The position numbers were made by a program, and so were the translations under genes. The notes below the pieces were generated by a model. That model did no database searches and was not told the DNA's origin. It saw nothing but the letters and a program-made list of their open reading frames with translations. A DNA stretch of 64,000 bases, taken from contig NZ_CP007139.1 in NCBI RefSeq assembly GCF_000724625.1, forward strand, positions 2,418,001 to 2,482,000, read 5' to 3'. Below are positions 1 to 64,000 of the stretch, in pieces (position 1 is the first letter of the stretch; each line of letters begins with the position of its first letter). The DNA comes from Fimbriimonas ginsengisoli Gsoil 348. Lineage in GTDB: Bacteria > Armatimonadota > Fimbriimonadia > Fimbriimonadales > Fimbriimonadaceae.

Positions 1-1160
1 AGCGGCTTGACGCGCTTCATGAACTGGGCGTAAACGTTCTTTGGCTGATGCCGATTCAGCCCGTTGGCAAGATCCGTTCCGCAGGCGGGTTGGGGTCTCC
101 TTACGCGATCGCCGATTTCGACAAGGTGAATCCCGAGTTCGGAACTCCGGAGGAGTTCCGACGGCTGATTGAGGGAGCTCACCGCCGAAACATAGCGGTG
201 GTCCTCGATTGGGTCGCCAACCACACCGCGTGGGACAACCCTTGGCTCAAGAACCACCCGGATTGGTACACGCACGATGCCAAGGGCGAGATTACGATTC
301 CGGCCGGAACGAACTGGCAGGACGTCGCCGATCTCAACTACGATAACCGCGACCTCCGCAAGGCGATGACCGCTTCCATGAAAGGTTGGATCGACCGGTA
401 TGGGGTCGACGGCTTCCGTTGCGATGCCGCGGACTTCGTGCCCTTCGACTTCTGGAAAGAGGCGGTTTCGACGTTGCGGAAGAGCCAGCGGCGTCCGCTG
501 TTCATGCTCGCCGAGGGATTCCGGGCCGACCATTACGCGGCCGGATTCGACCTCACTTTCGGCTGGAATTTCTATCACAAGCTTCGAGATATTTACAAGG
601 GCGCCAAGGCGAGCGATCTCGTTTCCGCGGTTCAGGCCGAGAGCCGAGATATTCCCCCGGGCGCCCGGCGCCTCCGCTTCCTGACCAACCACGACGAGTC
701 GGCTTGGCAGGGCACGATCCTCGATTTCTTCAAGACCGACGAAGGGGTGAAGACCGCTTTCACCGTCACCGCGCTTTACGGCGGTACTCCCCTGATCTAT
801 ACCGGCCAGGAAGTGTCGTGGCCGAAACGTATCCCTATCTTCGAGAACTCCACGATCGACTGGAATCGCGACCCGCAAGCCGTCAAAGCGATAGCGGCTC
901 TTTTCGACCTTCGGCGACGGCATGCGGCGCTACGGACCGGGACGATCTCGGATGTTTCGACGGACGACGCGATCGTTTTCGTCCGGAAACAGGGCGCGGA
1001 TGAGGCGCTGGTGGTGGCAAACGTCCGTAGCCGCCCGATCAACCTACGTCTCGGAAAGGCGGGTCAAGGGGCATGGCGCGACGGTTGGACAGGCAAGCCG
1101 GCAACCCTCGAGCCCAATATCTCGCTGCCGGCATACGGCTGCAAAGTTTTCTTCCGGTAA
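1..1160 (+). CDS. Alpha-amylase family (GH13) glycoside hydrolase, 5' partial
   Basis: This protein cleaves or transfers alpha-glucosidic bonds. Its frame is open from base 3, reading LDALHELGVNVLWLMP, so the true start lies before the window and the N-terminal edge of the barrel is missing. The GH13 regions are visible in order: region I DWVANHT (about base 210), region II GFRCDAA with the nucleophile Asp (about 410-430), region III MLAEGF with the acid/base Glu (about 505-520), and region IV FLTNHDES (about 680-700). A short beta-rich C-terminal domain follows. The family call is firm, but the substrate (starch, maltodextrin or trehalose-type) cannot be told from this part. Confidence 0.93.
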   Translation, partial: RLDALHELGVNVLWLMPIQPVGKIRSAGGLGSPYAIADFDKVNPEFGTPEEFRRLIEGAHRRNIAVVLDWVANHTAWDNPWLKNHPDWYTHDAKGEITIPAGTNWQDVADLNYDNRDLRKAMTASMKGWIDRYGVDGFRCDAADFVPFDFWKEAVSTLRKSQRRPLFMLAEGFRADHYAAGFDLTFGWNFYHKLRDIYKGAKASDLVSAVQAESRDIPPGARRLRFLTNHDESAWQGTILDFFKTDEGVKTAFTVTALYGGTPLIYTGQEVSWPKRIPIFENSTIDWNRDPQAVKAIAALFDLRRRHAALRTGTISDVSTDDAIVFVRKQGADEALVVANVRSRPINLRLGKAGQGAWRDGWTGKPATLEPNISLPAYGCKVFFR

Positions 1161-1174
1161 TCCTCACAAACAGC

Positions 1175-1450
1175 ATGAAACGAATCCTTCTCCTCATTAC
1201 CGCTCTTATCGTTGCCGGCGCGCTCGCCGGTTGTAAGGGTGGCTCCGCGCCCGATACGATGAGCGCGGACCAGACGACCTCGGCCCTCGATAAGATGAAG
1301 CCGGAGGATCAGATCAAGTACTACGCCAACAGCCCGATGCCGGAAGCTCAAAAAGAAAAGAAGTACGCCGAGATCGAAGCTAAAACGGGCGTCAAGGCAA
1401 GCACCGTCCTAGGCGGCATGAAAGGCCCCGGCGGCCCACCCAGCCGCTAA
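1175..1450 (+). CDS. Small putative lipoprotein (paralogue of the one at 4008)
   Basis: The predicted protein has 91 residues. It begins MKRILLLITALIVAGALAGC, a signal peptide with a lipobox ending LAGC, so export and lipidation are expected. The mature part is short and charged and ends in a Gly/Pro-rich tail. The ATG at 1175 is chosen over upstream starts because it begins the signal peptide. The gene follows the amylase stop by 14 bases. Its SP-P pattern, a Tyr-rich helix and a K-G motif match the lipoprotein at 4008-4292. No function is recognised. Confidence 0.75.
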   Translation: MKRILLLITALIVAGALAGCKGGSAPDTMSADQTTSALDKMKPEDQIKYYANSPMPEAQKEKKYAEIEAKTGVKASTVLGGMKGPGGPPSR

Positions 1451-1460
1451 ACGAAGCACG

Positions 1461-1538
1461 CCTCCGGAGCCCCCTCTCCCTCCTTCGGATGTATGGTGCC
1501 GAACGAGGGAGAGAGGGTTGGGGGTGAGGGAGTCCGGA
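1461..1538. repeat. Interspersed hairpin repeat, family A copy 1
   Basis: Arms CCCCTCTCCCTC and its complement surround an inner TTCGG...CCGAA stem, followed by GGGTTGGGGGTGAGGGAGTCCGGA. The same element recurs at 44892-44966 and 51030-51105. It lies just after a stop codon, and a family B palindrome follows at once. Confidence 0.85.
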
Positions 1539-1567
1539 AGGACCGCCGCTCTCCAGAGCGGCCTCCC
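1539..1567. repeat. Short palindromic repeat, family B copy 1
   Basis: GGACCGCCGCTCTCCAGAGC is followed by GGCCTCC, with CCGCTC/GAGCGG arms. Related copies lie at 35130-35158, inverted at about 35180-35214, and at 51141-51169. The rest of the gap up to 1736 shows nothing recognisable. Confidence 0.75.
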
Positions 1568-1736
1568 TACGACGAATCAGAAATGAAACGCTCCCGCGCA
1601 GGTACGAACCAACCTGCGGCTTGTAACAACGCTTCGCGTTAGAAGTATTCCCAGCCGCCCCCATTCAGATGGTTTTTCCGAGTCGGCTGAGCGTTGCGCC
1701 AAACCCGGCAATTCTCCTACCTTTATAAAAAGGCGT

Positions 1737-1764
1737 TTGCACGTAGGAATTTCTATGTTAGGAT
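1737..1764 (+). promoter_or_regulatory. Candidate sigma70-type promoter of the LacI gene
   Basis: TTGCAC at 1737-1742 and TAGGAT at 1759-1764 are separated by 16 bases, inside a locally AT-rich stretch. The palindromic operator candidate begins 10 bases after the -10 box. No experimental start site is known. Confidence 0.45.
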
Positions 1765-1773
1765 ATTTTCTGG

Positions 1774-1797
1774 GAATACGAATTCGTATACGTATTC
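1774..1797. promoter_or_regulatory. Candidate operator, palindrome upstream of lacI-type gene
   Basis: ATACGAATTCGTAT at 1776-1789 is a perfect 14-base palindrome. It lies within a longer dyad with arms GAATACG (1774-1780) and CGTATTC (1791-1797). LacI-family proteins bind such dyads, and the position between promoter and start codon fits autorepression. Binding by the adjacent regulator is inferred. Confidence 0.55.
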
Positions 1798-1815
1798 TCA
1801 GACGAGTAGACGCCA

Positions 1816-2835
1816 ATGAGGGTGACCCAGCTCGATATCGCAAAGCAGGCGAATGTATCCCAGGCCACGGTTTCGCGCGTGTTGTCGGGCGACGACCGGG
1901 TGGAGGCTTCGTTGCGGGACCGGATCCTGGCAGTGATCCGGGAGCATAACTACCAGCCGGACGTAAGAGCCCGCTCCCTTCGCCTCCAGCGCACCGGCCT
2001 CATCGGCCTCGTTCTCAAGCGCCCTCACGGCGGCCTCGCCGACGATCCGTTCTTCGCCGCTCTCATCGCCGGCATTATGGACTTCCTCTGCGGCCAGCCG
2101 TACCACCTCTGCGTGGACGTGGTAACCGACGACGCCTCCCAAGAGGGGATCTACGACGAGATGCTCCGCACGCGCAGGGTTGACGGTCTGATCCTCGTGG
2201 AATCGGAAGGACGGGACGAGCGGATCGCGCTCTTGCAGCGGGATAAGTTCCCGTTCGTTTTAATCGGCAACCCCCAGAACGAGGCGATCGCCTCCGTGGA
2301 TAACGACAACGTTAAAGCGGGAGAGATGGCGACCCGTCACCTCTTAGACGGCGGTTACAAGCGGATCGGGATGCTGGCGGGTCCTCAGTCGCTGACGGTA
2401 AGCGAAGACCGGATCGCGGGGTACTGCCGGGCGATGAAGAGCGCGGAGCTCACCGTCAAGGTTTGGCACTCTTCGTTCGGGTTCGAAGCGGCCAGAGACG
2501 AGGCGATCGGGATCTTGACTCAGGAGCATCGGCCGGAGGCGCTGGTGGTGCTGGACGACTTCATGGCGTTCGGGGTGGTGCTGGCGGCTCGCTCTTTGGG
2601 CATCCGTATTCCGGACGATATCGCGCTCGTGGGTTTCAACGACAGCTCGCTCTGCAATTTGATTCCGGGCGGTCTTACCTCGGTGAGCCTCGGTATCGAG
2701 GGGATCGTGGAGCGGGCGGTCCATAAGCTTTTGGCGATCGTCGAGACCGGCGAGTGCCCGGATCCGATCCGCGACATCGTTCCTTGCGAGCTCTGCATCC
2801 GAGGCTCCTCCAGACCCGCCGAGGTGAGAGCGTGA
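1816..2835 (+). CDS. LacI family transcriptional regulator
   Basis: A 339-residue DNA-binding repressor or activator that is expected to respond to a sugar-like ligand. The N-terminal helix-turn-helix (about residues 4-25, containing [19 protein letters not shown]) and the hinge helix ([11 protein letters not shown]) are typical. Residues 60-330 form the periplasmic-binding-protein-like ligand domain, and the length is normal. The ATG at 1816 is the only start that keeps the HTH intact. The gene stands alone behind its own promoter and palindrome. The GH13 enzyme upstream suggests a carbohydrate regulon, but the effector cannot be inferred. Confidence 0.95.
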
Positions 2836-2989
2836 TGACGCTGCACAATCCGGCCCACATTTCTTTTTCGCCCGCCTTAACCGGCGCGGCTGTCCCTGTC
2901 CCTATTCGTCACCCTCGTCTCGGCACCGGCAGTCGCCGCCCCGCCTAGGCCTAGTCGTTACCATTTCTTATTCCTTTAGAGGTATTCAA

Positions 2990-3943
2990 ATGAACCGTCA
3001 ACGAAGACTGGGCTTTACGCTCATCGAACTCCTCGTAGTCATCGCGATCATCGCGATCCTGGCCGCTATTCTATTCCCGGTTTTCGCTCAGGCGAAGGCC
3101 GCCGCCAAGAAGACTTCCTGCCTCAGCAACATCAAACAGCAGCTCCTGGGCGCGACGATGTACGGCGGAGACAACGACGACCAACTGCCGGACGTGCCGG
3201 TCTACAACGAGCAAACCGAGAGCTACGTGTTTGCCGCCAAGATCAATCCGTACATCAAGAGCGCGGGGCTCTGGAAAGACCCGGCCAACCCCTATCAGCA
3301 CGGCGGCGTACAGAACGCGGCGGTGGATAAGTCCCAAGCCCTCTGGGGAGGAGTTTGGATGAAGGCGCCGGACGATCCCTGTGTCCAAGCCGGCGTTTCG
3401 AAGTACCCGCACAGCGGCGGCTACGGATATCAGAATCCCGCCAGCCACTACTACGACGATATCTATCCGCCTACGGATTACATGATCAATCCCGACATTT
3501 GGGGTTATAAGGACAAAGGCTGTCCCGATGGCGGCGGCACCGGTGGTTACTCCCACCCGGGTCCGAACCTAGTTTCCGGAACCAGCAGTGCCGACGGCCT
3601 CAATGGCATCGGTAGCGGGAACATGAGCTGGACGAGCGTCTCGAAGGTCATCCTGATCATTGACATGCCGACCGATGTAACCACCTGGTTTGGTTCCACG
3701 AGCGGACCGGTCGTGTGGGGCGCCAACTTCAAGGGGATGCACGGCGAGAGCTCCAACGTCGGCTACATGGACGGCCACGCGAAGTCGGCATCCACGAAGG
3801 CTCTCCACCCGGCGGGCACCACGGACAGCGATTCCCACTGGATGTGCGCCAACTGCAATAACTCGCAGTACGCTCCGGCGGCTCAGATCGGTCAGCTCTG
3901 GATGTTCTGGGGCACCAGCTACGCCGATTCGTCGCACCAGTAA
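2990..3943 (+). CDS. Type II pseudopilin, DUF1559-like (H-x9-DG) family
   Basis: A 317-residue protein with a short basic leader and the prepilin peptidase site G^FTLIE at residues 8-13. A hydrophobic helix follows, then FPVFAQAK and the SCLSNIKQ segment. The C-terminal part contains [13 protein letters not shown], the DG-type signature of this family. Such proteins are processed at the inner membrane and assembled into type II secretion or pilus-like fibres. The family is greatly expanded in Armatimonadota and Planctomycetota. A purine-rich AGAGGT lies before the ATG. A strong hairpin and a small lipoprotein gene follow. Confidence 0.93.
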
Positions 3944-3953
3944 GGAAGCAATT

Positions 3954-3985
3954 GCCGCACCCGCCTCCTACGGAGCGGGTGCGGC
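3954..3985 (+). terminator. Strong hairpin between pseudopilin and lipoprotein genes
   Basis: GCCGCACCCGC pairs with GCGGGTGCGGC, with an inner TCC/GGA pair and a TAC loop. The hairpin is followed only by TT, then the AAGGAG of the next gene. It could be a partial terminator or an mRNA-stabilising processing site that sets unequal expression of the two genes. Confidence 0.6.
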
Positions 3986-4007
3986 TTAGAAGGAGTTTTA
4001 CAGAGAT

Positions 4008-4292
4008 TTGAAAACGTCACTCTCCATTCTCACTCTTTGCTCGGTCGCTTGGCTGGTCACTGGGTGCGCAAATATTGGTCAGACCCCTTCGGGAGGCTCC
4101 GACGAAGAAGTGAAGGCGGCATTCGCCAAGCTCCCGATCGAAACCCGGGCTAAGGAGCTGATGAAGTCGCCCGCGCCGCAGAGCGTGAAGATCCAACAGA
4201 TCAAGGACATGTATGCCAAAGAAGGCAAGGAGGTCCCGGCGGAATTTCTTCAGGGTGGCGGCCCCGCGCCGACGATTCCCACCGGCAAGTAG
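4008..4292 (+). CDS. Small putative lipoprotein following a pseudopilin
   Basis: The protein has 94 residues and a TTG start, with AAGGAG at 3990-3995. The signal peptide ends in the lipobox LVTGC. The mature domain has a predicted helix (IETRAKELMKSPAP) and ends IPTGK. It resembles the lipoprotein at 1175-1450 in the SP-P spacing and in a Y-A-K-x-G segment, so the two are likely paralogues flanking the LacI/pseudopilin cassette. Location is probably the outer face of a membrane. Function is unknown. Confidence 0.75.
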   Translation: MKTSLSILTLCSVAWLVTGCANIGQTPSGGSDEEVKAAFAKLPIETRAKELMKSPAPQSVKIQQIKDMYAKEGKEVPAEFLQGGGPAPTIPTGK

Positions 4293-4306
4293 ATTCATCG
4301 CCTTTT

Positions 4307-4340
4307 GAAGGGTCGCCGGGCATTTGCTCGGCGACCCTTC
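4307..4340. terminator. Terminator-like hairpin after lipoprotein gene
   Basis: GAAGGGTCGCCG pairs perfectly with CGGCGACCCTTC over 12 bases with a 10-base loop. It lies 14 bases after a stop codon. A TTTT precedes it but no clear T-run follows, so it is not a textbook intrinsic terminator for the plus strand. Confidence 0.55.
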
Positions 4341-4378
4341 ATTGCGATTCACGAACCCATATAATTGCCTTTCATCTG

Positions 4379-6094
4379 ATGCATACCGACGTCGCCATCA
4401 TCGGAGCCGGCCCTGGAGGCTCTACCTGCGGAGGGTTTCTTCGGAAGTACGACCCTAGCTTGAAGGTCGCCATTTTCGAGCGGGAAGTCTTTCCTCGGGA
4501 CCACGTTGGCGAGAGCCAGTTGCCTCTCATCGGCAAGCTCCTCGACGAACTTGGCGTATGGGACGCCGTCGAAGCCGCCGAATTCCCGATCAAGATCGGG
4601 GCGACCTACCGCTGGGGCAAGAGCAACGATCTTTGGGATTTCCATTTCGTGCCGAACGGCGACTTTCATGACGAACCTCGACCGGCCAAGTACGAAGGGC
4701 AACGCACTGACACCGCTCTCCAAGTCGATCGGGCCGTTTACGACAAGATCCTCGCCGAGCACGCCGAGTCGCTTGGATGCGACGTTCGTTTCGATTGCCC
4801 GGTCCGGTCGGTCGAGAGAGACGGTGACCGAGTTACCGGGCTGATTCTCGCCGACGGCACTCGCGTTGAGGCGGACACGTACATCGACGCCTCCGGCCAT
4901 TCCGGCATTCTTCGACGCGCGATGGGTGTGGAGATCGAGGAGCCGAGCAAGCTGCGCAACGTCGCGTTCTGGGATTACTGGCAAAACGCCGATTGGGCGG
5001 TCAGCGTCGGAGTGGGCGGCACCCGAGTTCAAGTGATGTCGGTCGGCTACGGCTGGCTCTGGTTTATCCCGTTAAGCCCCACCCGGACCTCGATCGGACT
5101 GGTCTGTCCAGCCGACTATTACAAACAGAGCGGCCGGCCCCCGGAGGAACTGTATCGAGAGGCGATGGAGCAGGAGCCGCGCATCCGTTCTCTGGTCGTC
5201 AACGCTACCTCGGAAGGGAAGTTCTCGACGACCAAGGATTGGTCGTTCGTGGCGGAGAGGATCACCGGAGAGAACTGGTACTTGGTCGGCGAGGCGCTCG
5301 GTTTCGCAGACCCGATTCTCGCCGCCGGGCTTACGATCACCCACGCGTCGGCCCGGGAGTGCGCCTTCAGCATCATCGAGTCGCGCCAACAACCGAGATC
5401 GCTCCAAAAGGATCGCTGGTTAAAAGAGCAGTACGAGCAAAAAAATCGTCGGCGGCTGCTTCAGCACATCCGCTTCGCCGACTACTGGTACTCGGCGAAT
5501 GCGCACTTTACCGAGTTGAAGGAGTTCACCCGAGAAATCGCTCGCGACGCCGGCCTCGAGCTCGACGCCGACCGCGCATTTCAATGGCTCGGTACTGGAG
5601 GGTTCGTCGAGGAAGACATGGGTACCGGCGGCTTCGGCACCGTCGCGCTGGTGGCGTTGCACCAGATCACCCGGAGATTTTCAGAGAATCCCGCTAAGGT
5701 CGAAATTGACGGCTCCAACATGTACGTCCTGCGCTTACGGGGCGCTAACCAAGTTCAGATTGCCAGCTATAGCAAAGGTCGGGTCCACGCCCTTCCGGCG
5801 TTGGAGCGCGACGGCAAGCTGCTTCCTCTCTACGGCATGTTCGGCTACGTCGTCGAGGCGCTGCAACAGAACTCTCAAACGGACAAGGTCATGCACTACC
5901 TGTTCCGGCGTCTGCAGGAAACTGGAAACAGCTTCGGCGAAGCCGCGGAGATCCACATTTTTGGCTGCCTAGAGGCGATGGCGCGAGATGGCTGGATCTC
6001 ATGTAAGAGGTCGGACCTTCTTCCTCCCGCCGAGTTCGAGGTTCCAGAGAATACGCCCGCGATCATGGCGAACCAGGATCCGCTGCCCGGCTAA
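4379..6094 (+). CDS. Flavin-dependent halogenase-like FAD oxidoreductase
   Basis: A 571-residue flavoprotein. The N-terminal FAD-binding GAGPGG is at residues 9-14, HVGESQLP at 42-49, and a conserved Lys in IKIGATYRWG (K72) corresponds to the lysine kept in flavin-dependent halogenases. The halogenase signature W-x-W-x-I-P is present as WLWFIP at 226-231. These enzymes use reduced FAD, oxygen and halide to halogenate aromatic substrates. About 200 C-terminal residues have no obvious partner domain. No biosynthetic cluster or flavin reductase is adjacent, so a role as a non-halogenating monooxygenase or geranylgeranyl-reductase-like enzyme remains possible. Confidence 0.8.
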   Translation: MHTDVAIIGAGPGGSTCGGFLRKYDPSLKVAIFEREVFPRDHVGESQLPLIGKLLDELGVWDAVEAAEFPIKIGATYRWGKSNDLWDFHFVPNGDFHDEPRPAKYEGQRTDTALQVDRAVYDKILAEHAESLGCDVRFDCPVRSVERDGDRVTGLILADGTRVEADTYIDASGHSGILRRAMGVEIEEPSKLRNVAFWDYWQNADWAVSVGVGGTRVQVMSVGYGWLWFIPLSPTRTSIGLVCPADYYKQSGRPPEELYREAMEQEPRIRSLVVNATSEGKFSTTKDWSFVAERITGENWYLVGEALGFADPILAAGLTITHASARECAFSIIESRQQPRSLQKDRWLKEQYEQKNRRRLLQHIRFADYWYSANAHFTELKEFTREIARDAGLELDADRAFQWLGTGGFVEEDMGTGGFGTVALVALHQITRRFSENPAKVEIDGSNMYVLRLRGANQVQIASYSKGRVHALPALERDGKLLPLYGMFGYVVEALQQNSQTDKVMHYLFRRLQETGNSFGEAAEIHIFGCLEAMARDGWISCKRSDLLPPAEFEVPENTPAIMANQDPLPG

Positions 6095-6096
6095 TG

Positions 6097-6143
6097 GTGG
6101 CACGGGCGGCTCGCCCAAGGGTATCAGGGGCAGCCTGCCCCTG
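6097..6143. repeat. Interspersed repeat, family D copy 1
   Basis: TGGCACGGGCGGCTCGCCCA, then GGGTATCAGGGGCAGCCTGCCCCTG. It has two consecutive small hairpins and starts two bases after the halogenase stop codon. Copies lie at 11413-11461 and 38965-39013. Confidence 0.8.
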
Positions 6144-6314
6144 TAAAGACAGTCGTCGGAGGTTACAGATATTCGTTGAGCGGCCGAAGTTGGACAACTC
6201 TAACGCCTATGGCCGATTGCGGCGATTACCCCAAGATCCTTGATCCCGGAACGAGCCGTGATCCCCTAGTATTCGTATGTGAGGGCTCCTCGAGCAGTCC
6301 AGGCTTCGCAGAGA

Positions 6315-7013
6315 ATGCTTGGGTTCGCCATGCCGCTTGCCCTGGTCTCAATGACCTCACCGAACGGTATAGGGTCCATCGACTGTCGCCCCTCATCCAA
6401 CCTCGTGGGGCGTGCGCAAGCGATTTCTAGGCGCGACTTGGGTTCCGCTCCGGATTGGGATCGTCTCGACCGCCTCACCGGCATAGCCCGATCGGTCGAT
6501 CTAACGTGCCGTAGCTGGCGCACGGTCGCCGATAGCCTCCGAATCGAGGCGGTCAAGGAGATGGGAGCCTTGACTCCGACCGATCTCTACTGGCTTGGCT
6601 CGGCCTGGTGGGCGTTCCATGAGCCGGCCTGCCACCTACGTTATCCTCGTTGGGCGGCGGACACGGCGCGCCAACCCAACCTCGCGCTTCTCCATCCGGA
6701 AGGTGGAAACTGCGAAAGCTCCGCAAACGGCCACGCCGCGCTCCTGTCCTACCTAGGGGTTCCCTCCCGCACCGTTTACGGAAAGCTCATGCCGAGCGGT
6801 GAGGGACACGTGTGGACGATCAGCGACGTGGACGGAGTTCCCCTCGCCGCCGACGTCCATTTGGCCCGAGCGACGGAATGGGAGCGGACCATGAACATGC
6901 CCTGGCGCCCTTCGCCCGCCCAAATCCAACTCCCGTCAGGCTTCCAAGAAGCGCTTCGCTTCACCCGGCTGCACCGCCCAGACGATCCTTCCTTATCGCC
7001 GATCGCCCCGTAG
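6315..7013 (+). CDS. Transglutaminase-like domain protein
   Basis: A protein of about 232 residues. The central part has the order expected of a transglutaminase/cysteine-protease core: Cys in GGNCESSANGHAALLSYLG, then PSRTVYG, then His in GHVWTIS, then Asp in LAADVH. A second candidate start is GTG at 6279, which would add 12 residues. The ATG at 6315 is preferred but neither has a good ribosome site. The N-terminus has a weak hydrophobic patch that might be an export signal. No operon partner is present. The fold call is moderate and activity is not assured. Confidence 0.6.
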   Translation: MLGFAMPLALVSMTSPNGIGSIDCRPSSNLVGRAQAISRRDLGSAPDWDRLDRLTGIARSVDLTCRSWRTVADSLRIEAVKEMGALTPTDLYWLGSAWWAFHEPACHLRYPRWAADTARQPNLALLHPEGGNCESSANGHAALLSYLGVPSRTVYGKLMPSGEGHVWTISDVDGVPLAADVHLARATEWERTMNMPWRPSPAQIQLPSGFQEALRFTRLHRPDDPSLSPIAP

Positions 7014-7089
7014 CCGGAGCTTATGGTCGTTGCCCGGTTCTCGCAGCGCGGGAATAATGGTCACCAACCAAATAGATTGACAAAACAGG

Positions 7090-7161
7090 TTCACCCGTAG
7101 CCCGGGGATTTATCCCCGGAGAGACCTTGAACCGCGTCTAAGGCCACGGGCTACGGGTGAA
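7090..7161. repeat. Nested inverted repeat, family K
   Basis: TTCACCCGTAGCCC (7090-7103) is matched perfectly by GGGCTACGGGTGAA (7148-7161). A second hairpin, CCGGGGATTTATCCCCGG, lies inside it. A half copy, AAATCCCCGGGGCTACG, sits at about 7201-7217. The element occupies the gap between two plus-strand genes. Confidence 0.8.
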
Positions 7162-7410
7162 ATCAGATAAGGGAAATGTAAGCCTATTTTGTCCAGGACC
7201 AAAATCCCCGGGGCTACGCCCAAATAGAGGCGGCCGATGGCTCCCTCCCCACCCAGCTCCCGTTCGAGAGCCCCGATATTCCGGCAGCGACCCGGGAATA
7301 AGTCAAAAATTTTCGCGGGGCATCATTTGTTGTTGTAGAATGCGCATGAAAGGCTAACATGAAGAGTACTCTCGCGTCGAGCAACTCTTTAGCCGGAAGG
7401 GAAGAGGATC
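7162..7410. other. Gap with partial repeat and ribosome site
   Basis: This stretch holds the half copy of family K (about 7201-7217), a TAGAAT -10-like box at 7336-7341 without a clear -35, and a strong GGAAGGGAAGAGG ribosome site just before the ATG at 7411. No gene is seen. Confidence 0.4.
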
Positions 7411-8190
7411 ATGACGCAGTGGATGAGGCAAGCCCACGGATTTGCGGGAAGGGTGAGGGTCGCCGTAGCGCTTGAGCGCAGAACATTGATCGCCCTGGGA
7501 ATCGTACTCGTCACCATCGTTGGGTCCGCAATTGTAAGTCCGCACCCCGCCCTTGCTCCCCTTCTGGCCCTGCCGACGCTCTTTGCCGCTATGAGGCGCG
7601 ACCGTCGACTTGCGATCCTGCTTGGAAGCTCCACGGCGGTCGCTGGCGCGGCGTTTGCCCACGACCCCAACGTCGAGATGGCGGTGTGGCACGCCTTTCT
7701 TCTGGGGATTTCGCTCGGAATCCTCTTCGCGATCGTGGAGCGGTGGACGGCCCGTTCCCACGTAGCAAGCACGGTGGATCGATTTCTCGAAGAGATGACC
7801 CACCCGATCGACCGGGACATGGCGATCCTGGTCGATTGCGAAGGATTTGAACAGCTCGATGCCCAATACGGTTCGGACGCCCGGCATCACGTCGCGAGCC
7901 TCTTGCGCCTTGCGATCGAGACGGAGACTAACAACGGCGACGTCGTCACCCGCACCGGTGACCAGGAATATCTTCTGGTCCTCCAAGACACCGATCCGAT
8001 GGAAGCCAACGAAGTGCTCGACCGCGTTCGGCATACCTTCGAGCAAGCAGTCTCAGACGCGGGCTACGAGTGCGCCATCTCGGTCGCCTACGCCCCCCTG
8101 GAAGTCACCATCGACCCCCTCCCCGACCTCCCCGGCTACGCCGCCGCATCGCTGTCACACCCGAACTGCTACGGGGCGTATTTGAATTAG
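7411..8190 (+). CDS. Membrane protein with degenerate GGDEF domain
   Basis: The protein has 259 residues. Residues 24-112 contain several hydrophobic segments, likely three or four membrane helices. Residues 135-255 look like a nucleotide-cyclase fold: the helix FEQLDAQYGSDARHHVASLL, then the beta hairpin VVTRTGDQEYLLVLQ. The active-site GGDEF is replaced by TGDQE (182-186), so diguanylate cyclase activity is doubtful and a sensory or scaffold role is more likely. No EAL domain is present. The gene is monocistronic, facing a convergent permease gene across an inverted repeat. Confidence 0.65.
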   Translation: MTQWMRQAHGFAGRVRVAVALERRTLIALGIVLVTIVGSAIVSPHPALAPLLALPTLFAAMRRDRRLAILLGSSTAVAGAAFAHDPNVEMAVWHAFLLGISLGILFAIVERWTARSHVASTVDRFLEEMTHPIDRDMAILVDCEGFEQLDAQYGSDARHHVASLLRLAIETETNNGDVVTRTGDQEYLLVLQDTDPMEANEVLDRVRHTFEQAVSDAGYECAISVAYAPLEVTIDPLPDLPGYAAASLSHPNCYGAYLN

Positions 8191-8282
8191 GGCGCTAGGC
8201 GTTGGGCGTTACGGCGTCAGGCGTTGGGATAAGGAAATTCACCCGGGCTCCGAACGCCTCAACGCCTAGCGCCCAGAACCCT
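8189..8282. repeat. Heptad-based inverted repeat between convergent genes (family I copy 1)
   Basis: Left arm GGGCGCTAGGCGTTGGGCGTT and right arm AACGCCTCAACGCCTAGCGCCC are near-complementary, built of GGCGTT-type heptads. The spacer is about 30 bases. It overlaps the stop codons of both convergent genes and could act as a bidirectional terminator. Confidence 0.75.
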
Positions 8283-9636
8283 AATGCCTCAACCCAAGCC
8301 CGTAATAAGCAAGGCACAGAACCGCCAGAACCACCGATCCGGCGGTGATTTCTCGCGAACGGCCGGCGAGGAGCTTCATGAGCGGCCACAAGATCAGGCC
8401 GGCGGTGAGGCCGTTGGCGATGTTGTAGGTGAAGACCATCATCGCGATCGTGGCGAAGGCCGGAACCGATTCGGTGAGGTCGTCGAACTCGATCGCTCGC
8501 GCCGCCGGGAGCATGAGCAGCCCCACCAATATCAACGCCGGACCATAAGCGAACCCCAGGGCCTGAACCGGGGTGATGAGCGGAAGAAAGAACAGGGAGA
8601 TCAAGAACAGGATCCCGGTCACCAGAGTGGCAAGGCCGGTGCGAGCCCCCTCCCGAATTCCGGTTGCGGACTCGATGAACACCCCCGAAGTCGACGTGCC
8701 GACCACCGCCGCGAACATACATGTGACCGCGTCGACCACCATCGGTTTTCGAGGATCGGCCATCTCGTCGCCGGTGGCCGCTCCCAGGCCCACGAGGGTT
8801 CCCGTCGTGTCGAAGAACGCCATCACGAGCAGCGTGAGGATCACGGGCAGAAGACTCAGCTTCAAAATCCCCGCTAGATCCATCTTCATAAAGAGCGGTC
8901 CCAGGGTGTAGTCGCCTTGGAACGGCATCGCGACGATCCCCTTCGGACCTTCACCCAAGTGAAGAAGCGCGCCCACGGCCGCGGTGGCGACGATGCCGAT
9001 TAAGATCGCCCCACGTACCCTCCGCTGGACCAGTGCCGCCATCACCACAAAGCCCGCGATCGCCAGCAAGACCTTTGGGTCGCCGAAGTCGCCGATCTTC
9101 ACGGGAACGTCAGGAGCCCTCAGGGTGCCGTTGGGAAGGGTAAGTGCCGCCGGAGGCATTCCCGCCCCGCCGCCGGTTACGATGCCGGTGTCGTACAGGC
9201 CGATAAAGGCCAGAAAGAGCCCGATGCCCACCGCCATCGCCCGTCGCAAGCTCATCGAGATCGCCTTCGCGAGCCATTCCCGGCCCCCAAACAAGCTCAA
9301 GAGAAGAAACACCAGGCCGCTGATGAAGACCGCCCCGAGTCGTTGCTGCCACGAGATCCGAAGCGCGGCGAGACCGAACGCGATAAACGCGTTCTCACCC
9401 ATGTACGGCGCGACCGCGTAGGGCCGGTTGGCGTAAAACGCCATGAGGAAGCAGCCGAAGACCGCCGTCAGGATCGTGGCGATCGTGCCCGGACCGGTGG
9501 GAATTCCCGCGAACGACAGGATCGCCGGGTTGACCACGATGATGTACGCCATCGCGGCAAACGTGGTAACCCCACCGAGCACCTCGGTTCGAACCGACGT
9601 GTCGTGCTCCCGCAACCGAAACAGTCGTTCCAGCAT
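8281..9636 (-). CDS. AzgA/NCS2-type purine (guanine/hypoxanthine) permease
   Basis: A 451-residue inner-membrane transporter with about 12 to 14 hydrophobic segments, expected to import purine bases by proton symport. The N-terminus, EVLGGVTTFAAMAYIIVVNP, and the following ANRPYAVAPYMGENAFIAF are characteristic of the AzgA branch. The domain pair around residues 60-100 and 270-310 (GAATGDE, TSTSGVFIESATGIREGARTG) supports it. Length is normal for the family. It has no neighbours in purine salvage and is transcribed alone. Exact substrate preference cannot be seen. Confidence 0.9.
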   Translation of the reverse strand: MLERLFRLREHDTSVRTEVLGGVTTFAAMAYIIVVNPAILSFAGIPTGPGTIATILTAVFGCFLMAFYANRPYAVAPYMGENAFIAFGLAALRISWQQRLGAVFISGLVFLLLSLFGGREWLAKAISMSLRRAMAVGIGLFLAFIGLYDTGIVTGGGAGMPPAALTLPNGTLRAPDVPVKIGDFGDPKVLLAIAGFVVMAALVQRRVRGAILIGIVATAAVGALLHLGEGPKGIVAMPFQGDYTLGPLFMKMDLAGILKLSLLPVILTLLVMAFFDTTGTLVGLGAATGDEMADPRKPMVVDAVTCMFAAVVGTSTSGVFIESATGIREGARTGLATLVTGILFLISLFFLPLITPVQALGFAYGPALILVGLLMLPAARAIEFDDLTESVPAFATIAMMVFTYNIANGLTAGLILWPLMKLLAGRSREITAGSVVLAVLCLAYYGLGLRH

Positions 9637-9666
9637 CCTGCGCCAATTCTATCGTAGTGCCGAACA

Positions 9667-9764
9667 CGTGGCGCCGGCTTCCAGCCGGCAGCCCAGAAAT
9701 TTCTCTAAGGCCACGACTTGACGGTATGCAGAAGTTCGGCTACCGGCTGGAAGCCGGTTCCACG
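9667..9764. repeat. Inverted repeat pair, family C copy 1
   Basis: GTGGCGCCGGCTTCCAGCCG then GCAGCCCA on the left (9668-9695), and its inverted relative GGCTACCGGCTGGAAGCCGG then TTCCACG on the right (9738-9764). The pair lies between the divergently arranged ends at 9636 and 9769. It is closely related to 18543-18657. Confidence 0.8.
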
Positions 9765-9768
9765 GGCG

Positions 9769-10197
9769 CTACGGCTTGGTTTGGTGATCCGCCGGGTCGC
9801 GGGAGATCATGTCTCGGATCTCGGGCGGCATCGTGACGGCCCGGCGGCTCGTGCCCATGAGGACGTGCCAGGTGTGGCCGGTCGTGGTCGTCTTGCCGGT
9901 GCTCTCGTTAACCACTTCGTAATCGAACCGCATCGAGGCCCGGCGCATCTCGCTGACCCAGACTCGGACCACGATCCAATCGTCGTAGTGCACCTCGCCC
10001 TTGTACTCCGCGTGCGCTTCGACCACAGGCAGGAAGAACCCGAGCTCCTCCAACTCCCGGTAGCTAAAGCCGCGCTCGCGGCACCACGCCCCCCGCGCCT
10101 GCTCGAACCAGTAAAAGTAATTCGCGTAATACGCATGCCCCATCTGGTCCGTCTCGCCGTACCGGACCCGGATGCGTTCTTCGGTGATTGTGGGCAT
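9769..10197 (-). CDS. Acyl-CoA thioesterase, hotdog fold (YbgC/FadM type)
   Basis: A 142-residue cytosolic thioesterase. The signature RYGETDQMGHAYYANYFYWFEQAR at residues 12-35 contains the catalytic Asp of 4-hydroxybenzoyl-CoA thioesterase-type enzymes. Length is standard. The start ATG at 10197 directly abuts an octamer repeat (CAACACCG units), so the ribosome site is unusual. It is followed on the same strand by nothing close. Upstream, the HIT gene is in the same orientation, separated by the repeat. Substrate is unknown. Confidence 0.88.
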   Translation of the reverse strand: MPTITEERIRVRYGETDQMGHAYYANYFYWFEQARGAWCRERGFSYRELEELGFFLPVVEAHAEYKGEVHYDDWIVVRVWVSEMRRASMRFDYEVVNESTGKTTTTGHTWHVLMGTSRRAVTMPPEIRDMISRDPADHQTKP

Positions 10198-10298
10198 GGG
10201 AGGTGTTGCGGTGTTGTTCAGGATTTACCTTGTTTGATGGGACGAATGGGACTGCTGAGACAGATGGGCCTCATGCGCTCCCATCAGTCCACAAGTCC
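10198..10298. repeat. Composite repeat G+H, copy 1
   Basis: In minus orientation it reads CCCATTCGTCCCATC, then about 20 bases containing GGTAAATCCTG, then CAACACCGCAACACCTCCC, ending exactly at the thioesterase ATG. Related units lie at 12172-12276 and 59411-59518. Confidence 0.75.
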
Positions 10299-10631
10299 CT
10301 AACCCGGTGGCCAGCCCAACGGCCTTCCGCCGATCAGGTGGGCATGGAGGTGGGGTACCGATTGGCCGGCGGATTCGCCCTGATTGATGACCAAGCGGTA
10401 GCCTTCGGTCAGCCCCTCTTGCTCCGCGATCTTTTTGGCGGCATTGAGCAAATACATGTGGTCGCCGGTTTCCGGCAGGTCGGCGAGTCCGGGTATTTCG
10501 GAGCGCGGGACGATGAGGATGTGGGTCGGCGCTTTGGGGTCGATGTCGCGGAACGCCACGACGTGCTCGTCCTCGTACACGATGTTCGCCGGGATTTCGC
10601 GCTGAATGATCTTTGTGAACAGCGTCGGCAT
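10299..10631 (-). CDS. HIT family nucleotide-binding protein (HINT-like)
   Basis: A 110-residue histidine-triad hydrolase, typically cleaving phosphoramidate bonds of nucleoside monophosphates. The triad H-x-H-x-H is seen in VPHLHAHLIGG (His 94, 96, 98). The family start FTKIIQREIPANIVYEDE and the central THILIVPRSEI segment are present. Length is complete for the bacterial HINT group. It is divergent to the DUF72 gene, with about 50 bases between them that could hold both promoters. Confidence 0.95.
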   Translation of the reverse strand: MPTLFTKIIQREIPANIVYEDEHVVAFRDIDPKAPTHILIVPRSEIPGLADLPETGDHMYLLNAAKKIAEQEGLTEGYRLVINQGESAGQSVPHLHAHLIGGRPLGWPPG

Positions 10632-10683
10632 GGCTAAAACTACTCGATTCGCCCCCTTTCCCGTCGCGGCCGTCTAACGAAAC

Positions 10684-11496
10684 ATGGCGCCGGGGCTTTA
10701 CATCGGAACATCGGGTTGGATGTACGACGCCTGGCGCGCCGATTGGTATGGAAAACTGCCGAAGCGGCTTTGGCTCGCCCACGATGCCGAGCGTTTCACC
10801 GCCGTCGAAGTCGATGCTTCCTTCTATCGTCAGCAGCGGCCCGAAACGTATGCGAACTGGGCGTCGCAAGTGCCGGAAGAGTTTCGCTTCGCAGTCCGGG
10901 GGCACCGCTTCCTCACCCACAACAAGAAGCTGCTAGACGCGGAGGAACCGCTACGGCGCATGAAGGAGCAGGCATCGGGGCTGGGGAAAAAGCTCGGCGT
11001 GATGCTTTGGCAACTCCCGCCGTTCATGCGGATTAATGTCGAGCGGGTTCGGCTGTTCGGCGAGGCATTGAAGGCTTGGCCAGAAACGCGGCACGCGCTC
11101 GAGCTCCGCCATGACTCTTGGTTTACCGCCGAGGTCGCCGCGGTTCTCACCCAATACGGGATCGCAAACACGATCTCCGATGCGAGTAAATTCCCTCGCT
11201 GGGATGCCGTCACTACCGACCTGGTCTACGTGCGCCTTCACGGCCGTCCGTTTACCTATGCTTCCCGCTATGAAGAGCCCGAGTTGGATCAGTGGACGGA
11301 GAAGGTGCGGCGTTGGCACGCCGAAGGGCGCACCGTCCACGTGTACTTCGATAACGATGCCCACGGCCACGCTCCCCACGACGCGATGCGACTGCTGGAG
11401 CGGGTGCAGCAGCGTGGCACGGGCGGCTCGCCCGTGGGTATCCGGGGCGGCCCGCCCCGGAAGAAACCTTCGACTGAGGCCCCAGCCTATCTTTAG
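10684..11496 (+). CDS. DUF72 (YecE-like) family protein
   Basis: A 270-residue protein with a TIM-barrel-like fold of unknown activity. The family opening LYIGTSGWMYDAWRADWYG, the central VEVDASFYR and LLWQLPP-type segment (VMLWQLPPFMRIN), and the late VYFDNDAHGHAP are all present. The last 27 or so residues (from RGTGGSPVGIRGG) are encoded by an inserted family D repeat and are not expected in the family. The natural end is probably near MRLLERV. No operon partners. Confidence 0.88.
   Translation: MAPGLYIGTSGWMYDAWRADWYGKLPKRLWLAHDAERFTAVEVDASFYRQQRPETYANWASQVPEEFRFAVRGHRFLTHNKKLLDAEEPLRRMKEQASGLGKKLGVMLWQLPPFMRINVERVRLFGEALKAWPETRHALELRHDSWFTAEVAAVLTQYGIANTISDASKFPRWDAVTTDLVYVRLHGRPFTYASRYEEPELDQWTEKVRRWHAEGRTVHVYFDNDAHGHAPHDAMRLLERVQQRGTGGSPVGIRGGPPRKKPSTEAPAYL
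11413..11461. repeat. Interspersed repeat, family D copy 2, inside a gene end
   Basis: GTGGCACGGGCGGCTCGCCC then GTGGGTATCCGGGGCGGCCCGCCCCGG. It is read in frame as GTGGSPVGIRGGPP and extends the DUF72 protein. Confidence 0.85.
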
Positions 11497-11586
11497 AGGA
11501 CCTCAAGTTGAGCTTACATTAACCCCTGTCCGGCTGCTGTCCAGCCGGAGCGAACCGGCGTCACGGCAATTCGTCCAAATGCAAGC

Positions 11587-11772
11587 ATGATCGACCGCAA
11601 AGCACCCGAACCGAGAGACGACAAACCGGAGCCGAACGTCGACGTCCCGGAACACCTCATGCCCACCGAGGGAGGAGCGTTTGCCGAGGATCCGGAAGGG
11701 ACGACCTCCGGAGAGCATCTTCGGACCCCCACTCCGGGATCGCGTCCGAATACGACCAGCAGTCCCGAATGA
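11587..11772 (+). CDS. Small hydrophilic hypothetical protein
   Basis: The predicted protein has 61 residues, is rich in Pro, Glu and Asp, and has no hydrophobic segment. Codon third positions are GC-rich like real genes here, and its stop codon abuts exactly the stop of the convergent queF gene. No family is recognised and the ribosome site is poor, so it may be a chance frame. Confidence 0.4.
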   Translation: MIDRKAPEPRDDKPEPNVDVPEHLMPTEGGAFAEDPEGTTSGEHLRTPTPGSRPNTTSSPE

Positions 11773-12117
11773 CTACGAGCGGGGGCCGGTCTCGGCGGCG
11801 ACGACCGACGAGATGCCGCCCCGAACGTTGAAGATGCCGGTGACCCGCATCCATCGAGGTTTGCAAGCCTCCACAAGCTCGTCTAGGAGCCGGTTCGTCA
11901 CGGCTTCGTAGTAGATCCCCTCGTTTCGGAACGAGTAGTAGTACAGCTTCAGCGACTTCAGCTCGATGCAGCTCTCGTCGGGGATGTATTCCAGCTCGAT
12001 CGTGGCAAAATCCGGCTGCCCCGTCTTCGGACAAACGCTCGTGAACTCAGGGCATACGTGCTTGATCAGGTAGTCACGCTGCGCCGCAGGATTAGGAAAC
12101 ACCTCGATTTCAGGCAT
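11773..12117 (-). CDS. queF: NADPH-dependent preQ0 reductase QueF
   Basis: A 115-residue reductase converting 7-cyano-7-deazaguanine to preQ1 in queuosine synthesis. The QueF core [20 protein letters not shown] (with the catalytic Cys in [10 protein letters not shown]) and [20 protein letters not shown] are clear. The longer frame to 12255 is rejected because it runs through a repeat and the family start [10 protein letters not shown] fits the ATG at 12117. No other que genes are nearby. The short (type I) form is expected to work as a homo-oligomer. Confidence 0.95.
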
Positions 12118-12171
12118 AGGTTTGGGAACCAAAAGTGTACCTTTTGAGGCGTTTGGCGGAAGGTCTACCCT

Positions 12172-12276
12172 GGTGGATGCGACAGATGGGACAAAGGAGT
12201 CACATGTGAACCATTCGTCCCATCCCATATCCCTCCGGCCCCAACACCCCAACACCGTAACACCTCAACACCGCAA
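12172..12276. repeat. Composite repeat G+H, copy 2
   Basis: It contains GACAGATGGGAC, CCATTCGTCCCATCCCAT and then the octamer run CCCCAACACCCCAACACCGT with AACACCTCAACACCGCAA. Here the octamers touch the 3' end of the STN-like gene rather than a start codon. Confidence 0.75.
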
Positions 12277-12280
12277 CCCC

Positions 12281-13894
12281 CTACCCAATCGGAACCATAT
12301 ACCGGACCCCTTCACCGGGCCGGGTGCCGAATAGCATGGAAATGGCGGCGCTGACGACGCCCCCGCGGGGTGCGGTAGTGCTGGTCATGAGGAAACCGAG
12401 GGACTGGGCGACGGAGGGATCCTGAAGGTTTAGCGGGCGGCCGGCACGCTGACCGGAGGGGTCTTCCATGGCATAGAGGAAGAGCTCTCGGGAACCGACG
12501 CTCAGCGCGCCGAACTGTAACGGTTGACCGGCACTGGCGGTGCGTCGCTGGCCCGAACTTAAAGAACCATAGAAGCGGAGGGCGGGCAGCGCCGTCCTTA
12601 ACGGTTCCGGGTCGACCTTCAACAGCCCCGCGCCGACGCGGAACGGGAGCACTTGCAGATCGGATAGCTTAAGGGCGAGGTCGGCGTAGTCGTCGAGCTT
12701 TGGCGTTGCGCTCTTTTCGATTGCGGCGAAATACTCCTCCGGCGCCTCCATCGTCTTCAAACGCCAGAATCCGCCGTAGCGGAAAGAGACGAATCCCTTA
12801 TCGATCCGCATAAAGCCGTTGTTCGCTTGTTTGAACGAATTCAATCGAGCGGAAATCGTCGCTCCAGAGTTTGGGACGTTTACGTAAGTTCGGAAAGCGT
12901 CGGCGACGATTGGCACGCCGGACTGGTCGTGCAGCCACTCGAGAACGTCGGCAGCGGAGGCTTGGCCGCCGAAGTACGGCCTCTTCGGTGAGCCGTTCAC
13001 CGGCTTTCCGAGCTCGGTTGAGTCCTCCTCACCGCGATTCCACTCCAAAACCTCCTTGGCGAATGGAAGTTTCGCGAGCTCTCCGCTGGGATACGGTCGA
13101 TCGATCAGCCGGCCCGCGGTGCCAATGTTCGCCTCGTTGAGGGCAAGATGGCCGGTCAGCGGATCGTACGATGCGGTCGCCCGGATCGCCTTTGGACCGG
13201 CCGCTCCGCTGGTGGTTCCGTTGCGGCGAGTCCGCGTAGGGGCTGTGGTCGCGGGTTGCTTGGACGCAGAATCGTCCGCCGGGAGGAAGTCGACTGTCGA
13301 CATCGTTCGCCCACCCCAAAACTGCTGCCACTGGGCTTGAGTCATTCGCCGAAACATGTAGCCGAGAAGGTAGTTCTCGGGGGCGGAGACCTTTTCGTAA
13401 AGCGGACGCTTGGAGTTCTTCGCCTTCGGATCTACCGGCTTTTTGAGCTCGTCCATTACCTGCTGGTAGGGCACCGCCGCTCCCGCCATCAGCGGCTCGA
13501 TCGCCTCCTCGGCCTCTCGCCGACGCTCCTTATTCTCGGCCTCCACGAACGCCGACTCGCTGTTTCGCCATTCGGAAGGGATGGAAAGGCGGTAGAGGTC
13601 TCCGTCCCGCTTCCACTCGCCGTGAAAAACGCCCGCGACCCGGTCCATCACCGTGCCGATCGGCTGGTCTTTAACGAGGATCGTGACTTTAAGCGGCCAG
13701 ATGACGGTCGCCGCTTCGAGGGTGAATCCGGCATCTTTGCTCAGATCCTTCACCGCTTGCTTGAGGGGGACCATTTTCAGCCTGGCCGTCACCAACTTGG
13801 CCAGCCGCTCGTCCTTCGGAGAATCCGCCGTCTGCCCAAGCGCCGTATGAGTCGCGCCTAGTAATAATGCCAGTCCAAGCCATCCCCGTCTCAT
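12281..13894 (-). CDS. Exported protein with STN/secretin-like N-terminal domain
   Basis: The protein has 537 residues and a signal peptide (LGLALLLGATHTALG^QTA). Residues 30-110 (VPLKQAVKDLSKDAGFTLEA, then TVMDRVAGVFHGEW and DGDLYRLSI) resemble the secretin/TonB short N-terminal domain that helps dock partners in the periplasm. A charged helix and a Thr/Arg linker follow. A second similar unit may lie at about 300-370 (ASAADVLEWLHDQSGVPIVAD). No beta-barrel secretin domain is present. Function is unknown; a periplasmic adaptor for the pseudopilin system is one possibility. Confidence 0.65.
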   Translation of the reverse strand: MRRGWLGLALLLGATHTALGQTADSPKDERLAKLVTARLKMVPLKQAVKDLSKDAGFTLEAATVIWPLKVTILVKDQPIGTVMDRVAGVFHGEWKRDGDLYRLSIPSEWRNSESAFVEAENKERRREAEEAIEPLMAGAAVPYQQVMDELKKPVDPKAKNSKRPLYEKVSAPENYLLGYMFRRMTQAQWQQFWGGRTMSTVDFLPADDSASKQPATTAPTRTRRNGTTSGAAGPKAIRATASYDPLTGHLALNEANIGTAGRLIDRPYPSGELAKLPFAKEVLEWNRGEEDSTELGKPVNGSPKRPYFGGQASAADVLEWLHDQSGVPIVADAFRTYVNVPNSGATISARLNSFKQANNGFMRIDKGFVSFRYGGFWRLKTMEAPEEYFAAIEKSATPKLDDYADLALKLSDLQVLPFRVGAGLLKVDPEPLRTALPALRFYGSLSSGQRRTASAGQPLQFGALSVGSRELFLYAMEDPSGQRAGRPLNLQDPSVAQSLGFLMTSTTAPRGGVVSAAISMLFGTRPGEGVRYMVPIG

Positions 13895-14076
13895 GAAGGC
13901 TTAGACGGGCGAAACCTTTGGCCGATTCAGTCGGCCTCACTCGGGAAGGAAAGTGTTATGCCGAGAACTTGCTGAAGGGCCTTTCTTGGTGCCTTGGCTT
14001 CAAATAGGCAGGGACCGGCGGCTGGTCTTTCGCTGGGCATGCCCGGCAATGCCAGTTAGTTCTTCCAACTCAGGCG

Positions 14077-14156
14077 TTGCGTCCTTGGCGAGAAATCCCC
14101 TTTTCCGGAGTTTCTCGCAAAGAACGCCAAGCGGATCGCAAAGAACGCAAAGAAGA
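14077..14156. repeat. Interspersed repeat, family E copy 1
   Basis: It begins TTGCGTCCTTGGCGAGAAAT, then CCCCTTTTCCGGAGTTTCTCGC, followed by runs of CGCAAAGAACGC. The second copy is at 45611-45692. It lies in the gap before the DUF4015 gene end. The rest of the gap (13895-14076) shows nothing recognisable. Confidence 0.85.
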
Positions 14157-14177
14157 TGGCACTGGTGAATAGCCGCC

Positions 14178-15464
14178 CTACTTCTTAGGAGTCTCCGTAA
14201 CTTTGCTGGCCGGCGTCGAGACTTTCTCAGTGGTGGCGCCCTTCGCTGGAGGAGCGCTGGCGCTCGTCGGCTTTGCCCCGTCTTTGTCCACGAGCCCTTC
14301 CGCGTATCGGTTGGCCGCGTTCCAAAGGAGATATTCGTTGTATCCCAGCTCTCGGGCCGCCTTGATCTGGGCTTGGACCTCCGCCCGGCCGTAGTGGGCG
14401 CGGAGCGAGAAGGCTTGAAGCCAGGGCCGCACATCCTTCTTCGGCAGGCGCTTCTTGTAGTCGGTGAGCGACTTCTTGATGATCGCGTAAGGCGCCTTGT
14501 CTGGATTCGGAATCCCGTATTCGCCGTTCGCGAAGTGGGACGGATAAACCATCGGGCTGATCACATCGAACGGCCCGGCGACCTTCTCAAGCGCTTGGCC
14601 GATTCCTTGGTCCTTCCGGGTGGAGGAGATGATGCCAAAAATGTCGGACGAATACAGTGCGCCCCTAGCATGAACCTTCTCGCCGATAAAGTTGGCGAAC
14701 TGTTCGATCACATCCTCCGGCTTCGCCTTCTGGTCGGGATAGGTTTTCTTGCCCGGGAAGACCTGGGTCGAGGATTTGCCTTCGCTCGGGAAGCGAACGT
14801 AGTCGAGTTGGACCTCCGGGAACCCGGCATCGAGCGCGAATTCGACGGTTTGGGCGAGGTATTCCCAATTCTTCTTGTTGTAGGGATCGAGCCACGAATG
14901 TCCTGAGCGGTCGCGCCACACGCGTCCCCCGCCCGATTGCACGGCCATCTCCGGGTGCTTCTTGGGAACCCAGTTGTCGCGGAAACAGGCGATCCGGGCG
15001 ATGGGCCAGACCTTGTGTTTCTCCAAACTTTGGAATAGGGCGTCCGGTTTTGGAATCGCGACCATCGTCGCCTTACACTCGTCGGCGAGCTTGATCCCGG
15101 TCTTCCAATACATGTCGCCGGTGTCCCTCACGTCGATGACAACCGCATTGAGCTCGTTCTTATCGATCATGTCGAGCACCTTCGCCATCTTGGTCGAGGA
15201 GCCGGCCGACCAAGCCGTCAGATAAATCCCCTTCACCGCCTTTGGCCGTTCGAACGTGTATTTGTGCGCGGGAGGCGCAGCCTTCGTCTCGGTGTTGGCG
15301 GGCTTGCTGGGGAGTTTGCCGGCGGGCCCCTTTGCTACTTTTGGCGTCGATGCATCTTCAGAGCCTGTCGCCGCGCCGCCGGATGAGCAAGAATAGAGGG
15401 TCGCTAGCATAATTGCCAGCGCGGCGTAGGTCACAGGTTGAAAATGGAAACGAGATTGGGGCAT
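14178..15464 (-). CDS. Putative lipoprotein glycoside hydrolase, DUF4015 family
   Basis: A 428-residue exported protein. The signal peptide ends in LYSC, a lipobox, followed by a Thr/Pro/Lys linker. From about residue 75 the DUF4015 barrel is seen: VKGIYLTAWSAGS, ELNAVVIDVRDTGDMYW, FPEVQLDYVRFPS and DVISPMVYPSHF, with acidic residues at strand ends as in glycosidases. It is likely an outer-membrane or cell-surface carbohydrase of unknown substrate. The 5' end overlaps the divergent deacetylase gene by 27 bases. Confidence 0.87.
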   Translation of the reverse strand: MPQSRFHFQPVTYAALAIMLATLYSCSSGGAATGSEDASTPKVAKGPAGKLPSKPANTETKAAPPAHKYTFERPKAVKGIYLTAWSAGSSTKMAKVLDMIDKNELNAVVIDVRDTGDMYWKTGIKLADECKATMVAIPKPDALFQSLEKHKVWPIARIACFRDNWVPKKHPEMAVQSGGGRVWRDRSGHSWLDPYNKKNWEYLAQTVEFALDAGFPEVQLDYVRFPSEGKSSTQVFPGKKTYPDQKAKPEDVIEQFANFIGEKVHARGALYSSDIFGIISSTRKDQGIGQALEKVAGPFDVISPMVYPSHFANGEYGIPNPDKAPYAIIKKSLTDYKKRLPKKDVRPWLQAFSLRAHYGRAEVQAQIKAARELGYNEYLLWNAANRYAEGLVDKDGAKPTSASAPPAKGATTEKVSTPASKVTETPKK

Positions 15465-16427
15465 GGTCTGCTCGCAATTGTACTAGTAACGGGGCTGCTT
15501 TCTACGGGATGTGGGCGGTCTGAGAATGCGGGAATGGCGGTCGCCGCATCCCCTTCGGTGTTATCCCATTCGAAAGCGACGGTTAAGAGCATACCGAGCC
15601 CCGGCGTCTCTCCGGCGCCTGCGCTTGCGAACGGCCCCCGGGCCAGCAATCGGCCGCCAAATACGATGGGGAGCGTCTTCGTCGTGGAGTACCACCACAT
15701 CCGAGCGGGCAAGAACTCGATGATCCGTTCGCCGAAGGAATTTCGAGCCGATTTGGAGCGGCTTTACAAGCTCGGCTTCCGTCCGTGCACCGTCAGCCAG
15801 TACCTGAACAATCAAATGGATATGCCTCCCGGGGCCACGCCGGCGGTTTTCACCTTCGACGATTCCAATCCATCCCAGCTCCAGCTCCGGCCCGACGGCG
15901 CGGTAGACCCGAACTGCGCGGTCGGGATCTGGCAAGAGTTTGCGAAGCTCCACCCCGACTTTCCAGTTCGAGCAACGTTCTACGTTTTGCCAGATGTGAT
16001 GTGGGGTCAGCCGAAGATGCTGGAAAAGAAGCTCGCCCTGCTGAAGAGCCTTGGATGCGAGTTGGGGAATCACACCGTGACTCATCCGATCCTGAGAAAA
16101 CTCTCCGACGATAAGGTGAAGGAGGAGATAGCGGTCGCGACCGATCGTCTTGAGAAGCTTGGGGTTCCCCTCCCCGTATCGCTCGCCCTTCCGTTCGGCG
16201 TTTCGCCGAAGAACAAGCAGCTTCTGCGCGGCTTCGACTACAAAGGGAAGCGGTACGTCCAAAAGGCGGTTTTCCTCGTCGGCGCAGAGCCGGCCTGCTC
16301 CCCAATGGATCCCAAGCTCGACCGCTACCGCATCCCCCGCATCCAAGCCTATAATGGCCCCATGGGCCTTCCCGAATGGCTCGATAAGTTCGAGCGGGGT
16401 CAGGTTAAGGCTTACGTGGCTCCGTAA
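15438..16427 (+). CDS. Polysaccharide deacetylase family lipoprotein
   Basis: A 329-residue carbohydrate esterase 4-type protein. The signal peptide ends LLSTGC, a lipobox, so membrane attachment is expected. Catalytic motifs are VEYHHIR, TFDDS with the base Asp, and the zinc-binding GNHTVTHP. The final arginine-containing motif is less clear. It would remove N- or O-acetyl groups from envelope or external polysaccharide. An ATG at 15444 is an alternative start. Its divergent partner is the DUF4015 lipoprotein, so both may act on the same glycan. Confidence 0.88.
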   Translation: MKMETRLGHGLLAIVLVTGLLSTGCGRSENAGMAVAASPSVLSHSKATVKSIPSPGVSPAPALANGPRASNRPPNTMGSVFVVEYHHIRAGKNSMIRSPKEFRADLERLYKLGFRPCTVSQYLNNQMDMPPGATPAVFTFDDSNPSQLQLRPDGAVDPNCAVGIWQEFAKLHPDFPVRATFYVLPDVMWGQPKMLEKKLALLKSLGCELGNHTVTHPILRKLSDDKVKEEIAVATDRLEKLGVPLPVSLALPFGVSPKNKQLLRGFDYKGKRYVQKAVFLVGAEPACSPMDPKLDRYRIPRIQAYNGPMGLPEWLDKFERGQVKAYVAP

Positions 16428-16448
16428 CGTGGCATGATGAATCAATCT

Positions 16449-16478
16449 TTGTGCAACGACGCCTTAGCCTGGTAAACA
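16449..16478 (+). promoter_or_regulatory. Candidate promoter of sugar ABC genes
   Basis: TTGTGC at 16449-16454 and TAAACA at 16473-16478 are spaced by 18 bases, immediately before a palindromic operator candidate. The match to the -10 consensus is moderate. Confidence 0.4.
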
Positions 16479-16480
16479 AT

Positions 16481-16500
16481 ATGTGCCGCTAGGCGCACAT
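16481..16500. promoter_or_regulatory. Candidate operator upstream of sugar ABC permease
   Basis: ATGTGCCGCTAGGCGCACAT is a 20-base dyad with perfect 6-base arms ATGTGC/GCACAT and an inner C-T-A-G. It overlaps the expected transcription start. This layout matches that of LacI/GntR-type operators. The cognate regulator is not known. Confidence 0.5.
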
Positions 16501-16535
16501 GTGGCTCACGTTGTGCGAACATAGTGCGACGAAAT

Positions 16536-17516
16536 ATGGGCCTGCGACTCCAAAACCGAGCTTGGCTACCGATCCTGCAGCGCTATCAGGGGCTCGTTGG
16601 GCTCGTGCTGCTGTTAATCGTGGCGGTGTTCGTCTCGCCGAAGGCGAGCGGCTCGGGAACCCTCTTTGGCTCCGTGTTCTTCTCGATGGGGAATCTGGGC
16701 AACGTCATGGCCCAACTCGCGGTGCCGGGACTCATGGCTTTGGGAGCGACTTTCGTGATCCTGACCGGCGGCATCGACCTGAGCGCGGGCTCGCTGCTCG
16801 GCCTACTGAACTGCGTGACGGCCATGTGGCTGAGCAAAGGGGTATCCGGACCGGCGACGATCGCTTACGTGCTGCTGATCGGGACCGTCGTGGGAGCCAT
16901 TCTTGGGTTTCTCATCGGAGTCACCAAGCTCCAGCCGTTCGTGGTGACGCTCGCCGGCATGGTGAGCCTACGCGGTATCGCCTATGTATACACGCACAGC
17001 GCCAACGTCTCCGGGATCAGCAACGCCCTCGACTGGATCACCCATCCCGTCCTGGGAGTACCGATTTCCGGTTGGATCTTGGTGCTCTTCACGCTGGTCG
17101 GCGCCACGCTTCTCAAGCAAACCGTCTTCGGCCGACGTACTTACGCGGTCGGCGGGAACGCCGAGGCGTCGCATTACGCGGGCGTTCCGGTGAGCCGGGT
17201 GCGTATCGGCGCCTATGCGATCAATGGATTCTGCATCGGACTTGCCGCGCTGCTCTTTACCGCGCGCGTCCGCAACGGGCAGCCTAGCGCCGGTCTGGGC
17301 TACGAGCTCGACGCGATCACCGCGGCCGTAATCGGCGGAACCTCGCTGCTGGGCGGGTTTGGAAACGTATGGGGCACGTTCATTGGCGCGCTCTTTATCG
17401 TTTGTCTTAATGTGTTGCTAATCCTGAAGGGTGTGGACTACTACATCGGTCAGGGTTGGAAGGGAGTCATCATCCTGGTTGCGGTTTATCTGCAGAACCT
17501 GGGAAGGAGAAGTTAA
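16536..17516 (+). CDS. Sugar ABC transporter permease, RbsC-like
   Basis: An inner-membrane permease of about 326 residues with eight to ten hydrophobic segments. The family signature FVILTGGIDLSAGSLLGL and the coupling region YAVGGNAEASHYAGVPVSRVR identify the ribose/galactose/autoinducer-2 branch (BPD_transp_2). ATG 16536 is chosen; GTG 16524 would add four residues. It is followed two bases later by the substrate-binding lipoprotein. The ATPase that must energise it is not in this locus, so it must be encoded elsewhere or shared. Confidence 0.9.
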   Translation: MGLRLQNRAWLPILQRYQGLVGLVLLLIVAVFVSPKASGSGTLFGSVFFSMGNLGNVMAQLAVPGLMALGATFVILTGGIDLSAGSLLGLLNCVTAMWLSKGVSGPATIAYVLLIGTVVGAILGFLIGVTKLQPFVVTLAGMVSLRGIAYVYTHSANVSGISNALDWITHPVLGVPISGWILVLFTLVGATLLKQTVFGRRTYAVGGNAEASHYAGVPVSRVRIGAYAINGFCIGLAALLFTARVRNGQPSAGLGYELDAITAAVIGGTSLLGGFGNVWGTFIGALFIVCLNVLLILKGVDYYIGQGWKGVIILVAVYLQNLGRRS

Positions 17517-17518
17517 CG

Positions 17519-18538
17519 ATGAGGTTGGCATTCTGGCCGGTACTGGCCCTGATTGGATTGGCGGCGGCGGGGTGCAATTCCTCGTCCAACGACTCGGGGA
17601 CGACGACCGCGTCCGGTGGAACGACCACCGGCTCGACCGCTAAGAACAGCTCGGGCGATAAGGCGCTGGTTGCCTTTTCGCAGGCGAATAGCGCGGATCC
17701 GTGGCGTCAGGTCTTCGATGCGGCGACGAAAGCCGAAGCAGAGAAGCACCCCGAGCTCACGCTCCAGGAGCAATCCGCCGAAGACGACGCGAACAAGCAG
17801 ATCAACCAGATCGACACGCTCATGCTTCAGCACCCGAAGGTCTTGCTGGTGAGCCCCGCCACCGAGGCGGTTACTACGGCCACCGATAAGGCATTCGATG
17901 CCGGTATTCCGGTGGTTACGCTCGATCGAAACGTGACCGACGATAAGTACACGGTCTACGTCGGAGGCGACAACAAGGAGATCGGCCGTCAAGCCGGCGA
18001 GTACATCGCCAAGCAGTTGAACGGTAAGGGCACCGTTCTGATGATCCAGGGCATCGCCGACGCGACGCCGACGCACGACCGGCGGGACGGCGCGATGGAG
18101 TCGTTCAAGAAGTACCCGGGCATCACGGTGATTTCTGGCGACGACTGCGGATATCAGCGGCAGAAGGCGCAGAGCTACATGGAGACGTTCCTGCAGGGCG
18201 GCAAGCCGTTCGATGCGGTGTACGCCCACAACGACGAGATGGCGATCGGCGCCTACAATGCCTGGGACCAGTGGAACTCCGGCCATGGCGGCAAGAACAA
18301 GAAGCCGCTTTTCGTCGGCGTCGACGGATGCCAAAAAGAGGTGGTCGACATGATCCAAGCCGGCAAAATCGACGCCACCTTCAAGTACCCCGTCCCCGGC
18401 CCCAAGGGGGTTGAGGTCGCCGCCGACATCCTGAAGGGGAACATGCCCAAGGACAAAAAGATCGTCCTCCCCACCGAGATCGTCACCAAAGACACCGCCG
18501 CCAAATACCTAGCCGCCAACCCTAGTCTGGCGAAGTAA
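17519..18538 (+). CDS. Sugar ABC transporter substrate-binding lipoprotein, RbsB-like
   Basis: A 339-residue periplasmic-binding protein of the type I fold. The signal peptide and lipobox (GLAAAGC) place it on the outer face of the cytoplasmic membrane or in the periplasm. ALVAFSQANSADPWRQVF, VVTLDRNVTD and VYAHNDEMAIGAYNAW are typical of the RbsB/YtfQ group. The ATG at 17519 has a good GGAAGGAG site and is preferred over the longer frame that overlaps the permease. It pairs with the upstream permease. Ligand is probably a monosaccharide. Confidence 0.92.
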   Translation: MRLAFWPVLALIGLAAAGCNSSSNDSGTTTASGGTTTGSTAKNSSGDKALVAFSQANSADPWRQVFDAATKAEAEKHPELTLQEQSAEDDANKQINQIDTLMLQHPKVLLVSPATEAVTTATDKAFDAGIPVVTLDRNVTDDKYTVYVGGDNKEIGRQAGEYIAKQLNGKGTVLMIQGIADATPTHDRRDGAMESFKKYPGITVISGDDCGYQRQKAQSYMETFLQGGKPFDAVYAHNDEMAIGAYNAWDQWNSGHGGKNKKPLFVGVDGCQKEVVDMIQAGKIDATFKYPVPGPKGVEVAADILKGNMPKDKKIVLPTEIVTKDTAAKYLAANPSLAK

Positions 18539-18542
18539 CCAA

Positions 18543-18657
18543 TGTGGCGCCGGCTTCTAGCCGGTAGCCCAAGTCGCGCCTATCCAACTGCCTCGCTGGC
18601 AGGAACCGGGTTTGAGGGCGGATGCAACTTGGGCTGCCGGCTGGAAGCCGGCGCCAC
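18543..18657. repeat. Inverted repeat pair, family C copy 2
   Basis: GTGGCGCCGGCTTCTAGCCG on the left and CGGCTGGAAGCCGGCGCCAC on the right form a near-perfect inverted pair with a spacer of about 55 bases. It begins four bases after the stop codon of the binding protein. Confidence 0.88.
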
Positions 18658-18685
18658 TTTTGGCTCGAAAGGGTAAAACCGGCGC

Positions 18686-19450
18686 ATGCTTCTCGAAGGG
18701 AAAAAGGGGCTCGTCCTTAATGTTACGAACAAGCGCTCGATCGGCTGGGCGATCGCCGACCTCGCGAATCGCGAAGGGGCGCTCGTCGGCCTCGGCGCGC
18801 AGAACGAGCGGCTGCTCGAAAATGCCACCGAACTGGTCGAGGGGCGCGAGCGGTTCGAGACCGTCACCATCGACTTCGCTTTCGAAGAGCAGTTCGCGAG
18901 CCTGCGCGAGCAGGTCGAAACCAAGGTCGGCAAGCTCGACTTTATCGTCCACAGCGCCGCCTACGCTCCGCGCGAGGCGTTGGAGAATCGATTTATCGAG
19001 ACCACGCGAGAGCAGTTCGAGATCGCGATGAACGCATCTGTCTACTCTCTCTTTCGAACCTGCCGCGAGTTGGAACCACTCCTAAACGACGACGCGAGCA
19101 TCGTCGCCCTCACCTATCTCGGCTCCACGCGGGCGATGAAGAACTACAACGTCATGGGAGTCTGCAAGGCGGCGCTCGAGGCCTCCGTTCGTTACCTCGC
19201 CTTGGATCTCGGCGAGCGAGGAATTCGAGTTAACGCGGTCTCCCCGGGACCGATCCGGACGGCCGCCGCGTCGGGAATCAGCGGCCTGAAAGATATGATC
19301 CGGCACGTCGGCGACACCGCGCCGCTCAAGCGGCCGTACGGTCAAGAAGAAGCTGCGGGCGCGGCCGTGTATTTCTTGAGTGACCTTTCCAAAGGAATCA
19401 CCGGGCAAATCCTTTTCGTCGATTCGGGCTATTCCGTCGTCGCAATGTAG
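18686..19450 (+). CDS. fabI: Enoyl-ACP reductase FabI
   Basis: A 254-residue short-chain dehydrogenase that performs the last step of each fatty acid elongation round with NAD(P)H. The N-terminal nucleotide site (LVLNVTNKRSIGWAIA) and the catalytic residues Tyr144, Tyr154 and Lys161 in TYLGSTRAMKNYNVMGVCKA fit FabI closely. RPYGQEEAAGAAVYFLSDLS and the ending FVDSGYS are also typical. It is directly followed by the formimidoyltransferase with no gap. It is the only fatty acid elongation gene in this stretch; fabZ is at 36367. Confidence 0.95.
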   Translation: MLLEGKKGLVLNVTNKRSIGWAIADLANREGALVGLGAQNERLLENATELVEGRERFETVTIDFAFEEQFASLREQVETKVGKLDFIVHSAAYAPREALENRFIETTREQFEIAMNASVYSLFRTCRELEPLLNDDASIVALTYLGSTRAMKNYNVMGVCKAALEASVRYLALDLGERGIRVNAVSPGPIRTAAASGISGLKDMIRHVGDTAPLKRPYGQEEAAGAAVYFLSDLSKGITGQILFVDSGYSVVAM

Positions 19451-20314
19451 ATGAGGGTACTCACCGTCCCGAACTGGTCGTTCGGCCGAGGCCCGTCGCT
19501 GCTTGGAAGCTTCCAGGAGGAGCTTTCCACTGCGGATGTGAGGGTCCACTACACTGTCTCGGACGTCGACCATAACCGTACGGTGACCGCTTTCAGCGGC
19601 GATGTCGCGGCGGTCGAGTCCACGTTGCTCCGCCTTTGCGATCTCGCCTTCGGGTGGATCGACATGCGGGACCACGTCGGCGTGCACCCCCGAGTCGGCG
19701 CGTTGGATGTCTGCCCGTTTGTGCCCTTGGAGCCGGGGGACCATGCCGTTCGGGAATCTCTGGCATTAGCCGAGCGAGTGGCCGCTCGGATCGGCGGCGG
19801 GTATGGCGTGCCCGTGTTCCTCTATGAGAAGAGTGAGCGAGGCCGGCACGAGGCAGACCTGCCGGCACTTAGGCGAGGCGGGTTCGAGGCGCTTCGCGAC
19901 CGCGAACTCCGGCCCGATTTTGGGCCCTCGCACGCACACCCGAAGCTCGGCGTCACGGTGCTCGGCGTGCGTGATTTTCTCATCGCGTTCAACGTCGACC
20001 TGGCCACCGACAATCTGGCGGTGGCCAAGGAAATCGCCAAAGAGATCCGGAATTACCGGGCGGACGGAGATCCGCGGTTCCTCGGGGTCCGCGCCCTTGG
20101 CTTTCCGCTGGCATCCCGCGGCCTCACGCAGGTGAGCATGAACCTTACGCTCCCGGACTTGACTCCCATCGACCCAATCGTCGACTGGGTCGAGACGCGG
20201 GCTGCTGAGGAGGGCGTTCTCGTCGCAGGCACCGAGCTCGTCGGCGTCATCCGAGAATCGGACCTCCGCAACGCAACGGAGCTTCAGGTCCGGCCCGAGC
20301 AAGTCCTCAAGTAA
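19451..20314 (+). CDS. Glutamate formimidoyltransferase (FtcD N-terminal type)
   Basis: A 287-residue enzyme that transfers a formimino group from formiminoglutamate to tetrahydrofolate in histidine breakdown. The motifs VPNWSFGR, DVDHNRTVTAF, DHVGVHPRVGALDVCPFVP and PDFGPSHAHPKLGVTVLGVRDF match the formiminotransferase domain. The cyclodeaminase domain of fused FtcD is absent. Its ATG is immediately after the fabI stop codon, implying co-transcription. No hut genes are nearby, so a role in histidine catabolism is only inferred from the family. Confidence 0.9.
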   Translation: MRVLTVPNWSFGRGPSLLGSFQEELSTADVRVHYTVSDVDHNRTVTAFSGDVAAVESTLLRLCDLAFGWIDMRDHVGVHPRVGALDVCPFVPLEPGDHAVRESLALAERVAARIGGGYGVPVFLYEKSERGRHEADLPALRRGGFEALRDRELRPDFGPSHAHPKLGVTVLGVRDFLIAFNVDLATDNLAVAKEIAKEIRNYRADGDPRFLGVRALGFPLASRGLTQVSMNLTLPDLTPIDPIVDWVETRAAEEGVLVAGTELVGVIRESDLRNATELQVRPEQVLK

Positions 20315-20448
20315 GCACGTACGCGTCCTAATGACCGTCGGAATTCTTCAAATAATTCGGTGCTTCGTGAGTGGACCCGCCCAATCAATTTCCTGGTACC
20401 TGCCTTGGAGCAATAAAAAGGAGCGGATAACGGTACTATATCACCAAC

Positions 20449-21810
20449 ATGCTTGACATTCGACCGGTTGCTCTACAGTTGGCCGAACTCGATTTGAGCC
20501 CGCTCCGAAATACCATTGAACGGCATGGATTCTGGGAGCAAGGTCAAGGGTCACTGACGTGGAGGGATAGCCTTGAGCTTTATGATGGACTGAGAGAGCC
20601 ACTTGGAGTGCTTGCTTCGTCTGACATCTTCAAATCTATTCCACAGGTTTGGGCGGAGCGAATCAGCAGTGTCTCGCAGGCCCTATTAACAACCGTTAAT
20701 AACGTCCAGAACATAGGTCCAAGCGGGGCTGATCCTTGGAATTTTGGCGGTCATCTGAGCAACTTACATGAAGTCTTAGTTCTAATGGGGCTCGTGACGC
20801 CTTCTGGTGTTATCCCTAAGAGTGGTGGCCTGACCTTAAGGAAAAGGGCGCAGGTGGAGGACCACGAACGATCCATTTATGCTGCTAAAGTCGAACTCGA
20901 AGAAATGCTTGCCCAGGCTCGGTTAAATCTAAATGAGCTTGCCGCTGTTGAGCAACGAGCATCGCAAACAATTGAAGTTACGAATCAGCACCGAGCGCGG
21001 GCTGAACTGGCAGCCACGCAAGCACTTGAACTCTCGGAGGAGGCAAGGGAACTTACAGCCTCGATCCACTCTTTGCGCACATCCATTGAATCTTCCCGAG
21101 AACTTGCCGAGAAAGCAGCAGATGCCGCTGCGTCAAGTCGTCAGCTTCTATCTGCGACCGTAGCCGAAGTTGCCGCGCTTACCGAAAAGCTAGACACAAT
21201 GATCGTGACCTCCAATGAGAACGTTAAGAGTGATCGCGAATGGATCGCCGAGCGCAACAAAACTCTGGCGGCCTTAACAAAACAGATCGAGGATCGGTTG
21301 GTTAAGGCGACAAATGCCGGCTTATTCCATGCATTCGACACGAGGCGGAAAGGTCTAGCATTAGCTGTTTGGCTTCCCTTTGCTGTTGGATTTCTGTCGC
21401 TGATCGTTGGTGGGAGTTTGGCTTTCCGCCTGTTAAATGAGAGCGGCACAATTACAACGCTCTCAACAGCAAAAGCCCTGGTTACAGCACCTCTCTTTTA
21501 CGCGGCCTTCTTTGCGTTACGGCAGTTCACACGAGAGCGCAGGCTTCAAGAGGAATACGCTTTCCGTTCTGCGATCTCAGTATCACTTGAGCCTTATCGC
21601 CAACTAATCGTAGATCATTGCGACATGGAGACACCTGAGGGGCAAAAACTGCACAATGAATTCATCGTTGGGCAGATGAATCGAATATTTGATTCCCCTA
21701 CCGACCGTGTTTTCGGGGAGCCTAGGTTTAGGCAAGTGAGCGACACGAAGATCATAAGCAGTTTCTTAGATGAAGTAAAGAAAATGTCTGAGATTGTAAA
21801 ATTGAAGTAG
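20449..21810 (+). CDS. Coiled-coil membrane protein of unknown function
   Basis: The protein has 453 residues. Residues 130-290 are rich in Ala, Glu, Leu and Gln with heptad spacing, indicating a long coiled coil. Two hydrophobic segments follow at about 308-330 and 348-365, and a cytosolic tail ends in FLDEVKKMSEIVKLK. No family is recognised. The gene and its flanks are visibly AT-richer than neighbours, with many TTA, ATA and AAA codons, suggesting recent acquisition. TACTAT lies about ten bases before the ATG, so the leader may be very short. Confidence 0.7.
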   Translation: MLDIRPVALQLAELDLSPLRNTIERHGFWEQGQGSLTWRDSLELYDGLREPLGVLASSDIFKSIPQVWAERISSVSQALLTTVNNVQNIGPSGADPWNFGGHLSNLHEVLVLMGLVTPSGVIPKSGGLTLRKRAQVEDHERSIYAAKVELEEMLAQARLNLNELAAVEQRASQTIEVTNQHRARAELAATQALELSEEARELTASIHSLRTSIESSRELAEKAADAAASSRQLLSATVAEVAALTEKLDTMIVTSNENVKSDREWIAERNKTLAALTKQIEDRLVKATNAGLFHAFDTRRKGLALAVWLPFAVGFLSLIVGGSLAFRLLNESGTITTLSTAKALVTAPLFYAAFFALRQFTRERRLQEEYAFRSAISVSLEPYRQLIVDHCDMETPEGQKLHNEFIVGQMNRIFDSPTDRVFGEPRFRQVSDTKIISSFLDEVKKMSEIVKLK

Positions 21811-22104
21811 GCATTGAAGAAGGCAGCTACGGAGCCAATCTTTCGTTTCAACCACGCTCCTTGCCGTCCGTTCGGCTTTACTCGCAGAACCTGACTAGAC
21901 TCCCTTTGCCGGGTGCTTTGGGTAAGTAGATGGTAAACAATTGGGCGGAGCGTGGGTTGCCGGTGGCACTACTGTTGGGAGACCAGCCGATCCTCGTCGA
22001 GATTTTAGGTAAGGACGGGGCGTGAGCTAGGCCCGCCTCACTATCTTCTCCTTCGAGCTATTGGTTTTGAGCGTTACACCGCCCCTCCACGGTACGCTCT
22101 GGCC
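21811..22104. other. Gap without a confident gene
   Basis: AT-richer at the left end, like the preceding gene. A 31-codon frame at 21930-22025 is visible but has no supporting features. No repeats of the families found elsewhere. Confidence 0.35.
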
Positions 22105-23088
22105 ATGTCCCTCCAGGACCTCCACGGCCTGCTTTCGAATCTGCAACGGAACCCTGGCATTCCGCTGGACCTTGATTGGGTCGACTCGATCCGGGTGAAC
22201 CGGAGCGCGGCTGAGCGGCGAGCCGCGACGCTGCCGGCTCGCCGAACGGTTAAGAAGAAGTACCAGGCGGCGTGGCTGTTACGCGCCATCGCCTGCATGG
22301 ACCTGACGACCCTCGGCGGGGACGATACGCCGGGAACGGTACGCCGTCTCTGCGCCAAAGCCCGTCGCCCGGTTCGACAAGAGGTGCTGGCGGCCTTGGG
22401 AGCCGAGCAACTGGGAGTTCGCGTGGGCGCGGTGTGCGTCTACCACCAGATGGTGCCTACCGCGGTCGAGGCGTTGCAAGGGTCGGGCATCCCGGTCGCC
22501 GCGGTGGCCGCCGGATTCCCCCACGGGCTTTCCCCCTTTGCCCAGCGGCTCGACGAGATTCGATCGAGCGTTGCGGCCGGAGCAACTGAGATCGACATTG
22601 TGATCACCCGCGCTCACGTCCTAACCGGCGACTGGCGGGCGCTTTACGACGAGATCGCCGCGTTTCGGGAGGCATGCGGCGAAGCGCACCTGAAGACGAT
22701 TCTCGCCACCGGCGAACTCGGAACGCTGACAAACGTCGGCAAGGCCAGCGCGGTCGCCATGATGGCGGGCGCGGACTTTATCAAGACGTCCACCGGCAAG
22801 GAGACGGAGAACGCGACTCTGCCGGTCGGCCTGGTCATGGCCCGACAGATCCGTGAGTACCTGGATCGAACCGGTTACAAGGTCGGCTATAAGCCGGCCG
22901 GCGGAATCCGAACTGCGAAACAGTCGCTCGACTGGCTGATTCTGATGAAGGAAGAGCTAGGAAACGAATGGCTGCTCCCGGACCTCTTCCGCCTCGGCGC
23001 CAGCTCGCTCCTCACCGACATCGAGCGCCAACTCGAACACCACGCCACCGGCCGATACGCCGCCACCCATCATCAGCCGATGCCGTAA
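22105..23088 (+). CDS. deoC: Deoxyribose-phosphate aldolase DeoC
   Basis: A 327-residue cytosolic class I aldolase cleaving 2-deoxyribose 5-phosphate to acetaldehyde and glyceraldehyde 3-phosphate. The Schiff-base Lys227 sits in ADFIKTSTGK, the second lysine in VGYKPAGGIRT, and the acid Asp in IACMDLTTL. The protein belongs to the longer DeoC form with an N-terminal extension of about 55 residues. It is monocistronic, followed at once by 7-base tandem repeats. No other nucleoside catabolism genes are near. Confidence 0.95.
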   Translation: MSLQDLHGLLSNLQRNPGIPLDLDWVDSIRVNRSAAERRAATLPARRTVKKKYQAAWLLRAIACMDLTTLGGDDTPGTVRRLCAKARRPVRQEVLAALGAEQLGVRVGAVCVYHQMVPTAVEALQGSGIPVAAVAAGFPHGLSPFAQRLDEIRSSVAAGATEIDIVITRAHVLTGDWRALYDEIAAFREACGEAHLKTILATGELGTLTNVGKASAVAMMAGADFIKTSTGKETENATLPVGLVMARQIREYLDRTGYKVGYKPAGGIRTAKQSLDWLILMKEELGNEWLLPDLFRLGASSLLTDIERQLEHHATGRYAATHHQPMP

Positions 23089-23190
23089 AGCGTGAAGCGT
23101 GAAGCGTGAAGCGTGAAGCGTGAAGCGAACTTTTGCGCAATACCCTTTCCTTCGCGCCTCGCGCCTCGCGCCTCGCGCCTCGCGCCTCGA
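23087..23190. repeat. Heptad tandem repeats, family I copy 2
   Basis: Five AAGCGTG-type heptads begin at the deoC stop codon (23087-23127). A spacer with CAATACCCTTTCC follows, then five GCCTCGC heptads (23153-23190). The unit repeats the plan at 24031-24110. Confidence 0.9.
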
Positions 23191-23238
23191 ACTGCCCAAC
23201 GCCCAACGCCTCCACCTCTCCATAATCACTTCAAGCAC

Positions 23239-24045
23239 ATGGGACTTGTGGACGACTTTAAGGGGTGGGCGCGAAGGCAGGGTGCTCCGGTAACCGTCGC
23301 GATTATCGGGTCGCTGATCGTTGTCGCCCTCGTGCTGGGGTTCGCCCAAGGGCGCGGGCTCGAGAGCATCGCGCTTTACGGGGATTGGTGGAATCGCCCT
23401 TGGACCCTGGTCACCTATCCGTGGGCGTTTATGCCGTTCCAAACCGGGATGGGCATTCTTGGAATGGTGTTCCTCGTGATGTGGGTCATGTGGGTCGGCG
23501 CCAGCTTGGAGCGGGAGATGGGGAGCGGACGTTTTGCCCTCTTTTTGCTTGCCATGACGGTCATTCCCGGGCTTGTTCTCGGCCTCGCCTCGCTCGCGTC
23601 GAAAGAGAACGTGTTGGTCGCGCAGCCCTGGCTGCCGATCGAGGGGATAACGGTCGCTTGGTGCACCCGCAATCCGTCGGCGGTGATCCACATCTTCGGC
23701 GTCTTGCCCGTGTCTGGGAAATGGCTCGGGTGGCTCACGGTCGTTGGGACCTTCCTTACCCTGGGCAGCACGAATCCGATGTTCGGGGTTCTCGCCTGCG
23801 TCCACCTCGCCCTCGCCTGGGCCTACGTTTCCGGCAAACTCCCGATTCGGTACCGAGGGGAAGGCGTCTTCCAAGTCAAGAAGAAGCCGAGTCACGCCAC
23901 TCGCGCCCAAGCTCAGTACGACGAGTCGTACTACGACGAGGTCCGAAAACGAGAGAAGGAGCGAAGCGAGCGCGAGCGGCTAAGACAGCTTCTAGGGGAG
24001 TCCCAAGATGATGAAGGGGACGAGGGGCAGGGCGCGAGGCGTTGA
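23239..24045 (+). CDS. Rhomboid-like membrane protein lacking the catalytic serine motif
   Basis: A protein of about 268 residues with six hydrophobic segments. The pattern WNRPWTLVTYPW and VGASLEREMGSGRFALFLL is that of the rhomboid fold. The catalytic GxSG appears as EGITVAW and no helix-6 His-Gly pair is evident, although an H is present in LACVHLALAW. It is therefore probably a pseudoprotease. The C-terminal 60 residues are highly charged. ATG 23239 is chosen because longer versions translate the upstream repeats. The last residues (GQGARR) come from the next repeat. Confidence 0.65.
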   Translation: MGLVDDFKGWARRQGAPVTVAIIGSLIVVALVLGFAQGRGLESIALYGDWWNRPWTLVTYPWAFMPFQTGMGILGMVFLVMWVMWVGASLEREMGSGRFALFLLAMTVIPGLVLGLASLASKENVLVAQPWLPIEGITVAWCTRNPSAVIHIFGVLPVSGKWLGWLTVVGTFLTLGSTNPMFGVLACVHLALAWAYVSGKLPIRYRGEGVFQVKKKPSHATRAQAQYDESYYDEVRKREKERSERERLRQLLGESQDDEGDEGQGARR

Positions 24046-24110
24046 GGCATTACCCTTTCCCAACGCCAAACGCCAAACGCCAAACGCCAAACGCCAAACG
24101 CCTACCGCCT
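24031..24110. repeat. Heptad tandem repeats, family I copy 3
   Basis: GGCGCGAGGCGTTGAGGC, the core CATTACCCTTTCC, then five AACGCCA heptads. It overlaps the stop codons of both convergent flanking genes. Confidence 0.9.
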
Positions 24111-25169
24111 AAGCCTCCGTACCGTCGCCTCCATCACCGCCGTCGTCTGCGCCGAGACGGTGTAGACGAGCGCCTCGCGATAGACTCTTTGCGCGGGATG
24201 GGACAGCGAGTTGGCGGCGCCGCTCGAAGCGGCGATGGCGGCGTGGGCGCAGCGAACGGCCAACTCGATCGCCCAGGCGCGGACCCTCAACCTCTCGTCC
24301 GTCGTCTCCTCGTCCACGCTTTTCTGAGCCTCGGCCGTGGCCACGTGACAGTCGGCGAGCTCCTGCTCTAGTGCCGCCGCTGCGTCGGTGAGGAATGAGA
24401 TTCCCTTTTTCTCGCCGGCTTGACGGACGATGTCGATGCCGGCCTGCGCGCATCCCAGCGCGAAATGCCCTTGGAGCGCGACGTTGATTTGGTCGTTGTT
24501 CTTGATCCAGTTAGGTGGCCGAATGTAGGCAACCCGCTCTTTCGGCAAGAAGAACCCCGAGAATTCCGCGGACACGGTGTTGGCGCTCTCCATGGCGGCA
24601 AGCCGCATAGGAGGGGAAACTTTGATCTCCCTCTCCCGATCTTCCAGCGGCACAATCCCGAAGACCGACCGGCCGTCGGGAAGGGCCGCTCCGATCATGA
24701 ACTCCGGGAAAAGGCCGCCGCCGGTAATCCACGGCACATGTCCCTCCAGGCGGTAGCCGCCGTCGACCGGCTCTGCCCGCATAATCGGCGGCCCGCCCCG
24801 CCGGAGCTGGCTGAAGCCGATCCCCACCAGCTTCCCGCCGTCTCCCATCTGGGGCAGATACTCGGCGGCGAGATCTTGGTTTTCGCAACTGGAGAGCATG
24901 GCGACCGCGCTTTGATGCTGCGTCGTCAAGAACGCCAGCGCGCCGGAGGTGCGGGCGATCTCCTCCTGGTACTCGCGGAACATCGGCTCCGACATCTCAG
25001 GTCCGCCAAATTTGGCCGGCCGCTTGAGCGCCATCAAGTCTCGTTCGCAAAGACCGCGCATCGCTTCCGCTACCATCGCGGGGTCTTGGTCGATCAGTTG
25101 CGCCTTAGGCGCGACCTCCTCGCGAAAATAACGCTTCGACTCTTCGAGCGCCGCCTCGGCCGATCTCAT
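24102..25169 (-). CDS. Acyl-CoA dehydrogenase family flavoprotein
   Basis: A 355-residue protein with the acyl-CoA dehydrogenase layout: an N-terminal helical domain (LMALKRPAKFGGPEMS), a beta domain (GIGFSQLRRGGPPIMRAEPVDGGYRLEG split by family-typical turns), and a C-terminal helical bundle. The catalytic Glu is not obvious, and the C-terminal part around SSGAANSLSHPAQRVYREA resembles the FAD-contact segment. The usual acyl-CoA-site motifs are weak, so it may be one of the desulfurisation or nitroalkane-type relatives. It is monocistronic and slightly short for the family. Confidence 0.8.
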   Translation of the reverse strand: MRSAEAALEESKRYFREEVAPKAQLIDQDPAMVAEAMRGLCERDLMALKRPAKFGGPEMSEPMFREYQEEIARTSGALAFLTTQHQSAVAMLSSCENQDLAAEYLPQMGDGGKLVGIGFSQLRRGGPPIMRAEPVDGGYRLEGHVPWITGGGLFPEFMIGAALPDGRSVFGIVPLEDREREIKVSPPMRLAAMESANTVSAEFSGFFLPKERVAYIRPPNWIKNNDQINVALQGHFALGCAQAGIDIVRQAGEKKGISFLTDAAAALEQELADCHVATAEAQKSVDEETTDERLRVRAWAIELAVRCAHAAIAASSGAANSLSHPAQRVYREALVYTVSAQTTAVMEATVRRLRR

Positions 25170-25225
25170 GGGCCCAGTTTATCGCAGGGCGCTTTATTCG
25201 CCGCTCGGGGGTCAGAATCAAGACC

Positions 25226-26653
25226 GTGACTCTCGACGACCTGCTGACCCTCCTTCACGGCTGTCCGCTCGTTGCTTCCGTTCAGGCCAGCGAAGGGTCG
25301 CCGGTGGACGACCCGGAGACCCTGCTGAAGCTCGCCCGCGCCAGCACCTTGGCCGGCGTTCGCCTGCTTCGGCTTCAGGGCGCTCGAAATATCCGCGCTA
25401 TTCGCCGCGGAACCGGTGTGCCGGTGATCGGGCTAATCAAGCGGACCTATCCTGACAGCGACGTGTACATCACCCCCACGATCTGGGAAGTCGACGAAGT
25501 GATCGACGAAGGGGCCGAGGTCGTGGCGCTCGACGCCACCGCTCGCCACCGATCCGGGGACGCGCTTCTGGGCGACCTTATCGCCCATGCCCACAGCCGC
25601 GAAGCGCTCGTTTTGGCCGACATCGACACCGTCGAGAACGCCGTGGCGGCCGTTGCCGCGGGCGCCGACATGGTGAGCACGACCCTGGGCGGCTACACCT
25701 CCGAGCGGGCGGCCACCACGGGCGCGGATCTGGAGTTGCTTAGGCAGACGATCGCCGCCGTGACGGTTCCGGTTTTTGCGGAGGGGCGCTATGCGCACCG
25801 CTGGGAGATCGATGCGGCATTGCGCATCGGTGCGGCAGGCGTGATCGTCGGCGGAGCCCTCAACGATCCCGTGAAGCAGACCCGGGCCCTCATGCCGGTC
25901 CGATTCGAGGGGGACAAGGTTGGCGCGGTCGACATCGGAGGCACCTGGCTCCGCTTCGGAACCTTTACCTCCGACTGGAAGCTTATCGAGGTGGAGAGAA
26001 CTCCTAATCCGCCCAAGCGGGAGGAGCGCCTGCAATGGATCCGCGACCGGATTCAGGCGAGCGGCGTTCATCGGGTTGGGGTTAGCACCGGCGGTATCGT
26101 CGATCCCCGGACCGGGTTGGTTTGGAAGGCCAAGGAATATCTGATGGCAGACCACGTCGGCATCGTCTTTAGCGAGGAGACGTTGGGGATTCCGACGTTC
26201 GCTATCGGCGACGGCCACGCAACTGCGTGGGGTCACGCCAATCTACCGCGCTTCGCCGGGCGGCGAGTGGCAACCCTCGCGATCGGCACCGGGCTCGGCG
26301 CGGGCTTCGTTCAGGAAGGGAAGATTTGGGCTGGCCGGCGTGGCGAATATCCCCGGGTGAACGACTTGCCGGCACCGGGCGGCAAAACGTACGAGGAGTT
26401 GCTCGGCGGTATTCACATCACCAAAGAGCCGACCCAAGAAGCGGAGGCTCGCGCGATCCTCGCGCTCGAATCCGCGTTAAAGGCGGTGAGCGATCTGTAT
26501 TTCCCCGACGACATCGTTATCGCCGGCTCCGTCGGCCTCAGCCCCTGGCTCGCGCCTCATCTACACCGATTGGGCGCGATCCCGTCGCCGTTCGACCACG
26601 ACGCCGGTCTCTACGGCGCCGCCGCGGTTGCCTTGTTCCCACCCCCGCTGTAA
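25226..26653 (+). CDS. Fused N-acetylmannosamine-6-P 2-epimerase (NanE) and ROK kinase
   Basis: A 475-residue two-domain protein. Residues 1-225 are NanE-like: GLIKRTYPDSDVYITPT with Lys72, GADMVSTTLGGYT, and VFAEGRYAH with Glu186. Residues 230-475 are a ROK sugar kinase: AVDIGGTWLRFGTF (phosphate loop, 235-248), VGVSTGGIVDPRTG and IGTGLGAGFV. The zinc-binding Cys motif of many ROK proteins is missing. Together they would phosphorylate N-acetylmannosamine and epimerise it to GlcNAc-6-P. GTG start. Activity on sialic acid-derived sugars is inferred from families, and no sialidase or aldolase is nearby. Confidence 0.88.
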   Translation: MTLDDLLTLLHGCPLVASVQASEGSPVDDPETLLKLARASTLAGVRLLRLQGARNIRAIRRGTGVPVIGLIKRTYPDSDVYITPTIWEVDEVIDEGAEVVALDATARHRSGDALLGDLIAHAHSREALVLADIDTVENAVAAVAAGADMVSTTLGGYTSERAATTGADLELLRQTIAAVTVPVFAEGRYAHRWEIDAALRIGAAGVIVGGALNDPVKQTRALMPVRFEGDKVGAVDIGGTWLRFGTFTSDWKLIEVERTPNPPKREERLQWIRDRIQASGVHRVGVSTGGIVDPRTGLVWKAKEYLMADHVGIVFSEETLGIPTFAIGDGHATAWGHANLPRFAGRRVATLAIGTGLGAGFVQEGKIWAGRRGEYPRVNDLPAPGGKTYEELLGGIHITKEPTQEAEARAILALESALKAVSDLYFPDDIVIAGSVGLSPWLAPHLHRLGAIPSPFDHDAGLYGAAAVALFPPPL

Positions 26654-26662
26654 GGATGTAGG

Positions 26663-27529
26663 ATGCTCGGCTATCACGCAAACATGGCAGTCGCGGTTGC
26701 TCATGCAACTCCGTACCTGGCGGGAGACGATGAGGCATTAAAGGAATTCACCTATGCCGCCGGCCGACTGGGCGTGCGCCAAGAGTTATATACCGTCCTC
26801 TTCAACCGGTCGGGTGTGCTTGCCAAAAATCGGCGGCAATGGTTCCAGTACCTGCGGGATCACGGCGGAAAGCGTGCCTTCTTAGCCGTTTTGCCGAAGC
26901 AAGCGGATTACTGGGAGATCCCCTTCAACCACGCCTTTACCGGAAATCACAATTGGGCGGTTTGCATCGAAACCGAAGATCGACCCAATTATTGGCACCT
27001 TCGCATTAATTCTTCCTATTCGGCCAATCCGTCCGAAGAACAGGTCGAGACCGGTCGGGAAATTCCCAGTCCAAGGCCGGGAGAAGAGAGGATCGAGCTC
27101 CACTGGGGATTGTTCCTCGCGGACCGCGAACACGTCTTTGTGAGGGGGAAGCTTGCCGCTTGCGAGCAGCAATTGAATACGTTGTTGACTGACCTTATTC
27201 TGTTTTGCGCCGAAAACGAATTGGAGGAATGGCGTAGCGTATTCGTTCGGTCATTGTCGATATTGGAATCCAAAATCGACCTCCCCATCATGGAAATGGG
27301 TCGCTACTTTCCATCGCGGGGATACAGCCCTCGCGTACAAAGACTTCTCTATTCGGCATTGGGCGCGGATGTTCTGGGTGGAATGGACTCGTGGAACGAT
27401 CAGTATTTTCAAAACCAGGAGGTTAAGGCACGTTTTGATGCCCTTTCGTCGCGCATCGGGCCGGCCGTCGTGGAAGCCATCGTAGTTGCGTTGGATCAAT
27501 TCGAACCGTCGTCGGGTGTCACTCTCTAA
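26663..27529 (+). CDS. Hypothetical protein
   Basis: A 288-residue soluble protein with no signal peptide or membrane helix. No motif is recognised. It has a conserved-looking middle (WEIPFNHAFTGNHNWAVCIETEDRPNYWHLRINSS) and a helical C-terminal half. The start is nine bases after the NanE-ROK stop, so the two may share an mRNA, though its function need not be related. Codon use is slightly more AT-rich than neighbours. Confidence 0.7.
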   Translation: MLGYHANMAVAVAHATPYLAGDDEALKEFTYAAGRLGVRQELYTVLFNRSGVLAKNRRQWFQYLRDHGGKRAFLAVLPKQADYWEIPFNHAFTGNHNWAVCIETEDRPNYWHLRINSSYSANPSEEQVETGREIPSPRPGEERIELHWGLFLADREHVFVRGKLAACEQQLNTLLTDLILFCAENELEEWRSVFVRSLSILESKIDLPIMEMGRYFPSRGYSPRVQRLLYSALGADVLGGMDSWNDQYFQNQEVKARFDALSSRIGPAVVEAIVVALDQFEPSSGVTL

Positions 27530-27576
27530 TTGTGAGGCTGGGGTCCGGATGGCCCCGGAATGCTACACTCCCTTAG

Positions 27577-29250
27577 ATGAGTTTCTCCGTCCAAGTGACG
27601 CCTGACCTGGTCGCGCTGGAACCCGGTGCGACGACTCCGATCAGCATCGTGGTCGTGAACAAGGGGACCGAGGCCGATCGATTTGAGATGGAGATCGACG
27701 GGATCGACGCCGAATGGAAGGCGGTTCCGGTCGGGGTTTTTGGCGTCGACGCCGGGGAAACCCACTCGGAAAAGGTCTTCTTCAAGCCGCCGCGAGCAAG
27801 CGAAAGCCTGGCCGGCAACTACCCGTTCGTTGTACGCCTCCGGTCGTTGGTTTCAGGCGAGTCGAAGACCGTACAGGGGGTGGCGCAGGTCAAGCCGTTC
27901 CACCATCTTTCCATGGAGGTCGACCCGAAGAAGGGGTTCATCTCCCCCACCCGCAAGCAAAACGTCTTCGACGTGACTCTGGTCAATCTTGGAAACACGG
28001 AGCACACCCTCCAATTGCTCGGGAACGATCCCGAGGATGCGTGCGCCTACGAATTCGATCAAGAGCAGGTGACGATTGGCGCGGGGCAGCAACGCGACGT
28101 GGAGCTCGTAGCCGACCCGGTGAAAAAGCCGATCTTTGCGAGCGGCCGGCTGATCGGTTTCACGGTTACCGGTCGAAGCGTTTCAACTCCGTCGGTGGGG
28201 GTCTCCGCGCAGGCCCAGCTCGAACAGCGCCCACTGGTTACTCCGACCTCGATCGCGGTGCTCGTATTACTGGGACTGCTGTTCAGCGCTTGGTTCTTGA
28301 TGATGCCGAAGCCCCCGACGATCACCTTTGGGGTAACGCCCCAAAAGGCGATGCGCGGCGACACCGTCACCATCAACTGGAACGCCGAACATGCCAAGCG
28401 GATCGTCATCCGCGCGGGCGACCAGGAGATTTACGACGGCACCGAGCTTCAAAAGCAGATGGCGTACCAGGTCACCACACCCGGCGTGATCCGGTTCGTG
28501 GCGGAGGCGAGCGACGGGGAACGAAAACACGAAGAAACCCAGCAGGTGACGGTGGGAACGCCCGCTCCGATCCCCCCTCCCCAGATCACGTCGTTAGATG
28601 CCAATCCGAAACGAGTCAAACTCGGTGAGCCGTTCGTGATGAAGTACTCCCTCAGCGACAGCGTCTCGGAGGCGGTACTCGAACCGACCGGCGAAGCGAT
28701 CGATCGTGTGCTGAACGAACGGGAGATCACCCCCACCCGATCCGGCGAAATCAAATACACCTTGGTCGCCAAGAACTCGGCCGGCGAGGTCGCGCGAAAG
28801 AGCTTTACCGTCTTCGTGCGGGACGAGAGCGATGCGCGAATCCTCGACTTTCATCCCAGCGCCAAAGTCGTCCCCGCGAACGACGGCCACGTAACGCTCA
28901 CCTGGCAGGTCGTCAACGCGGTCCGGCTTGAAATAAAGGTCGAAGGAAGTCGCACCGACGTGGTGACCCCAACCACCGGCAGCCAAGATTACGTGATTAC
29001 CGGCAAGACGACGTTTACGTTGACCGCGACCGACTCAAAGGGTAGAAAAGCCACCGCCCAAACCACTGTTACCATGGAACCTCCTGCCGTGCCTTCTTCG
29101 ACCGGAATAACCTCCACCGCAACGGGAACGGAAGCCGGCGGGGCGGGAACCGAGACCACCGGCGGGACCGCTGGGGCCACGACCACGACCGGAGGAACGG
29201 CAACAACCGGCACTGCCACAGGGACCGGCACGACCGGTGGCCACCGATGA
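27577..29250 (+). CDS. Membrane-anchored multi-beta-domain protein
   Basis: A 557-residue protein with no N-terminal signal. Residues 1-215 contain two immunoglobulin-like units with the COG1470-type pattern (LEPGATTPISIVVVNKGTEADRFE and NVFDVTLVNLGNTEHTLQL). One membrane helix follows at about 226-244. Residues 245-500 hold three more beta units (TITFGVTPQKAMRGDTVTINW and similar), and the end is a Thr/Gly/Ala-rich low-complexity tail. Topology with the first domains in the cytosol is possible. Its stop overlaps purH by four bases (ATGA). Function unknown. Confidence 0.75.
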   Translation: MSFSVQVTPDLVALEPGATTPISIVVVNKGTEADRFEMEIDGIDAEWKAVPVGVFGVDAGETHSEKVFFKPPRASESLAGNYPFVVRLRSLVSGESKTVQGVAQVKPFHHLSMEVDPKKGFISPTRKQNVFDVTLVNLGNTEHTLQLLGNDPEDACAYEFDQEQVTIGAGQQRDVELVADPVKKPIFASGRLIGFTVTGRSVSTPSVGVSAQAQLEQRPLVTPTSIAVLVLLGLLFSAWFLMMPKPPTITFGVTPQKAMRGDTVTINWNAEHAKRIVIRAGDQEIYDGTELQKQMAYQVTTPGVIRFVAEASDGERKHEETQQVTVGTPAPIPPPQITSLDANPKRVKLGEPFVMKYSLSDSVSEAVLEPTGEAIDRVLNEREITPTRSGEIKYTLVAKNSAGEVARKSFTVFVRDESDARILDFHPSAKVVPANDGHVTLTWQVVNAVRLEIKVEGSRTDVVTPTTGSQDYVITGKTTFTLTATDSKGRKATAQTTVTMEPPAVPSSTGITSTATGTEAGGAGTETTGGTAGATTTTGGTATTGTATGTGTTGGHR

Positions 29251-30776
29251 AGCGAGCGCTTCTTTCCGTAACCGATAAGACCGGCATCGTCGATTTCGCC
29301 CGATCGTTGAGCGAGCGTGGCTTCGAAATCGTAAGCACCGGCGGCACCGCCCGCGAAATACGGCAGGCGGGAATTCCCGTCGTCGAAGTTTCCGAGGTGA
29401 CCGGCTTTCCGGAGATGCTTGACGGCCGGGTGAAGACCCTTCATCCGATGATCCACGGCGGACTCTTGGGCGATGTACGCCTGGAATCGCATCGCGCCGC
29501 AATGCTGGATGCGGGCATCCAGCCGATCGAGGTCGTGGCCGTCAATCTGTATGCTTTCGAGAAGACGGTCTCCGAGCCTCACACGGCGGAGGAGGCGATC
29601 GAATCGATCGATATCGGCGGACCGGCGATGATTCGGGCGGCCGCCAAGAATCACGACAACCTCTTTGTCGTCGTAGATCCGGGCGATTACGGCCAAGTAT
29701 TGGCCGCGATCGACGCGGAAGACGCGTCGATCCGGCTTTCCCTGGCCGCGAAGGCGTTTCGACATACCGCGTTTTACGATTCGATGATCTCGCGTTACCT
29801 GACCAATGCGGCCGGCGAAAGCCCGTATTCCGACACCGTCACCGTGGGCTTACGGCAAGCCTCCCCGTTCCGCTACGGCGAGAACCCTCACCAGCGAGGT
29901 GCCCTCTATCACGATCCCCTCGGGCAGCCCGGCCTTTGCCGCGCTCGCCAGTTGTGGGGAATGGAGATGGGCTACAACAACTGGAATGACGCCGACGGAG
30001 CGTGGGAGCTCGTCGCGGATCTGCCCGGTACAGCTTGCGCCATCACAAAGCACGGCAACCCGTGCGGAGCCGCTGTCGCCGAAACGTACGGCGATGCGTT
30101 CCGCCTCGCTCGCGATTCCGACCCGATCTCCGCTTTCGGCGGCGTCGTCGCCATTAACGGCCTGCTGGATGAGGAAGCGGCCGAGGCGATGGTGGAGAAA
30201 GGAAATAAGCTCGACGTCGTCATCGCCACCGGCTTTACAGACGGGGCGCTTCGCATGTTTCAAGATCGTAAGGGTTGGGGACAAGAGGTTCGCCTCCTCG
30301 CCGCTCCGCTCCCCCCTTCCGAAGTTTCGGTCGGCTTCCGTTCGATTCGTGGGGGCGCTCTCGTTCAGGATACGGACGAGGATCCCGGGCTCGAGTGGCG
30401 CGTGGTTACCAAACTGGTTCCAAGCGAGGAGCAGATGGCGGCGCTTCGTTTTCTGTGGCGGGTGATTCCCCACGTGAAATCCAACGCCATCGTCGTAGGC
30501 TCCGCCGGCCGCCTCCGCGGAGTGGGTGCGGGGCAGATGAACCGGGTGCAATCGGTCCGTTTGGCCCTGGAACAAGCGGGCGAGACCGCCCGCGGGGGCG
30601 TTCTTGCCAGCGACGCTTTCTTTCCTTTCCCCGACAGCATCGAAACCGCCGCTGCCGCCGGGATCGCGGCCATCGTACAGCCCGGAGGCAGCAAGAAGGA
30701 CCCGGATGTGATCGCGAAGGCGGACGAGCTGGGGATCGCGATGTGTTTTACCGGCGTACGCCACTTCCGGCACTAA
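29247..30776 (+). CDS. purH: Bifunctional AICAR formyltransferase / IMP cyclohydrolase PurH
   Basis: A 509-residue enzyme performing the last two steps of de novo IMP synthesis. The N-terminal IMP cyclohydrolase domain shows LLSVTDKTGIVDFAR, IVSTGGTA and DGRVKTLHPMIHGG. The formyltransferase domain shows RYGENPHQRGALY, ITKHGNPCGAAV, DPISAFGGVVA and SNAIVVG, and the end has ASDAFFPFPDSIE. Length is complete. It is translationally coupled to the preceding unrelated membrane protein by an ATGA overlap. No other pur genes are in the window. Confidence 0.97.
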   Translation: MKRALLSVTDKTGIVDFARSLSERGFEIVSTGGTAREIRQAGIPVVEVSEVTGFPEMLDGRVKTLHPMIHGGLLGDVRLESHRAAMLDAGIQPIEVVAVNLYAFEKTVSEPHTAEEAIESIDIGGPAMIRAAAKNHDNLFVVVDPGDYGQVLAAIDAEDASIRLSLAAKAFRHTAFYDSMISRYLTNAAGESPYSDTVTVGLRQASPFRYGENPHQRGALYHDPLGQPGLCRARQLWGMEMGYNNWNDADGAWELVADLPGTACAITKHGNPCGAAVAETYGDAFRLARDSDPISAFGGVVAINGLLDEEAAEAMVEKGNKLDVVIATGFTDGALRMFQDRKGWGQEVRLLAAPLPPSEVSVGFRSIRGGALVQDTDEDPGLEWRVVTKLVPSEEQMAALRFLWRVIPHVKSNAIVVGSAGRLRGVGAGQMNRVQSVRLALEQAGETARGGVLASDAFFPFPDSIETAAAAGIAAIVQPGGSKKDPDVIAKADELGIAMCFTGVRHFRH

Positions 30777-30836
30777 ACACCGATTTCCCGTAACCTACGA
30801 ACCAAGTGGTATCGTCAAACGGACTAGGACCTGTAG

Positions 30837-31169
30837 ATGAAGAATCAAAATGATCTCATCGTTATGATCGTCGCGATCGTGCTCGGCATTGGCTTCAGCC
30901 TTGCCTTCTTCTTTATGAAGCGCGATCCGGTCGCTCCTGCCGCGCCCCAGCAAGTCGTCACAACCCCGTTGGCACTTCCTGGAGCGGATCCCGTGATGGG
31001 TAACAGCCTGTCGGGCGGCGGCACCGGTGGCGCAGGAGGCGGCGGGTTCGGAGGCTTCGGTGGCCCCGGCGGACCTGCCGGTCGCGGCGGCTTCGGAGGC
31101 AGTGCGCCGAAAGGTGCGAAAGGCGGCATGAACTTCCCGGGTTTGAATAAGCCTGGCAAGGGAATGTAA
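30837..31169 (+). CDS. Small membrane-anchored Gly-rich protein
   Basis: A 110-residue protein. Residues 6-26 form a single hydrophobic helix (IVMIVAIVLGIGFSLAFFF), followed by MKRDP, which favours an exterior or periplasmic C-terminal part. That part is dominated by Gly, Phe, Pro and Ala (GGGFGGFGGPGGP), probably disordered. No family is recognised. It lies between purH and the shape operon and has its own ATG with no clear ribosome site. Confidence 0.6.
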   Translation: MKNQNDLIVMIVAIVLGIGFSLAFFFMKRDPVAPAAPQQVVTTPLALPGADPVMGNSLSGGGTGGAGGGGFGGFGGPGGPAGRGGFGGSAPKGAKGGMNFPGLNKPGKGM

Positions 31170-31226
31170 GCCTGGCGCGCCTCTTAGGTTCGGTTAGGAC
31201 GTGCGGCGGGTAAACTCTGTGGGCCT

Positions 31227-33355
<2,129 letters not shown>

Positions 33356-33359
<4 letters not shown>

Positions 33360-33838
33360 ACGGGGTCAAGCTCTTCTTCGCGGCCATCGTCTGCCTCTGG
33401 CTCGCCGCGGGATGTCAGCAGAGCGTGGTGCCGTCGGTCACCATCGGCGGCGTGGTCCCGGACTTCCTGTTAGTGGCCGTCGGCTGCCTCTCTCTCTTTG
33501 GAAACCGGGTTGCCGGGTCGTTCATCGGTTTTGGGGCGGGAATCGTCCAGGGCGCGCTTGCCGGAGCGAATCTGGGAGCGTATGCTGTTTCCAGGATCTT
33601 GGCCGGTTTTCTTACCGGATGGTTCAATATGCTCGAGTTCGAATCGAACCCGGCGGTGGCATTTTTCGCGGTCGCGGCGGCGACCATTTTGGGCCAATTG
33701 CTGTTGATGTTCGCAGCCCCACCCTCGCAAATCATTTCGTTCCTCTTGGCTACAATAGGGTCAGCGATCTACAACGGCGTTCTCGCGATGCCTCTGTTTG
33801 TGCTGCTAAAGAAGGTGATCGATCCGCCAACCCGATAG
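33356..33838 (+). CDS. mreD: Rod shape-determining protein MreD
   Basis: A 160-residue polytopic membrane protein with four to five hydrophobic segments (VVPDFLLVAVGCLSLFG, FIGFGAGIVQGALAG and others). Position directly after mreC with a GTGA overlap and length support the assignment, since MreD sequences themselves are poorly conserved. The N-terminus has a GCQQ motif that looks like a lipobox, but is followed by more helices, so this is likely coincidental. PBP2 and RodA genes do not follow. Confidence 0.85.
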
Positions 33839-33860
33839 GGCCGGATCTCTCGGTGCCTGC

Positions 33861-35114
33861 ATGAGCCAACACATCAATATCCTCGAAATGGCGCGGCGTC
33901 AGCTAGCCGATGCCGCCCAGTATCTCGATCTCGACCGCGGTCTTCACCAGGTCCTCGCCACTCCCATCCGCACACTGATCGTGCGGTTCCCGGTCGTCAT
34001 GGACAACGGGGAGGTGCAAGTGTTTGAGGGCTACCGCGTCCAGCACAACGCCTCTCGAGGCCCCACCAAGGGAGGTATTCGCTATCACCCGGACGTCGAC
34101 GTCGAAGAGACCTCGGCGCTCGCGATGTGGATGACTTGGAAGTGCGCGGTTGCGAACATTCCGTTCGGCGGCGCGAAGGGTTCGGTCAAAGTCGACACGA
34201 AGCTTCTTAGCAAGCGCGAGCTCGAGAAGATGACTCGCCGGTACGTCACCGAGATCAACACGATGCTCGGCGAGCGGAGCGATATTCCCGCTCCCGATAT
34301 CGGTACTAACGCGCAGGTGATGGCCTGGATCATGGACACCATCTCCATGCAGGTCGGCCACACCGTGCCCGGCGTGGTGACCGGCAAGCCGATCGAGCTC
34401 GGTGGATCCGAGGGGCGTGTCGAGGCGACCGGTCGAGGCGTCGTCGTCACCATGGAAGAGGCCGCCAAAACGATTGGCTTGAATCTGAACGGCGCCAAAG
34501 TCGTCGTCCAGGGATTTGGCAACGTGGGCGCGACGGCGGCGAAGCTGGCGGAAGAAGCTGGCGCGACGATCGTCGGGATCAGCGACGCCATCGGGGGCAT
34601 CTACAACCCCAAAGGGCTTCCCGTTCACGAGCTATTCAACCGGTACCAAGGGCGCGACGGGGGCGTTCGTGAATATAAGGACGCCCAGGCGGTGTCCAAC
34701 TCGGAGCTTCTAGAACTCCCGTGTGACGTCTTGGTACCCGCCGCGATCGCCGCGCAGATCACCGGCGACAACGCCGACCGGATCAGAGCCAAGCTGATCG
34801 TCGAAGGAGCGAACGGCCCCTGCACCCCGGACGCGGACCATATCCTCTCCGACAAGGGAACCCTTGTCGTCCCCGATATTCTCGCCAACGCCGGCGGCGT
34901 GGTGGTGAGCTACTTCGAGTGGGTGCAAGACCTCCAGAACTTCTTCTGGGAGGAAAATGAGGTCAACAGCAAGCTGACCCGGATCATGCGCTCCTCCTAC
35001 GCCTCGGTGGAGAGCGCGATGAAGGTCCACAAGACCGACATGCGAACCGCCGCCCTCATCATCGGCGTCAAACGCGTCGCCGACGCGACGATCAAACGCG
35101 GGATATTCCCCTAG
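33861..35114 (+). CDS. Glu/Leu/Phe/Val dehydrogenase (glutamate dehydrogenase type)
   Basis: A 417-residue cytosolic enzyme interconverting glutamate and 2-oxoglutarate with NAD(P). The motifs RGPTKGGIRYHPDV, TWKCAVANIPFGGAKG with the catalytic lysine, PAPDIGTN and VVQGFGNVG (Rossmann) fit a hexameric glutamate dehydrogenase. GANGPCTPDAD and the C-terminal VSYFEWVQDLQNFFW are typical. It lies 22 bases after mreD, but with a separate metabolic role. The coenzyme preference cannot be read with certainty. Confidence 0.93.
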   Translation: MSQHINILEMARRQLADAAQYLDLDRGLHQVLATPIRTLIVRFPVVMDNGEVQVFEGYRVQHNASRGPTKGGIRYHPDVDVEETSALAMWMTWKCAVANIPFGGAKGSVKVDTKLLSKRELEKMTRRYVTEINTMLGERSDIPAPDIGTNAQVMAWIMDTISMQVGHTVPGVVTGKPIELGGSEGRVEATGRGVVVTMEEAAKTIGLNLNGAKVVVQGFGNVGATAAKLAEEAGATIVGISDAIGGIYNPKGLPVHELFNRYQGRDGGVREYKDAQAVSNSELLELPCDVLVPAAIAAQITGDNADRIRAKLIVEGANGPCTPDADHILSDKGTLVVPDILANAGGVVVSYFEWVQDLQNFFWEENEVNSKLTRIMRSSYASVESAMKVHKTDMRTAALIIGVKRVADATIKRGIFP

Positions 35115-35129
35115 CATCAATGGTGAAAT

Positions 35130-35215
35130 GGACCGCTGCTCTCCAGAGCGGCACTCCGAGCGAACGTAAGTTCGCGTCCGGAGGGGCCGGCCTGGAGACC
35201 AGCGGTCCGCTGGAG
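35130..35215. repeat. Inverted pair of family B repeats with a palindromic centre
   Basis: GGACCGCTGCTCTCCAGAGC is followed by GGCACTCC, then GCGAACGTAAGTTCGC, then an inverted B copy (GGCCTGGAGACCAGCGGTCC). It lies 15 bases after the glutamate dehydrogenase stop. The GCGAACGT core also occurs in the repeat at 42601. Confidence 0.8.
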
Positions 35216-35369
35216 CGGACGTGGGGGCCAAGGGGGAATGACGGGAATGCGTGTCGCACCCTTGCGGCAATCGTCTTCCATGCGTTAGAGTCATGCGTCG
35301 GTACCCTAAAAAGGAGGGGCCGTTGAAACCTTCGTGCCTCAGTGCGGATGCCGGAGTGGAGCCGTCCAA

Positions 35370-36305
35370 ATGCATCTCGTAGCGCGCCAAGCCACCGTCA
35401 ACGATTTCGAGGCCATGATGCGGCTTTGTCGCAATCATGGCGAGCCGGTCGACACAAACCGGAGAGAGTGGGATGCACTGTGGCAATCGGATTCCACGGT
35501 CGGGGTAGTCGTCGAAGATATTCTCTCGGATGAAAACCGGGAGAGGGCGCTGCTCGTTGGCGCATACCTCCCCGACTCATTCCTGCTCCGATGTATCGAA
35601 GCGATCGAGCCGTTCATCCTCTCAAAAATCGCCGACTACCCCTCGGCATTGGTACCCGCCCGCGAGTTCGGAGCGCTGAATGCCCGCGACGGAGTCAACC
35701 TGCTTGTTGCCTACATGGGATGGGAGGGACCGGACTACCAAGAGCCGCCCGCCCCCAACCTCCGCGCCGTCGTCGTCAACGCGTTTTCGGACCGGCATGG
35801 CGGGAACCGGCTGAAGTGGCTCCTGGGAGAAGTGGGCGGCCCTCAACTACTTGACCTCACCACCCGGGCGGGCTGCCGGATCTTGAACGATTACGCTCAG
35901 TGGGCGGAGGCGCACGGTATGGCAGACGCTCCCAAGCGCCCTTACCTCATGGGGATTTCTCGCGAATCCGCGTTGCAGGTCGAGAACCAGTGGATCATGC
36001 GGATGTTCACCTACTTCCCGCCTCGATTCCGCTTTACGGAGCCGCAACGCCGCATCCTCGCGCTGGCGCGAGAGGGATATACCGACGCGGAAATTGGGGC
36101 GGAAATCTCGGTCTCTCCGGATGCCGTGAAGAAGCGCTGGGGGGCGATCTACGCTCGGGTGGAAGAACAGTTTCCCCACCTCCTTCCGGAAAGCCCTCTT
36201 GGCGGCCGAGGAGCGGAGAAGCGGCGTGCGCTGCTCGCCCACTTGCGGGAGCGGCCGGAAGAGCTCCGACCGTACGATCGCAGCGTGGCGGACGCCGTTC
36301 GTTAG
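35370..36305 (+). CDS. Protein with C-terminal LuxR-type helix-turn-helix
   Basis: The protein has about 311 residues. The C-terminal segment (about residues 222-268), FTEPQRRILALAREGYTDAE then IGAEISVSPDAVKKRW, matches the LuxR/GerE HTH. The upstream 220 residues have no recognised domain but resemble a sensor or acyltransferase-like fold with VVVEDILSDENRERALLVGA. The ATG at 35370 is preferred to an upstream GTG at 35334. It stands alone between two repeats. A transcriptional regulator is likely, with an unknown signal. Confidence 0.7.
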   Translation: MHLVARQATVNDFEAMMRLCRNHGEPVDTNRREWDALWQSDSTVGVVVEDILSDENRERALLVGAYLPDSFLLRCIEAIEPFILSKIADYPSALVPAREFGALNARDGVNLLVAYMGWEGPDYQEPPAPNLRAVVVNAFSDRHGGNRLKWLLGEVGGPQLLDLTTRAGCRILNDYAQWAEAHGMADAPKRPYLMGISRESALQVENQWIMRMFTYFPPRFRFTEPQRRILALAREGYTDAEIGAEISVSPDAVKKRWGAIYARVEEQFPHLLPESPLGGRGAEKRRALLAHLRERPEELRPYDRSVADAVR

Positions 36306-36339
36306 TCAAGCCCGATTAAGGCAACGGGTAACCTTGTAG

Positions 36340-36356
36340 CGGGCGTTTGACGCCCG
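36340..36356. repeat. Small hairpin before fabZ
   Basis: CGGGCGT-TTG-ACGCCCG, ten bases before the TTG start of fabZ, in the 61-base gap after the LuxR-type gene. It could influence fabZ translation. Confidence 0.5.
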
Positions 36357-36366
36357 AGGCTGCCCA

Positions 36367-36804
36367 TTGGTCAAGATCGAAGAGATTCTAGAGTGTCTAC
36401 CGCACCGCTACCCGATGCTTCTCGTGGACCGCATCTTGGAGATGGACGAGGTGAACATGAAGTGCAGGGGGCTCAAGAACGTCACCATCAACGAGCCGTT
36501 CTTCCAGGGCCACTACCCCGGCCACCCCATCATGCCCGGCGTCCTGATCATCGAATCGATGGCTCAGGTCGGCGCGGCGCTTCTTCTCAAATCCCCCACG
36601 ATGTCCGGACGCATTCCGCTCATCGGTGCGATCGACAACGTGAAGTTTAAACGTCCCGTGGTCCCTGGGGACCAGCTTATTACCGACTGCGAAATTCTAT
36701 GGGTCCGCGCCGGCATCGGCAAGATGCGCAGCGCTGCCACCGTCGATGGCGATCTCGCCGCGTCGATGGAAATGACCTTCAAGCTTTTGGACAAAGGTCG
36801 CTAG
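36367..36804 (+). CDS. fabZ: 3-hydroxyacyl-ACP dehydratase FabZ
   Basis: A 145-residue hotdog enzyme that dehydrates 3-hydroxyacyl-ACP in fatty acid synthesis. LPHRYPMLLVDRILEMDE, the catalytic FFQGHYPGHPIMPGVLIIES and MAQVGAALL are unmistakable. TTG is the start, because the family begins just before the I-E-E-I-L segment. It is the first gene of fabZ-lpxA-lpxB, the order seen in many diderms, so it supplies acyl-ACP precursors for both membranes and lipid A. Confidence 0.95.
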   Translation: MVKIEEILECLPHRYPMLLVDRILEMDEVNMKCRGLKNVTINEPFFQGHYPGHPIMPGVLIIESMAQVGAALLLKSPTMSGRIPLIGAIDNVKFKRPVVPGDQLITDCEILWVRAGIGKMRSAATVDGDLAASMEMTFKLLDKGR

Positions 36805-36806
36805 TC

Positions 36807-37595
36807 TTGGCCAAGATTCACAAGCTCGCCTTCGTAGATCCGAGCGCGGAACTTGCCGCGGATGTCGAGGTTGGCCCGTTCAGCTATGTGGAGCCGGGCG
36901 TCGTCATCGGCGCGCGGACGAAGTTGGACTCTCACGCGACGGTCAAACGCGGGACGACGGTCGGCGAGGACAATTTCATCGGTCAGGGAACCGTCCTCGG
37001 CGGCGATCCGCAGGATCGAAAATATAAAGGGGAGCCAACGTTCCTCAAGATCGGAGACCGCAACGTTTTCCGCGAGTACGTCACCGTCCACCGAGCCACC
37101 GGCGAGGGACTTTCCACCCTAGTGGGGGACGACAACTACGTCATGGCGTACTGCCACCTTGGCCATAACGTGGTCATGCACAACTTCGTGACGATCGCCA
37201 ATAACACCGGCGTCTCCGGGCACGTTACGATCGAAGATCTCGTGACCATTGGCGGGATGAGCGGAATCCATCAGTTTTGCCGTATTGGAAAGGTGGGAAT
37301 GGTGGGGGGAATGACAAAGATCACCCGCGACGCGCCGCCGTTCATGTTGGTGGAGGGCCCCGAGCAAGAGGTCCACGATATCAACGCCATCGGGCTCCGC
37401 CGAATCGGAGTTACCCCCCAAGCGAGATTGGCGCTTCACAAGGCCTGCAAGCTGCTCTACAAGTCACAGCTTGGGCTCCGCAACGCCATGGAAATCGTGC
37501 GCCGAGAGGTGGTCATCACGCCCGAAGTACAGTATCTCCTCGACTTCGAAGACCATCGCTCCGGCGGCCGCAACGGCCGTGGCGACCAACGGTAA
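36807..37595 (+). CDS. lpxA: UDP-N-acetylglucosamine acyltransferase LpxA
   Basis: A 262-residue left-handed beta-helix acyltransferase starting lipid A synthesis. Hexapeptide repeats run from IHKLAFVDPSAEL through VIGARTKLDSHATV. DNYVMAYCHLGHNV includes the catalytic His, and IGGMSGIHQFCRIGKV and the C-terminal helices (NAIGLRRIGVT) are typical. The start is TTG, two bases after the fabZ stop. It indicates a lipopolysaccharide-type outer leaflet. Confidence 0.95.
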   Translation: MAKIHKLAFVDPSAELAADVEVGPFSYVEPGVVIGARTKLDSHATVKRGTTVGEDNFIGQGTVLGGDPQDRKYKGEPTFLKIGDRNVFREYVTVHRATGEGLSTLVGDDNYVMAYCHLGHNVVMHNFVTIANNTGVSGHVTIEDLVTIGGMSGIHQFCRIGKVGMVGGMTKITRDAPPFMLVEGPEQEVHDINAIGLRRIGVTPQARLALHKACKLLYKSQLGLRNAMEIVRREVVITPEVQYLLDFEDHRSGGRNGRGDQR

Positions 37596-37600
37596 AGGCC

Positions 37601-38962
37601 GTGCGCATCTTCATCTCCGCCGGTGAAGCCTCGGGCGACGCTTACGGAGCCGCCCTCGCGCGGGAGATGCAGCGCCTCTCGCCGCGGATCGAGGCAAAAG
37701 AGTTCGAGGAGATCGTCCGAGGGTCGATGTTTTGGCCGGCGGCTCCCGACGGCGCTACCCCGGACGAATCGAGCGAGAAGATTCGGAACGGCTTCTCCGA
37801 ATTGCTGGGCTACGCCCTGGAGGACTACGTTCCCTCCGATCTGAACCTGGACGATCTCTTCCAAACCCCGTGGGCCGAGATACCGGCCCGATTGTACGAA
37901 CGGCTGATCGCCGAATGTCCGGGCCGGATGACTCCGCACCTGTACGCCGGAATCGGTGGCCGGCGGATGAGAGAGGCCGGGATCGACCTCGTGGCCGACT
38001 CCGGCAACTGGGGGGCGATCTCTATCACTCAGTCGCTCAAGGTTGTCCCCCGCGTTCTCGGCGGTTACTTTGCCGCCAAGACCCAGCTTCGTCAAGACGC
38101 CCCCGGCCTCTTCATTCCCATCGACTTTGGCTACGCGAACATTCGGCTAGCGCGGCATGCCAAGCGGTTCGGTTGGAAAGTCCTTTACTTCGTTCCTCCC
38201 GGTTCGTGGCGGCGCGACCGGCAGGGAAGAGACCTGCCTCAGCTCACGGACGCCATCTCGACTCCGTTCGAATGGTCGGCGGAGATCTTGCGCCGGATGG
38301 GCGCGAACGCGCACTGGTTCGGCCATCCGATCAAACAGCTATTAGGCGATGCTCGCGCCCGGAACGAGATTCGGCAAGGGGTCGCGATTCTTCCCGGCAG
38401 CCGCCGCCATGAGATCGCGGAGAACCTTCCGCTGATCGCGGAGGTGTTAAGCAAAGGGGACTACGGCCCTGCCGAGTTCGGCCTTGCGCCGACGGTCGAC
38501 GTGGAGGATTTTCGCAAGGAATGGACCCGACTGGCGCCGAGCCGCCCCGGCGACCGTTTTACCGCCGGCGACACCGCCGGCGTGCTACGCCGAGGGCGCG
38601 CCGGAATCGTTTGCAGTGGAACCGCTACCTTGGAAGCGGCGCTTTGCGAGTGTCCGATGGTCGTGGTGTACCGCCTCAGCCCGGCGGTGATGATAGAGGC
38701 AAAGCTGCTCCGGATCAAGCGACCGAAGTTCATCGCGCTGCCCAACATCCTCCTCGATCGGACTCTGGTTCCCGAGTTCGTTCAAGACGAGGCGACCCCT
38801 GCCGCCGTCGCCGAGGCATTGACCGCGATTTGGAAAGACGGTCAAGCTCGTGAATCTCAACTACAGGGGTTCCGCGAGCTCGATATCCTCCTCGGCCCCG
38901 ACGACGCAATCACCCAAACCGCCAAGTTAGCCTTGCTAGTAGCCTCGAATGCTACGCCCTGA
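37601..38962 (+). CDS. lpxB: Lipid-A-disaccharide synthase LpxB, with internal insertion
   Basis: A 453-residue glycosyltransferase that joins UDP-diacyl-GlcN and lipid X. The start VRIFISAGEASGDAYG, the segment YAGIGGRRMREAGIDL, VLYFVPPGSWRRDRQGRD, VAILPGSRRHE and VCSGTATLEAALCECPMVVVYR are LpxB signatures. Between residues 30 and 110 there is an extra block of roughly 70-80 residues rich in acidic residues, and the protein is longer than the roughly 380 residues usual for LpxB. GTG start, five bases after lpxA. Confidence 0.88.
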   Translation: MRIFISAGEASGDAYGAALAREMQRLSPRIEAKEFEEIVRGSMFWPAAPDGATPDESSEKIRNGFSELLGYALEDYVPSDLNLDDLFQTPWAEIPARLYERLIAECPGRMTPHLYAGIGGRRMREAGIDLVADSGNWGAISITQSLKVVPRVLGGYFAAKTQLRQDAPGLFIPIDFGYANIRLARHAKRFGWKVLYFVPPGSWRRDRQGRDLPQLTDAISTPFEWSAEILRRMGANAHWFGHPIKQLLGDARARNEIRQGVAILPGSRRHEIAENLPLIAEVLSKGDYGPAEFGLAPTVDVEDFRKEWTRLAPSRPGDRFTAGDTAGVLRRGRAGIVCSGTATLEAALCECPMVVVYRLSPAVMIEAKLLRIKRPKFIALPNILLDRTLVPEFVQDEATPAAVAEALTAIWKDGQARESQLQGFRELDILLGPDDAITQTAKLALLVASNATP

Positions 38963-38964
38963 TA

Positions 38965-39068
38965 GCGTGGCACTGGCGGCTCGCCCGTGGGTATCTCGGG
39001 CGGCCCGCCCGAGTAAAAACCTGCGACCGTCACCCAGCGTCGGACGTGGCTCGGGCGGCCCGCCGAGT
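38965..39068. repeat. Interspersed repeats, family D copy 3 plus partial copy
   Basis: GTGGCACTGGCGGCTCGCCC then GTGGGTATCTCGGGCGGCCCGCCCGA (38965-39013), and a partial copy GTGGCTCGGGCGGCCCGCCG at 39046-39065. It fills the gap between lpxB and the convergent fucosidase gene. Confidence 0.85.
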
Positions 39069-39099
39069 AAAGCCCCCCCAAATCCTATGGCGTTAGAGG

Positions 39100-40380
39100 C
39101 TAGCCTCGCCCCTTCCCTTGATACAGTTTCAGCTCCTCGTCGAACTCCAGTTTGACGACGGTAGCGTGGGGATCGATTTCCTCCTCCGGGATGTCGATCC
39201 ACTCGATGCCTGGAGTCTCCCCCAGCCCGCCGATCTTGGTATGTTTGAGCTCGCGGCCGCTCGATAAGATGGTGGCCCGCTTGACCGCGGTTCGGAGCCC
39301 CTTCACCGCGATCTGGTCGAACGGCTTGTCGAAGAAGAAGAGATAGAGCGTCTTCCGATCTTTCGAGAGGGTCGAAGCTCCGTAGAACATTCCATTGGGC
39401 AGGCCCGCGACTGTGCCGTAAATCGCCTCTTCATGCTTGCGGATCCAAGCGCCAAGCCCTTCCAAGCGCTCGACCTGCTCGGGTTGGAGCGAGCCGTCTT
39501 CGTACGGGCCTACGTCCAGGAGCATGTTTCCGCCCATGCCGATCGTCTCGGCGAACATCCTCACGATCTGGCGGACCGACTTGTGGTTATGGTCCTGGAC
39601 TTGGTATCCCCACGAGTCGTTGACGGTGACGCAGAATTCCCACGGACCGTCCGGCGGTTCGATCGGCATTCCTTGTTCGGGGGTCGCGTAGTCTCCGTAG
39701 TCCAGTAGGCGCGAGTTGAAGATGGCGTTCGGCTGCCAAGCCAGGAGCTGATCGCGCAGCCCCTTCATGTCGAACTGGTCGGAATCGCGCTCCCACTCGC
39801 CGTCGAACCAATAGATATCCACGTCGCCAAACCGGGTCGACAGTTCTTCGAGTTGTTGGCGGTGAAACTTGATAAACCGCTTCCACGCTTCGGGATCCTC
39901 CTTCCCCGGTGCCGGGTAGGCGAACCGGTTGGAGTACCGCGCGGGGTCCGGCTGCTCGATGCTGCCACGGGTCGGGTAGATGGTAGCGTAGTCCGGGTGC
40001 GACCAGTCGAGGTGGGAGAAGTAGAAGCCGACCTTGATTCCGTGGCTGCGCATCGCTTCGACGTATGGGCCGACGAGGTCTCGCCCCGCGGGCGTCTTCT
40101 TAACGACGCTTAGATCGTTGGCGTCGGTATCCCAAAGCGCAACGCCGTCGTGATGTTTGGTCGTAAGCACCGCATACTTCGCCCCCGCCCGCTCGAACAG
40201 ATCGGCCCACGCCTCGGGGTCGTACTTGGAGGCGGTGAAGCCGTCGAGTTGAGACATGTAGTCGTCGTATCCGATCTGCCCGTTAAAAAACGACCACGAC
40301 TCCGGAATCCCCTTCACGGCATAGATCCCGTAATGAATAAATATCCCAAGCTTGGCGTCGGGAAACCACGGCTGCATCAT
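39100..40380 (-). CDS. Alpha-L-fucosidase (GH29) family protein
   Basis: A 426-residue cytosolic or exported glycosidase; no signal peptide is seen. PWFPDAKLGIFIHYGIYAV, AVLTTKHHDGVALWDT, DIYWFDGEWERD with the nucleophile Asp, the SRLLDYGDYATPEQ segment with a candidate acid/base, and GGNMLLDVGPYEDGSLQPEQ are GH29 landmarks. The start is ATG 40380 (or 40377). The longer frame to 40758 is not used because it enters the neighbouring gene. Substrate is probably fucosylated glycans, and the gene is followed by no partner. Confidence 0.92.
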   Translation of the reverse strand: MMQPWFPDAKLGIFIHYGIYAVKGIPESWSFFNGQIGYDDYMSQLDGFTASKYDPEAWADLFERAGAKYAVLTTKHHDGVALWDTDANDLSVVKKTPAGRDLVGPYVEAMRSHGIKVGFYFSHLDWSHPDYATIYPTRGSIEQPDPARYSNRFAYPAPGKEDPEAWKRFIKFHRQQLEELSTRFGDVDIYWFDGEWERDSDQFDMKGLRDQLLAWQPNAIFNSRLLDYGDYATPEQGMPIEPPDGPWEFCVTVNDSWGYQVQDHNHKSVRQIVRMFAETIGMGGNMLLDVGPYEDGSLQPEQVERLEGLGAWIRKHEEAIYGTVAGLPNGMFYGASTLSKDRKTLYLFFFDKPFDQIAVKGLRTAVKRATILSSGRELKHTKIGGLGETPGIEWIDIPEEEIDPHATVVKLEFDEELKLYQGKGRG

Positions 40381-40430
40381 TGCGTTTGAGAATAGCCGAG
40401 AACGCCTTTGTCGGTTAGCCGTCGACGAAT

Positions 40431-40934
40431 CTAACCTCGGTGAGCGAAAAAATCGCTCGCGGGCGATATCGTCAACGTCAATCCGTTCCGTTGCGCGTCC
40501 CGCGCGATCGGGTGGACCAGGGACGATGGACCGGTGATGTCGAAACGGCCGTGGCGGGTGAGATATTCGTATCCGGGGAGGTCGTCGACCTGCGGGACGT
40601 AGAGGCGGAGATACCAATCGCGCTGCTCGGGGAAAACGCCGAGGAAGACCAAATCGTCGGCCGGGCTGGCGGCGATGAGCGCCGAGTCGTACAGGAGCGC
40701 CGAACCGAGGTCCGCCCAGGAGTAAGGCTGTGGTTCCGACAGATACTCGTCGTGCCAATGCCAGTCGTGGAGCTTGAAGAGGCTTGCCTCCGGACGCTGC
40801 TCGTACAGAAGCTCGGTCGCACCGATCAAGGCGTGCCGCAGAACGGAGATCGGGATATAGTCGGCAGTTGAGACCGTGAGCCCATCGAAAGGGGGCAAGC
40901 CGTTCTGCCAGCGACGGGCGAATTCTAAGTCCAT
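40431..40934 (-). CDS. Hypothetical soluble protein
   Basis: A protein of about 167 residues if started at ATG 40934; GTG 40979 would add 15 residues. No signal or membrane helix. The visible segment LFKLHDWHWHDEYLSEPQPYSWADL is rich in aromatic residues. No family is recognised. It lies 50 bases upstream of the fucosidase on the same strand and may be co-transcribed. Confidence 0.6.
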   Translation of the reverse strand: MDLEFARRWQNGLPPFDGLTVSTADYIPISVLRHALIGATELLYEQRPEASLFKLHDWHWHDEYLSEPQPYSWADLGSALLYDSALIAASPADDLVFLGVFPEQRDWYLRLYVPQVDDLPGYEYLTRHGRFDITGPSSLVHPIARDAQRNGLTLTISPASDFFAHRG

Positions 40935-41030
40935 AGACGTCCAGCGGTATCGACGCCGATTAGCGATAAAAAGTCGCACCGCAAGGATAGAGTTCGCGGC
41001 AATATCGAACCGCGGTGTAATCTGCGCTTC

Positions 41031-42599
41031 ATGCGGCGATCGACGGTTCTCTTTGCCCTCTTATTGGGCTCCAGTCTTGGGTTCGGACAGGCAAAATTCG
41101 GCAACGAGAAGGCGATCTCTCCCGCGCGGCTAAAGGCTCACCTCGAGTTTATCGCTAGCGACGAAATGGAAGGGCGCGACACCCCCTCGCGCGGCCTCGA
41201 CACTGCAACCCTCTATGTAGCCACCCAGCTCAAACTATGGGGCGCCAAGCCGGCCGGCGACCATGGGACATTCTTCCAGCGAATCCCGCTGACTCAGCAC
41301 TGGCTGGATACGGCCGACAGCTCCATCGCCTTCGGCGGGACCGACTATACGTTCGGAGAAGGGTTTAAAAGCGCGTCGAAGAGTTGGAGCGGGGCCGGAA
41401 AGCTGGTCTACGTCGGCCACGGATACATGTTCAAGAGCAAGGGGATCGACCCTTACAAGGGGATCGACGTCAAAGGGAAGATTCTGGTGGCGGTCTCCGG
41501 CTTTCCCGCCGATGCCGCCTACTCGGATATGAAGGGAAAGCCGGGAGTCGATTACATGTGGCCGGCTCTGGCGGCTCAGAAGCTCGGCGCGCTTGGCTTG
41601 GTGACGATCCCCGACGGCGCCTATCTCTCCAGGTGGAACGCGGTCGAAGCGTCCGCAAAGAGCGGTCTCGCGCCCGAATCCGAGAGCGATCCGGCATCTG
41701 TGGTCCCGAGCCTCGTCGCCGGAATCTCCCTTACAAACGCGATCTTTTCCGGAGAGAAGGTAACGGCTGAGCAAGCCCTGATGGGCAAGGCGCCGGAAAA
41801 GAGCTTCGACTTCGCGAGCTCCAAGACCTTGCGCGTCCACATCGTCCAGAAGCGAGCCGTCCAGTACGCCAGGAACGTGGTGGCGATCGTCCCCGGCTCG
41901 GACGCCCGGCTTAAAAACGAGTACGTCGCCTTCGGCGCGCATATCGACCACCTTGGAATGGCTACGGACGGCACGGGCGATCGGATCTTCAACGGAGCAG
42001 ACGACGACGGCTCGGGGACGGTATCGATCCTCGAGATCGCCCACGCCTTCCTAACCGGCCCTCACCCGAAACGGTCGTGCCTCTTCGTCTGGCATATCGG
42101 CGAAGAGAAAGGCCTCTGGGGTTCTGCCTACTTCACGGAGCACCCGACGGTCAACCTGAAAAAGGTGATCACCCAGCTCAACATCGATATGATCGGCCGC
42201 AGCCGACCGGCCGGAGACAAGAAACCCGCCAACGCGGTGTTGACGGGGCCGAACGAGATCTACGCGGTGGGCTCCACGAAGATGAGCACCGATCTTCAGC
42301 GGGTGAGCGAGTCGGTCAACCGGCAATTCCTCCGACTCAAGTTCAACTACAAATACGACGATCCGAAGGATACGGAGCAGATCTTTTACCGCTCGGACCA
42401 CTACAACTACGCCCACAAAGGGATCCCGATCATCTTCTACTTCGATGGCGTGCACGAGGACTACCACCAACCCAGCGACGAAGTCACCAAGATCGACTTT
42501 GTAAAGATGAGCCGAGTCGTCCGAACCGTCTACGCCACCGGCTGGACCCTCGCCAACGCCGCCAAGCGCCCGGTGGTCGACAAGCCTTTGAAAGAGTAA
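41031..42599 (+). CDS. Exported M28 family metallopeptidase
   Basis: A 522-residue zinc aminopeptidase-like enzyme with a signal peptide (LFALLLGSSLGFG^QAK). Residues 100-260 contain a PA-type insert domain. The di-zinc site is visible in GAHIDHLG, NGADDDGSGT with the bridging Asp, WHIGEEKGLWGS with the catalytic Glu, NIDMIGR and DYHQPSDEVTKIDF. It would act in the periplasm or outside on peptide ends. The divergent neighbour is a hypothetical gene; no operon. Confidence 0.93.
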   Translation: MRRSTVLFALLLGSSLGFGQAKFGNEKAISPARLKAHLEFIASDEMEGRDTPSRGLDTATLYVATQLKLWGAKPAGDHGTFFQRIPLTQHWLDTADSSIAFGGTDYTFGEGFKSASKSWSGAGKLVYVGHGYMFKSKGIDPYKGIDVKGKILVAVSGFPADAAYSDMKGKPGVDYMWPALAAQKLGALGLVTIPDGAYLSRWNAVEASAKSGLAPESESDPASVVPSLVAGISLTNAIFSGEKVTAEQALMGKAPEKSFDFASSKTLRVHIVQKRAVQYARNVVAIVPGSDARLKNEYVAFGAHIDHLGMATDGTGDRIFNGADDDGSGTVSILEIAHAFLTGPHPKRSCLFVWHIGEEKGLWGSAYFTEHPTVNLKKVITQLNIDMIGRSRPAGDKKPANAVLTGPNEIYAVGSTKMSTDLQRVSESVNRQFLRLKFNYKYDDPKDTEQIFYRSDHYNYAHKGIPIIFYFDGVHEDYHQPSDEVTKIDFVKMSRVVRTVYATGWTLANAAKRPVVDKPLKE

Positions 42600-42600
42600 C

Positions 42601-42676
42601 CGTAGCGTCGGCGCCCCGCCGATGATTCCGGCAGCGAACGTACGTTCGCTAGGCATCGGCGAGGCGCCGACGCTAC
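42601..42676. repeat. Long palindromic repeat, family J
   Basis: GTAGCGTCGGCG and CGCCGACGCTAC are the outer arms, CCGATG/CATCGG inner ones, and GCGAACGTACGTTCGC a perfect palindromic centre. It overlaps the 3' end of the convergent glycosidase gene and follows the peptidase stop by one base. Confidence 0.85.
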
Positions 42677-43926
42677 TGCTTAACCGAGATCGGCACGTTC
42701 GCCACCGCTGCGCCGCCGTGGTTGTCGTAGATGTACACGAAGATCCGATAGTGTCCGGCGGCGGGAACGACGACCGACGCGGTCGGGCCGGACGCCGTCA
42801 CCGCATCCGGATAAACCGGAGGCACCGACTCGGCCGCGCCCCCGACCCCCCGGTCGGACGCCTCGCGCTGGAGCACCCAGCGATATTTCAGCTCGTCCCC
42901 TTCGGGATCGCTCGCCTTGACCGTCGCCCTGATCGTGGCGCCCACCGCAACCTCGGCGACGCCCTCGATGCCAAGGTTGTCGATCAAGGGCGCTCGGTTC
43001 GGCAGCGGCTTGCCCGACCAGAGCTCGGACATCGTATCGACCGCGCCAAGTCGCTCGCCGGTGGGCAATAGCATGCCAAACCAGGTCGAGGTCGCCTCCT
43101 GCTTGTGGCCCCACGTGAAGGCGAACGAGCCCAAGCAGAGATCCTTGGCCCCCAAAACTCCTCCCTCGTAACCGCGCCGGAAGAAATCGGCCTTAGCCGT
43201 GCTTGTAGGTTCGATCGGGGCGCCCCACGCCGTCTTTCCCACCTCCCACGGGCCCAGGGTCCCGAACTCGGTGATCACGTACGGCTTGGTTCCACCCGCC
43301 TTTCGATACCGCTCCGCGATGGAAGGGGCCCCGCCGTAGCTGTTGATTCCGACCACGTCGATATCGGGGCAGAGCTTGTGGATGCTCTCCACCCGCTTCC
43401 CTCCCACTTCGGCGACCACCGTCATGGTGGGATGGTTAGGATCGATCTGTTTGACCTCTCTCGCCATCTGCTCGACGGCGCCCCACATGTTGGGGTCGCC
43501 GCCGTCGGCGTACCCTTCCATCTCGTTGCCAAGCGCCCACATCAGCACCGCCGGATGGTTCCGGTACCGGCTGACGGCCAGCTTAGCCTTGGTGAGTTGG
43601 TCGGCGACCATCTTCGGGTCGTCGTATTTGAATCCGTGCTCCTTATGGCCCAGCCAGATCCCCACCACGACCTTGAGCCCTAGCCGCTTGGCCTCGTCGA
43701 GCTGATCGTCGATCTTGTCCGCGTCCCACGTTCGAAAAGCGTTCGCACCCAATTTCACAAGCGGCGCCTTCGGGCCATCGCCGCCCACCCCTTTGATGAA
43801 GAATGGCTTGCCGTCGACGGTCAGCGAGTAGCCGGCGGCGTCGTGCCGGAGGCGGACGACGGCGGGGACCTGAACCGGCAAGACAAGAATCGGGGCGAGA
43901 ACTGCCATCGCGAGCATGGAGTTCAC
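42673..43926 (-). CDS. Exported glycoside hydrolase, GH2-type TIM barrel
   Basis: The protein has 417 residues. A signal peptide (AMAVLAPILVLPVQV) precedes a barrel that starts at LTVDGKPFFIKGVGGDG. The acid/base is the Glu of MWALGNEMEGY, and the nucleophile is the Glu of YVITEFGT. The C-terminal 80 residues (ASDPEGDELKYRW, GHYRIFVYIYDNHGG) form a PKD/cadherin-like beta domain. The layout is typical of family GH2 or related clan A enzymes that lack the usual N-terminal beta domains. Substrate is unknown. Confidence 0.82.
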   Translation of the reverse strand: MNSMLAMAVLAPILVLPVQVPAVVRLRHDAAGYSLTVDGKPFFIKGVGGDGPKAPLVKLGANAFRTWDADKIDDQLDEAKRLGLKVVVGIWLGHKEHGFKYDDPKMVADQLTKAKLAVSRYRNHPAVLMWALGNEMEGYADGGDPNMWGAVEQMAREVKQIDPNHPTMTVVAEVGGKRVESIHKLCPDIDVVGINSYGGAPSIAERYRKAGGTKPYVITEFGTLGPWEVGKTAWGAPIEPTSTAKADFFRRGYEGGVLGAKDLCLGSFAFTWGHKQEATSTWFGMLLPTGERLGAVDTMSELWSGKPLPNRAPLIDNLGIEGVAEVAVGATIRATVKASDPEGDELKYRWVLQREASDRGVGGAAESVPPVYPDAVTASGPTASVVVPAAGHYRIFVYIYDNHGGAAVANVPISVKQ

Positions 43927-43961
43927 TATACGCCCCGCCCATCTGAACGTATCCTAAGGGA

Positions 43962-44888
43962 GTGGTACTCGGGCTCGTATTTTTACTCGCCTCCCGGCCG
44001 GGATCTCAGGGCGGCCAATATACGGCGGAGCTGAAACGATTGGCGGATGCGGATCAAGCCGACCGGCAGTTCGCTTCCAAGCCAACGGCCGCCCAACGGA
44101 AAACGATGGAGCGTAACGACGCGGTTCGCCTGCGCCGGGTCAGGCAGATCGTCGCCGGAGCCTCCGAGTTGAACGCGGACGAGTTCGACATGGCCGCTCT
44201 GCTGTTTCAGCATGCTCCGAAACCGGAGGACTTCGTCGTCGCCCACGAGCTGAGCGCCTGCGCAAACGCGCTCGGGAAGTTGAGCTCCATGCCGGCGATC
44301 TCCGAAGATCGATTTTTGGTGAACATCCACCGCAAACAGCGCTTTGGAAGCCAGTTTGAACGCGATGGTAAGACGCAGGCGCCTGTCGACGAGAAGCCGC
44401 CGACCGCCGTGACCGACGATTTTCGGCTGAACATGCTCTGCCCTCCGCTGGCCCTGTATCGGGAGAAGGGGCCGATGGCCTTTCAATCCGCCATGGATCC
44501 GATCTTCGCCCGCCTTGAAAAGCGGCGAGATCCCAAGCATCGCCTGGCCGGAGACCCGGTTGCGTCGGCCAAGTTGGCTTCGATGCCCCCTTCACCCGGC
44601 ACTCGGGCGGCGGTATTGGGGTTCTATCAAAAAGCTCAGATCGTTACCGCCGCCGATTACGGCAACGCGGCAAAGCTGCTCCTCTCCTCTTCACGCTCGG
44701 AGGAGCTGCTCTTGGCTCACGAGTTCGCGACTCTCGCCATGAACGAGGGCTACCGCCCCGCCCGCCGGTTCTTCACCGACTCGTGGGACGCCTTCATGAA
44801 GTCGATCGGCCGCCACCCCCGCTACTCCGCCCACCACGAAAGCCGCGCCGTCCGCCGAGTCCTGTTCGACCCGTTCTTAGCCGACTAA
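43962..44888 (+). CDS. Exported hypothetical protein, DUF6624-like
   Basis: The protein has 308 residues with a GTG start. The short hydrophobic start (VLGLVFLLAS) looks like a weak signal peptide. The middle, MERNDAVRLRRVRQIV, then a QHAPKPEDFVVAHEL and RKQRFGSQFERDG, resembles the DUF6624 pattern of an aspartate/histidine-containing helical domain. The similarity is by eye only. A helical C-terminal half follows. No partner gene. Confidence 0.55.
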   Translation: MVLGLVFLLASRPGSQGGQYTAELKRLADADQADRQFASKPTAAQRKTMERNDAVRLRRVRQIVAGASELNADEFDMAALLFQHAPKPEDFVVAHELSACANALGKLSSMPAISEDRFLVNIHRKQRFGSQFERDGKTQAPVDEKPPTAVTDDFRLNMLCPPLALYREKGPMAFQSAMDPIFARLEKRRDPKHRLAGDPVASAKLASMPPSPGTRAAVLGFYQKAQIVTAADYGNAAKLLLSSSRSEELLLAHEFATLAMNEGYRPARRFFTDSWDAFMKSIGRHPRYSAHHESRAVRRVLFDPFLAD

Positions 44889-44891
44889 TTT

Positions 44892-44966
44892 TCCGGAGCC
44901 CCCTCTCCCTCCTTCGGATGTATGTGCCGAACGAGGGAGAGGGGGTTTGGGGGTGAGGGAGTCCGA
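44892..44966. repeat. Interspersed hairpin repeat, family A copy 2
   Basis: Same element as 1461-1538, with CCCCTCTCCCTCCTTCGG and CCGAACGAGGGAGAGGGG arms around ATGTATGTG. It lies a few bases after a stop codon. Confidence 0.85.
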
Positions 44967-44977
44967 ATGGCGAACGG

Positions 44978-45475
44978 CTATGCCGTCTTCGGCGGTCTCC
45001 GCTTCATCGAATGCGGCCTGCCCGGTTGCTGCCCGTGCCGCTTTCGGATGTTCCCCTTCCCGATACGCCATCCAAGGTGCCGGCCGTTGTCGTGTCGCCT
45101 TACGGGTGGGCGCCGTGTCGTGTGATGACGCCGGACGTAGCGGTGGTCGATCCTCATCTGCGTCTGCGGGTGGTGGCGACGCCAACTGCTCGAGGGGCGC
45201 ACTAAATGCGGCCTTCCTGGTTGAATCCCTTCGCGTTTTCGGATATTTCCCTGACCAATCCTCCAACCGAGATGACGTCCATCGTCGCGGCGAACGGGCG
45301 GCCTTCGATGGTCGGCGTTGTTCTGCCGATGCTGATCCGAATGACTCCGGTCGCGGGCGGTTTGCTCGTGCCGGGTTTGGTTCTTCTTGTCCTGCCCCGG
45401 CCCCTGAGCTGCCGCCAAACCGCTTACCGCGAGCGCGCAGGTGCACAAGGCGCCGATCAATAGTTTACGAATCAT
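44978..45475 (-). CDS. Secreted cationic protein with internal duplication
   Basis: A 165-residue protein with a signal peptide (MIRKLLIGALCTCALAVSGL and AAAQ). The mature part is very rich in Arg, His, Gln and Asp. A unit of about 35 residues occurs twice: GRHLGWRIGQGNIRKREG and GRHLGWRIGKGNIRKRHG, each followed by QPGRPH. ATG 45475 has a good GGAG site, whereas the longer frame reads a repeat. No family is recognised. Possible roles are nucleic acid, phosphate or metal binding, or antimicrobial action. Confidence 0.65.
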   Translation of the reverse strand: MIRKLLIGALCTCALAVSGLAAAQGPGQDKKNQTRHEQTARDRSHSDQHRQNNADHRRPPVRRDDGRHLGWRIGQGNIRKREGIQPGRPHLVRPSSSWRRHHPQTQMRIDHRYVRRHHTTRRPPVRRHDNGRHLGWRIGKGNIRKRHGQQPGRPHSMKRRPPKTA

Positions 45476-45610
45476 TAGTTTCTCCACGTGATTTCTTTGG
45501 CTCCTATCCCGGAGCCCCGCGTGTATGAAGTGCCGGAACGCCTTCCCGTTCCTTTCAAGTCTTTCAGGACGGACCCAGGCATGGCACGGGCTCGCCCAAT
45601 ACCAAACAGT

Positions 45611-45692
45611 TCTTTGCGTCCTTGGCGAGAAACCCCTTTTTCCGGAGTTCTCGCCAAGGACGCAAAGGTGATCGCAAAGAGCGCAAAGAAGA
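45611..45692. repeat. Interspersed repeat, family E copy 2
   Basis: CTTTGCGTCCTTGGCGAGAA and TTCTCGCCAAGGACGCAAAG are perfect inverted arms around ACCCCTTTTTCCGGAG. Runs of GCAAAGAGCGCAAAG follow. The rest of the gap to 45814 holds nothing clear. Confidence 0.88.
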
Positions 45693-45814
45693 CTCGAGCG
45701 GTGGAAACCGTTGGTATCTGGCCGCTTGCCCGAGTACAAAGCCTCTCTTCATCCCTATCTAAACCGCATTAGACCAGCGATACAGGCGATGCCTGCACCA
45801 CATGGGCCCTGCAG

Positions 45815-46303
45815 CTACGCCGACAACCCGCCGGCGCGGGAGATGAGAAGAGCACGCTGCTCCTCGTTTTCGAACGATTCGTTTGGCACGAGTTGGGTGC
45901 CGTTTTGCAGGCGCAAGACGACGGCGTCGGCCGATTCGGAGACCTGCTGCACATCACTCCACGTGATCAAGAAATTGGACCAAGTTTTGCCGTTGATGAC
46001 CACCACCAGCCGCAAGCCATCCTGTTCCATGAATTGGCGAGTCTCGAGGTGGTGGATACCGTTTCGAAAGAAAGGTAATTTTTGGCCCCACGAGAAGGAA
46101 TACAGCCCCACCACAATGGCGATCGCACCTGAAAACCACTCATGGAGAACGATTGTTCGATAGAGCCCGATCGCAACGAAGAGCCCAAACACGCCTATCG
46201 AGAGCCAGTACGCTACGCGCAATTTGCCAAGATTCTCTTCAAACGCACGAATCTGTTCGTCCGTACTCAGAATCGGCCTCAGCGCAACCTGGTCAGTTTC
46301 CAC
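45815..46303 (-). CDS. Hypothetical small membrane protein
   Basis: A 162-residue protein with two adjacent hydrophobic segments at about 31-49 (AYWLSIGVFGLFVAIGLY) and 57-75, then a soluble part (GLRLVVVINGKTWSNFLITW and AVVLRLQNGTQLVPNES) that looks like a small PH- or YcxB-type beta domain. No named family can be assigned. It lies upstream of the vapBC pair in the opposite order of transcription but on the same strand. Confidence 0.6.
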   Translation of the reverse strand: METDQVALRPILSTDEQIRAFEENLGKLRVAYWLSIGVFGLFVAIGLYRTIVLHEWFSGAIAIVVGLYSFSWGQKLPFFRNGIHHLETRQFMEQDGLRLVVVINGKTWSNFLITWSDVQQVSESADAVVLRLQNGTQLVPNESFENEEQRALLISRAGGLSA

Positions 46304-46330
46304 GTCCGCTCAGCGTAGCATCCAGACTTG

Positions 46331-46732
46331 CTACAGAGTACATAGCCGTTCGATGCCCGGGACCCTATCGAAACCGTCGTCGAAACTCACGATCCGCGAG
46401 ACTTCGTGACGAGCCATTACCGCAATGTGAATACCATCTCTCGCCGAAAGCCCTTGATAGCTGAGCACAAGAGACTTGGCGGCGCTTACCACTTCCAGAT
46501 CGATGGGATAGACCTCGTCGACCAAGCTCGATAGAAGATCGAACGCCGGTTGAATCGCTTCTAGCCTCCTGATGGAAACATAGCGATGAAGGATCTCCTG
46601 AAAGACCTCCGCGTCCGTGACGAGTCGTTGGCGGCCAATCACCAATCGTTGGACGAGCGCGGCGGCCGTTGATTTATGGGGGTGATCCGCACCTACCAGG
46701 TACATCGGGACGTTCGCGTCAAGGAAGACCAA
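46331..46732 (-). CDS. PIN domain ribonuclease toxin (VapC type)
   Basis: A 133-residue Mg-dependent ribonuclease. The acidic quartet is visible: Asp5 in MVFLDANVPMY, Glu42 in TDAEVFQEIL, Asp99 in SARDGIHIA and Asp118 in SFDDGF. The gene start overlaps the antitoxin end by 14 bases, which is the standard VapBC arrangement. Targets (tRNA or rRNA) are unknown. Confidence 0.92.
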   Translation of the reverse strand: MVFLDANVPMYLVGADHPHKSTAAALVQRLVIGRQRLVTDAEVFQEILHRYVSIRRLEAIQPAFDLLSSLVDEVYPIDLEVVSAAKSLVLSYQGLSARDGIHIAVMARHEVSRIVSFDDGFDRVPGIERLCTL

Positions 46733-46973
46733 GCCGATAACCTGCCTCGATCTCCTCGTTCATCTGCGAAATGTCTGCGGAAGGGAAATCGTGTTGCAGC
46801 GCCTTATTCAGCGCCCTGAGCTTTGCATCGGCGGGTCCGGCATCGAGTGCGGCACAAGACCGACGAAGCTCACGGCGAACGAACTCCCCCACCGCAAGGT
46901 GTTCGCTCTGCGCCGCCTTCTGCAGCCGCGCATACTCCCCCTCCTCCATTAATACTTGCAGTCTCTTACTCAC
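46719..46973 (-). CDS. VapB-type ribbon-helix-helix antitoxin
   Basis: An 84-residue protein. Residues 3-40 (RLQVLMEEGEYARLQKAAQS, then AVGEFVRRELR) form the ribbon-helix-helix fold, and the C-terminal part with YRLGLP would contact the toxin. GTG start. The overlap with the PIN gene and the palindrome just upstream support an autoregulated toxin-antitoxin operon. Confidence 0.85.
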   Translation of the reverse strand: MSKRLQVLMEEGEYARLQKAAQSEHLAVGEFVRRELRRSCAALDAGPADAKLRALNKALQHDFPSADISQMNEEIEAGYRLGLP

Positions 46974-46977
46974 CCTA

Positions 46978-46994
46978 TGAGTATATCCTACTCA
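46978..46994. promoter_or_regulatory. Candidate VapBC operator
   Basis: TGAGTA-TATCC-TACTCA, a perfect 6-base inverted repeat, lies 4 bases before the vapB start codon, covering its ribosome site area. Antitoxins of this class usually bind such sites. Inferred. Confidence 0.55.
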
Positions 46995-47031
46995 CAGAAT
47001 GAGAGAAGGGCTCGAGAAACTGTTGGCTTCG

Positions 47032-47802
47032 TCAAAACTGATCGGTCATAAACATCTGTGGCACATCCGGCACCTGGTAACCCATCAGAGTTAGCTCCGG
47101 AACCGGGTCGACTAAGGGGATGGCGAAGTGGGCCGCCATCGAGGCGAGGCCGAACCATTCGGTGTCTTCCGGCAGGGGAAGGGCGTCGTGGTGGGGGGTG
47201 AAGATGCACTCTCGGAGGTTGCCGGGCTCGTGGCAGAGGTAGCCGCCGTCGAACTCGGTAGTGACCCGGAAATTCCAGCGCCAGTATTCCCATCGCTTGA
47301 CGTCGCGCCGGAGCCGGTTTGGGTCGAGGGCCGCCCAGGCGTCGTAGATCAGCTCGGCCTCCTCCGGCTCCACGATCGGATCGTCATGCTCGGGAGACGT
47401 CTTTATGCGCGATCGTATGACCTGGTCGATCGGCTCGAAACCGTTCCGCTCGTAGACGCTCGGCTCGCGCGCGAACAACAGCGCCGCGGACTCTCCCCGT
47501 TCCCGGCCCTCTCGAAGCACGTGTTGCAGGAGCTTGGACGCATACCCCTCCCGCTGACGCGCCTGACGCGTAGCCACCCCCGCGATTCCAAAGGCCCGCC
47601 CCCACCCAAAGCGGAGCGGAGTGGTGGTGAGAATCGAGACCATCTCGGCTCCATCGAAAAGAGCCCACTTCCGGTGAAGGTCGAACAGAGGCTCGGAGAA
47701 GAAGACGTCGTAAGCGCGCTGGTAGTCGAGGCCGAAAACGTCGCACAGCAGCTCCAGGAAAGGCTCCGCTTCGTGATTGCGGATCGTCCGGACCTCGATC
47801 AA
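47032..47802 (-). CDS. GNAT family N-acetyltransferase
   Basis: A 256-residue protein whose N-terminal half carries the GNAT acetyl-CoA fold: IAGVATRQARQREGYASKLL (the R/Q-x-x-G-x-G/A loop), then AALLFAREPSVYERNGFEP. The C-terminal half (SEAEL..WRWNFRV) resembles the second half of Eis-type acetyltransferases. The acetylated substrate is unknown. It overlaps cdaR by four bases, so it belongs to the c-di-AMP operon. Confidence 0.85.
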   Translation of the reverse strand: MIEVRTIRNHEAEPFLELLCDVFGLDYQRAYDVFFSEPLFDLHRKWALFDGAEMVSILTTTPLRFGWGRAFGIAGVATRQARQREGYASKLLQHVLREGRERGESAALLFAREPSVYERNGFEPIDQVIRSRIKTSPEHDDPIVEPEEAELIYDAWAALDPNRLRRDVKRWEYWRWNFRVTTEFDGGYLCHEPGNLRECIFTPHHDALPLPEDTEWFGLASMAAHFAIPLVDPVPELTLMGYQVPDVPQMFMTDQF

Positions 47803-48785
47803 CGCTCACCCGTCTTGGCCATGGGCCGGATATTAACCCGGACACGCACCGAAGACGGGGAAATCGAACGGATGCCGGGAGGGCGCTGGATCGGGATCGT
47901 CAGCTCGTAGTCCGCTTTCTTTCCCGTAACGTCGATCGGATCGGTTACCAGTCGCCGGGCTCTCGAAAGCGCCGAGACCCCTCCGGTCACCGACACGTTC
48001 TGAGGAGTGACCACGTTGCCGGCAATTCCGAATCCCTTCGCCGGGGTACCGATAATGCTCGCGGTGACCGCGAACGGCATTTGGACCGCCGACGAAGTAA
48101 ACACCGGCTGAATGTCGGTGGACGGAGGATCGACCCGCACGTGATCGAGATGCCCCTTGCCATAGACAAGGATGTCCGAGACGTACGGCGAGGTCTGCAT
48201 GGGATCGAGGTTGCCCAGGGGCAGAGTTGCCTGCGCCCCCTCCACCCTCGCGATCTCCGACTTCGGGCCGAAGATGCGGACCGTCTTTTGCACCGGAAGC
48301 ACCGGAGTTTCGATCTCCCCCGCCCCCTCGGGCAGCTTCCCAACCGGTTTGACCTCTACCGGTACGGTGCGCGAAACAACCGGTTCGATCGTCACCGGGA
48401 TCCGCGGGATCTGCTGAACCGCCACGTCGCGAAGCTTGGGGGGCCACAGGCTCACGGGGGCCATGTACTTCCCGTCCTTATCCGGCGACGCCGACGTGAG
48501 ATTGACGGTTCCTTCGAGCTGATCGGAAAGTAGCTCGAGCTCGTTCAGCCGATCTGCCGAAGCGACCACGCGAACCTGAAGCGGAATGGAGAGATCGCTG
48601 GTCAGAACGTACTTGCTCTCATCGAGCCCCTTCTTGACCAGGTGCCGAACGGTGACCGTGGCCTGCTTCGTTTCCGTCGTCTGAGTGTAAACCACGGCCC
48701 AGAGGAACAACGAGATCATGAGCGACATGATCAGGATCGGTACGTTAACCCTCGCTCCACCGGCGGACGAGGAAGGGCCGGTCAC
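47799..48785 (-). CDS. cdaR: CdaR (YbbR domain) regulator of diadenylate cyclase
   Basis: A 328-residue protein with one N-terminal membrane helix (IMSLMISLFLWAVVYTQ) and about three YbbR beta domains facing the outside (for example VKPVGKLPEGAG, VRIFGPKSEIARVEG, GNVVTPQNVSVTGGVSAL). In Firmicutes such proteins modulate CdaA. The gene overlaps cdaA and the GNAT gene by four bases each, so all three are probably one transcript. Confidence 0.88.
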   Translation of the reverse strand: MTGPSSSAGGARVNVPILIMSLMISLFLWAVVYTQTTETKQATVTVRHLVKKGLDESKYVLTSDLSIPLQVRVVASADRLNELELLSDQLEGTVNLTSASPDKDGKYMAPVSLWPPKLRDVAVQQIPRIPVTIEPVVSRTVPVEVKPVGKLPEGAGEIETPVLPVQKTVRIFGPKSEIARVEGAQATLPLGNLDPMQTSPYVSDILVYGKGHLDHVRVDPPSTDIQPVFTSSAVQMPFAVTASIIGTPAKGFGIAGNVVTPQNVSVTGGVSALSRARRLVTDPIDVTGKKADYELTIPIQRPPGIRSISPSSVRVRVNIRPMAKTGER

Positions 48786-49666
48786 GGCTTGACCTCGACG
48801 CCATTGCGGCGCAACCGGCGATGGCGGTGGCGCGGCTCGCGATCTTTCTTGGGAGGCGGTTCGTCCTCCATGTTGCGCAGCTCGCGATTCAACACCGCGC
48901 GAAGCTCCGCTGCCGACCCTAGTCTCTGCAAGCGCCCCTCGGAGGCAACGGAGATCGTGCCGCGCTCCTCGCTTACGACCACCACAAGGCAGTCGTAGCT
49001 CTCGGTCACTCCGACCGCGGCCCGGTGTCGCATATGAACGCTCTGATCCAAGCGCGCGCTGTCGCTGAGGGGCAATCGGCAGGCGGCGGCGAGAATCATG
49101 TCGCCGCGAATAATCACCGCTCCGTCGTGTAACGGGTTCCCTTCGTAAAATATCGACCCGAGTAACGGTGCGGAAACCATCGCCTGCAGCATCACGCCGT
49201 TCGCGGCGATGTCGTTGAGGGGCGACTCTTTCTCCAACACGATCAAAGTGCCGATATGGCCGGCCGCGAGCTCCGCGACGGCGGCGACCAGCTCCTCTAC
49301 GGTGCGGGCTTCCGCCAACTCATCCTGGTTCGGGATGACGCGAGGAAGCAATGTTGCCGGCCGGCCAAACCCCTCCAGTGCAAGCCGCAGCTCGGGCAAA
49401 AAGAGGATCGCCAAAATGGCGGGGCCCACGTAGGTGGCCTTTTCCAGCACGTAGTGCAGGGTGCTCATTCCGGTTCGTCCGGCGATGTAGAGCACAAGCA
49501 AAAAGCCGAGGATCCCGAGAACGATTCTCCATGCCCGCGTACCTCGCACCAGCATCAACAGCCGGTATAGGAGGAAGGTCACCAACAGGATGTCGACGAC
49601 GTGAATCATCAGTTCACGCGTCGTCAGCTCCCGAAGGGAAAGGAATGGCCGGAGAAGATCTTCCAA
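48782..49666 (-). CDS. cdaA: Diadenylate cyclase CdaA
   Basis: A 294-residue membrane enzyme forming c-di-AMP from two ATP. Three hydrophobic segments lie in the first 90 residues (ILLVTFLLYRLLMLV, ILGFLLVLYIAG, AILAILFLP). The DAC domain shows GNPLHDGAVIIRGD and MRHRAAVGVTES, the two catalytic motifs (DGA and RHR). The C-terminus ends in a highly basic stretch (RHRHRRLRRNGVEVKP), unusual for the family. It heads the cdaA-cdaR-GNAT operon. c-di-AMP usually controls potassium and turgor. Confidence 0.95.
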   Translation of the reverse strand: MEDLLRPFLSLRELTTRELMIHVVDILLVTFLLYRLLMLVRGTRAWRIVLGILGFLLVLYIAGRTGMSTLHYVLEKATYVGPAILAILFLPELRLALEGFGRPATLLPRVIPNQDELAEARTVEELVAAVAELAAGHIGTLIVLEKESPLNDIAANGVMLQAMVSAPLLGSIFYEGNPLHDGAVIIRGDMILAAACRLPLSDSARLDQSVHMRHRAAVGVTESYDCLVVVVSEERGTISVASEGRLQRLGSAAELRAVLNRELRNMEDEPPPKKDREPRHRHRRLRRNGVEVKP

Positions 49667-49842
49667 GGGATGTTGCCAGGTTCGATTATGGCCGCGTGGC
49701 CCACACGTTGCTAGGTCGTAAGGAGGAGGTCGTTGAATCGCTTAAGTCTTAGGCGTTTGGCTGGCGAGTTTGGTTACCGTTCGTCGGTTCATAATGTTGG
49801 GACTACGTCCGCCAGGGTTGCCGGACGGGGAAAGGATGCTGT

Positions 49843-50937
49843 ATGGACGAAGCAACGCCCCGGCCACTTGAAAAGATCCGACAAGATATCGACGCGATCG
49901 ACACGCAACTCGTGTCGCTTTTGAGTCGAAGAGTCGAGCTCGCCCAGGAAGTGGGGCGGGTGAAGGGGCGCGACAACCGGCCGTACTTTACGCCGGAGCG
50001 CGAGCGGCAGATCTTCGACAAGCTGGAGCAGACGAACCCGGGTCCGATGCGGGCCAAGCAGCTGCAAGCGATCTTCCGCGAGATCATCTCCGCGGCACGC
50101 GCGGCGGAGAAACCGCTGGTGGCGGCGTTCTGGGGCCCTGCCGGCACCTACACCCACTTGGCGGCGATCCAAACCTTCGGAACGAGCACCGAATTCGTAG
50201 CCCAAGACGGGATCGCCGACGTTTTTCAGGCGATCGAGCAGGGGAAAGTCGATTACGGTGTGGTTCCCGTGGAGAACGCGCTGGCGGGAGTGGTGCCGGA
50301 GACCCTCGACATGTTTCCGCAAACCAACGTCAAGATCTGTGCCGAGGTCTATATCCCGATCCACCACCACCTAGCCTCTACGGCCGGGTCACTGGATGAG
50401 GTGCAACGAATTTACGCTTTCGGCCAACCGGTAAACCAATGCAAGGGGTGGATCCGCTCTAACCTTCCGAATGCGGAGATCATAGACACCGCCCCGACCG
50501 CCCGCGCAGCGCAGAAAGCGCTGGAAGACCCTCAGGGCGCCGCCATCTGCAACTCGCTCGCCGCCCAACTTGTGGGCATCCCGCTGCTGGTGGAGCACAT
50601 CTCGGATAACCCGGCGAACCGAACCCGTTTCCTGGTTCTCGGCTACAACGAACCCGCCAAGACGGGGCGCGACAAGTCGAGCGTCATGTTCAACCTCAAG
50701 AACAAGCCGGGCGAGCTCGTAAAGGCGCTCAGCGCGTTCGAGCGGCACGGCGTGAACCTAATGATGATCGAGAGCCGCCCCGCCCAGCGCGCCACGTTCG
50801 AATACATCTTCTACTGCGACTGCGCCGGCCACCGCACCGACGCCAACCTCCAAGCCGCCCTCGAAGAGCTCCGAGAGAACGCCCTAGAAACGGTAATCCT
50901 CGGCAGCTACCCCTACCGCGACCCGCTGGACGTATAA
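49843..50937 (+). CDS. pheA: Bifunctional chorismate mutase / prephenate dehydratase
   Basis: A 364-residue phenylalanine pathway enzyme. An AroQ-type chorismate mutase occupies residues 8-90 (IRQDIDAIDTQLVSLLSRRV), the dehydratase 93-270 (AFWGPAGTYTHLAA, NRTRFLVLG with the catalytic Thr-Arg-Phe), and a C-terminal ACT domain 285-360 (NKPGELVKALSAFERHGVNL and ESRPA) for Phe feedback. Length is normal for P-proteins. An AAAGGA ribosome site precedes ATG 49843. The gene stands alone. Confidence 0.96.
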   Translation: MDEATPRPLEKIRQDIDAIDTQLVSLLSRRVELAQEVGRVKGRDNRPYFTPERERQIFDKLEQTNPGPMRAKQLQAIFREIISAARAAEKPLVAAFWGPAGTYTHLAAIQTFGTSTEFVAQDGIADVFQAIEQGKVDYGVVPVENALAGVVPETLDMFPQTNVKICAEVYIPIHHHLASTAGSLDEVQRIYAFGQPVNQCKGWIRSNLPNAEIIDTAPTARAAQKALEDPQGAAICNSLAAQLVGIPLLVEHISDNPANRTRFLVLGYNEPAKTGRDKSSVMFNLKNKPGELVKALSAFERHGVNLMMIESRPAQRATFEYIFYCDCAGHRTDANLQAALEELRENALETVILGSYPYRDPLDV

Positions 50938-50939
50938 AA

Positions 50940-50956
50940 AGGGCCATCCTGGCCCT
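50940..50956. terminator. Short hairpin after pheA
   Basis: AGGGCCA-TCC-TGGCCCT follows two bases after the stop codon and an A-run. It lacks a downstream T-run on the plus strand, so its terminator role is uncertain. Confidence 0.4.
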
Positions 50957-51029
50957 CGAGCCCACCAATCCATTGGCCGTCGTAAGGACGAACCAGGCGG
51001 TGGAAAAGCTTCCCTCTTTGATCTTTAGC

Positions 51030-51105
51030 CTCCGGAGCCCCCTCTCCCTCCTTCGGATGTATGTGCCGAACGAGGGAGAGGGGGTTGGGGGTGAGGGAGT
51101 CCGGA
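51030..51105. repeat. Interspersed hairpin repeat, family A copy 3
   Basis: The same CCCCTCTCCCTCCTTCGG ... CCGAACGAGGGAGAGGGG unit as copies 1 and 2, including the trailing GGGTTGGGGGTGAGGGAG. Confidence 0.87.
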
Positions 51106-51140
51106 CCCTGAGTTTTGACGTTTGATGACTGACGCTTTGA

Positions 51141-51169
51141 AGGACCGCCGGTCTCCAGACCGGCCCTCC
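51141..51169. repeat. Short palindromic repeat, family B copy 3
   Basis: GGACCGCCGGTCTCCAGACC then GGCCCTCC, with CCGGTC/GACCGG arms. As near copy 1, it lies downstream of a family A element. Confidence 0.75.
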
Positions 51170-51250
51170 CCATCCCCACTCAGATAACCCCGCCACCGAC
51201 GTGACAAAGACTCAATCGAGCATGTCTCGTGAAAATTTATTTGTTGGTAG

Positions 51251-51320
51251 GTTCTGCGACCACCTGCCGGGGTCGGGGAGGACTGGGTCCCTTTTCCCCG
51301 GGTCTTCGACCCGTGGCTAA
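51251..51320. repeat. Interspersed repeat, family F copy 1
   Basis: GTTCTGCGACCACCTGCCGG, then GGTCGGGGAGGACTGGGTCC and a GGGTC-TTC-GACCC hairpin with GGCTAA. It is the reverse complement of the element at 60221-60288. Confidence 0.85.
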
Positions 51321-51423
51321 GTTCTTTAATCCCTCCGGGATCGGGAGCGCCTCTGCCCAGGGCCACCACTCTCCTCCTAAGCGATCCTCCTATCGAGACC
51401 CAAGCGACACCGCCTGACGATCA

Positions 51424-51456
51424 TCATCACTATAGGGACCAGACGCAGTGATGATC
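51424..51456. promoter_or_regulatory. Hairpin in the leader of the cytochrome operon
   Basis: ATCATCACT (51424-51432) pairs with AGTGATGAT (51448-51456) over 9 bases with a 15-base loop. It could be a dyad for a regulator or part of a structured 5' leader. Confidence 0.4.
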
Positions 51457-51500
51457 GCCGCCATCTGCTCTCCCAGTCTTGATGCTCACGCCTTGGCACT

Positions 51501-51566
51501 CGAAAAAGGGCAAAACCGGAAGCCGGTGGGTGCATCATGAAGCTACGCCTTGGCGTGGGAACCGAT
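51501..51566 (+). promoter_or_regulatory. Structured leader with riboswitch-like sequence, unconfirmed
   Basis: GAAAAAGGGCAAAACC, a CCGGAAGCCGG hairpin, GGGTGCATCATGAAGC, a second hairpin ACGCCTTGGCGT, and GGGAACCGATG occur in order just before the cytochrome gene. Parts recall the GEMM (c-di-GMP-I) consensus (GGGCAAACC, AAGC, GGTTACCGATG), but the central ACGCAAAGCC is not preserved. This is a suggestion only. Confidence 0.25.
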
Positions 51567-51567
51567 G

Positions 51568-53871
51568 ATGACTTTCCGACCGATCTATATGCTCCTGGGG
51601 TCGGTGGGGCTCATGGGTTTTTCACTGATGGGGCAGGTAGGCAAAGCGCCCAAGCCAATCGACGGAGCGAAGATTTTCGAGCAGCAGTGCGCCCCGTGTC
51701 ATGGCGATAAAGGGCAGGGAGGTAAGGGGTTTTCTAAGCCGCTGGTCGGAAACCGGTCCTTGGCCGAACTTACGAAGTTCATTTCCCAATCGATGCCCCC
51801 GGGGCCTAAGAAATGCCCTGCGCCGGACGCGGCGAAGGTGGCCGCGTATATCTACAAGACGTTCTACTCGCCGCTCGCCCAAGAGCGGAATCGGCCGGCG
51901 AGGGTGACGCTCTCACGCCTCACCGTTCGCCAATTCCGGAACGCCGTCGCCGACTTGGTCGGCGGCTCGCGCCCCGTCGTGCCGGCCGAAGCCGGACGGG
52001 GATTGCGCGGCGAATACTTCAAAGCGCGCGATCTTCAGGCAAAGGACCGGGTGATCGATCGAGTGGACCCGGAAGTGAAATTCGACTTCGGAACCGACGG
52101 GCCGGAACCCGGCAAGTTCGATCCCCGCTACTTCTCCACCGTCTGGCAAGGCAGCGTCCTCGCGCCGGACACAGGCGAGTACGAGTTTGTCGTCCGATCA
52201 GATCAGGCGGTACGGCTGTGGGTGAACGGATACAAGGAGCCGCTCATCGACGCTTTCGTCAGATCGAAAACCGACGTGGAGTTCAAAGCCTCGATCACGC
52301 TCCTCGGAGGCCGGGCGTATCCGATCCGGCTGGAGTTTTCGAAGGCGACACAAGGGGTCGATGAACCCGAGAAGCAGAAGGCGAAGCCGGTGCAAAGAGC
52401 CTCGGTCTCGCTCCTGTGGACGCGTCCCAAGCACGCCACCGAGACGATTCCGTCGCGATGCCTCTTTCCCGAGTTGTCGCCGGAGACATACGTCGTCACG
52501 ACCCCGTTTCCCGCCGATGATCGTAGCATCGGCTACGAACGCGGAAATTCGGTCTCGAAAGAGTGGGACGACGCCACTACGGCAGCCGCGTTAGAGACTG
52601 CAGCTTACGTGGCAAGTCATCTCACCAACCTATCCGGAATCCAAGAAACCGATCCCAAGCGCAAGGAGCGGCTCATCGGCTTCTGCCACGACTTCGTCGA
52701 ACGCGCCTTCCGCCGCCCGTTGTCCCCGGAAATCGAAGCCACCTACATCACGAAACAGTTCGCGGCCACCCCCGACCTCGAGATGGCGGTGAAGCGAGTC
52801 GTTCTTCTCGCGCTGCAATCCCCCCGGTTTCTGTACCGAGAGATCGGTGCCGGAAAGACGGATAGCTATCTCACCGCCTCCCAACTCGCATTCGAGCTAT
52901 GGGACACCCTGCCGGACCCTGAGCTGCGCCGTGCCGCCGAACATAACGAGCTAACCACGCCGGAGCAACTCGAAAAGCAAACGGAACGGATGGCGAACGA
53001 CCCACGCGCCTGGACCAAACTCCGCGACTTCCTGATGCTCTGGCTGAAGGTCGACGAAGTTCCGGACATCGTTAAGAGCGCGAAGCGATTCCCCGGATTC
53101 GACGCCACCACCGCCTCCGATCTCCGTACGTCTCTGGAACTGTTCCTAGAAAACAAGGCGAGGAGCAAGGAGTCCGACTACCGGGAGCTCATGCTGAGCC
53201 GCACCGAGTTCCTGAACGGCTCGCTTGCCAAATGGTACGGGGCGAACTTACCGCCGGACGCCCCGTTTCAACCGGTGGAAGTCGATCAGCGCTCAGGCGT
53301 CATCACCCAGCCGTATTTGTTGGCGAGGTTCGCCTACCTCGACAACAGCTCCCCCATTCACCGCGGTGTTCTGATCGTTCGAAACCTGCTCGGCCGAACG
53401 TTGAATCCGCCTCCGTCCGCGTTCGCGCCGCTCGCTCCCAGCCTTCACCCCGACCTCACCACGAGGCAACGCGTCGCGCTGCAAACCAAGCCAGCGATGT
53501 GCAACACCTGCCACGGGATCATCAACCCGCTCGGATTTACGCTCGAGAAATTCGATGCGATCGGTCGCTTGCGCGACGCCGAGAATGGGAAGCCGATCGA
53601 CGCCACCGGCAGCTATCTGTCGCGTAGCGGAACCGTCGTCAAGTTCTCCGGAGCGGACGAGCTCGCCAAATATTTGGCGACGAGCGATGAAGCCCACTCG
53701 GCGTTCGTCGAAAAACTGTTCGTCCACCTCGTCAAACAGCCGCCGCTGGCTTACGGACCGAAGACTCTTCCAAAGCTTCAATCGGAATTCGCAGAGAACC
53801 AATATAGTATTCGTAAGCTGATGGTGCGGATCGCGGTGGCGACGGCGCTGGATGGCGGGAGAAACAGATGA
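51568..53871 (+). CDS. Cytochrome c / DUF1587-PA14-DUF1592-DUF1588 multidomain protein
   Basis: An exported protein of about 767 residues of the planctomycete-type cytochrome class. After a signal peptide ([16 protein letters not shown]), a heme c site CAPCH lies near residue 35. Then come DUF1587 ([15 protein letters not shown]), a PA14-like domain (GLRGEYF ... [17 protein letters not shown]), DUF1595/DUF1592, and DUF1588/DUF1585 with a second CNTCH and [18 protein letters not shown]. It is periplasmic or surface-exposed, possibly oxidising carbohydrate-linked substrates. ATG 51568 is chosen over TTG 51550. The stop overlaps the next gene by four bases. Confidence 0.9.
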
Positions 53872-55178
53872 TCAACCGACGCGACTTTCTGCGGCATTTC
53901 GGGCTCGGCGCGGCGGTCTTCCCGTTCATCTCCAATCTTCCCGGTCTGATTCCCGAGAATAAGGGGAAGCGCAAGCAACGATTGGTCGTCTTGTTCAGCC
54001 CGGACGGGATCGTGCCCACCACGTTCTGGCCGGATGCCGAAGGGGCCAATTTCGATTTCAAACAATCGCTTTCGCCTCTGAAAGGATTCAAGGATCGCAC
54101 CTTGGTGTTGCGCGGCGTTTCCGACCGGGTTCGCGGAGATGGCGACAACCACATGCGCGGCATCGGTTGCCTGCTGACCGGCTCGGAGCTCTTTCCGGGG
54201 AACGTACAGGGCGGCTCCGACACCCCCGCCGGTTGGGCGAGCGGGATCTCAATCGACCAGGAGATCAAGAATTATCTGCAGAAGTCGACCGAGACACGCA
54301 CCCGGTTCGGCTCCCTAGAGTTCGGCGTCATGGTTCCCGACCACGCCGACACCTGGACCCGGATGTGTTACGCCGGCCCGAACAAGCCGATCGCCCCGAT
54401 CGACGATCCGTACCAAATGTTCGGGAAGCTATACGGGCAGCTCAAAGATCAGGAGACGTTGAAGAGCGTGCTCGACGACCTGCGAGAAGATCTCGCCAAA
54501 GTCCGCTCGCAGATCGGAGTTGCCGACCGCCAACTACTGGACGAGCACACGACCCTCGTCCGAGAAATGGAGAAGGAGATCCTCGCCGCTCGAACCAACG
54601 ACGTCGGGCACGCGGTTCCGGTGATCGAGCCCGGCGTCCGGCGGCTGAACGACAACATCCCCAAAATCAGCAAGCTTCAGATCGACCTGATGGTGTCGAG
54701 CTTCGTCGCCGACTCGACCCGAGTGGCGACGCTTCAGTACACGAATTCCGTGGGCCAAGCGAGGATGACGTGGCTCGGAATCCAAGAAGGGCAGCACGAC
54801 CTCTCGCATGAGCCCGACAGCAACAAAGACGCCCAAGAAAAGCTGACCAAGATCAACGAATGGTACTGCTCGCAGCTCGCGTACCTCGCGCAACGGCTCG
54901 CCGAGACCAAGGAACCGGACGGCACGGGGACGATGCTCGACAACACGCTCATCGTGTGGACCAACGAGCTTGGCCAGGGAAATTCGCACACGCTTGAGAA
55001 CATCCCGTTCGTGCTGGTCGGCGGTGGACTCGGTTTCCAGATGGGCCGCTCGCTCAAGTACAACCACCTCCCGCATAACCGCCTACTGATGTCGCTCGCC
55101 CACGGCTTCGGCCACCACATCGACCGCTTCGGCAACCCCGATTTCTGCGCGGCCGGGGTATTGCCAAACCTAACGTAG
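53868..55178 (+). CDS. DUF1552 family exported protein
   Basis: A 436-residue protein with a twin-arginine-like leader ([16 protein letters not shown]). The body matches DUF1552, a sulfatase/alkaline-phosphatase-like family that is nearly always encoded next to DUF1592 cytochromes: [60 protein letters not shown]. The ATGA overlap with the cytochrome gene indicates co-translation. Activity is unknown; it is thought to act outside the cell. Confidence 0.92.
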
Positions 55179-55275
55179 AATCGCCATCGGCGCATGAACG
55201 GCAAAAACGCGAATCCCGAAGCACCGGATTCGAGAGAGCGACCCGAGAAGCTCACCCGCCGACGGACGTCGGGGG

Positions 55276-55884
55276 CTACCCTTTCCAGTTTGGGTCGGCG
55301 GTGACGCCGTATTTTAGGGCAACCGTTTCCATGGCTTGGAAGGTTTTGTAAACTCGATCGTTTGCGGCGGCGATCTCATCCTCGTGCTGCTTTCTTTCGG
55401 CAAGAAGGTCGCGGGTCCGGTCAAGAGGGTTCAACATGACGCCGACTATCTTCCCCTTGTCGCGCGCCTCTTCTTGGAAGGCGACAAACTTGGCGTGGGC
55501 GTTGCCAACGTCTTCCCATGCGTGCACGCAATCCAAGGTCGCCGCGCGGAAGTCGTCGGGACATTTCGACGTATCGACGTCGTGAAGGTAGCGGGCAAGG
55601 GTCGCCACAATCGGAAGGTCACCCACGGTACTGTGCAAATCATCCGTACTACCGCGGATGCTGTGATTGAACTGGTCCATCACAGGCTGGATCGCAACTT
55701 TGGCTGCCTGACGAGCGGCCGCCTCTTCATCGATCTTCACCGCCTCAGGCATCTTCACCTCCGCAGGCGGAGCCGGATCGGCCTTGCGAACGACTGGCTC
55801 GGGGACTTCCTTCGAACCGCATCCGACCAGCAGGCAAAGGGATGCAACTGAAACGATGAGTATCGAAGCGCGGCGTACGAGCAT
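55276..55884 (-). CDS. Putative lipoprotein of unknown function
   Basis: The protein has 202 residues. The signal peptide ends LCLLVGC, a lipobox, followed by a Pro/Glu/Lys linker. The rest is helical, with FRAATLDCVHAWEDVGNAHA and LNPLDRTRDLLAERKQHEDE suggesting a four-helix arrangement. Two Cys (in TSKCPDD and LDCVH) may form a disulfide. No family is recognised. It is convergent with the DUF1552 gene. Confidence 0.7.
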   Translation of the reverse strand: MLVRRASILIVSVASLCLLVGCGSKEVPEPVVRKADPAPPAEVKMPEAVKIDEEAAARQAAKVAIQPVMDQFNHSIRGSTDDLHSTVGDLPIVATLARYLHDVDTSKCPDDFRAATLDCVHAWEDVGNAHAKFVAFQEEARDKGKIVGVMLNPLDRTRDLLAERKQHEDEIAAANDRVYKTFQAMETVALKYGVTADPNWKG

Positions 55885-56190
55885 TGGAGACTATGTTAGC
55901 AGGACTCAACAAGCCGACACGTCTCGATCACTGGCCTCTACGTTCCAGGCACCCAACGGCCGGTAAAAGGTGTGGGTAACGGCAAGTCCGGGAGGCGGTC
56001 GCAGAACTACCGTCAGTCACGAACTTAACGGTCACATGTTCGAATCATCCTCCCACCGTCGGCTGCCCGCTGGTTTGCGGCACGAACGAGATGGAGGCAA
56101 GAAGGCATGTCGACACATTTATCCGTCATGTCCATTCGGACATCGGCACCATCCGCGAGTTATTCAGGCCCCTAGAACGTAGAATTAGGT
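55885..56190. other. Gap before ribBA with a partial family F repeat
   Basis: CGGGAGGCGGTCGCAGAACT at 55985-56004 is a fragment of family F. The stretch further contains ACCGT/ACGGT arms and TTCGAATC, which recalls a tRNA T-arm, but no cloverleaf can be formed. No FMN riboswitch core was found. No gene seen. Confidence 0.4.
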
Positions 56191-57393
56191 GTGAACGAAT
56201 TCGCATCGATCCCGGAAGCGCTCGAAGAATTGAAGGCAGGGCGGCTGATCGTCGTGGTCGATGACCCGGACCGGGAGAATGAGGGCGATCTGGTGTGCGC
56301 GGGGGAAACCTGCACGCCGGAGCTGATGAACTTTATGATCCTGCACGGTCGAGGCGTGCCGTTCATTCCCACCACCGCCGAGCGGCTGGCCGAGCTTCAA
56401 ATTCCGATGATGACGAAGCAAAATACCGCCCGCCACGGCACCGCAATGGCGGAAACCGTGGACGCCCTGCACGGAGCGACGACCGGAGTATCCGCGTTCG
56501 ACCGGGCGCGGACGGTCGAGGTCTTCGTCGATGAGAACGCCTCGCCGGACGACCTCGCCCGCCCCGGGCACATCATTCCGCTCCGCGCCGAGAAAGGTGG
56601 CGTCCTGAAACGAGCCGGGCATACCGAGGCGATCGTGGACCTTTGCGTCCTCGCCGGGTTCAAGCCGGTCGGAGTCGGCTGCGAGATCCTCAACGAAGAC
56701 GGCACCATGATGCGGCTGGACAACTTGGTTCCGTTCGCAGAGAAGCATGGACTGAAGATCGTCACGATCGCGGATCTGATCGCCTATCGTCGCAAGCACG
56801 AGCGGCTGGTCACTCGGGTAGCCGGGCCTATCGACTTTCCCACCAAGTTTGGGCACTTCACCCTCTATGCCTACGAAACAAGCGTGGAGCCGAATCCTTA
56901 CGTGGCGATCGTCAAGGGGGACGTCTGCACCGAGGAGCCGGTCCTGGTCCGCATCCATTCGAGCTGCCTCACCGGCGACCTGATGGGCTCGCTACGGTGC
57001 GACTGCGGCGACCAATTGGAGCTGGCGCTCCGCAAAATCGAGGAGGCCGGCCAGGGCGTCGTGCTTTACATCGCCCAGGAAGGCCGTGGCATCGGCCTGA
57101 TCAATAAGCTGCGAGCCTATGAATTGCAGGATCAAGGCCTCGATACGGTGGAGGCAAACGTAGCGCTTGGCTTTAAGGCTGATCTTCGGGACTACGGCCT
57201 GGGCGCGCAAGTCTTGGCCGACCTCGGTCTACGTAAGCTGCGACTGATGACGAACAACCCGAAGAAGGTAAGCGGCCTCCAAGGCTACGGCCTCGAGATC
57301 GTGGAGCACGTCCCGCTTCTGGCCGAGCCTGCCGAGGAGCGAGAGAAGTATTTGGCTACCAAGAAGTCGAAAATGGGCCACATGTTGCCTTGA
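56191..57393 (+). CDS. ribBA: Bifunctional DHBP synthase / GTP cyclohydrolase II RibBA
   Basis: A 400-residue enzyme catalysing both entry reactions of riboflavin synthesis. The DHBP synthase domain (1-200) has VVDDPDRENEGDLVCAGE and RPGHIIPLRA, and the GTP cyclohydrolase II domain (205-400) has HSSCLTGDLMGSLRCDCGDQ with the zinc Cys residues, then QEGRGIGLINKLRAYELQD and LMTNNPKKVSGL. GTG start. The rib pathway genes that usually adjoin it (ribD, ribE, ribH) are absent here. Confidence 0.97.
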   Translation: MNEFASIPEALEELKAGRLIVVVDDPDRENEGDLVCAGETCTPELMNFMILHGRGVPFIPTTAERLAELQIPMMTKQNTARHGTAMAETVDALHGATTGVSAFDRARTVEVFVDENASPDDLARPGHIIPLRAEKGGVLKRAGHTEAIVDLCVLAGFKPVGVGCEILNEDGTMMRLDNLVPFAEKHGLKIVTIADLIAYRRKHERLVTRVAGPIDFPTKFGHFTLYAYETSVEPNPYVAIVKGDVCTEEPVLVRIHSSCLTGDLMGSLRCDCGDQLELALRKIEEAGQGVVLYIAQEGRGIGLINKLRAYELQDQGLDTVEANVALGFKADLRDYGLGAQVLADLGLRKLRLMTNNPKKVSGLQGYGLEIVEHVPLLAEPAEEREKYLATKKSKMGHMLP

Positions 57394-57395
57394 AA

Positions 57396-57429
57396 GTTAG
57401 CGGTTGGCAGTTAGCGGTTAGCGGTGGGG
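57396..57429. repeat. Short TTAGCGG heptad cluster
   Basis: GTTAGCGGTTGGCAGTTAGC and GGTTAGCGGTGGGG, i.e. 7-base units of the TTAGCGG type, immediately after ribBA and before the TTG start of the phosphatase. Related in plan to the family I heptads. Confidence 0.7.
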
Positions 57430-57433
57430 AGCA

Positions 57434-58114
57434 TTGCTAGTCGCGATCGGGGACGTCCATGGGCAGGTGTGGAAGCTGCGGGATCTATTGCAGCAGATCC
57501 ATGAGTTGCCGCTGGCGGAAGATGACCGGATCGTCTTCGTCGGCGACTATGTGGATAGGGGCCCGGAGGTGGCGCTCACGTTGGACCTGCTCATCCAGCT
57601 TCGCGACCAGCGGCCGAACACCATATTCCTGCGCGGGAACCACGACCAGTCGATGATGGACGTTCGCGACCTGCTCGACCCCGGCCGGGAGACGGAGCTG
57701 AGATTCGACGATGTCTCCTGGTGGTTTCAATACGGCGGAAGGCAAACGATGGCGTCCTACGGAGGAGAAAACGACTGGTACCGGCAAGTGCCGCCGACCC
57801 ATTGGCAGTTTCTAGAAACGACGGGCATGGAGCACCGCGAGTCCGGCTACATCTTCGTCCATGCGGGGCTCCTTCCCAAGGGGATGCGGTGGTTCGACGC
57901 GGCCGATCCGAGGCTCTGGATCCGCGAAGCGTTCCTTGAATCGGACGACGACTTCGGCGGAACCGTGGTGTTCGGCCACACGCCGACACGCGATGGAGAG
58001 CCGCTCGTCCAACCTAACAAGATCGGGATCGACACCGGCGCCGCGTATGGCGGTCCGCTCACGGCGGCATTACTCGAACCGGACCATATCGTCCGATTCT
58101 TGCGAGCCGATTGA
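57434..58114 (+). CDS. Calcineurin-like serine/threonine protein phosphatase
   Basis: A 226-residue metallophosphoesterase of the PrpA/ApaH-like group. The metal ligands lie in VAIGDVHGQVWKLRD, VGDYVDRGPEVAL, LRGNHDQSM, VHAGLLP and VVFGHTPTRDG. It could dephosphorylate proteins or cleave dinucleoside polyphosphates. TTG is the start because the motif MLVAIGDVHG begins there. A heptad repeat precedes it. The convergent neighbour starts three bases after its stop. Confidence 0.92.
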   Translation: MLVAIGDVHGQVWKLRDLLQQIHELPLAEDDRIVFVGDYVDRGPEVALTLDLLIQLRDQRPNTIFLRGNHDQSMMDVRDLLDPGRETELRFDDVSWWFQYGGRQTMASYGGENDWYRQVPPTHWQFLETTGMEHRESGYIFVHAGLLPKGMRWFDAADPRLWIREAFLESDDDFGGTVVFGHTPTRDGEPLVQPNKIGIDTGAAYGGPLTAALLEPDHIVRFLRAD

Positions 58115-58116
58115 GA

Positions 58117-58857
58117 TTAGTTACTCAACCGGCCAAGGGTGAGGTGACGGGCGGCCGGGTAATACACCGGGCTACCGTTCGCGAGGCTCCAGGTGTAGGC
58201 GAGGATCGCGCCGTTCTTGGTGAACACCTGCATCAAGCCGCGACCGACCCCGCCGGTAGCGAATGTCGTGTTGGGGCCGAGATTAAAGACGCGGGTGTCT
58301 TGAGAGTGGTTGCTCTTGCTGCAATCGATCACCTCGATCTGCCAAGTCGTCACTCCGGCACCGTCGGTACCCATCGCTTGGGCTCCGCGAACCAGCATCA
58401 CATGGCCCGTGTTGTCCGAGCCGTCGAAGTACTTCGCCACCAGTAGATCGCCCGGAAGGATGTTCGAAAAATTGGAGACCTTCTGAAAACCGTAGAGGTT
58501 TCCCTCGATCGCGTCGTGATACATCGCCGCGGTCGGACTGGCACTGGAAAATCCAGCCCCCTTGGCCGTCCAGCCGGGATAGCTGTTCTGAAGCAGCAAG
58601 GTCATGAAGTTGTTGCACTGCGCGTACGCTCGAGCGGTGGGACCCCAAAAAACGTAGGCGTCGGCCCAAGCGGCTCCGTATCGGTTGAGGGGAGTGCCGG
58701 TGGCGTCGGTAAAGATGCCGTTGTCTCCCTGGGTGCGGAGCGTCGTCACCAGTTGGTCAGCGGCCGCCAGGTGGGTCGGGGTGGAAGCCGCCGCGAACGC
58801 CTGCATCGCCCCAAGGATCAGAGCCGCCACAATCTTCATCGAATTCTTCTTTGCCAT
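58117..58857 (-). CDS. Secreted NlpC/P60- or CHAP-like protein
   Basis: A 246-residue protein with a signal peptide (MKIVAALILGAMQAFAAAS). AYAQCNNFMTLLLQ has a candidate catalytic Cys, and ILPGDLLVAKYFDGSDNTGHVMLVRG has the expected GD and His of a papain-like cysteine peptidase. It could cleave peptidoglycan or other isopeptide bonds. The AAGGAA ribosome site supports ATG 58857. The upstream frame extension to 58983 is rejected. Moderate confidence in the fold. Confidence 0.6.
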   Translation of the reverse strand: MAKKNSMKIVAALILGAMQAFAAASTPTHLAAADQLVTTLRTQGDNGIFTDATGTPLNRYGAAWADAYVFWGPTARAYAQCNNFMTLLLQNSYPGWTAKGAGFSSASPTAAMYHDAIEGNLYGFQKVSNFSNILPGDLLVAKYFDGSDNTGHVMLVRGAQAMGTDGAGVTTWQIEVIDCSKSNHSQDTRVFNLGPNTTFATGGVGRGLMQVFTKNGAILAYTWSLANGSPVYYPAARHLTLGRLSN

Positions 58858-58981
58858 TTCGTTCCTTTTCAACCTCGGGGATTGTGGTGGCCGGTCTTGC
58901 CGCCTCGCCGGCCAACTGGTACCTCCGGCCCAGCAGTTGGGCGGATAGGCCCAGCCCGTGGTGCGGCGTACACTGTCTGCC

Positions 58982-59356
58982 ATGAGTGGAAAGCTAGATA
59001 AGCCGAAGCCACTCGACTACTTGGTCATGATCGGCGGCCCGATCTTGTTCATGGCCATCGCTTGGTGGGGCCTCCATACGCTCGCCGGCGGCGGAACGTC
59101 GGAGACGCCGTTTGAGAGGTTGAGGAACGGCGCGATCCATCCCGGCATGACTCAAGAGGAGGTGGTCCGAGCAGTGGGACCGCCGAAAGCGGAGGTCCAG
59201 CGCGAAACCGGCGGCGCATCTTACCGATATATGCGAAGCACCTGGGACACCCAACGAGCGACGTTCCTAGAAGAAGACGCCTACGTGGACTTCGACCGCG
59301 ACGGCCGAGTCAGCGGTATAAACTTCGAAGCCAAAACCCCCGACCCGCCGAAGTGA
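58982..59356 (+). CDS. Small membrane protein with SmpA/BamE-like C-terminal domain
   Basis: A 124-residue protein with one hydrophobic helix (YLVMIGGPILFMAIAWWGL), then a domain beginning RNGAIHPGMTQEEVVRAVGPP and ending in VDFDRDGRVSGINFE. That sequence pattern matches the SmpA/OmlA (BamE) fold of small beta domains. The ATG at 58982 is preferred over the GTG at 58958 that starts inside the divergent neighbour's promoter. Function unknown. Confidence 0.65.
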   Translation: MSGKLDKPKPLDYLVMIGGPILFMAIAWWGLHTLAGGGTSETPFERLRNGAIHPGMTQEEVVRAVGPPKAEVQRETGGASYRYMRSTWDTQRATFLEEDAYVDFDRDGRVSGINFEAKTPDPPK

Positions 59357-59410
59357 GGAGATTGCCGTTAGGGCCGGGATTCATGTTGACTGTGGCGTGT
59401 GGCTTGTGAA

Positions 59411-59518
59411 CTGATGGTACGAATGCGACCTACGGGACACCTGAGACCCATGCGACTCAGATGTCCCATCCGTCCCATCGTCTAGGGTAAAGCCTCACGC
59501 TAACACCGTAACACCGCA
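59411..59518. repeat. Composite repeat G+H, copy 3
   Basis: CTGATGGTACGAATGCGACC then GGGACACCTGAGACCCATGC, TGTCCCATCCGTCCCATC, GGTAAAGCCTCACG and TAACACCGTAACACCGCA, ending directly at the ATG of the SGNH gene. Confidence 0.8.
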
Positions 59519-60142
59519 ATGACCTACCTTGCTCTCGGCGATTCTATTAGTATCGATGACTACACCGGTTCAAAAGGGGGTGGGGCGGCGAGCCAGTTGG
59601 CTCGGCGGCTGCAAGCCGATTCGTTTATCGACCTCACCAGGGACGGAGCCGTGAGCGCCGGTGTGCTGCACGAGCTTCGAGTGGCGGCTACCGGATCGCA
59701 TCTCCCCAAGGTTGACGCGGTTACGCTCACAATCGGCGGCAACGATCTCCTCTCCGGATACTTCTTTCGAGAAATCGGCGAACGAAGATCGGAAGTTGTC
59801 GGGATCGGGCCGTTGCGTGAGAACCTAGTCGCGATCGCGGAGCTTCTGAGGCAGTTAAATTGTCCGGTCGTGTTGAACACCATCTACGATCCGACCGATG
59901 GCGACGACGCGCGAGCCGTCGACATCGGGCTCCCGATGGAGGCGCGGCAAGCCTTGGTTGCCGCGAACAACTTGATCTGTGAGACGGCCGAGCGGTACGG
60001 GTTCTTGCTGTGCGACCTGGAAGAGCTCTTTCACGGACACGGGTTTTGGTCGCAAACACCTTGGATCGTCATGCACATCGAGCCCAACCTCCTCGGCGCC
60101 GCGCAGATCGCGCGAGCCTGGCACCAACTCCTGACCGCCTAA
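59519..60142 (+). CDS. SGNH/GDSL hydrolase
   Basis: A 207-residue hydrolase (lipase, esterase or carbohydrate esterase). Block I LALGDSIS has the nucleophile Ser9 and block III TIGGNDLL has Asn75. In block V, where Asp-x-x-His is expected, the sequence is WIVMHIEPNLLGA, with Glu188 in the usual His position and His186 two residues earlier. No signal peptide, so it is cytosolic. The gene starts directly after a repeat, without a clear ribosome site. Confidence 0.85.
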   Translation: MTYLALGDSISIDDYTGSKGGGAASQLARRLQADSFIDLTRDGAVSAGVLHELRVAATGSHLPKVDAVTLTIGGNDLLSGYFFREIGERRSEVVGIGPLRENLVAIAELLRQLNCPVVLNTIYDPTDGDDARAVDIGLPMEARQALVAANNLICETAERYGFLLCDLEELFHGHGFWSQTPWIVMHIEPNLLGAAQIARAWHQLLTA

Positions 60143-60220
60143 CGCAGTCGGTATGCGTATTTAGATGAGCCTCAAACGTACATGAGGCATAAGGCCAGAC
60201 CTCGGAGAGGTCCCCAGAAA

Positions 60221-60288
60221 TTAGCCCCGGGTCAGCAGACCCGGGGAAAGGACGGCCATCCTCCCCGACCCCGGCAGGCGGTCGCAGA
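60221..60288. repeat. Interspersed repeat, family F copy 2
   Basis: TTAGCCCCGGGTC-AGCA-GACCCGGGG hairpin, then AAAGGACGGCCATCCTCC and CCGACCCCGGCAGGCGGTCG CAGAA. It is the inverse of 51251-51320 and touches the 3' end of the next gene. Confidence 0.85.
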
Positions 60289-60289
60289 A

Positions 60290-60913
60290 TTAAAATGCAC
60301 TGTAGAAGTGGGTATGAGGCACCCGGTGAGCCGGCGCGGCCGCAGGATCGATCGTCCGCGCGAACTCGACGACATCCGGAAGCAGATCGAGAAAGTCGGC
60401 TCGTAAGCCGTCGAGGTGAGGAAGCGCGACCTGAACCCCCTCCGCCACCGGCCCCGGACGGCGCAGCCGGGTCGAGAGGTATCGAAGAATCCGGGAGATG
60501 TGTTCCAAGTCGTGGAACCGCTCCAACCATCGGTCGCCGATCATCCGGGGAAGGCGAGTTTGCAGCGGTTCCGGCAAGACGTCTAGCCGCGTAAGCAGCG
60601 CCGAGTACGACTCGGAGGCGAACGCCTCCAACGGCCGCATCGCGACGACGTCCCAAGACGTCGCCAGCAGATAGTCGTTAAAGACGTCGACCACGATCGG
60701 GCCGTAACGGCCGATCCTCAAGCGCGCGCACGCCCGTACCGTCGCCGGATGATCGTCGACGAACGCGTCGATCTGGCGGTGCATCTGAACGGCGGCACGG
60801 ATCGCCGGAGTGAAACGCTCACCTACCGTACCTTTCACCCAGTCCGCCGCCAAGTTTCCCGCCATCGAATCCGCGTCGGCGGACGCCAGAAAAAGGTGGG
60901 CGAGGTGATTCAT
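60290..60913 (-). CDS. ACP phosphodiesterase (AcpH/DUF479)-like protein
   Basis: A 207-residue HD-like phosphodiesterase that could remove phosphopantetheine from acyl carrier protein. MNHLAHLFLASADADSMAGN and MHRQIDAFVDDHPATVRACAR contain the His/Asp metal ligands, and RYGPIVVDVFNDYLLA is conserved. Length is complete. It is divergent to the deacetylase fusion, with the start codons about 60 bases apart. Confidence 0.9.
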   Translation of the reverse strand: MNHLAHLFLASADADSMAGNLAADWVKGTVGERFTPAIRAAVQMHRQIDAFVDDHPATVRACARLRIGRYGPIVVDVFNDYLLATSWDVVAMRPLEAFASESYSALLTRLDVLPEPLQTRLPRMIGDRWLERFHDLEHISRILRYLSTRLRRPGPVAEGVQVALPHLDGLRADFLDLLPDVVEFARTIDPAAAPAHRVPHTHFYSAF

Positions 60914-60974
60914 GAGATATCTGGGCGCGCGGTGGCGTCACACTAAAGCGGGTGAAGATACTCCCATTCGCACT

Positions 60975-62678
60975 ATGAGGAATCGGTTCGTAACCTCGCT
61001 GCCCCTTCTGTCGCTCGCGTTCGTCGCCGTGTCTTGCCGCCAGGAGCCGCCGAAGCCGGTCGTACTGACGCCCCCACCCGCAACGAGCGGGGTCGCGGAA
61101 GTACAACGCCCGCCGTTCACCGAGATTTCGATGCGTTCCCAGGGGCAGCGGGTTCCCGTGATCATGTATCACGACATTATCGACCGGCGCGATCGGAACG
61201 CGGTCTGGTTCGACACCACGCTAGAAGAGTTCCAGGACCAGATGAAGCAGCTCCAGGAATGGGGCGCCGTCCCGATCTCGCTGGATCAGCTCTACGACCA
61301 TCTCACGAAAGGGACCCCCGTTCCCGAAACGGCGATTGTCCTCACCTTCGACGATAACTACCAAGGGTTTTATGATCGGGCGCTGCCGATTCTTCGGCAG
61401 AACAAGTACCCCGCCGCCGTTTTCGTCCACACCGGGTTTGTCGGAAACAAAGAGGGGCTGCATCCGAAAATGGACTGGACGGAGTTGCAAGAGCTGGTTA
61501 AAGATCCGTTGATCACCATCGGCAACCACACGATCACCCATCCAACGGACCTCACCAAGCTAGATCCCGAGGCGCAACGGAAGGAGATCTTCGAAGCAAA
61601 GGCCGACCTCGAGCAGCACCTCGGAAAGAAGATCGACTACTTCGCCTATCCGGAGGGGAACAACGACCTGATCACTCAGGGGCTCGTGCGGGAGGCCGGG
61701 CATAAGATGGCGTTCACCGTCCATAACGGCCCCGCCGAAGAATCCCCGAACATCGTCGCCGTCGACCGCTACATCCAGACGAAGCTGAAAAACGCCTGGG
61801 ACGACCGGGAGACCGACCTCAAAGGGGGCGTCCTGGGCGTCTTGCGATCGCCGATCAAAGACGCGCCCGTCAAATACCAGGAGGTCGAGCAGGAAGGGGT
61901 CAAGCTCGGGCTGATCACCGGTGGGGTGCCCACGAGCCTAATGTCCCCAACCCGCGAAGGGGTCCTCGATTTCATCAAGCGCACTCCCGGTTCGGTTGCC
62001 GGAATCAACGGCGGCTTCTTCGCGATGGCCGCGGTCGCGGCGACGGATAACAAGATGGTCGGCCCGTGCAAGACTGCCGATATGCCCGAGGTTGCCCCTG
62101 ATCTGGAGCAGTTCCGCTGGGAGAAGCTTCGCAACCGGCCGCTCGTCGCCTGGAGTCAAAAGGAATTCGCGATTGTCCCTTTCGTGCCGGAATCGATGCA
62201 CGATGCCTCCGTCTTCGCCGACTTTATGCCGGACATGACCGACACCTTCTTGGCCGGCGTCTGGCTGGTCCACGGCGGCGTCGCCCGCGAGCGGGACGAC
62301 ATGGATACGTTCTCCTCCAAAGACATTCAGGACGCCCGAAAGCGGGCGTTCCTCGGCGTCATGGCGGACGGCTCGTTCGTCATCGGAGCATCGCTGGAGT
62401 CGGTTTCGTCCGCGAACCTCGCCAAGGCGATCGCCGCCGCCGGCGTTTCGGAAGCGGTGCTTCTCGACTCTGGGTTCTCGACGTCCTTGGTCTACGGCCA
62501 GTCGATCAAAGCGTTCGGCCATAGCACCCCGACGAATCCTTCCCGCCCGATCCCCCACGCCGTCCTAATCAAAGGCGTCCTCGATCCCGCCACCGCCCCC
62601 CTAGGCGCTCCCGATCCGGCGGCTCCGGTCTCCACCGACGAGCGGCCGCACCGCCGCCGTCGCCACCGCCGAAAGTAG
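60975..62678 (+). CDS. Fused polysaccharide deacetylase and phosphodiester glycosidase, lipoprotein
   Basis: The protein has 567 residues. A signal peptide and lipobox (LLSLAFVAVSC) precede a deacetylase domain (about 55-280) with VIMYHDI, IVLTFDDNYQGFYDRALPIL and GNHTITHPTDL. From about 300 a phosphodiester glycosidase (NAGPA/DUF2233) domain follows: GSVAGINGGFFAM, RAFLGVMADGSFVIG and AVLLDSGFSTSLVYGQ. ATG 60975 is chosen because it starts the signal peptide. This would let one surface enzyme deacetylate and cut N-acetylglucosamine-phosphate-type linkages, though the substrate is unknown. Confidence 0.87.
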   Translation: MRNRFVTSLPLLSLAFVAVSCRQEPPKPVVLTPPPATSGVAEVQRPPFTEISMRSQGQRVPVIMYHDIIDRRDRNAVWFDTTLEEFQDQMKQLQEWGAVPISLDQLYDHLTKGTPVPETAIVLTFDDNYQGFYDRALPILRQNKYPAAVFVHTGFVGNKEGLHPKMDWTELQELVKDPLITIGNHTITHPTDLTKLDPEAQRKEIFEAKADLEQHLGKKIDYFAYPEGNNDLITQGLVREAGHKMAFTVHNGPAEESPNIVAVDRYIQTKLKNAWDDRETDLKGGVLGVLRSPIKDAPVKYQEVEQEGVKLGLITGGVPTSLMSPTREGVLDFIKRTPGSVAGINGGFFAMAAVAATDNKMVGPCKTADMPEVAPDLEQFRWEKLRNRPLVAWSQKEFAIVPFVPESMHDASVFADFMPDMTDTFLAGVWLVHGGVARERDDMDTFSSKDIQDARKRAFLGVMADGSFVIGASLESVSSANLAKAIAAAGVSEAVLLDSGFSTSLVYGQSIKAFGHSTPTNPSRPIPHAVLIKGVLDPATAPLGAPDPAAPVSTDERPHRRRRHRRK

Positions 62679-62690
62679 AGGGAGGAACTC

Positions 62691-63521
62691 TCAGGACGGT
62701 CGGCTTTTTCGCTTCAGTCTCGTTACCTCGTGTGAGTGTCTTTGGGCGGAAATCGTTCGCCTCAAGGTCGAAGGGTCACAAACTTCGAACAGTTCGTTTC
62801 GCCAGTCCACGGTGGGTATCGGGTCGTCAACTTTTATGCCGTGAAAGTAGCGGTGACCTCGCCAGATGACGCCAAATGATCGAGCGGAACCTATCCGATA
62901 GATGCCGACCAACTGGGGCGGCCCCTCGCTGTAGGGGTCTCGCTTTTGATGAAGTAAAGCGTCGCAGAGAGCGGAGTAAATTGCCCGGGTAGTGTTTGCA
63001 GCAGAAGTTTCGCGCCACTTGGCCAATGCCTTCACAATGAAAGTGCTTCCGCTACCGTCAATGAATATGATCTCGGAAGTAGAAGGCAGAGGTAGCTCAA
63101 TCCAAGTCGCACCCCCAGGAACGCATATCATCTGGAAAACTCGAAAACGTTTGTCCGCTTCCCGAGTGGCCATCACGATTCGTATCTCGTCCTCGCCAAA
63201 TGTTGGAGCGGAAACCATCGCATTTGCCGCGAATTTGCAGGCCGCCTCGACCCGGGCTTCTGTTGTCAAACCTTGCGCATCTATGGCTTCGAGATAGCTT
63301 TGGACCCGCGGAATGATCTGCGCCGCGAAGAATCCATGGCCGACGCACCCGAAGATCCACGTCGTCTGTGGTGATGCATAGGCTTTCTGTCCGCAATCCC
63401 ACTTTGTTCTCGGCGCTTTTCCGTCCGTGCTCTTGACAAGCGACACTCGACTATCTGTGGCAATGTAAATGGACGCAGTTCCTCTACTGTCGACTCCGGC
63501 CCAGCAAACAAGCGAACTCAT
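62691..63521 (-). CDS. Proteasome-like Ntn-hydrolase family protein
   Basis: A 276-residue soluble protein. The N-terminus SSLVCWAGVDSRGTASIYIA then TDSRVS, followed by GQKAYASPQTTWIFGCVGHG, has the strand pattern of the proteasome beta-type fold, with Ser2 a possible N-terminal nucleophile after Met removal and Asp/Lys-like partners downstream. No other proteasome gene is near. Codon use is slightly more AT-rich than surroundings. It is convergent with the deacetylase fusion. No function is known; a standalone Ntn amidohydrolase or peptidase is plausible. Confidence 0.6.
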   Translation of the reverse strand: MSSLVCWAGVDSRGTASIYIATDSRVSLVKSTDGKAPRTKWDCGQKAYASPQTTWIFGCVGHGFFAAQIIPRVQSYLEAIDAQGLTTEARVEAACKFAANAMVSAPTFGEDEIRIVMATREADKRFRVFQMICVPGGATWIELPLPSTSEIIFIDGSGSTFIVKALAKWRETSAANTTRAIYSALCDALLHQKRDPYSEGPPQLVGIYRIGSARSFGVIWRGHRYFHGIKVDDPIPTVDWRNELFEVCDPSTLRRTISAQRHSHEVTRLKRKSRPS

Positions 63522-63592
63522 TTCGCTGCTATACTATCAGTAAGTTGCGGTGGGAACTGCCGATCGCAACTCCGCCCGTAAGGTCGAGGTGA

Positions 63593-63624
63593 CCCGCCCT
63601 ATCGACGAAAGTTGATAGGGCGGG
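63593..63624. promoter_or_regulatory. Strong hairpin with GAAA tetraloop upstream of ABC ATPase
   Basis: CCCGCCCTATCGAC-GAAA-GTTGATAGGGCGGG forms a 14-base stem (one G-T pair) capped by a GNRA-type loop. It has no T-run on either side. It lies 80 bases before the ATPase start and 70 bases after the Ntn-hydrolase start codon, in the divergent gap. Confidence 0.6.
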
Positions 63625-63704
63625 GCGGTTTGTGGTTCGGCTCAGGCTGGCGACTCTCCTATAACTGCAACCCAGACGGCATCCGCGGTGTAATCTACTC
63701 CCAC

Positions 63705-64000
63705 GTGAGCGTCGTTGCCCGCATTCAGAATCTCGTCGTCCAGTACGGACGATTTACCGCGCTCAATGGGCTGACGTGTGATATCCCCGAGGGTGCCACC
63801 GGACTGCTGGGGCCTAACGGCGCCGGCAAGACCACCCTGCTCAAAACCCTCCTCGGCTTCGTGAAGCCGGCGAGCGGTACCGGCGAAGTGCTCGGAATCG
63901 ATATCCGCACCGGCGATCGAGCCATCCGCCAAAAGATCGGCCTCATGCCCGAGCAGGACTGCCACATCCCTGGCATGAGCGCCGTCTCCTTCGTCGCTTA
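63705..64000 (+). CDS. ABC transporter ATP-binding protein, 3' partial
   Basis: The open frame starts at GTG 63705 and runs off the window. It reads VSVVARIQNLVVQYGRFTAL, then a Walker A GPNGAGKTTLLKTLLG and the Q-loop region GLMPEQDCHIPGMSA. It is a cytosolic subunit of an ABC exporter or similar complex (CcmA/YhaQ-like order). A TATAAC box at 63660 may be part of its promoter. Partner genes lie beyond the window. Confidence 0.95.
   Translation, partial: MSVVARIQNLVVQYGRFTALNGLTCDIPEGATGLLGPNGAGKTTLLKTLLGFVKPASGTGEVLGIDIRTGDRAIRQKIGLMPEQDCHIPGMSAVSFVA

What the first reader, a model, noticed from the sequence alone, without database searches (positions are those of the whole stretch)
25226..26653. 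NanE-ROK kinase fusion
Epimerase and kinase of amino-sugar catabolism are joined in one 475-residue chain, with the epimerase first. The ROK part lacks the usual zinc Cys cluster. Channelling of ManNAc-6-P is possible. Nearby genes give no sialate link.
Basis: partly seen in the sequence, partly recalled or inferred. Interest (0 to 1): 0.5.

Follow-up and report, generated by a model that had tools for sequence, protein, structure and literature searches.

The report
Fused ManNAc kinase and epimerase
A soil bacterium and most of its family carry one protein that joins two successive amino-sugar enzymes, a real and long-conserved fusion of an already known kind, and in one related genus both active sites have been lost together although the protein has been kept.

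Summary
25226-26653 (+) is one 475-residue ORF: NanE epimerase (aa 35-216), then a ROK kinase (aa ~230-473) without the zinc Cys cluster. It is no frame artefact: 71 of 85 genomes of its family carry it, 66 of them in one uninterrupted frame. The epimerase lysine and the kinase catalytic aspartate are each kept in 67 of 70 readable genomes; the 3 exceptions are one genus.

The model is confident (pLDDT 94.3); its halves best match NanE (Z 32.5) and ManNAc kinases (human GNE, Z 29.4). Zinc-less NanK is known (PMC5458393, PMC10017367), and same-order fusions lie on rhizobial plasmids. So: a variant of a known kind.

Most likely role: ManNAc + ATP to ManNAc-6-P to GlcNAc-6-P, feeding a conserved NagA. 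No standard sialate lyase was found.

Unexpected: in genus code g31 both active sites are destroyed together, the gene stays open under purifying selection (dN/dS 0.06-0.16), and NagA is missing from its usual place. This ties both halves and NagA to one route and suggests a pseudoenzyme.

The parts
25226..26653 (+). whole fused ORF, 475 aa, GTG start; first possible start after the upstream stop
   Evidence: same fused frame in 71 of 85 family genomes
25328..25873 (+). NanE-type epimerase domain (aa 35-216)
   Evidence: Pfam PF04131 150.5 bits; PRK01130 219.9 bits; model matches C. perfringens NanE 4utw Z 32.5, rmsd 1.3, 210 aligned
25439..25441 (+). K72, aligned with the lysine that reads A in the C. 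perfringens variant chain 4utu; catalytic Lys63/66 of NanE
   Evidence: alignment; role from passages of PMC8482478; K in 67 of 70 family genomes, D in the 3 of g31
25781..25783 (+). E186, counterpart of S. aureus NanE Glu180
   Evidence: 71 of 71 readable; role from passages of PMC8482478
25865..25867 (+). D214 where S. aureus NanE has the sugar-contacting Arg208; departs from the published NanE signature VG(S/G)AxTR
   Evidence: D in 71 of 71; unfused NanE of the phylum have R, A or N there
25886..25915 (+). linker (aa 221-230)
   Evidence: lowest confidence block of the model, mean pLDDT 69 for aa 211-220 and 89 for 221-230
25913..26653 (+). ROK kinase domain (aa ~230-475), median 246 aa in the family, shorter than solved NanK chains of 285-309 residues
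   Evidence: PF00480 51.8 bits over aa 233-373 only; model matches human ManNAc kinase 2yhw Z 29.4, rmsd 2.1, 240 aligned; lengths
25931..25945 (+). DxGGT phosphate/metal motif (aa 236-240)
   Evidence: D236 in 71 of 71; GGT becomes GVH in g31
26210..26212 (+). D329, catalytic base of the kinase
   Evidence: D in 67 of 70, R in the 3 of g31; role from passages of PMC10031466
26342..26365 (+). GEYPRVND (aa 373-380) in place of the ROK sugar motif GExGH; resembles GELHKANE of S. aureus NanK
   Evidence: alignments; R377 61 of 68, N379 65 of 68, E374 43 of 67
26393..26395 (+). E390, in the place of the Glu that closes the zinc motif (GNE E588) and contacts the sugar
   Evidence: E in 68 of 68; role from passages of PMC2742894

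Best explanation
A bifunctional enzyme. The C-terminal ROK half phosphorylates N-acetylmannosamine (or a close N-acetylhexosamine) at C6 with ATP, using D236/T240/T355 for metal and phosphate and D329 as base, without structural zinc. The N-terminal TIM-barrel half then inverts C2 of ManNAc-6-P to give GlcNAc-6-P, using K72 and E186. A conserved separate NagA deacetylates GlcNAc-6-P to GlcN-6-P, which, as canonical NagB is rare in the family, probably goes into UDP-GlcNAc and cell wall rather than being burnt. Shown: both domains, conservation of both catalytic sets, fold, family-wide inheritance, joint loss of both sites in a genus that also lacks NagA. Inferred: substrate, direction, flux. 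Not shown: channelling.
For: Both catalytic sets are kept in 67 of 70 readable genomes, with D132 and E186 in 71 of 71, D236 in 71 of 71 and E390 in 68 of 68. Model pLDDT 94.3, pTM 0.92; NanE half Z 32.5, kinase half best with ManNAc kinases: GNE 29.4, H. influenzae NanK 28.0, then fructokinase 26.2 and S. aureus NanK 26.0 (rows within 1 are tied). The profile of the kinase half ranks GNE and S. aureus NanK first in the PDB. NagA match in 68 of the 71 fusion genomes; the 3 without it are exactly the 3 with both sites dead. NagA lies in a dprA block in 12 of 12 loci read, and in 2 of 2 readable g31 genomes the next gene follows dprA directly.
Against: No substrate evidence from neighbours: the 25 largest neighbour clusters printed hold no recognised amino-sugar gene. 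NanE residue Arg208 is Asp in all fusions; E374 of the sugar motif is not conserved, 43 of 67. The kinase half scores 39.1 bits against the NanK equivalog cut-off of 450. Source of ManNAc unknown: no NanA over its cut-off in 85 genomes. Twelve or so family genomes have NagA but no fusion, so NagA does not depend on it. The g31 link is one evolutionary event; the 1.8e-5 ignores kinship. Only 2 of 85 NagA matches pass the NagA cut-off.
Confidence: 0.7

Rival explanations
1. Bifunctional enzyme, but for another N-acyl-hexosamine (for example GlcNAc first, or a C3/C4-modified or 4-epimeric sugar), the pocket of both halves having shifted.
For: D214 replaces Arg208, which contacts the C3 and C4 hydroxyls in S. 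aureus NanE (passages of PMC8482478), in 71 of 71 fusions; GExGH is replaced by GEYPRxND; E374 varies.
Against: Unfused NanE of the phylum also vary at that place (R, A, N), and the S. aureus R208A enzyme kept 4% activity, so the residue is not decisive. S. aureus NanK, a ManNAc kinase, has a similar GELHKANE motif.
Confidence: 0.22
2. The kinase half is the missing MurNAc 6-kinase of cell-wall recycling.
For: MurQ is strong in 80 of 85 genomes while AnmK is over its cut-off in only 2 of 85.
Against: A BadF-type kinase lies next to murQ in 8 of 12 loci read (Pfam PF01869 in the 2 scanned), which is the usual MurK type (recalled). A NanE partner makes no sense for MurNAc-6-P. g31 keeps MurQ but not the fusion's active sites.
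Confidence: 0.04
3. The fusion serves sialic acid breakdown with an unrecognised lyase.
For: 68 of 85 genomes have a BNR_2 (sialidase-type) match over the cut-off, own genome included (49.8 bits); 13 genomes have one at E below 1e-70. NanA's strict cut-off (382 bits) is passed by only 1 of 14 control genomes, so divergent lyases would be missed, and 84 of 85 genomes have weaker matches of that superfamily.
Against: No lyase, transporter or nan regulator recognised near the gene in the 41 loci. Fusion genomes without any BNR_2 match exist, for example G111, G112, G114.
Confidence: 0.12
4. Frame or assembly artefact joining two genes.
For: In 2 unfused relatives of the phylum the ROK frame follows the NanE stop directly and in the same frame (L020, L026), so such a join is easy.
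Against: 66 separate genomes, as low as about 40% identical to the window in a half, have one open frame through both halves.
Confidence: 0.01

Closest known systems
NanE (ManNAc-6-P 2-epimerase), C. perfringens 4utw, S. aureus 6vva
   Same: TIM barrel, Q20/R49/K72/D132/E186 in the places of Gln11/Arg40/Lys63/Asp124/Glu180; passes NCBIfam PRK01130
   Different: fused to a kinase; D214 for Arg208, N213 for Thr; separate clade in the tree (30 of 30 rows)
Zinc-less NanK of S. aureus (6q26/6q27) and F. nucleatum (5nck)
   Same: ROK fold, DxGGT, catalytic Asp, no Cys cluster; S. aureus GELHKANE resembles GEYPRVND
   Different: about 40 residues shorter; GExGH His replaced by Arg (61 of 68); far below the NanK equivalog cut-off
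Rhizobial NanE-ROK fusions on plasmids (Sinorhizobium B11 LVY75_07120, Microvirga, Rhizobium BG6); the UniProt name 'Bifunctional enzyme NanE/NanK' is recalled
   Same: same order in one chain of 505-555 aa, no Cys zinc motif in 4 of 4 read
   Different: keeps a GH-type sugar motif (AGHFG/AGHVG); lies beside a GntR regulator and sugar ABC transporter genes; whether the two fusions share one origin is undecided (p-AU 0.62)
Human GNE
   Same: epimerase first, ROK ManNAc kinase second in one chain; kinase half is the best structural match
   Different: GNE's epimerase is a UDP-GlcNAc hydrolysing one of another fold and works in sialate synthesis (recalled); GNE has zinc

Membership tests
NanE family | NCBIfam PRK01130 / Pfam PF04131 cut-offs | tested here: met
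   219.9 bits (cut-off 189), 150.5 bits (cut-off 27)
NanE family | catalytic Lys, Glu180, Arg40, Asp124 counterparts | tested here: met
   K72, E186, R49, D132 present
NanE family | signature motif VG(S/G)AxTR (PMC8482478, passages) | tested here: not met
   window reads VGGALND; D214 in 71 of 71. Unfused NanE of the phylum with TA or TN fail it too, so it is a poor test
ROK kinase | Pfam PF00480 cut-off | tested here: met
   51.8 bits (cut-off 22.9), aa 233-373 only
ROK kinase | DxGxT and catalytic Asp | tested here: met
   D236 71 of 71, D329 67 of 70
ROK kinase | ExGH sugar motif | tested here: not met
   EYPR in the window
ROK kinase | zinc motif CxCGxxGCx(E/D) | tested here: not met
   no row of 68 has more than 1 Cys in the region. 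Known NanKs lack it too (PMC5458393, PMC10017367)
NanK equivalog | NCBIfam NF047821 cut-off | tested here: not met
   39.1 bits against 450
NanK equivalog | ManNAc kinase activity | not testable with these tools
   needs an assay
bifunctional NanE-NanK fusion | NanE then ROK in one open frame | tested here: met
sialate (nan) catabolic operon | NanA, transporter or regulator nearby | tested here: not met
   no NanA over the cut-off in 85 genomes; none recognised among printed neighbour clusters of 41 loci

The most novel reading that the evidence does not exclude
In genus g31 (3 genomes) the fused enzyme has been turned as a unit into a pseudoenzyme: both catalytic sites destroyed (K72D and Q20H; GGT to GVH, D329R, GTG to GKS), yet one open frame kept under purifying selection in both halves, after NagA was lost. 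It would then act without catalysis, for instance as a binder or sensor of ManNAc-6-P/GlcNAc-6-P or ATP, or as a partner of another enzyme, and active relatives may have that second function too.
Probability: 0.5. Interest if true: 0.6.

Novelty: new variant of a known kind. Interest (0 to 1): 0.37.

Why it matters
It gives a clade-wide, zinc-free, compact NanE-ROK fusion outside the sialate setting in which the pair is usually studied, and a natural experiment (g31) in which both active sites and the downstream NagA are lost together while the protein persists. The second makes a clear test of whether a bifunctional metabolic enzyme can be retained for a non-catalytic role.

Tried and rejected
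Frame artefact: rejected by 66 uninterrupted relatives. Recent local fusion: rejected, it is family-wide. Fusion proven independent of the rhizobial one: could not be shown; the AU test does not reject one clade (p 0.62), with long-branch warnings, and the NanE tree is an unrooted three-way split. Standalone copies of this kinase half in the family: none strong; the strongest matches are the fusions plus fragments at contig ends (G130, G097), the next is 52.7 bits. Fusions elsewhere: the genome-contig scan kept 80 of 103 relatives, of which the fused ones are Fimbriimonadia-type records (one labelled Methanoregulaceae, one plain 'bacterium' more than once); its patterns are specific to this clade, so other fusions are not excluded. 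L170 (Bacillota) is unfused. Canonical NagB as next step: weak, 14 of 85 at E<=1e-3, none over the cut-off, 3 at E<=1e-35. PF07221 (GlcNAc 2-epimerase/AGE type) as ManNAc source: 25 of 85 only, own genome included, so not a general source. MurNAc kinase reading: see rivals. Papers: searches listed no paper on a NanE-ROK fusion in this phylum; (Fimbriimonas with N-acetylmannosamine) found 0; only an open-licence library was searched. The S. aureus NanK paper is not held; its zinc result is taken from passages of the review PMC10017367.

Rows left out: alignment A1 holds 38 and A2 37 of the 43 fusions then at hand; L030 and L032 are second copies of G131 and G154 and were dropped from the counts; of 71 fusions, 4 are cut by contig ends (G097, G119, G122, G124) and 1 (G086) is split by a frame break; G150 lacks about the last 25 residues of the match. 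G130 has only a kinase fragment at a contig end and is not counted among the 71.

Full report
Observation. The ORF at 25226-26653 (+) is 475 aa with a GTG start. Pfam places NanE at aa 35-216 and ROK at aa 233-373; NCBIfam gives the NanE subfamily above its cut-off and NanK far below its equivalog cut-off. The genome (one contig of 5,231,762 bases) has no other copy of the fusion. Titles of the nearest named relatives are Fimbriimonadaceae/Armatimonadota (lineage); that the strain is Fimbriimonas ginsengisoli Gsoil 348 is a guess from genome size, not shown.

Spread. A NanE search of 291 genomes of the phylum has matches over the cut-off in 129. In the window's family 71 of 85 genomes have one; in the other families the NanE hits lie mostly in open frames of about 230-310 aa. 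I fetched all 71. Of them 66 have one uninterrupted frame through both halves, 4 are cut by contig ends, and 1 has a frame break. The kinase half has no strong free-standing copy in the family. Both halves form single groups in trees (30 of 30 NanE rows and 19 of 19 ROK rows, support 100). So the fusion is old and inherited within this family.

Possible precursor. Of 29 unfused NanE loci read (28 of the phylum and L170, mostly with 1.5 kb flanks), 6 have a ROK frame detected in the stretch. In L020 and L026 it begins right after the NanE stop in the same frame. This is an arrangement from which a fusion is easy; it does not show that the fusion came from those lineages.

Active sites. In the aligned family (duplicates dropped): K72 is K in 67 and D in 3 of 70; D132, E186, D214 and D236 are constant in 71 of 71; R49 in 69 of 69; Q20 is Q in 66 and H in 3 of 69; D329 is D in 67 and R in 3 of 70; E390 in 68 of 68; N379 in 65 of 68; R377 in 61 of 68; E374 in only 43 of 67. 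K72 aligns with the residue that is Ala in the C. perfringens variant chain 4utu, and S. aureus Lys63Ala and Lys63Glu have no detectable activity (passages of PMC8482478). In P. shigelloides NagK, changing the base D105 or the metal-binding D6 lowers activity at least 1000-fold, and T10V and T132V lose activity (passages of PMC10031466); the counterparts here, by motif, are D329, D236, T240 and T355.

Zinc. None of 68 readable fusions has more than one Cys in the region of the zinc site. The His of GExGH is also gone (EYPR). The profile of the kinase half aligns GEYPRxND with GELHKANE of S. aureus NanK, one of two zinc-independent NanKs described (passages of PMC10017367 and PMC5458393). So the missing zinc site is a known variation, not evidence of inactivity.

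Fold. The model of the window protein has mean pLDDT 94.3 and pTM 0.92. Among solved chains the NanE half matches 4utw (Z 32.5, rmsd 1.3, 210 aligned) and the kinase half 2yhw, human GNE ManNAc kinase (Z 29.4, rmsd 2.1, 240 aligned), then H. influenzae NanK (28.0); fructokinase and S. aureus NanK follow at 26. Foldseek gives the same two families.

A point against plain ManNAc specificity. The published NanE signature ends in Thr-Arg; the Arg contacts C3 and C4 hydroxyls and its Ala variant keeps about 4% of kcat. All 71 fusions have Asp there, while unfused NanE of the phylum have R, A or N. A shifted substrate is therefore a serious rival.

Pathway. NagA (TIGR00221) matches in 80 of 85 family genomes at E 1e-37 or better, though only 2 pass the family's own cut-off. 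In 12 of 12 loci read it lies beside a dprA-like and a PQQ-repeat gene (names by my reading of the sequences and by the search). Canonical NagB matches in 14 of 85, none over the cut-off, 3 strongly. MurQ is strong in 80 of 85, AnmK over its cut-off in 2 of 85, and a BadF-type kinase sits by murQ in 8 of 12 loci. So GlcNAc-6-P to GlcN-6-P is a standing route in this family, most simply a cell-wall salvage route (inference). NanA passes its cut-off in 0 of 85, with the caveat that only 1 of 14 controls passes it. Against the 'no sialate' view, 68 of 85 genomes have a sialidase-type BNR_2 match over the cut-off, strong in 13; the family is broad, so this is not proof of sialidase.

Neighbours. 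In 41 loci (40 fetched and the window) the commonest neighbours are a uracil-DNA-glycosylase-like gene (17 of 41), a HIT-like gene (13), and glycyl-tRNA-synthetase-like (11); no amino-sugar gene was recognised among the 25 largest clusters printed (names by my reading).

The g31 genus. G147, G148 and G149 have the full 480-residue protein in one frame, but K72D, Q20H, D329R, GGT to GVH and GTG to GKS; 20 of 55 otherwise near-invariant columns differ in at least one of them. Pfam no longer sees ROK in the one scanned. Yet pairwise dN/dS is 0.056-0.155 in both halves at synonymous distances of 0.56-1.2, and a model built with 26 other relatives in its alignment stays confident (pLDDT 90.9, pTM 0.90; the relatives help impose that fold). 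These 3 are also the only fusion genomes of 71 without a NagA match. In G148 and G149 the permease gene that follows NagA elsewhere follows dprA directly; G147's contig ends too early to tell. They hold other amidohydrolases, keep MurQ, and have about three PF07221 copies each, more than any other family genome. The NanE tree nests them inside the active fusions. The simplest reading: with NagA gone, both activities became useless and decayed, while the protein kept some other use. It is one event in three related genomes, so the formal 1.8e-5 overstates it.

Known and new. Same-order fusions exist on rhizobial plasmids: 8 records (H1-H8, of 405 with any match) have one continuous match over about 68-70% of the query; 4 were read as single frames of 505-555 aa, one of which was scanned and has NanE and ROK. 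Zinc-less NanK and the epimerase-then-kinase order of GNE are known too. What differs is the clade, the shortened kinase with GEYPRxND, the Asp in the epimerase pocket, the lack of a sugar operon, and the g31 state. Verdict: new variant of a known kind, moderate interest, most of it in g31.

Noticed in passing
G147, G148, G149 (L077:786-2228, L070:5625-7067, L078:5532-6974): Fused protein with both active sites destroyed but under purifying selection; NagA missing at its dprA site in the two readable genomes.
   Followed up: yes
G147, G148, G149: About three PF07221 (AGE-type) copies per genome, more than in any other genome of the family.
   Followed up: no
family genomes, e.g. L225:6056-7192, L227:6274-7143: BadF/BcrA-type kinase beside murQ in 8 of 12 loci, with AnmK nearly absent: probably the MurNAc kinase of this family.
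   Followed up: partly
L214, L215, L216, L217 (rhizobial plasmids): NanE-ROK fusions annotated only as epimerase (L214) or not annotated in the table held; none has the zinc Cys motif.
   Followed up: partly
L060, L061 (734 codons), L086 (711), L077-family frames of 609-645 codons in L053, L071, L102, L044: Open frame runs far upstream of the fusion; Pfam finds no extra domain in L053 or L060, so probably only a long open frame.
   Followed up: partly
window 26663-27529 (+): 288-aa protein starting 10 bases after the fusion, no Pfam or NCBIfam match.
   Followed up: no
window 24102-25169 (-): Short (355 aa) acyl-CoA-dehydrogenase-like protein, divergent from the fusion; similar genes lie within about 5.5 kb in 14 other loci, at changing places.
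   Followed up: no

Follow-up and report, generated by a model that had tools for sequence, protein, structure and literature searches.

Fuchs, Alva and Lupas (2021; PMC8665760) catalogued 22 proteasome-like subfamilies, for which no informative gene context and no RNA were reported. Among these, PMI-2 to PMI-6 have an insertion between helices H3 and H4, while connectase, which is a ligase, lacks helices H1 and H2 and carries two inserted helices between S3 and S4 (PMC8665760). Here we describe a proteasome-beta-like hydrolase of Fimbriimonas ginsengisoli, encoded in the window (the whole 64,000-nucleotide stretch of DNA analysed, part of a single-contig genome of 5.23 Mb). It has in common with the 20S proteasome beta subunits, HslV, Anbu and BPH the fold (Z 16-18), an N-terminal Thr/Ser, Asp17, Lys33 and Gly47 and, mostly, the equivalents of Ser129 and Asp166. 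It differs from them in that its family is unmatched by PF00227, that the proteins start with Met-Thr or Met-Ser, the Thr/Ser standing directly behind the start Met without a propeptide in every relative (n = 51), that a C-terminal EWRN..FE motif of its own is conserved, and that the gene is accompanied by a dedicated RNA gene and by neither an ATPase nor an alpha subunit. Like the catalogued subfamilies it is a divergent bacterial proteasome homologue without known partners, and its broad spread across bacteria resembles that of PMI-4 or PMI-2 (PMC8665760). By description only, it is set apart from PMI-2 to PMI-6, as our model has in place of their insertion just an 8-residue loop between helices 159-169 and 178-190, and from connectase, as the model has helices at 63-83 and 87-104 and none at 23-46. 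All of the catalogued subfamilies were compared by their published description, and the hydrolase may belong to PMI-1, WPH, FC, GPH or another of the remaining ones.

Structured RNAs situated beside a single mobile gene, as is the case here, are familiar from the OMEGA (IscB/TnpB) RNAs and HEARO; unlike those systems, the present one has no nuclease and no guide region, and its RNA has no fixed place at the 3' end. In ToxIN and other type III toxin-antitoxin systems, an endoribonuclease protein is paired with a tandem-repeat RNA (PMC8860590). Our locus, as judged from the genes, likewise joins a single protein and a single structured RNA in a mobile two-part unit, but its protein is a proteasome-like hydrolase and its RNA is present in a single copy per gene, on a varying strand and side. 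No RNA-linked proteasome homologue was found in open-access full texts and, in the literature searched, the pairing of protein and RNA is new for proteasome relatives. It is this pairing on which the claim of a new kind rests, since the hydrolase by itself would extend a known group by a new member.

The hydrolase gene and its predicted product

The full-length homologues and conserved catalytic positions of the hydrolase ORF (Table 1) indicate that it is a genuine gene. An earlier note, made from the sequence, had called it AT-richer than its neighbours, and this is so: its GC content is 54.2%, 2.6 sd lower than the mean of 61.4% (sd 2.8) for 47 long ORFs of the window, and its GC3 is 0.567 against a mean of 0.742 (sd 0.075). 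Two other window ORFs, 20449-21810 and 26663-27529, have GC contents (0.50 and 0.54, respectively) that are clearly below the rest of the window. The hydrolase gene also contains a 26-nt direct repeat, 85% identical (62870-62895 and 63194-63219). The gap that separates it from the divergent RNA gene would need to hold both promoters; no sigma-70 consensus was found in it. A similar spacer of 45 nt is present at the homologue in the same genus (L002/L007).

Table 1. Coordinates of the hydrolase gene, its RNA gene and related features. Positions are those of the window unless a genome or locus is given.
Feature	Position	Strand	Remarks
CDS, proteasome-beta-like Ntn hydrolase, 276 aa	62691..63521	-	ATG start; supported by ORF, homologues and fold
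Start codon of hydrolase	63519-63521	-	
Ser2 codon	63516-63518	-	predicted nucleophile; aligned to Thr1
Asp23	63453-63455	-	= Asp17
Lys46	63384-63386	-	= Lys33
Gly61	63339-63341	-	= Gly47
Ser157	63051-63053	-	= Ser129
Asp195	62937-62939	-	= Asp166
Ser198	62928-62930	-	= Ser169
Gap between hydrolase gene and divergent RNA gene, 44 nt	63522..63565	.	spacer
Putatively transcribed structured RNA gene, short three-helix form without helix P2, with conserved 5' GCAACUCC	63566..63628	+	44 nt upstream of hydrolase start codon
RNA, P1	63572-63577/63623-63628	+	
RNA, P3	63582-63585/63591-63594	+	loop GAGGU
RNA, P4	63595-63606/63611-63622	+	
20S proteasome beta	G000:C1:1549899-1550345		outside window; ..HG/TTVLSL processing site, beside Dop/PafA-like ORF
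20S proteasome alpha	G000:C1:3471154-3471465		outside window
tRNA-like gene	L003:12844-12913	opposite to hydrolase gene	downstream; without junction RNA
tRNA-like gene	L005:12778-12851	opposite to hydrolase gene	downstream; without junction RNA
tRNA-like gene	L034:10851-10918	same as hydrolase gene	downstream
tRNA-like gene	L039:3795-3862	opposite to hydrolase gene	downstream
tRNA-like gene	L042:8040-8107	opposite to hydrolase gene	downstream
tRNA-like gene	L056:10916-10982	opposite to hydrolase gene	downstream
tRNA-like gene	L169 near 1429	opposite to hydrolase gene	3 nt past stop; no detectable junction RNA

The earlier note had also proposed a proteasome beta fold with Ser2 as a possible nucleophile, and structure prediction and a fold search gave just this, an Ntn-type fold with Ser2 at the active site. 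The AlphaFold2 model, built on a 51-row alignment, has a pLDDT of 92.5 and a pTM of 0.91. A Foldseek search of the PDB returned 632 chains at E<=0.001 and, among the matches listed, all were proteasome subunits. The best structural matches were 20S beta subunits; VIA-align gave Z values of 17.9 to mycobacterial proteasome beta and 16.6 to Anbu, and residue 2 of the model superposes on Thr1 of 20S proteasome beta. A profile-profile alignment, which was weak (E 0.009) and in which two of the reference sequences were textbook ones, matched D23, K46 and G61 of the hydrolase to proteasome beta positions 17, 33 and 47. Position 2 is Thr or Ser in all 51 sequences of the family alignment, Ser being the exception (Thr in 48, Ser in 3), and three active-site equivalents are fully or nearly invariant, D17 in 50/51 and K33 and G47 in 51/51 each; S129 is S/T in 50/51 and D166 is present in 45/51. 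The N-terminus of the hydrolase reads MSSLVCWAGVDSRG..IATDSRVS. Methionine aminopeptidase has an established preference for Met-Ser and Met-Thr and, as the nucleophile immediately follows the start Met, this enzyme could remove Met1 and thereby expose the Ser/Thr nucleophile.

Sequence searches with the single hydrolase sequence against Pfam, NCBIfam, PADLOC, PHROGs and the PDB gave nothing credible, and neither PF00227 nor any other Pfam model credibly matched any of the 51 family members. Only three relatives matched phrog_1040, "peptidase HslV family" (best E 6e-5). The suggestion that this is a little-studied family agrees with the fact that no Pfam, NCBIfam or PADLOC model recognises the hydrolase. 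Based on the model, the hydrolase belongs by structure to the proteasome-like group, with the proteasome-beta alpha-beta-beta-alpha fold, and we infer that it is an N-terminal-nucleophile enzyme, either a peptidase or a ligase. The statement that it has no Hsl, 20S or Anbu partners holds within the window but not for the genome, which has two PF00227 (Proteasome) genes, at 1.55 Mb and 3.47 Mb, both unlinked to the hydrolase gene. These 20S proteasome alpha and beta genes are core genes of the bacterial family, being present in 58/61 genomes. In another Armatimonadota genome we observed a more distant proteasome-like subfamily (L064, G260:C244; MTLVMAWLNKKDSPTSLNIAADS..) without the RNA element.

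Spread and mobility of the homologues

Full-length homologues, 23-43% identical, were identified in about 52 genomes or contigs from about 15 phyla and on plasmids of Pseudomonas, Agrobacterium and Arcobacter; the distribution is patchy, with the hydrolase in <1% of genomes. The search of genome contigs began from one conserved peptide, PQL..Y, and because this was the search pattern, its conservation is partly ascertainment. The nearest homologue in a titled record is from an uncultured Armatimonadetes member whose genome is placed in the same genus. Another species of the genus has a homologue that is 43-45% identical and at a different genome position, and the flanking genes in the genus are not syntenic around the hydrolase.

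Neither an all-against-all comparison of flanking ORFs nor Pfam and PADLOC scans of 160 neighbours revealed a conserved protein partner. The description of the hydrolase as standalone is therefore correct with respect to proteins, but a dedicated structured RNA gene adjoins the hydrolase gene. The most recurrent neighbours are integrases, with resolvases also among the few recurrent ones, and some neighbours are defence genes, which occur singly and without a consistent defence neighbourhood. A HEPN/Toprim gene adjoining the Arcobacter homologue was considered as a partner and rejected, as the association is not conserved. In a mobile, possibly defence-rich region of the Agrobacterium plasmid pAt1, paired genes for a multiubiquitin-domain protein and ThiF are situated, together with a SIR2-family gene (L004:18326-20586), 6-11 kb from the homologue.

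Homologue pairs whose proteins are 73-88% identical have no common flanking genes, and the DNA similarity in such pairs begins no more than about 16 nt from the ATG and stops roughly 30 to 170 nt past the stop codon, so that it covers the gene and the RNA only. The exceptions with some common flank are two gammaproteobacterial loci and two Acetobacteraceae loci. In one gammaproteobacterial clade, a conserved gene of 265-271 aa with no assigned function (L019:10859-11656 and L059:10850-11665; 72% identical) lies behind the hydrolase-RNA unit. The hydrolases of L054 and L055, from two genera of Acetobacteraceae, are 98.5% identical, apparently as the result of a recent transfer, and have a common upstream gene of 776 aa whose N-terminus is like that of a P-loop ATPase; neither the junction RNA described below nor a tRNA-like RNA was found at these two loci, which are possibly a variant without RNA.

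A predicted structured RNA beside the hydrolase gene

In most homologues from Bacteroidota, Bacillota and Planctomycetota, the stop codon is followed by GGCAACUCCC and then by hairpins P2, P3 (loop GAGGU) and P4, closed by P1. Throughout, this junction RNA is 60-115 nt in length and has a conserved 5' GCAACUCC, then a three- or four-helix junction. No match above the gathering score was found in Rfam 15, and a known Rfam identity was rejected on this basis. The short form in the window has a fold z of -6.5 and, compared with the RNA of the same-genus homologue, keeps 22/22 pairs with five compensatory (double) changes, a comparison that is independent of the covariance models. An alignment of 45 sequences has standard pairs in 90.5% of its pair cells and changes on both sides in 21/23 pairs; the covariation score was 0.616, versus <=0.182 for slid controls and 0.176 for shuffles, although this score is favoured by the fitting of the alignment to the structure.

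The regularity of the association was assessed with two covariance models, R1 (18 RNA copies) and R2 (39 sequences), the E-values of these home-made models being rough. Over 1.0 Mb, R1 gave 39 matches at E<=1, every one beside a homologue. Of these, 21 were outside the training set, each with about a 2% chance of such a position, and 15 of the 21 were upstream of the hydrolase gene, mostly on the opposite strand. Further copies were found with R2 at L009, L014, L031, L034, L057 and L019 and, with filters off, at the same-genus L002 (22.7 bits, E 2.5e-4). On the window, whose copy was not used in its training, R2 scored 21.1 bits (E 8.1e-5 in 1.6 kb), the next best match having 4.5 bits. The junction RNA is thus beside 47/54 readable homologue loci, a count in which some weak single matches were included because of their position beside the gene (for example L019, E 0.024, and L031, E 0.07). 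At L010, L045 and L060 there are at best degenerate copies, as judged by eye.

In 24 carrier genomes the RNA occurs solely beside the hydrolase gene. An Oscillospiraceae genome (G290) that carries a pair of hydrolase genes (L038 and L050) has two copies of the RNA element, one at each gene. No RNA apart from the gene was found at E<=0.01 in 295 other Bacteroidota or in 101 Armatimonadota, although in the latter the window's short form itself falls below that stricter filter. One match at E<=0.1 was away from a homologue (L004, 19.2 bits, E 0.097). A pattern scan of viral contigs yielded 37 stretches, of which R2 scored four at E<=0.1, the best being L147 with 30.7 bits. None of those four contigs carries a hydrolase homologue, and the pattern preselects chance matches. 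Overall, the association of the RNA with the hydrolase gene is far too regular to be incidental.

Possible roles of the RNA

The fold, the active-site conservation, the association, the covariation, the mobility as a gene-plus-RNA unit and the lack of a fixed protein partner are computed and not inferred. The role of the RNA is a matter of interpretation, to which a second RNA, resembling a tRNA, is relevant. This was found at seven homologues, 3 to about 30 nt past the stop codon or just behind the junction RNA, and one of the seven (L169) was identified by protein profile only, independently of any RNA. The T-loop of a normal tRNA is UUCRA, with a nearly invariant U at position 55, whereas that of all seven tRNA-like RNAs is UGCRA, with G at this position. 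Their anticodon loops are odd, and the acceptor stem is short in several of them. When 914 kb were scanned with a regular expression, five G55-type tRNA-like genes were detected, all beside a hydrolase gene, and four ordinary U55 tRNAs, none of which was directly behind one. In three of the seven carriers (L003, L005 and L169) the junction RNA is absent.

These RNAs could be carriers or substrates, with the enzyme acting on the tRNA-like RNA, or taking acyl groups from it, as an RNA-dependent ligase or peptidyl-RNA hydrolase with connectase-like chemistry. Such RNA-dependent acyl transfer is the most interesting rival explanation, and consistent with it are the seven tRNA-like genes with G55, the cloverleaf-like overall shape of the junction RNA, whose P2 loop is often CCACCA, and the fact that one proteasome-like protein, connectase, is a ligase (PMC8665760). 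However, we consider it unlikely, given the short acceptor stems, the lack of a 3' CCA in the junction RNA and the fact that such chemistry has no known case.

Alternatively, the element could be a folded DNA site (attC-like or a hairpin end) that moves single-gene cassettes, with the hydrolase as mere cargo. The movement of gene and element as a unit without common flanks, and the integrases and resolvases among the few recurrent neighbours, would suit such a site, and compensatory changes would be equally expected of it. A mobility site would carry varied cargo, though, and the element accompanies solely the hydrolase gene in the genomes searched; it is found on either strand and on either side of the gene, and the tRNA-like RNA accompanies some members and replaces the element in three. 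In addition, an intrinsic terminator follows 7/46 copies, as compared with 2.4% of control stretches, the terminator-bearing copies including both actinobacterial ones, which diverge from the hydrolase gene. Like these terminators, the tRNA-like second RNA points to an RNA and not a DNA site, and we regard the latter as quite unlikely. An integron gene cassette was rejected, since attC is always 3' of its gene and on the same strand.

We regard it as very unlikely that the element serves the hydrolase gene or one of its neighbours in cis, as a regulatory leader or a 3' UTR. While the window element is upstream of, and on the same strand as, an ABC transporter gene starting downstream, and the element directly follows the hydrolase stop codon in Bacteroidota and Bacillota, the neighbouring genes differ among homologues; a riboswitch or leader of the window's ABC operon was rejected because homologues have other genes at that place. 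The RNA may lie behind the hydrolase gene on the gene's own strand or in front of it on either strand, and on the protein tree its position or strand has switched at least five times while proximity is kept. In about 19 loci the RNA is upstream on the opposite strand and so lies outside the hydrolase mRNA. This shifting of side and strand speaks against a leader or UTR; it favours a product acting in trans. It is highly improbable that the hydrolase serves housekeeping or quality control as an ordinary ATP-independent peptidase, in the manner of BPH or Anbu, and that the RNA is incidental, as the canonical fold and active site might suggest, given its rarity and patchiness, its presence on plasmids, its unstable context and the regularity of the RNA association.

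We therefore think that the RNA is probably a functional, trans-acting partner. To our reading as a whole, a mobile module in which a proteasome-beta-like Ntn hydrolase is controlled or assembled by a dedicated, separately placed structured RNA, we assign a probability of roughly 45%. The locus would then encode a mobile bacterial ribonucleoprotein module of a new class, in which a proteasome-like protease or ligase is under the control of a structured RNA of its own (junction or tRNA-like). The hydrolase would be the first proteasome relative with an RNA partner, and possibly a defence protease that senses RNA. In such a module the RNA gene would be transcribed separately, in the window divergently from the hydrolase, and the RNA would bind the hydrolase in trans and govern its activity or assembly. 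By analogy with type III toxin-antitoxin systems, we prefer the view that the RNA either restrains the hydrolase or assembles it: most likely, it would restrain the enzyme until titrated or destroyed, for example by an invading phage or by tRNA/RNA cleavage, and the outcome would be a module resembling toxin-antitoxin or abortive-defence systems but with a protease in place of the RNase. The assignment of the RNA as an inhibitor or sensor is tentative, and a role in activation or as a scaffold would agree just as well with the findings.

The divergent relatives of the proteasome are a recognised puzzle, with 22 subfamilies that lack a contextual clue (PMC8665760), and for the family described here that clue is an RNA. 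The finding adds a new class of structured RNA, together with a tRNA-like RNA whose T-loop has G at position 55. If a protease with a dedicated RNA is indeed what these genes encode, it would represent a system of a new kind, whether for toxin-antitoxin function, for defence or for RNA sensing.
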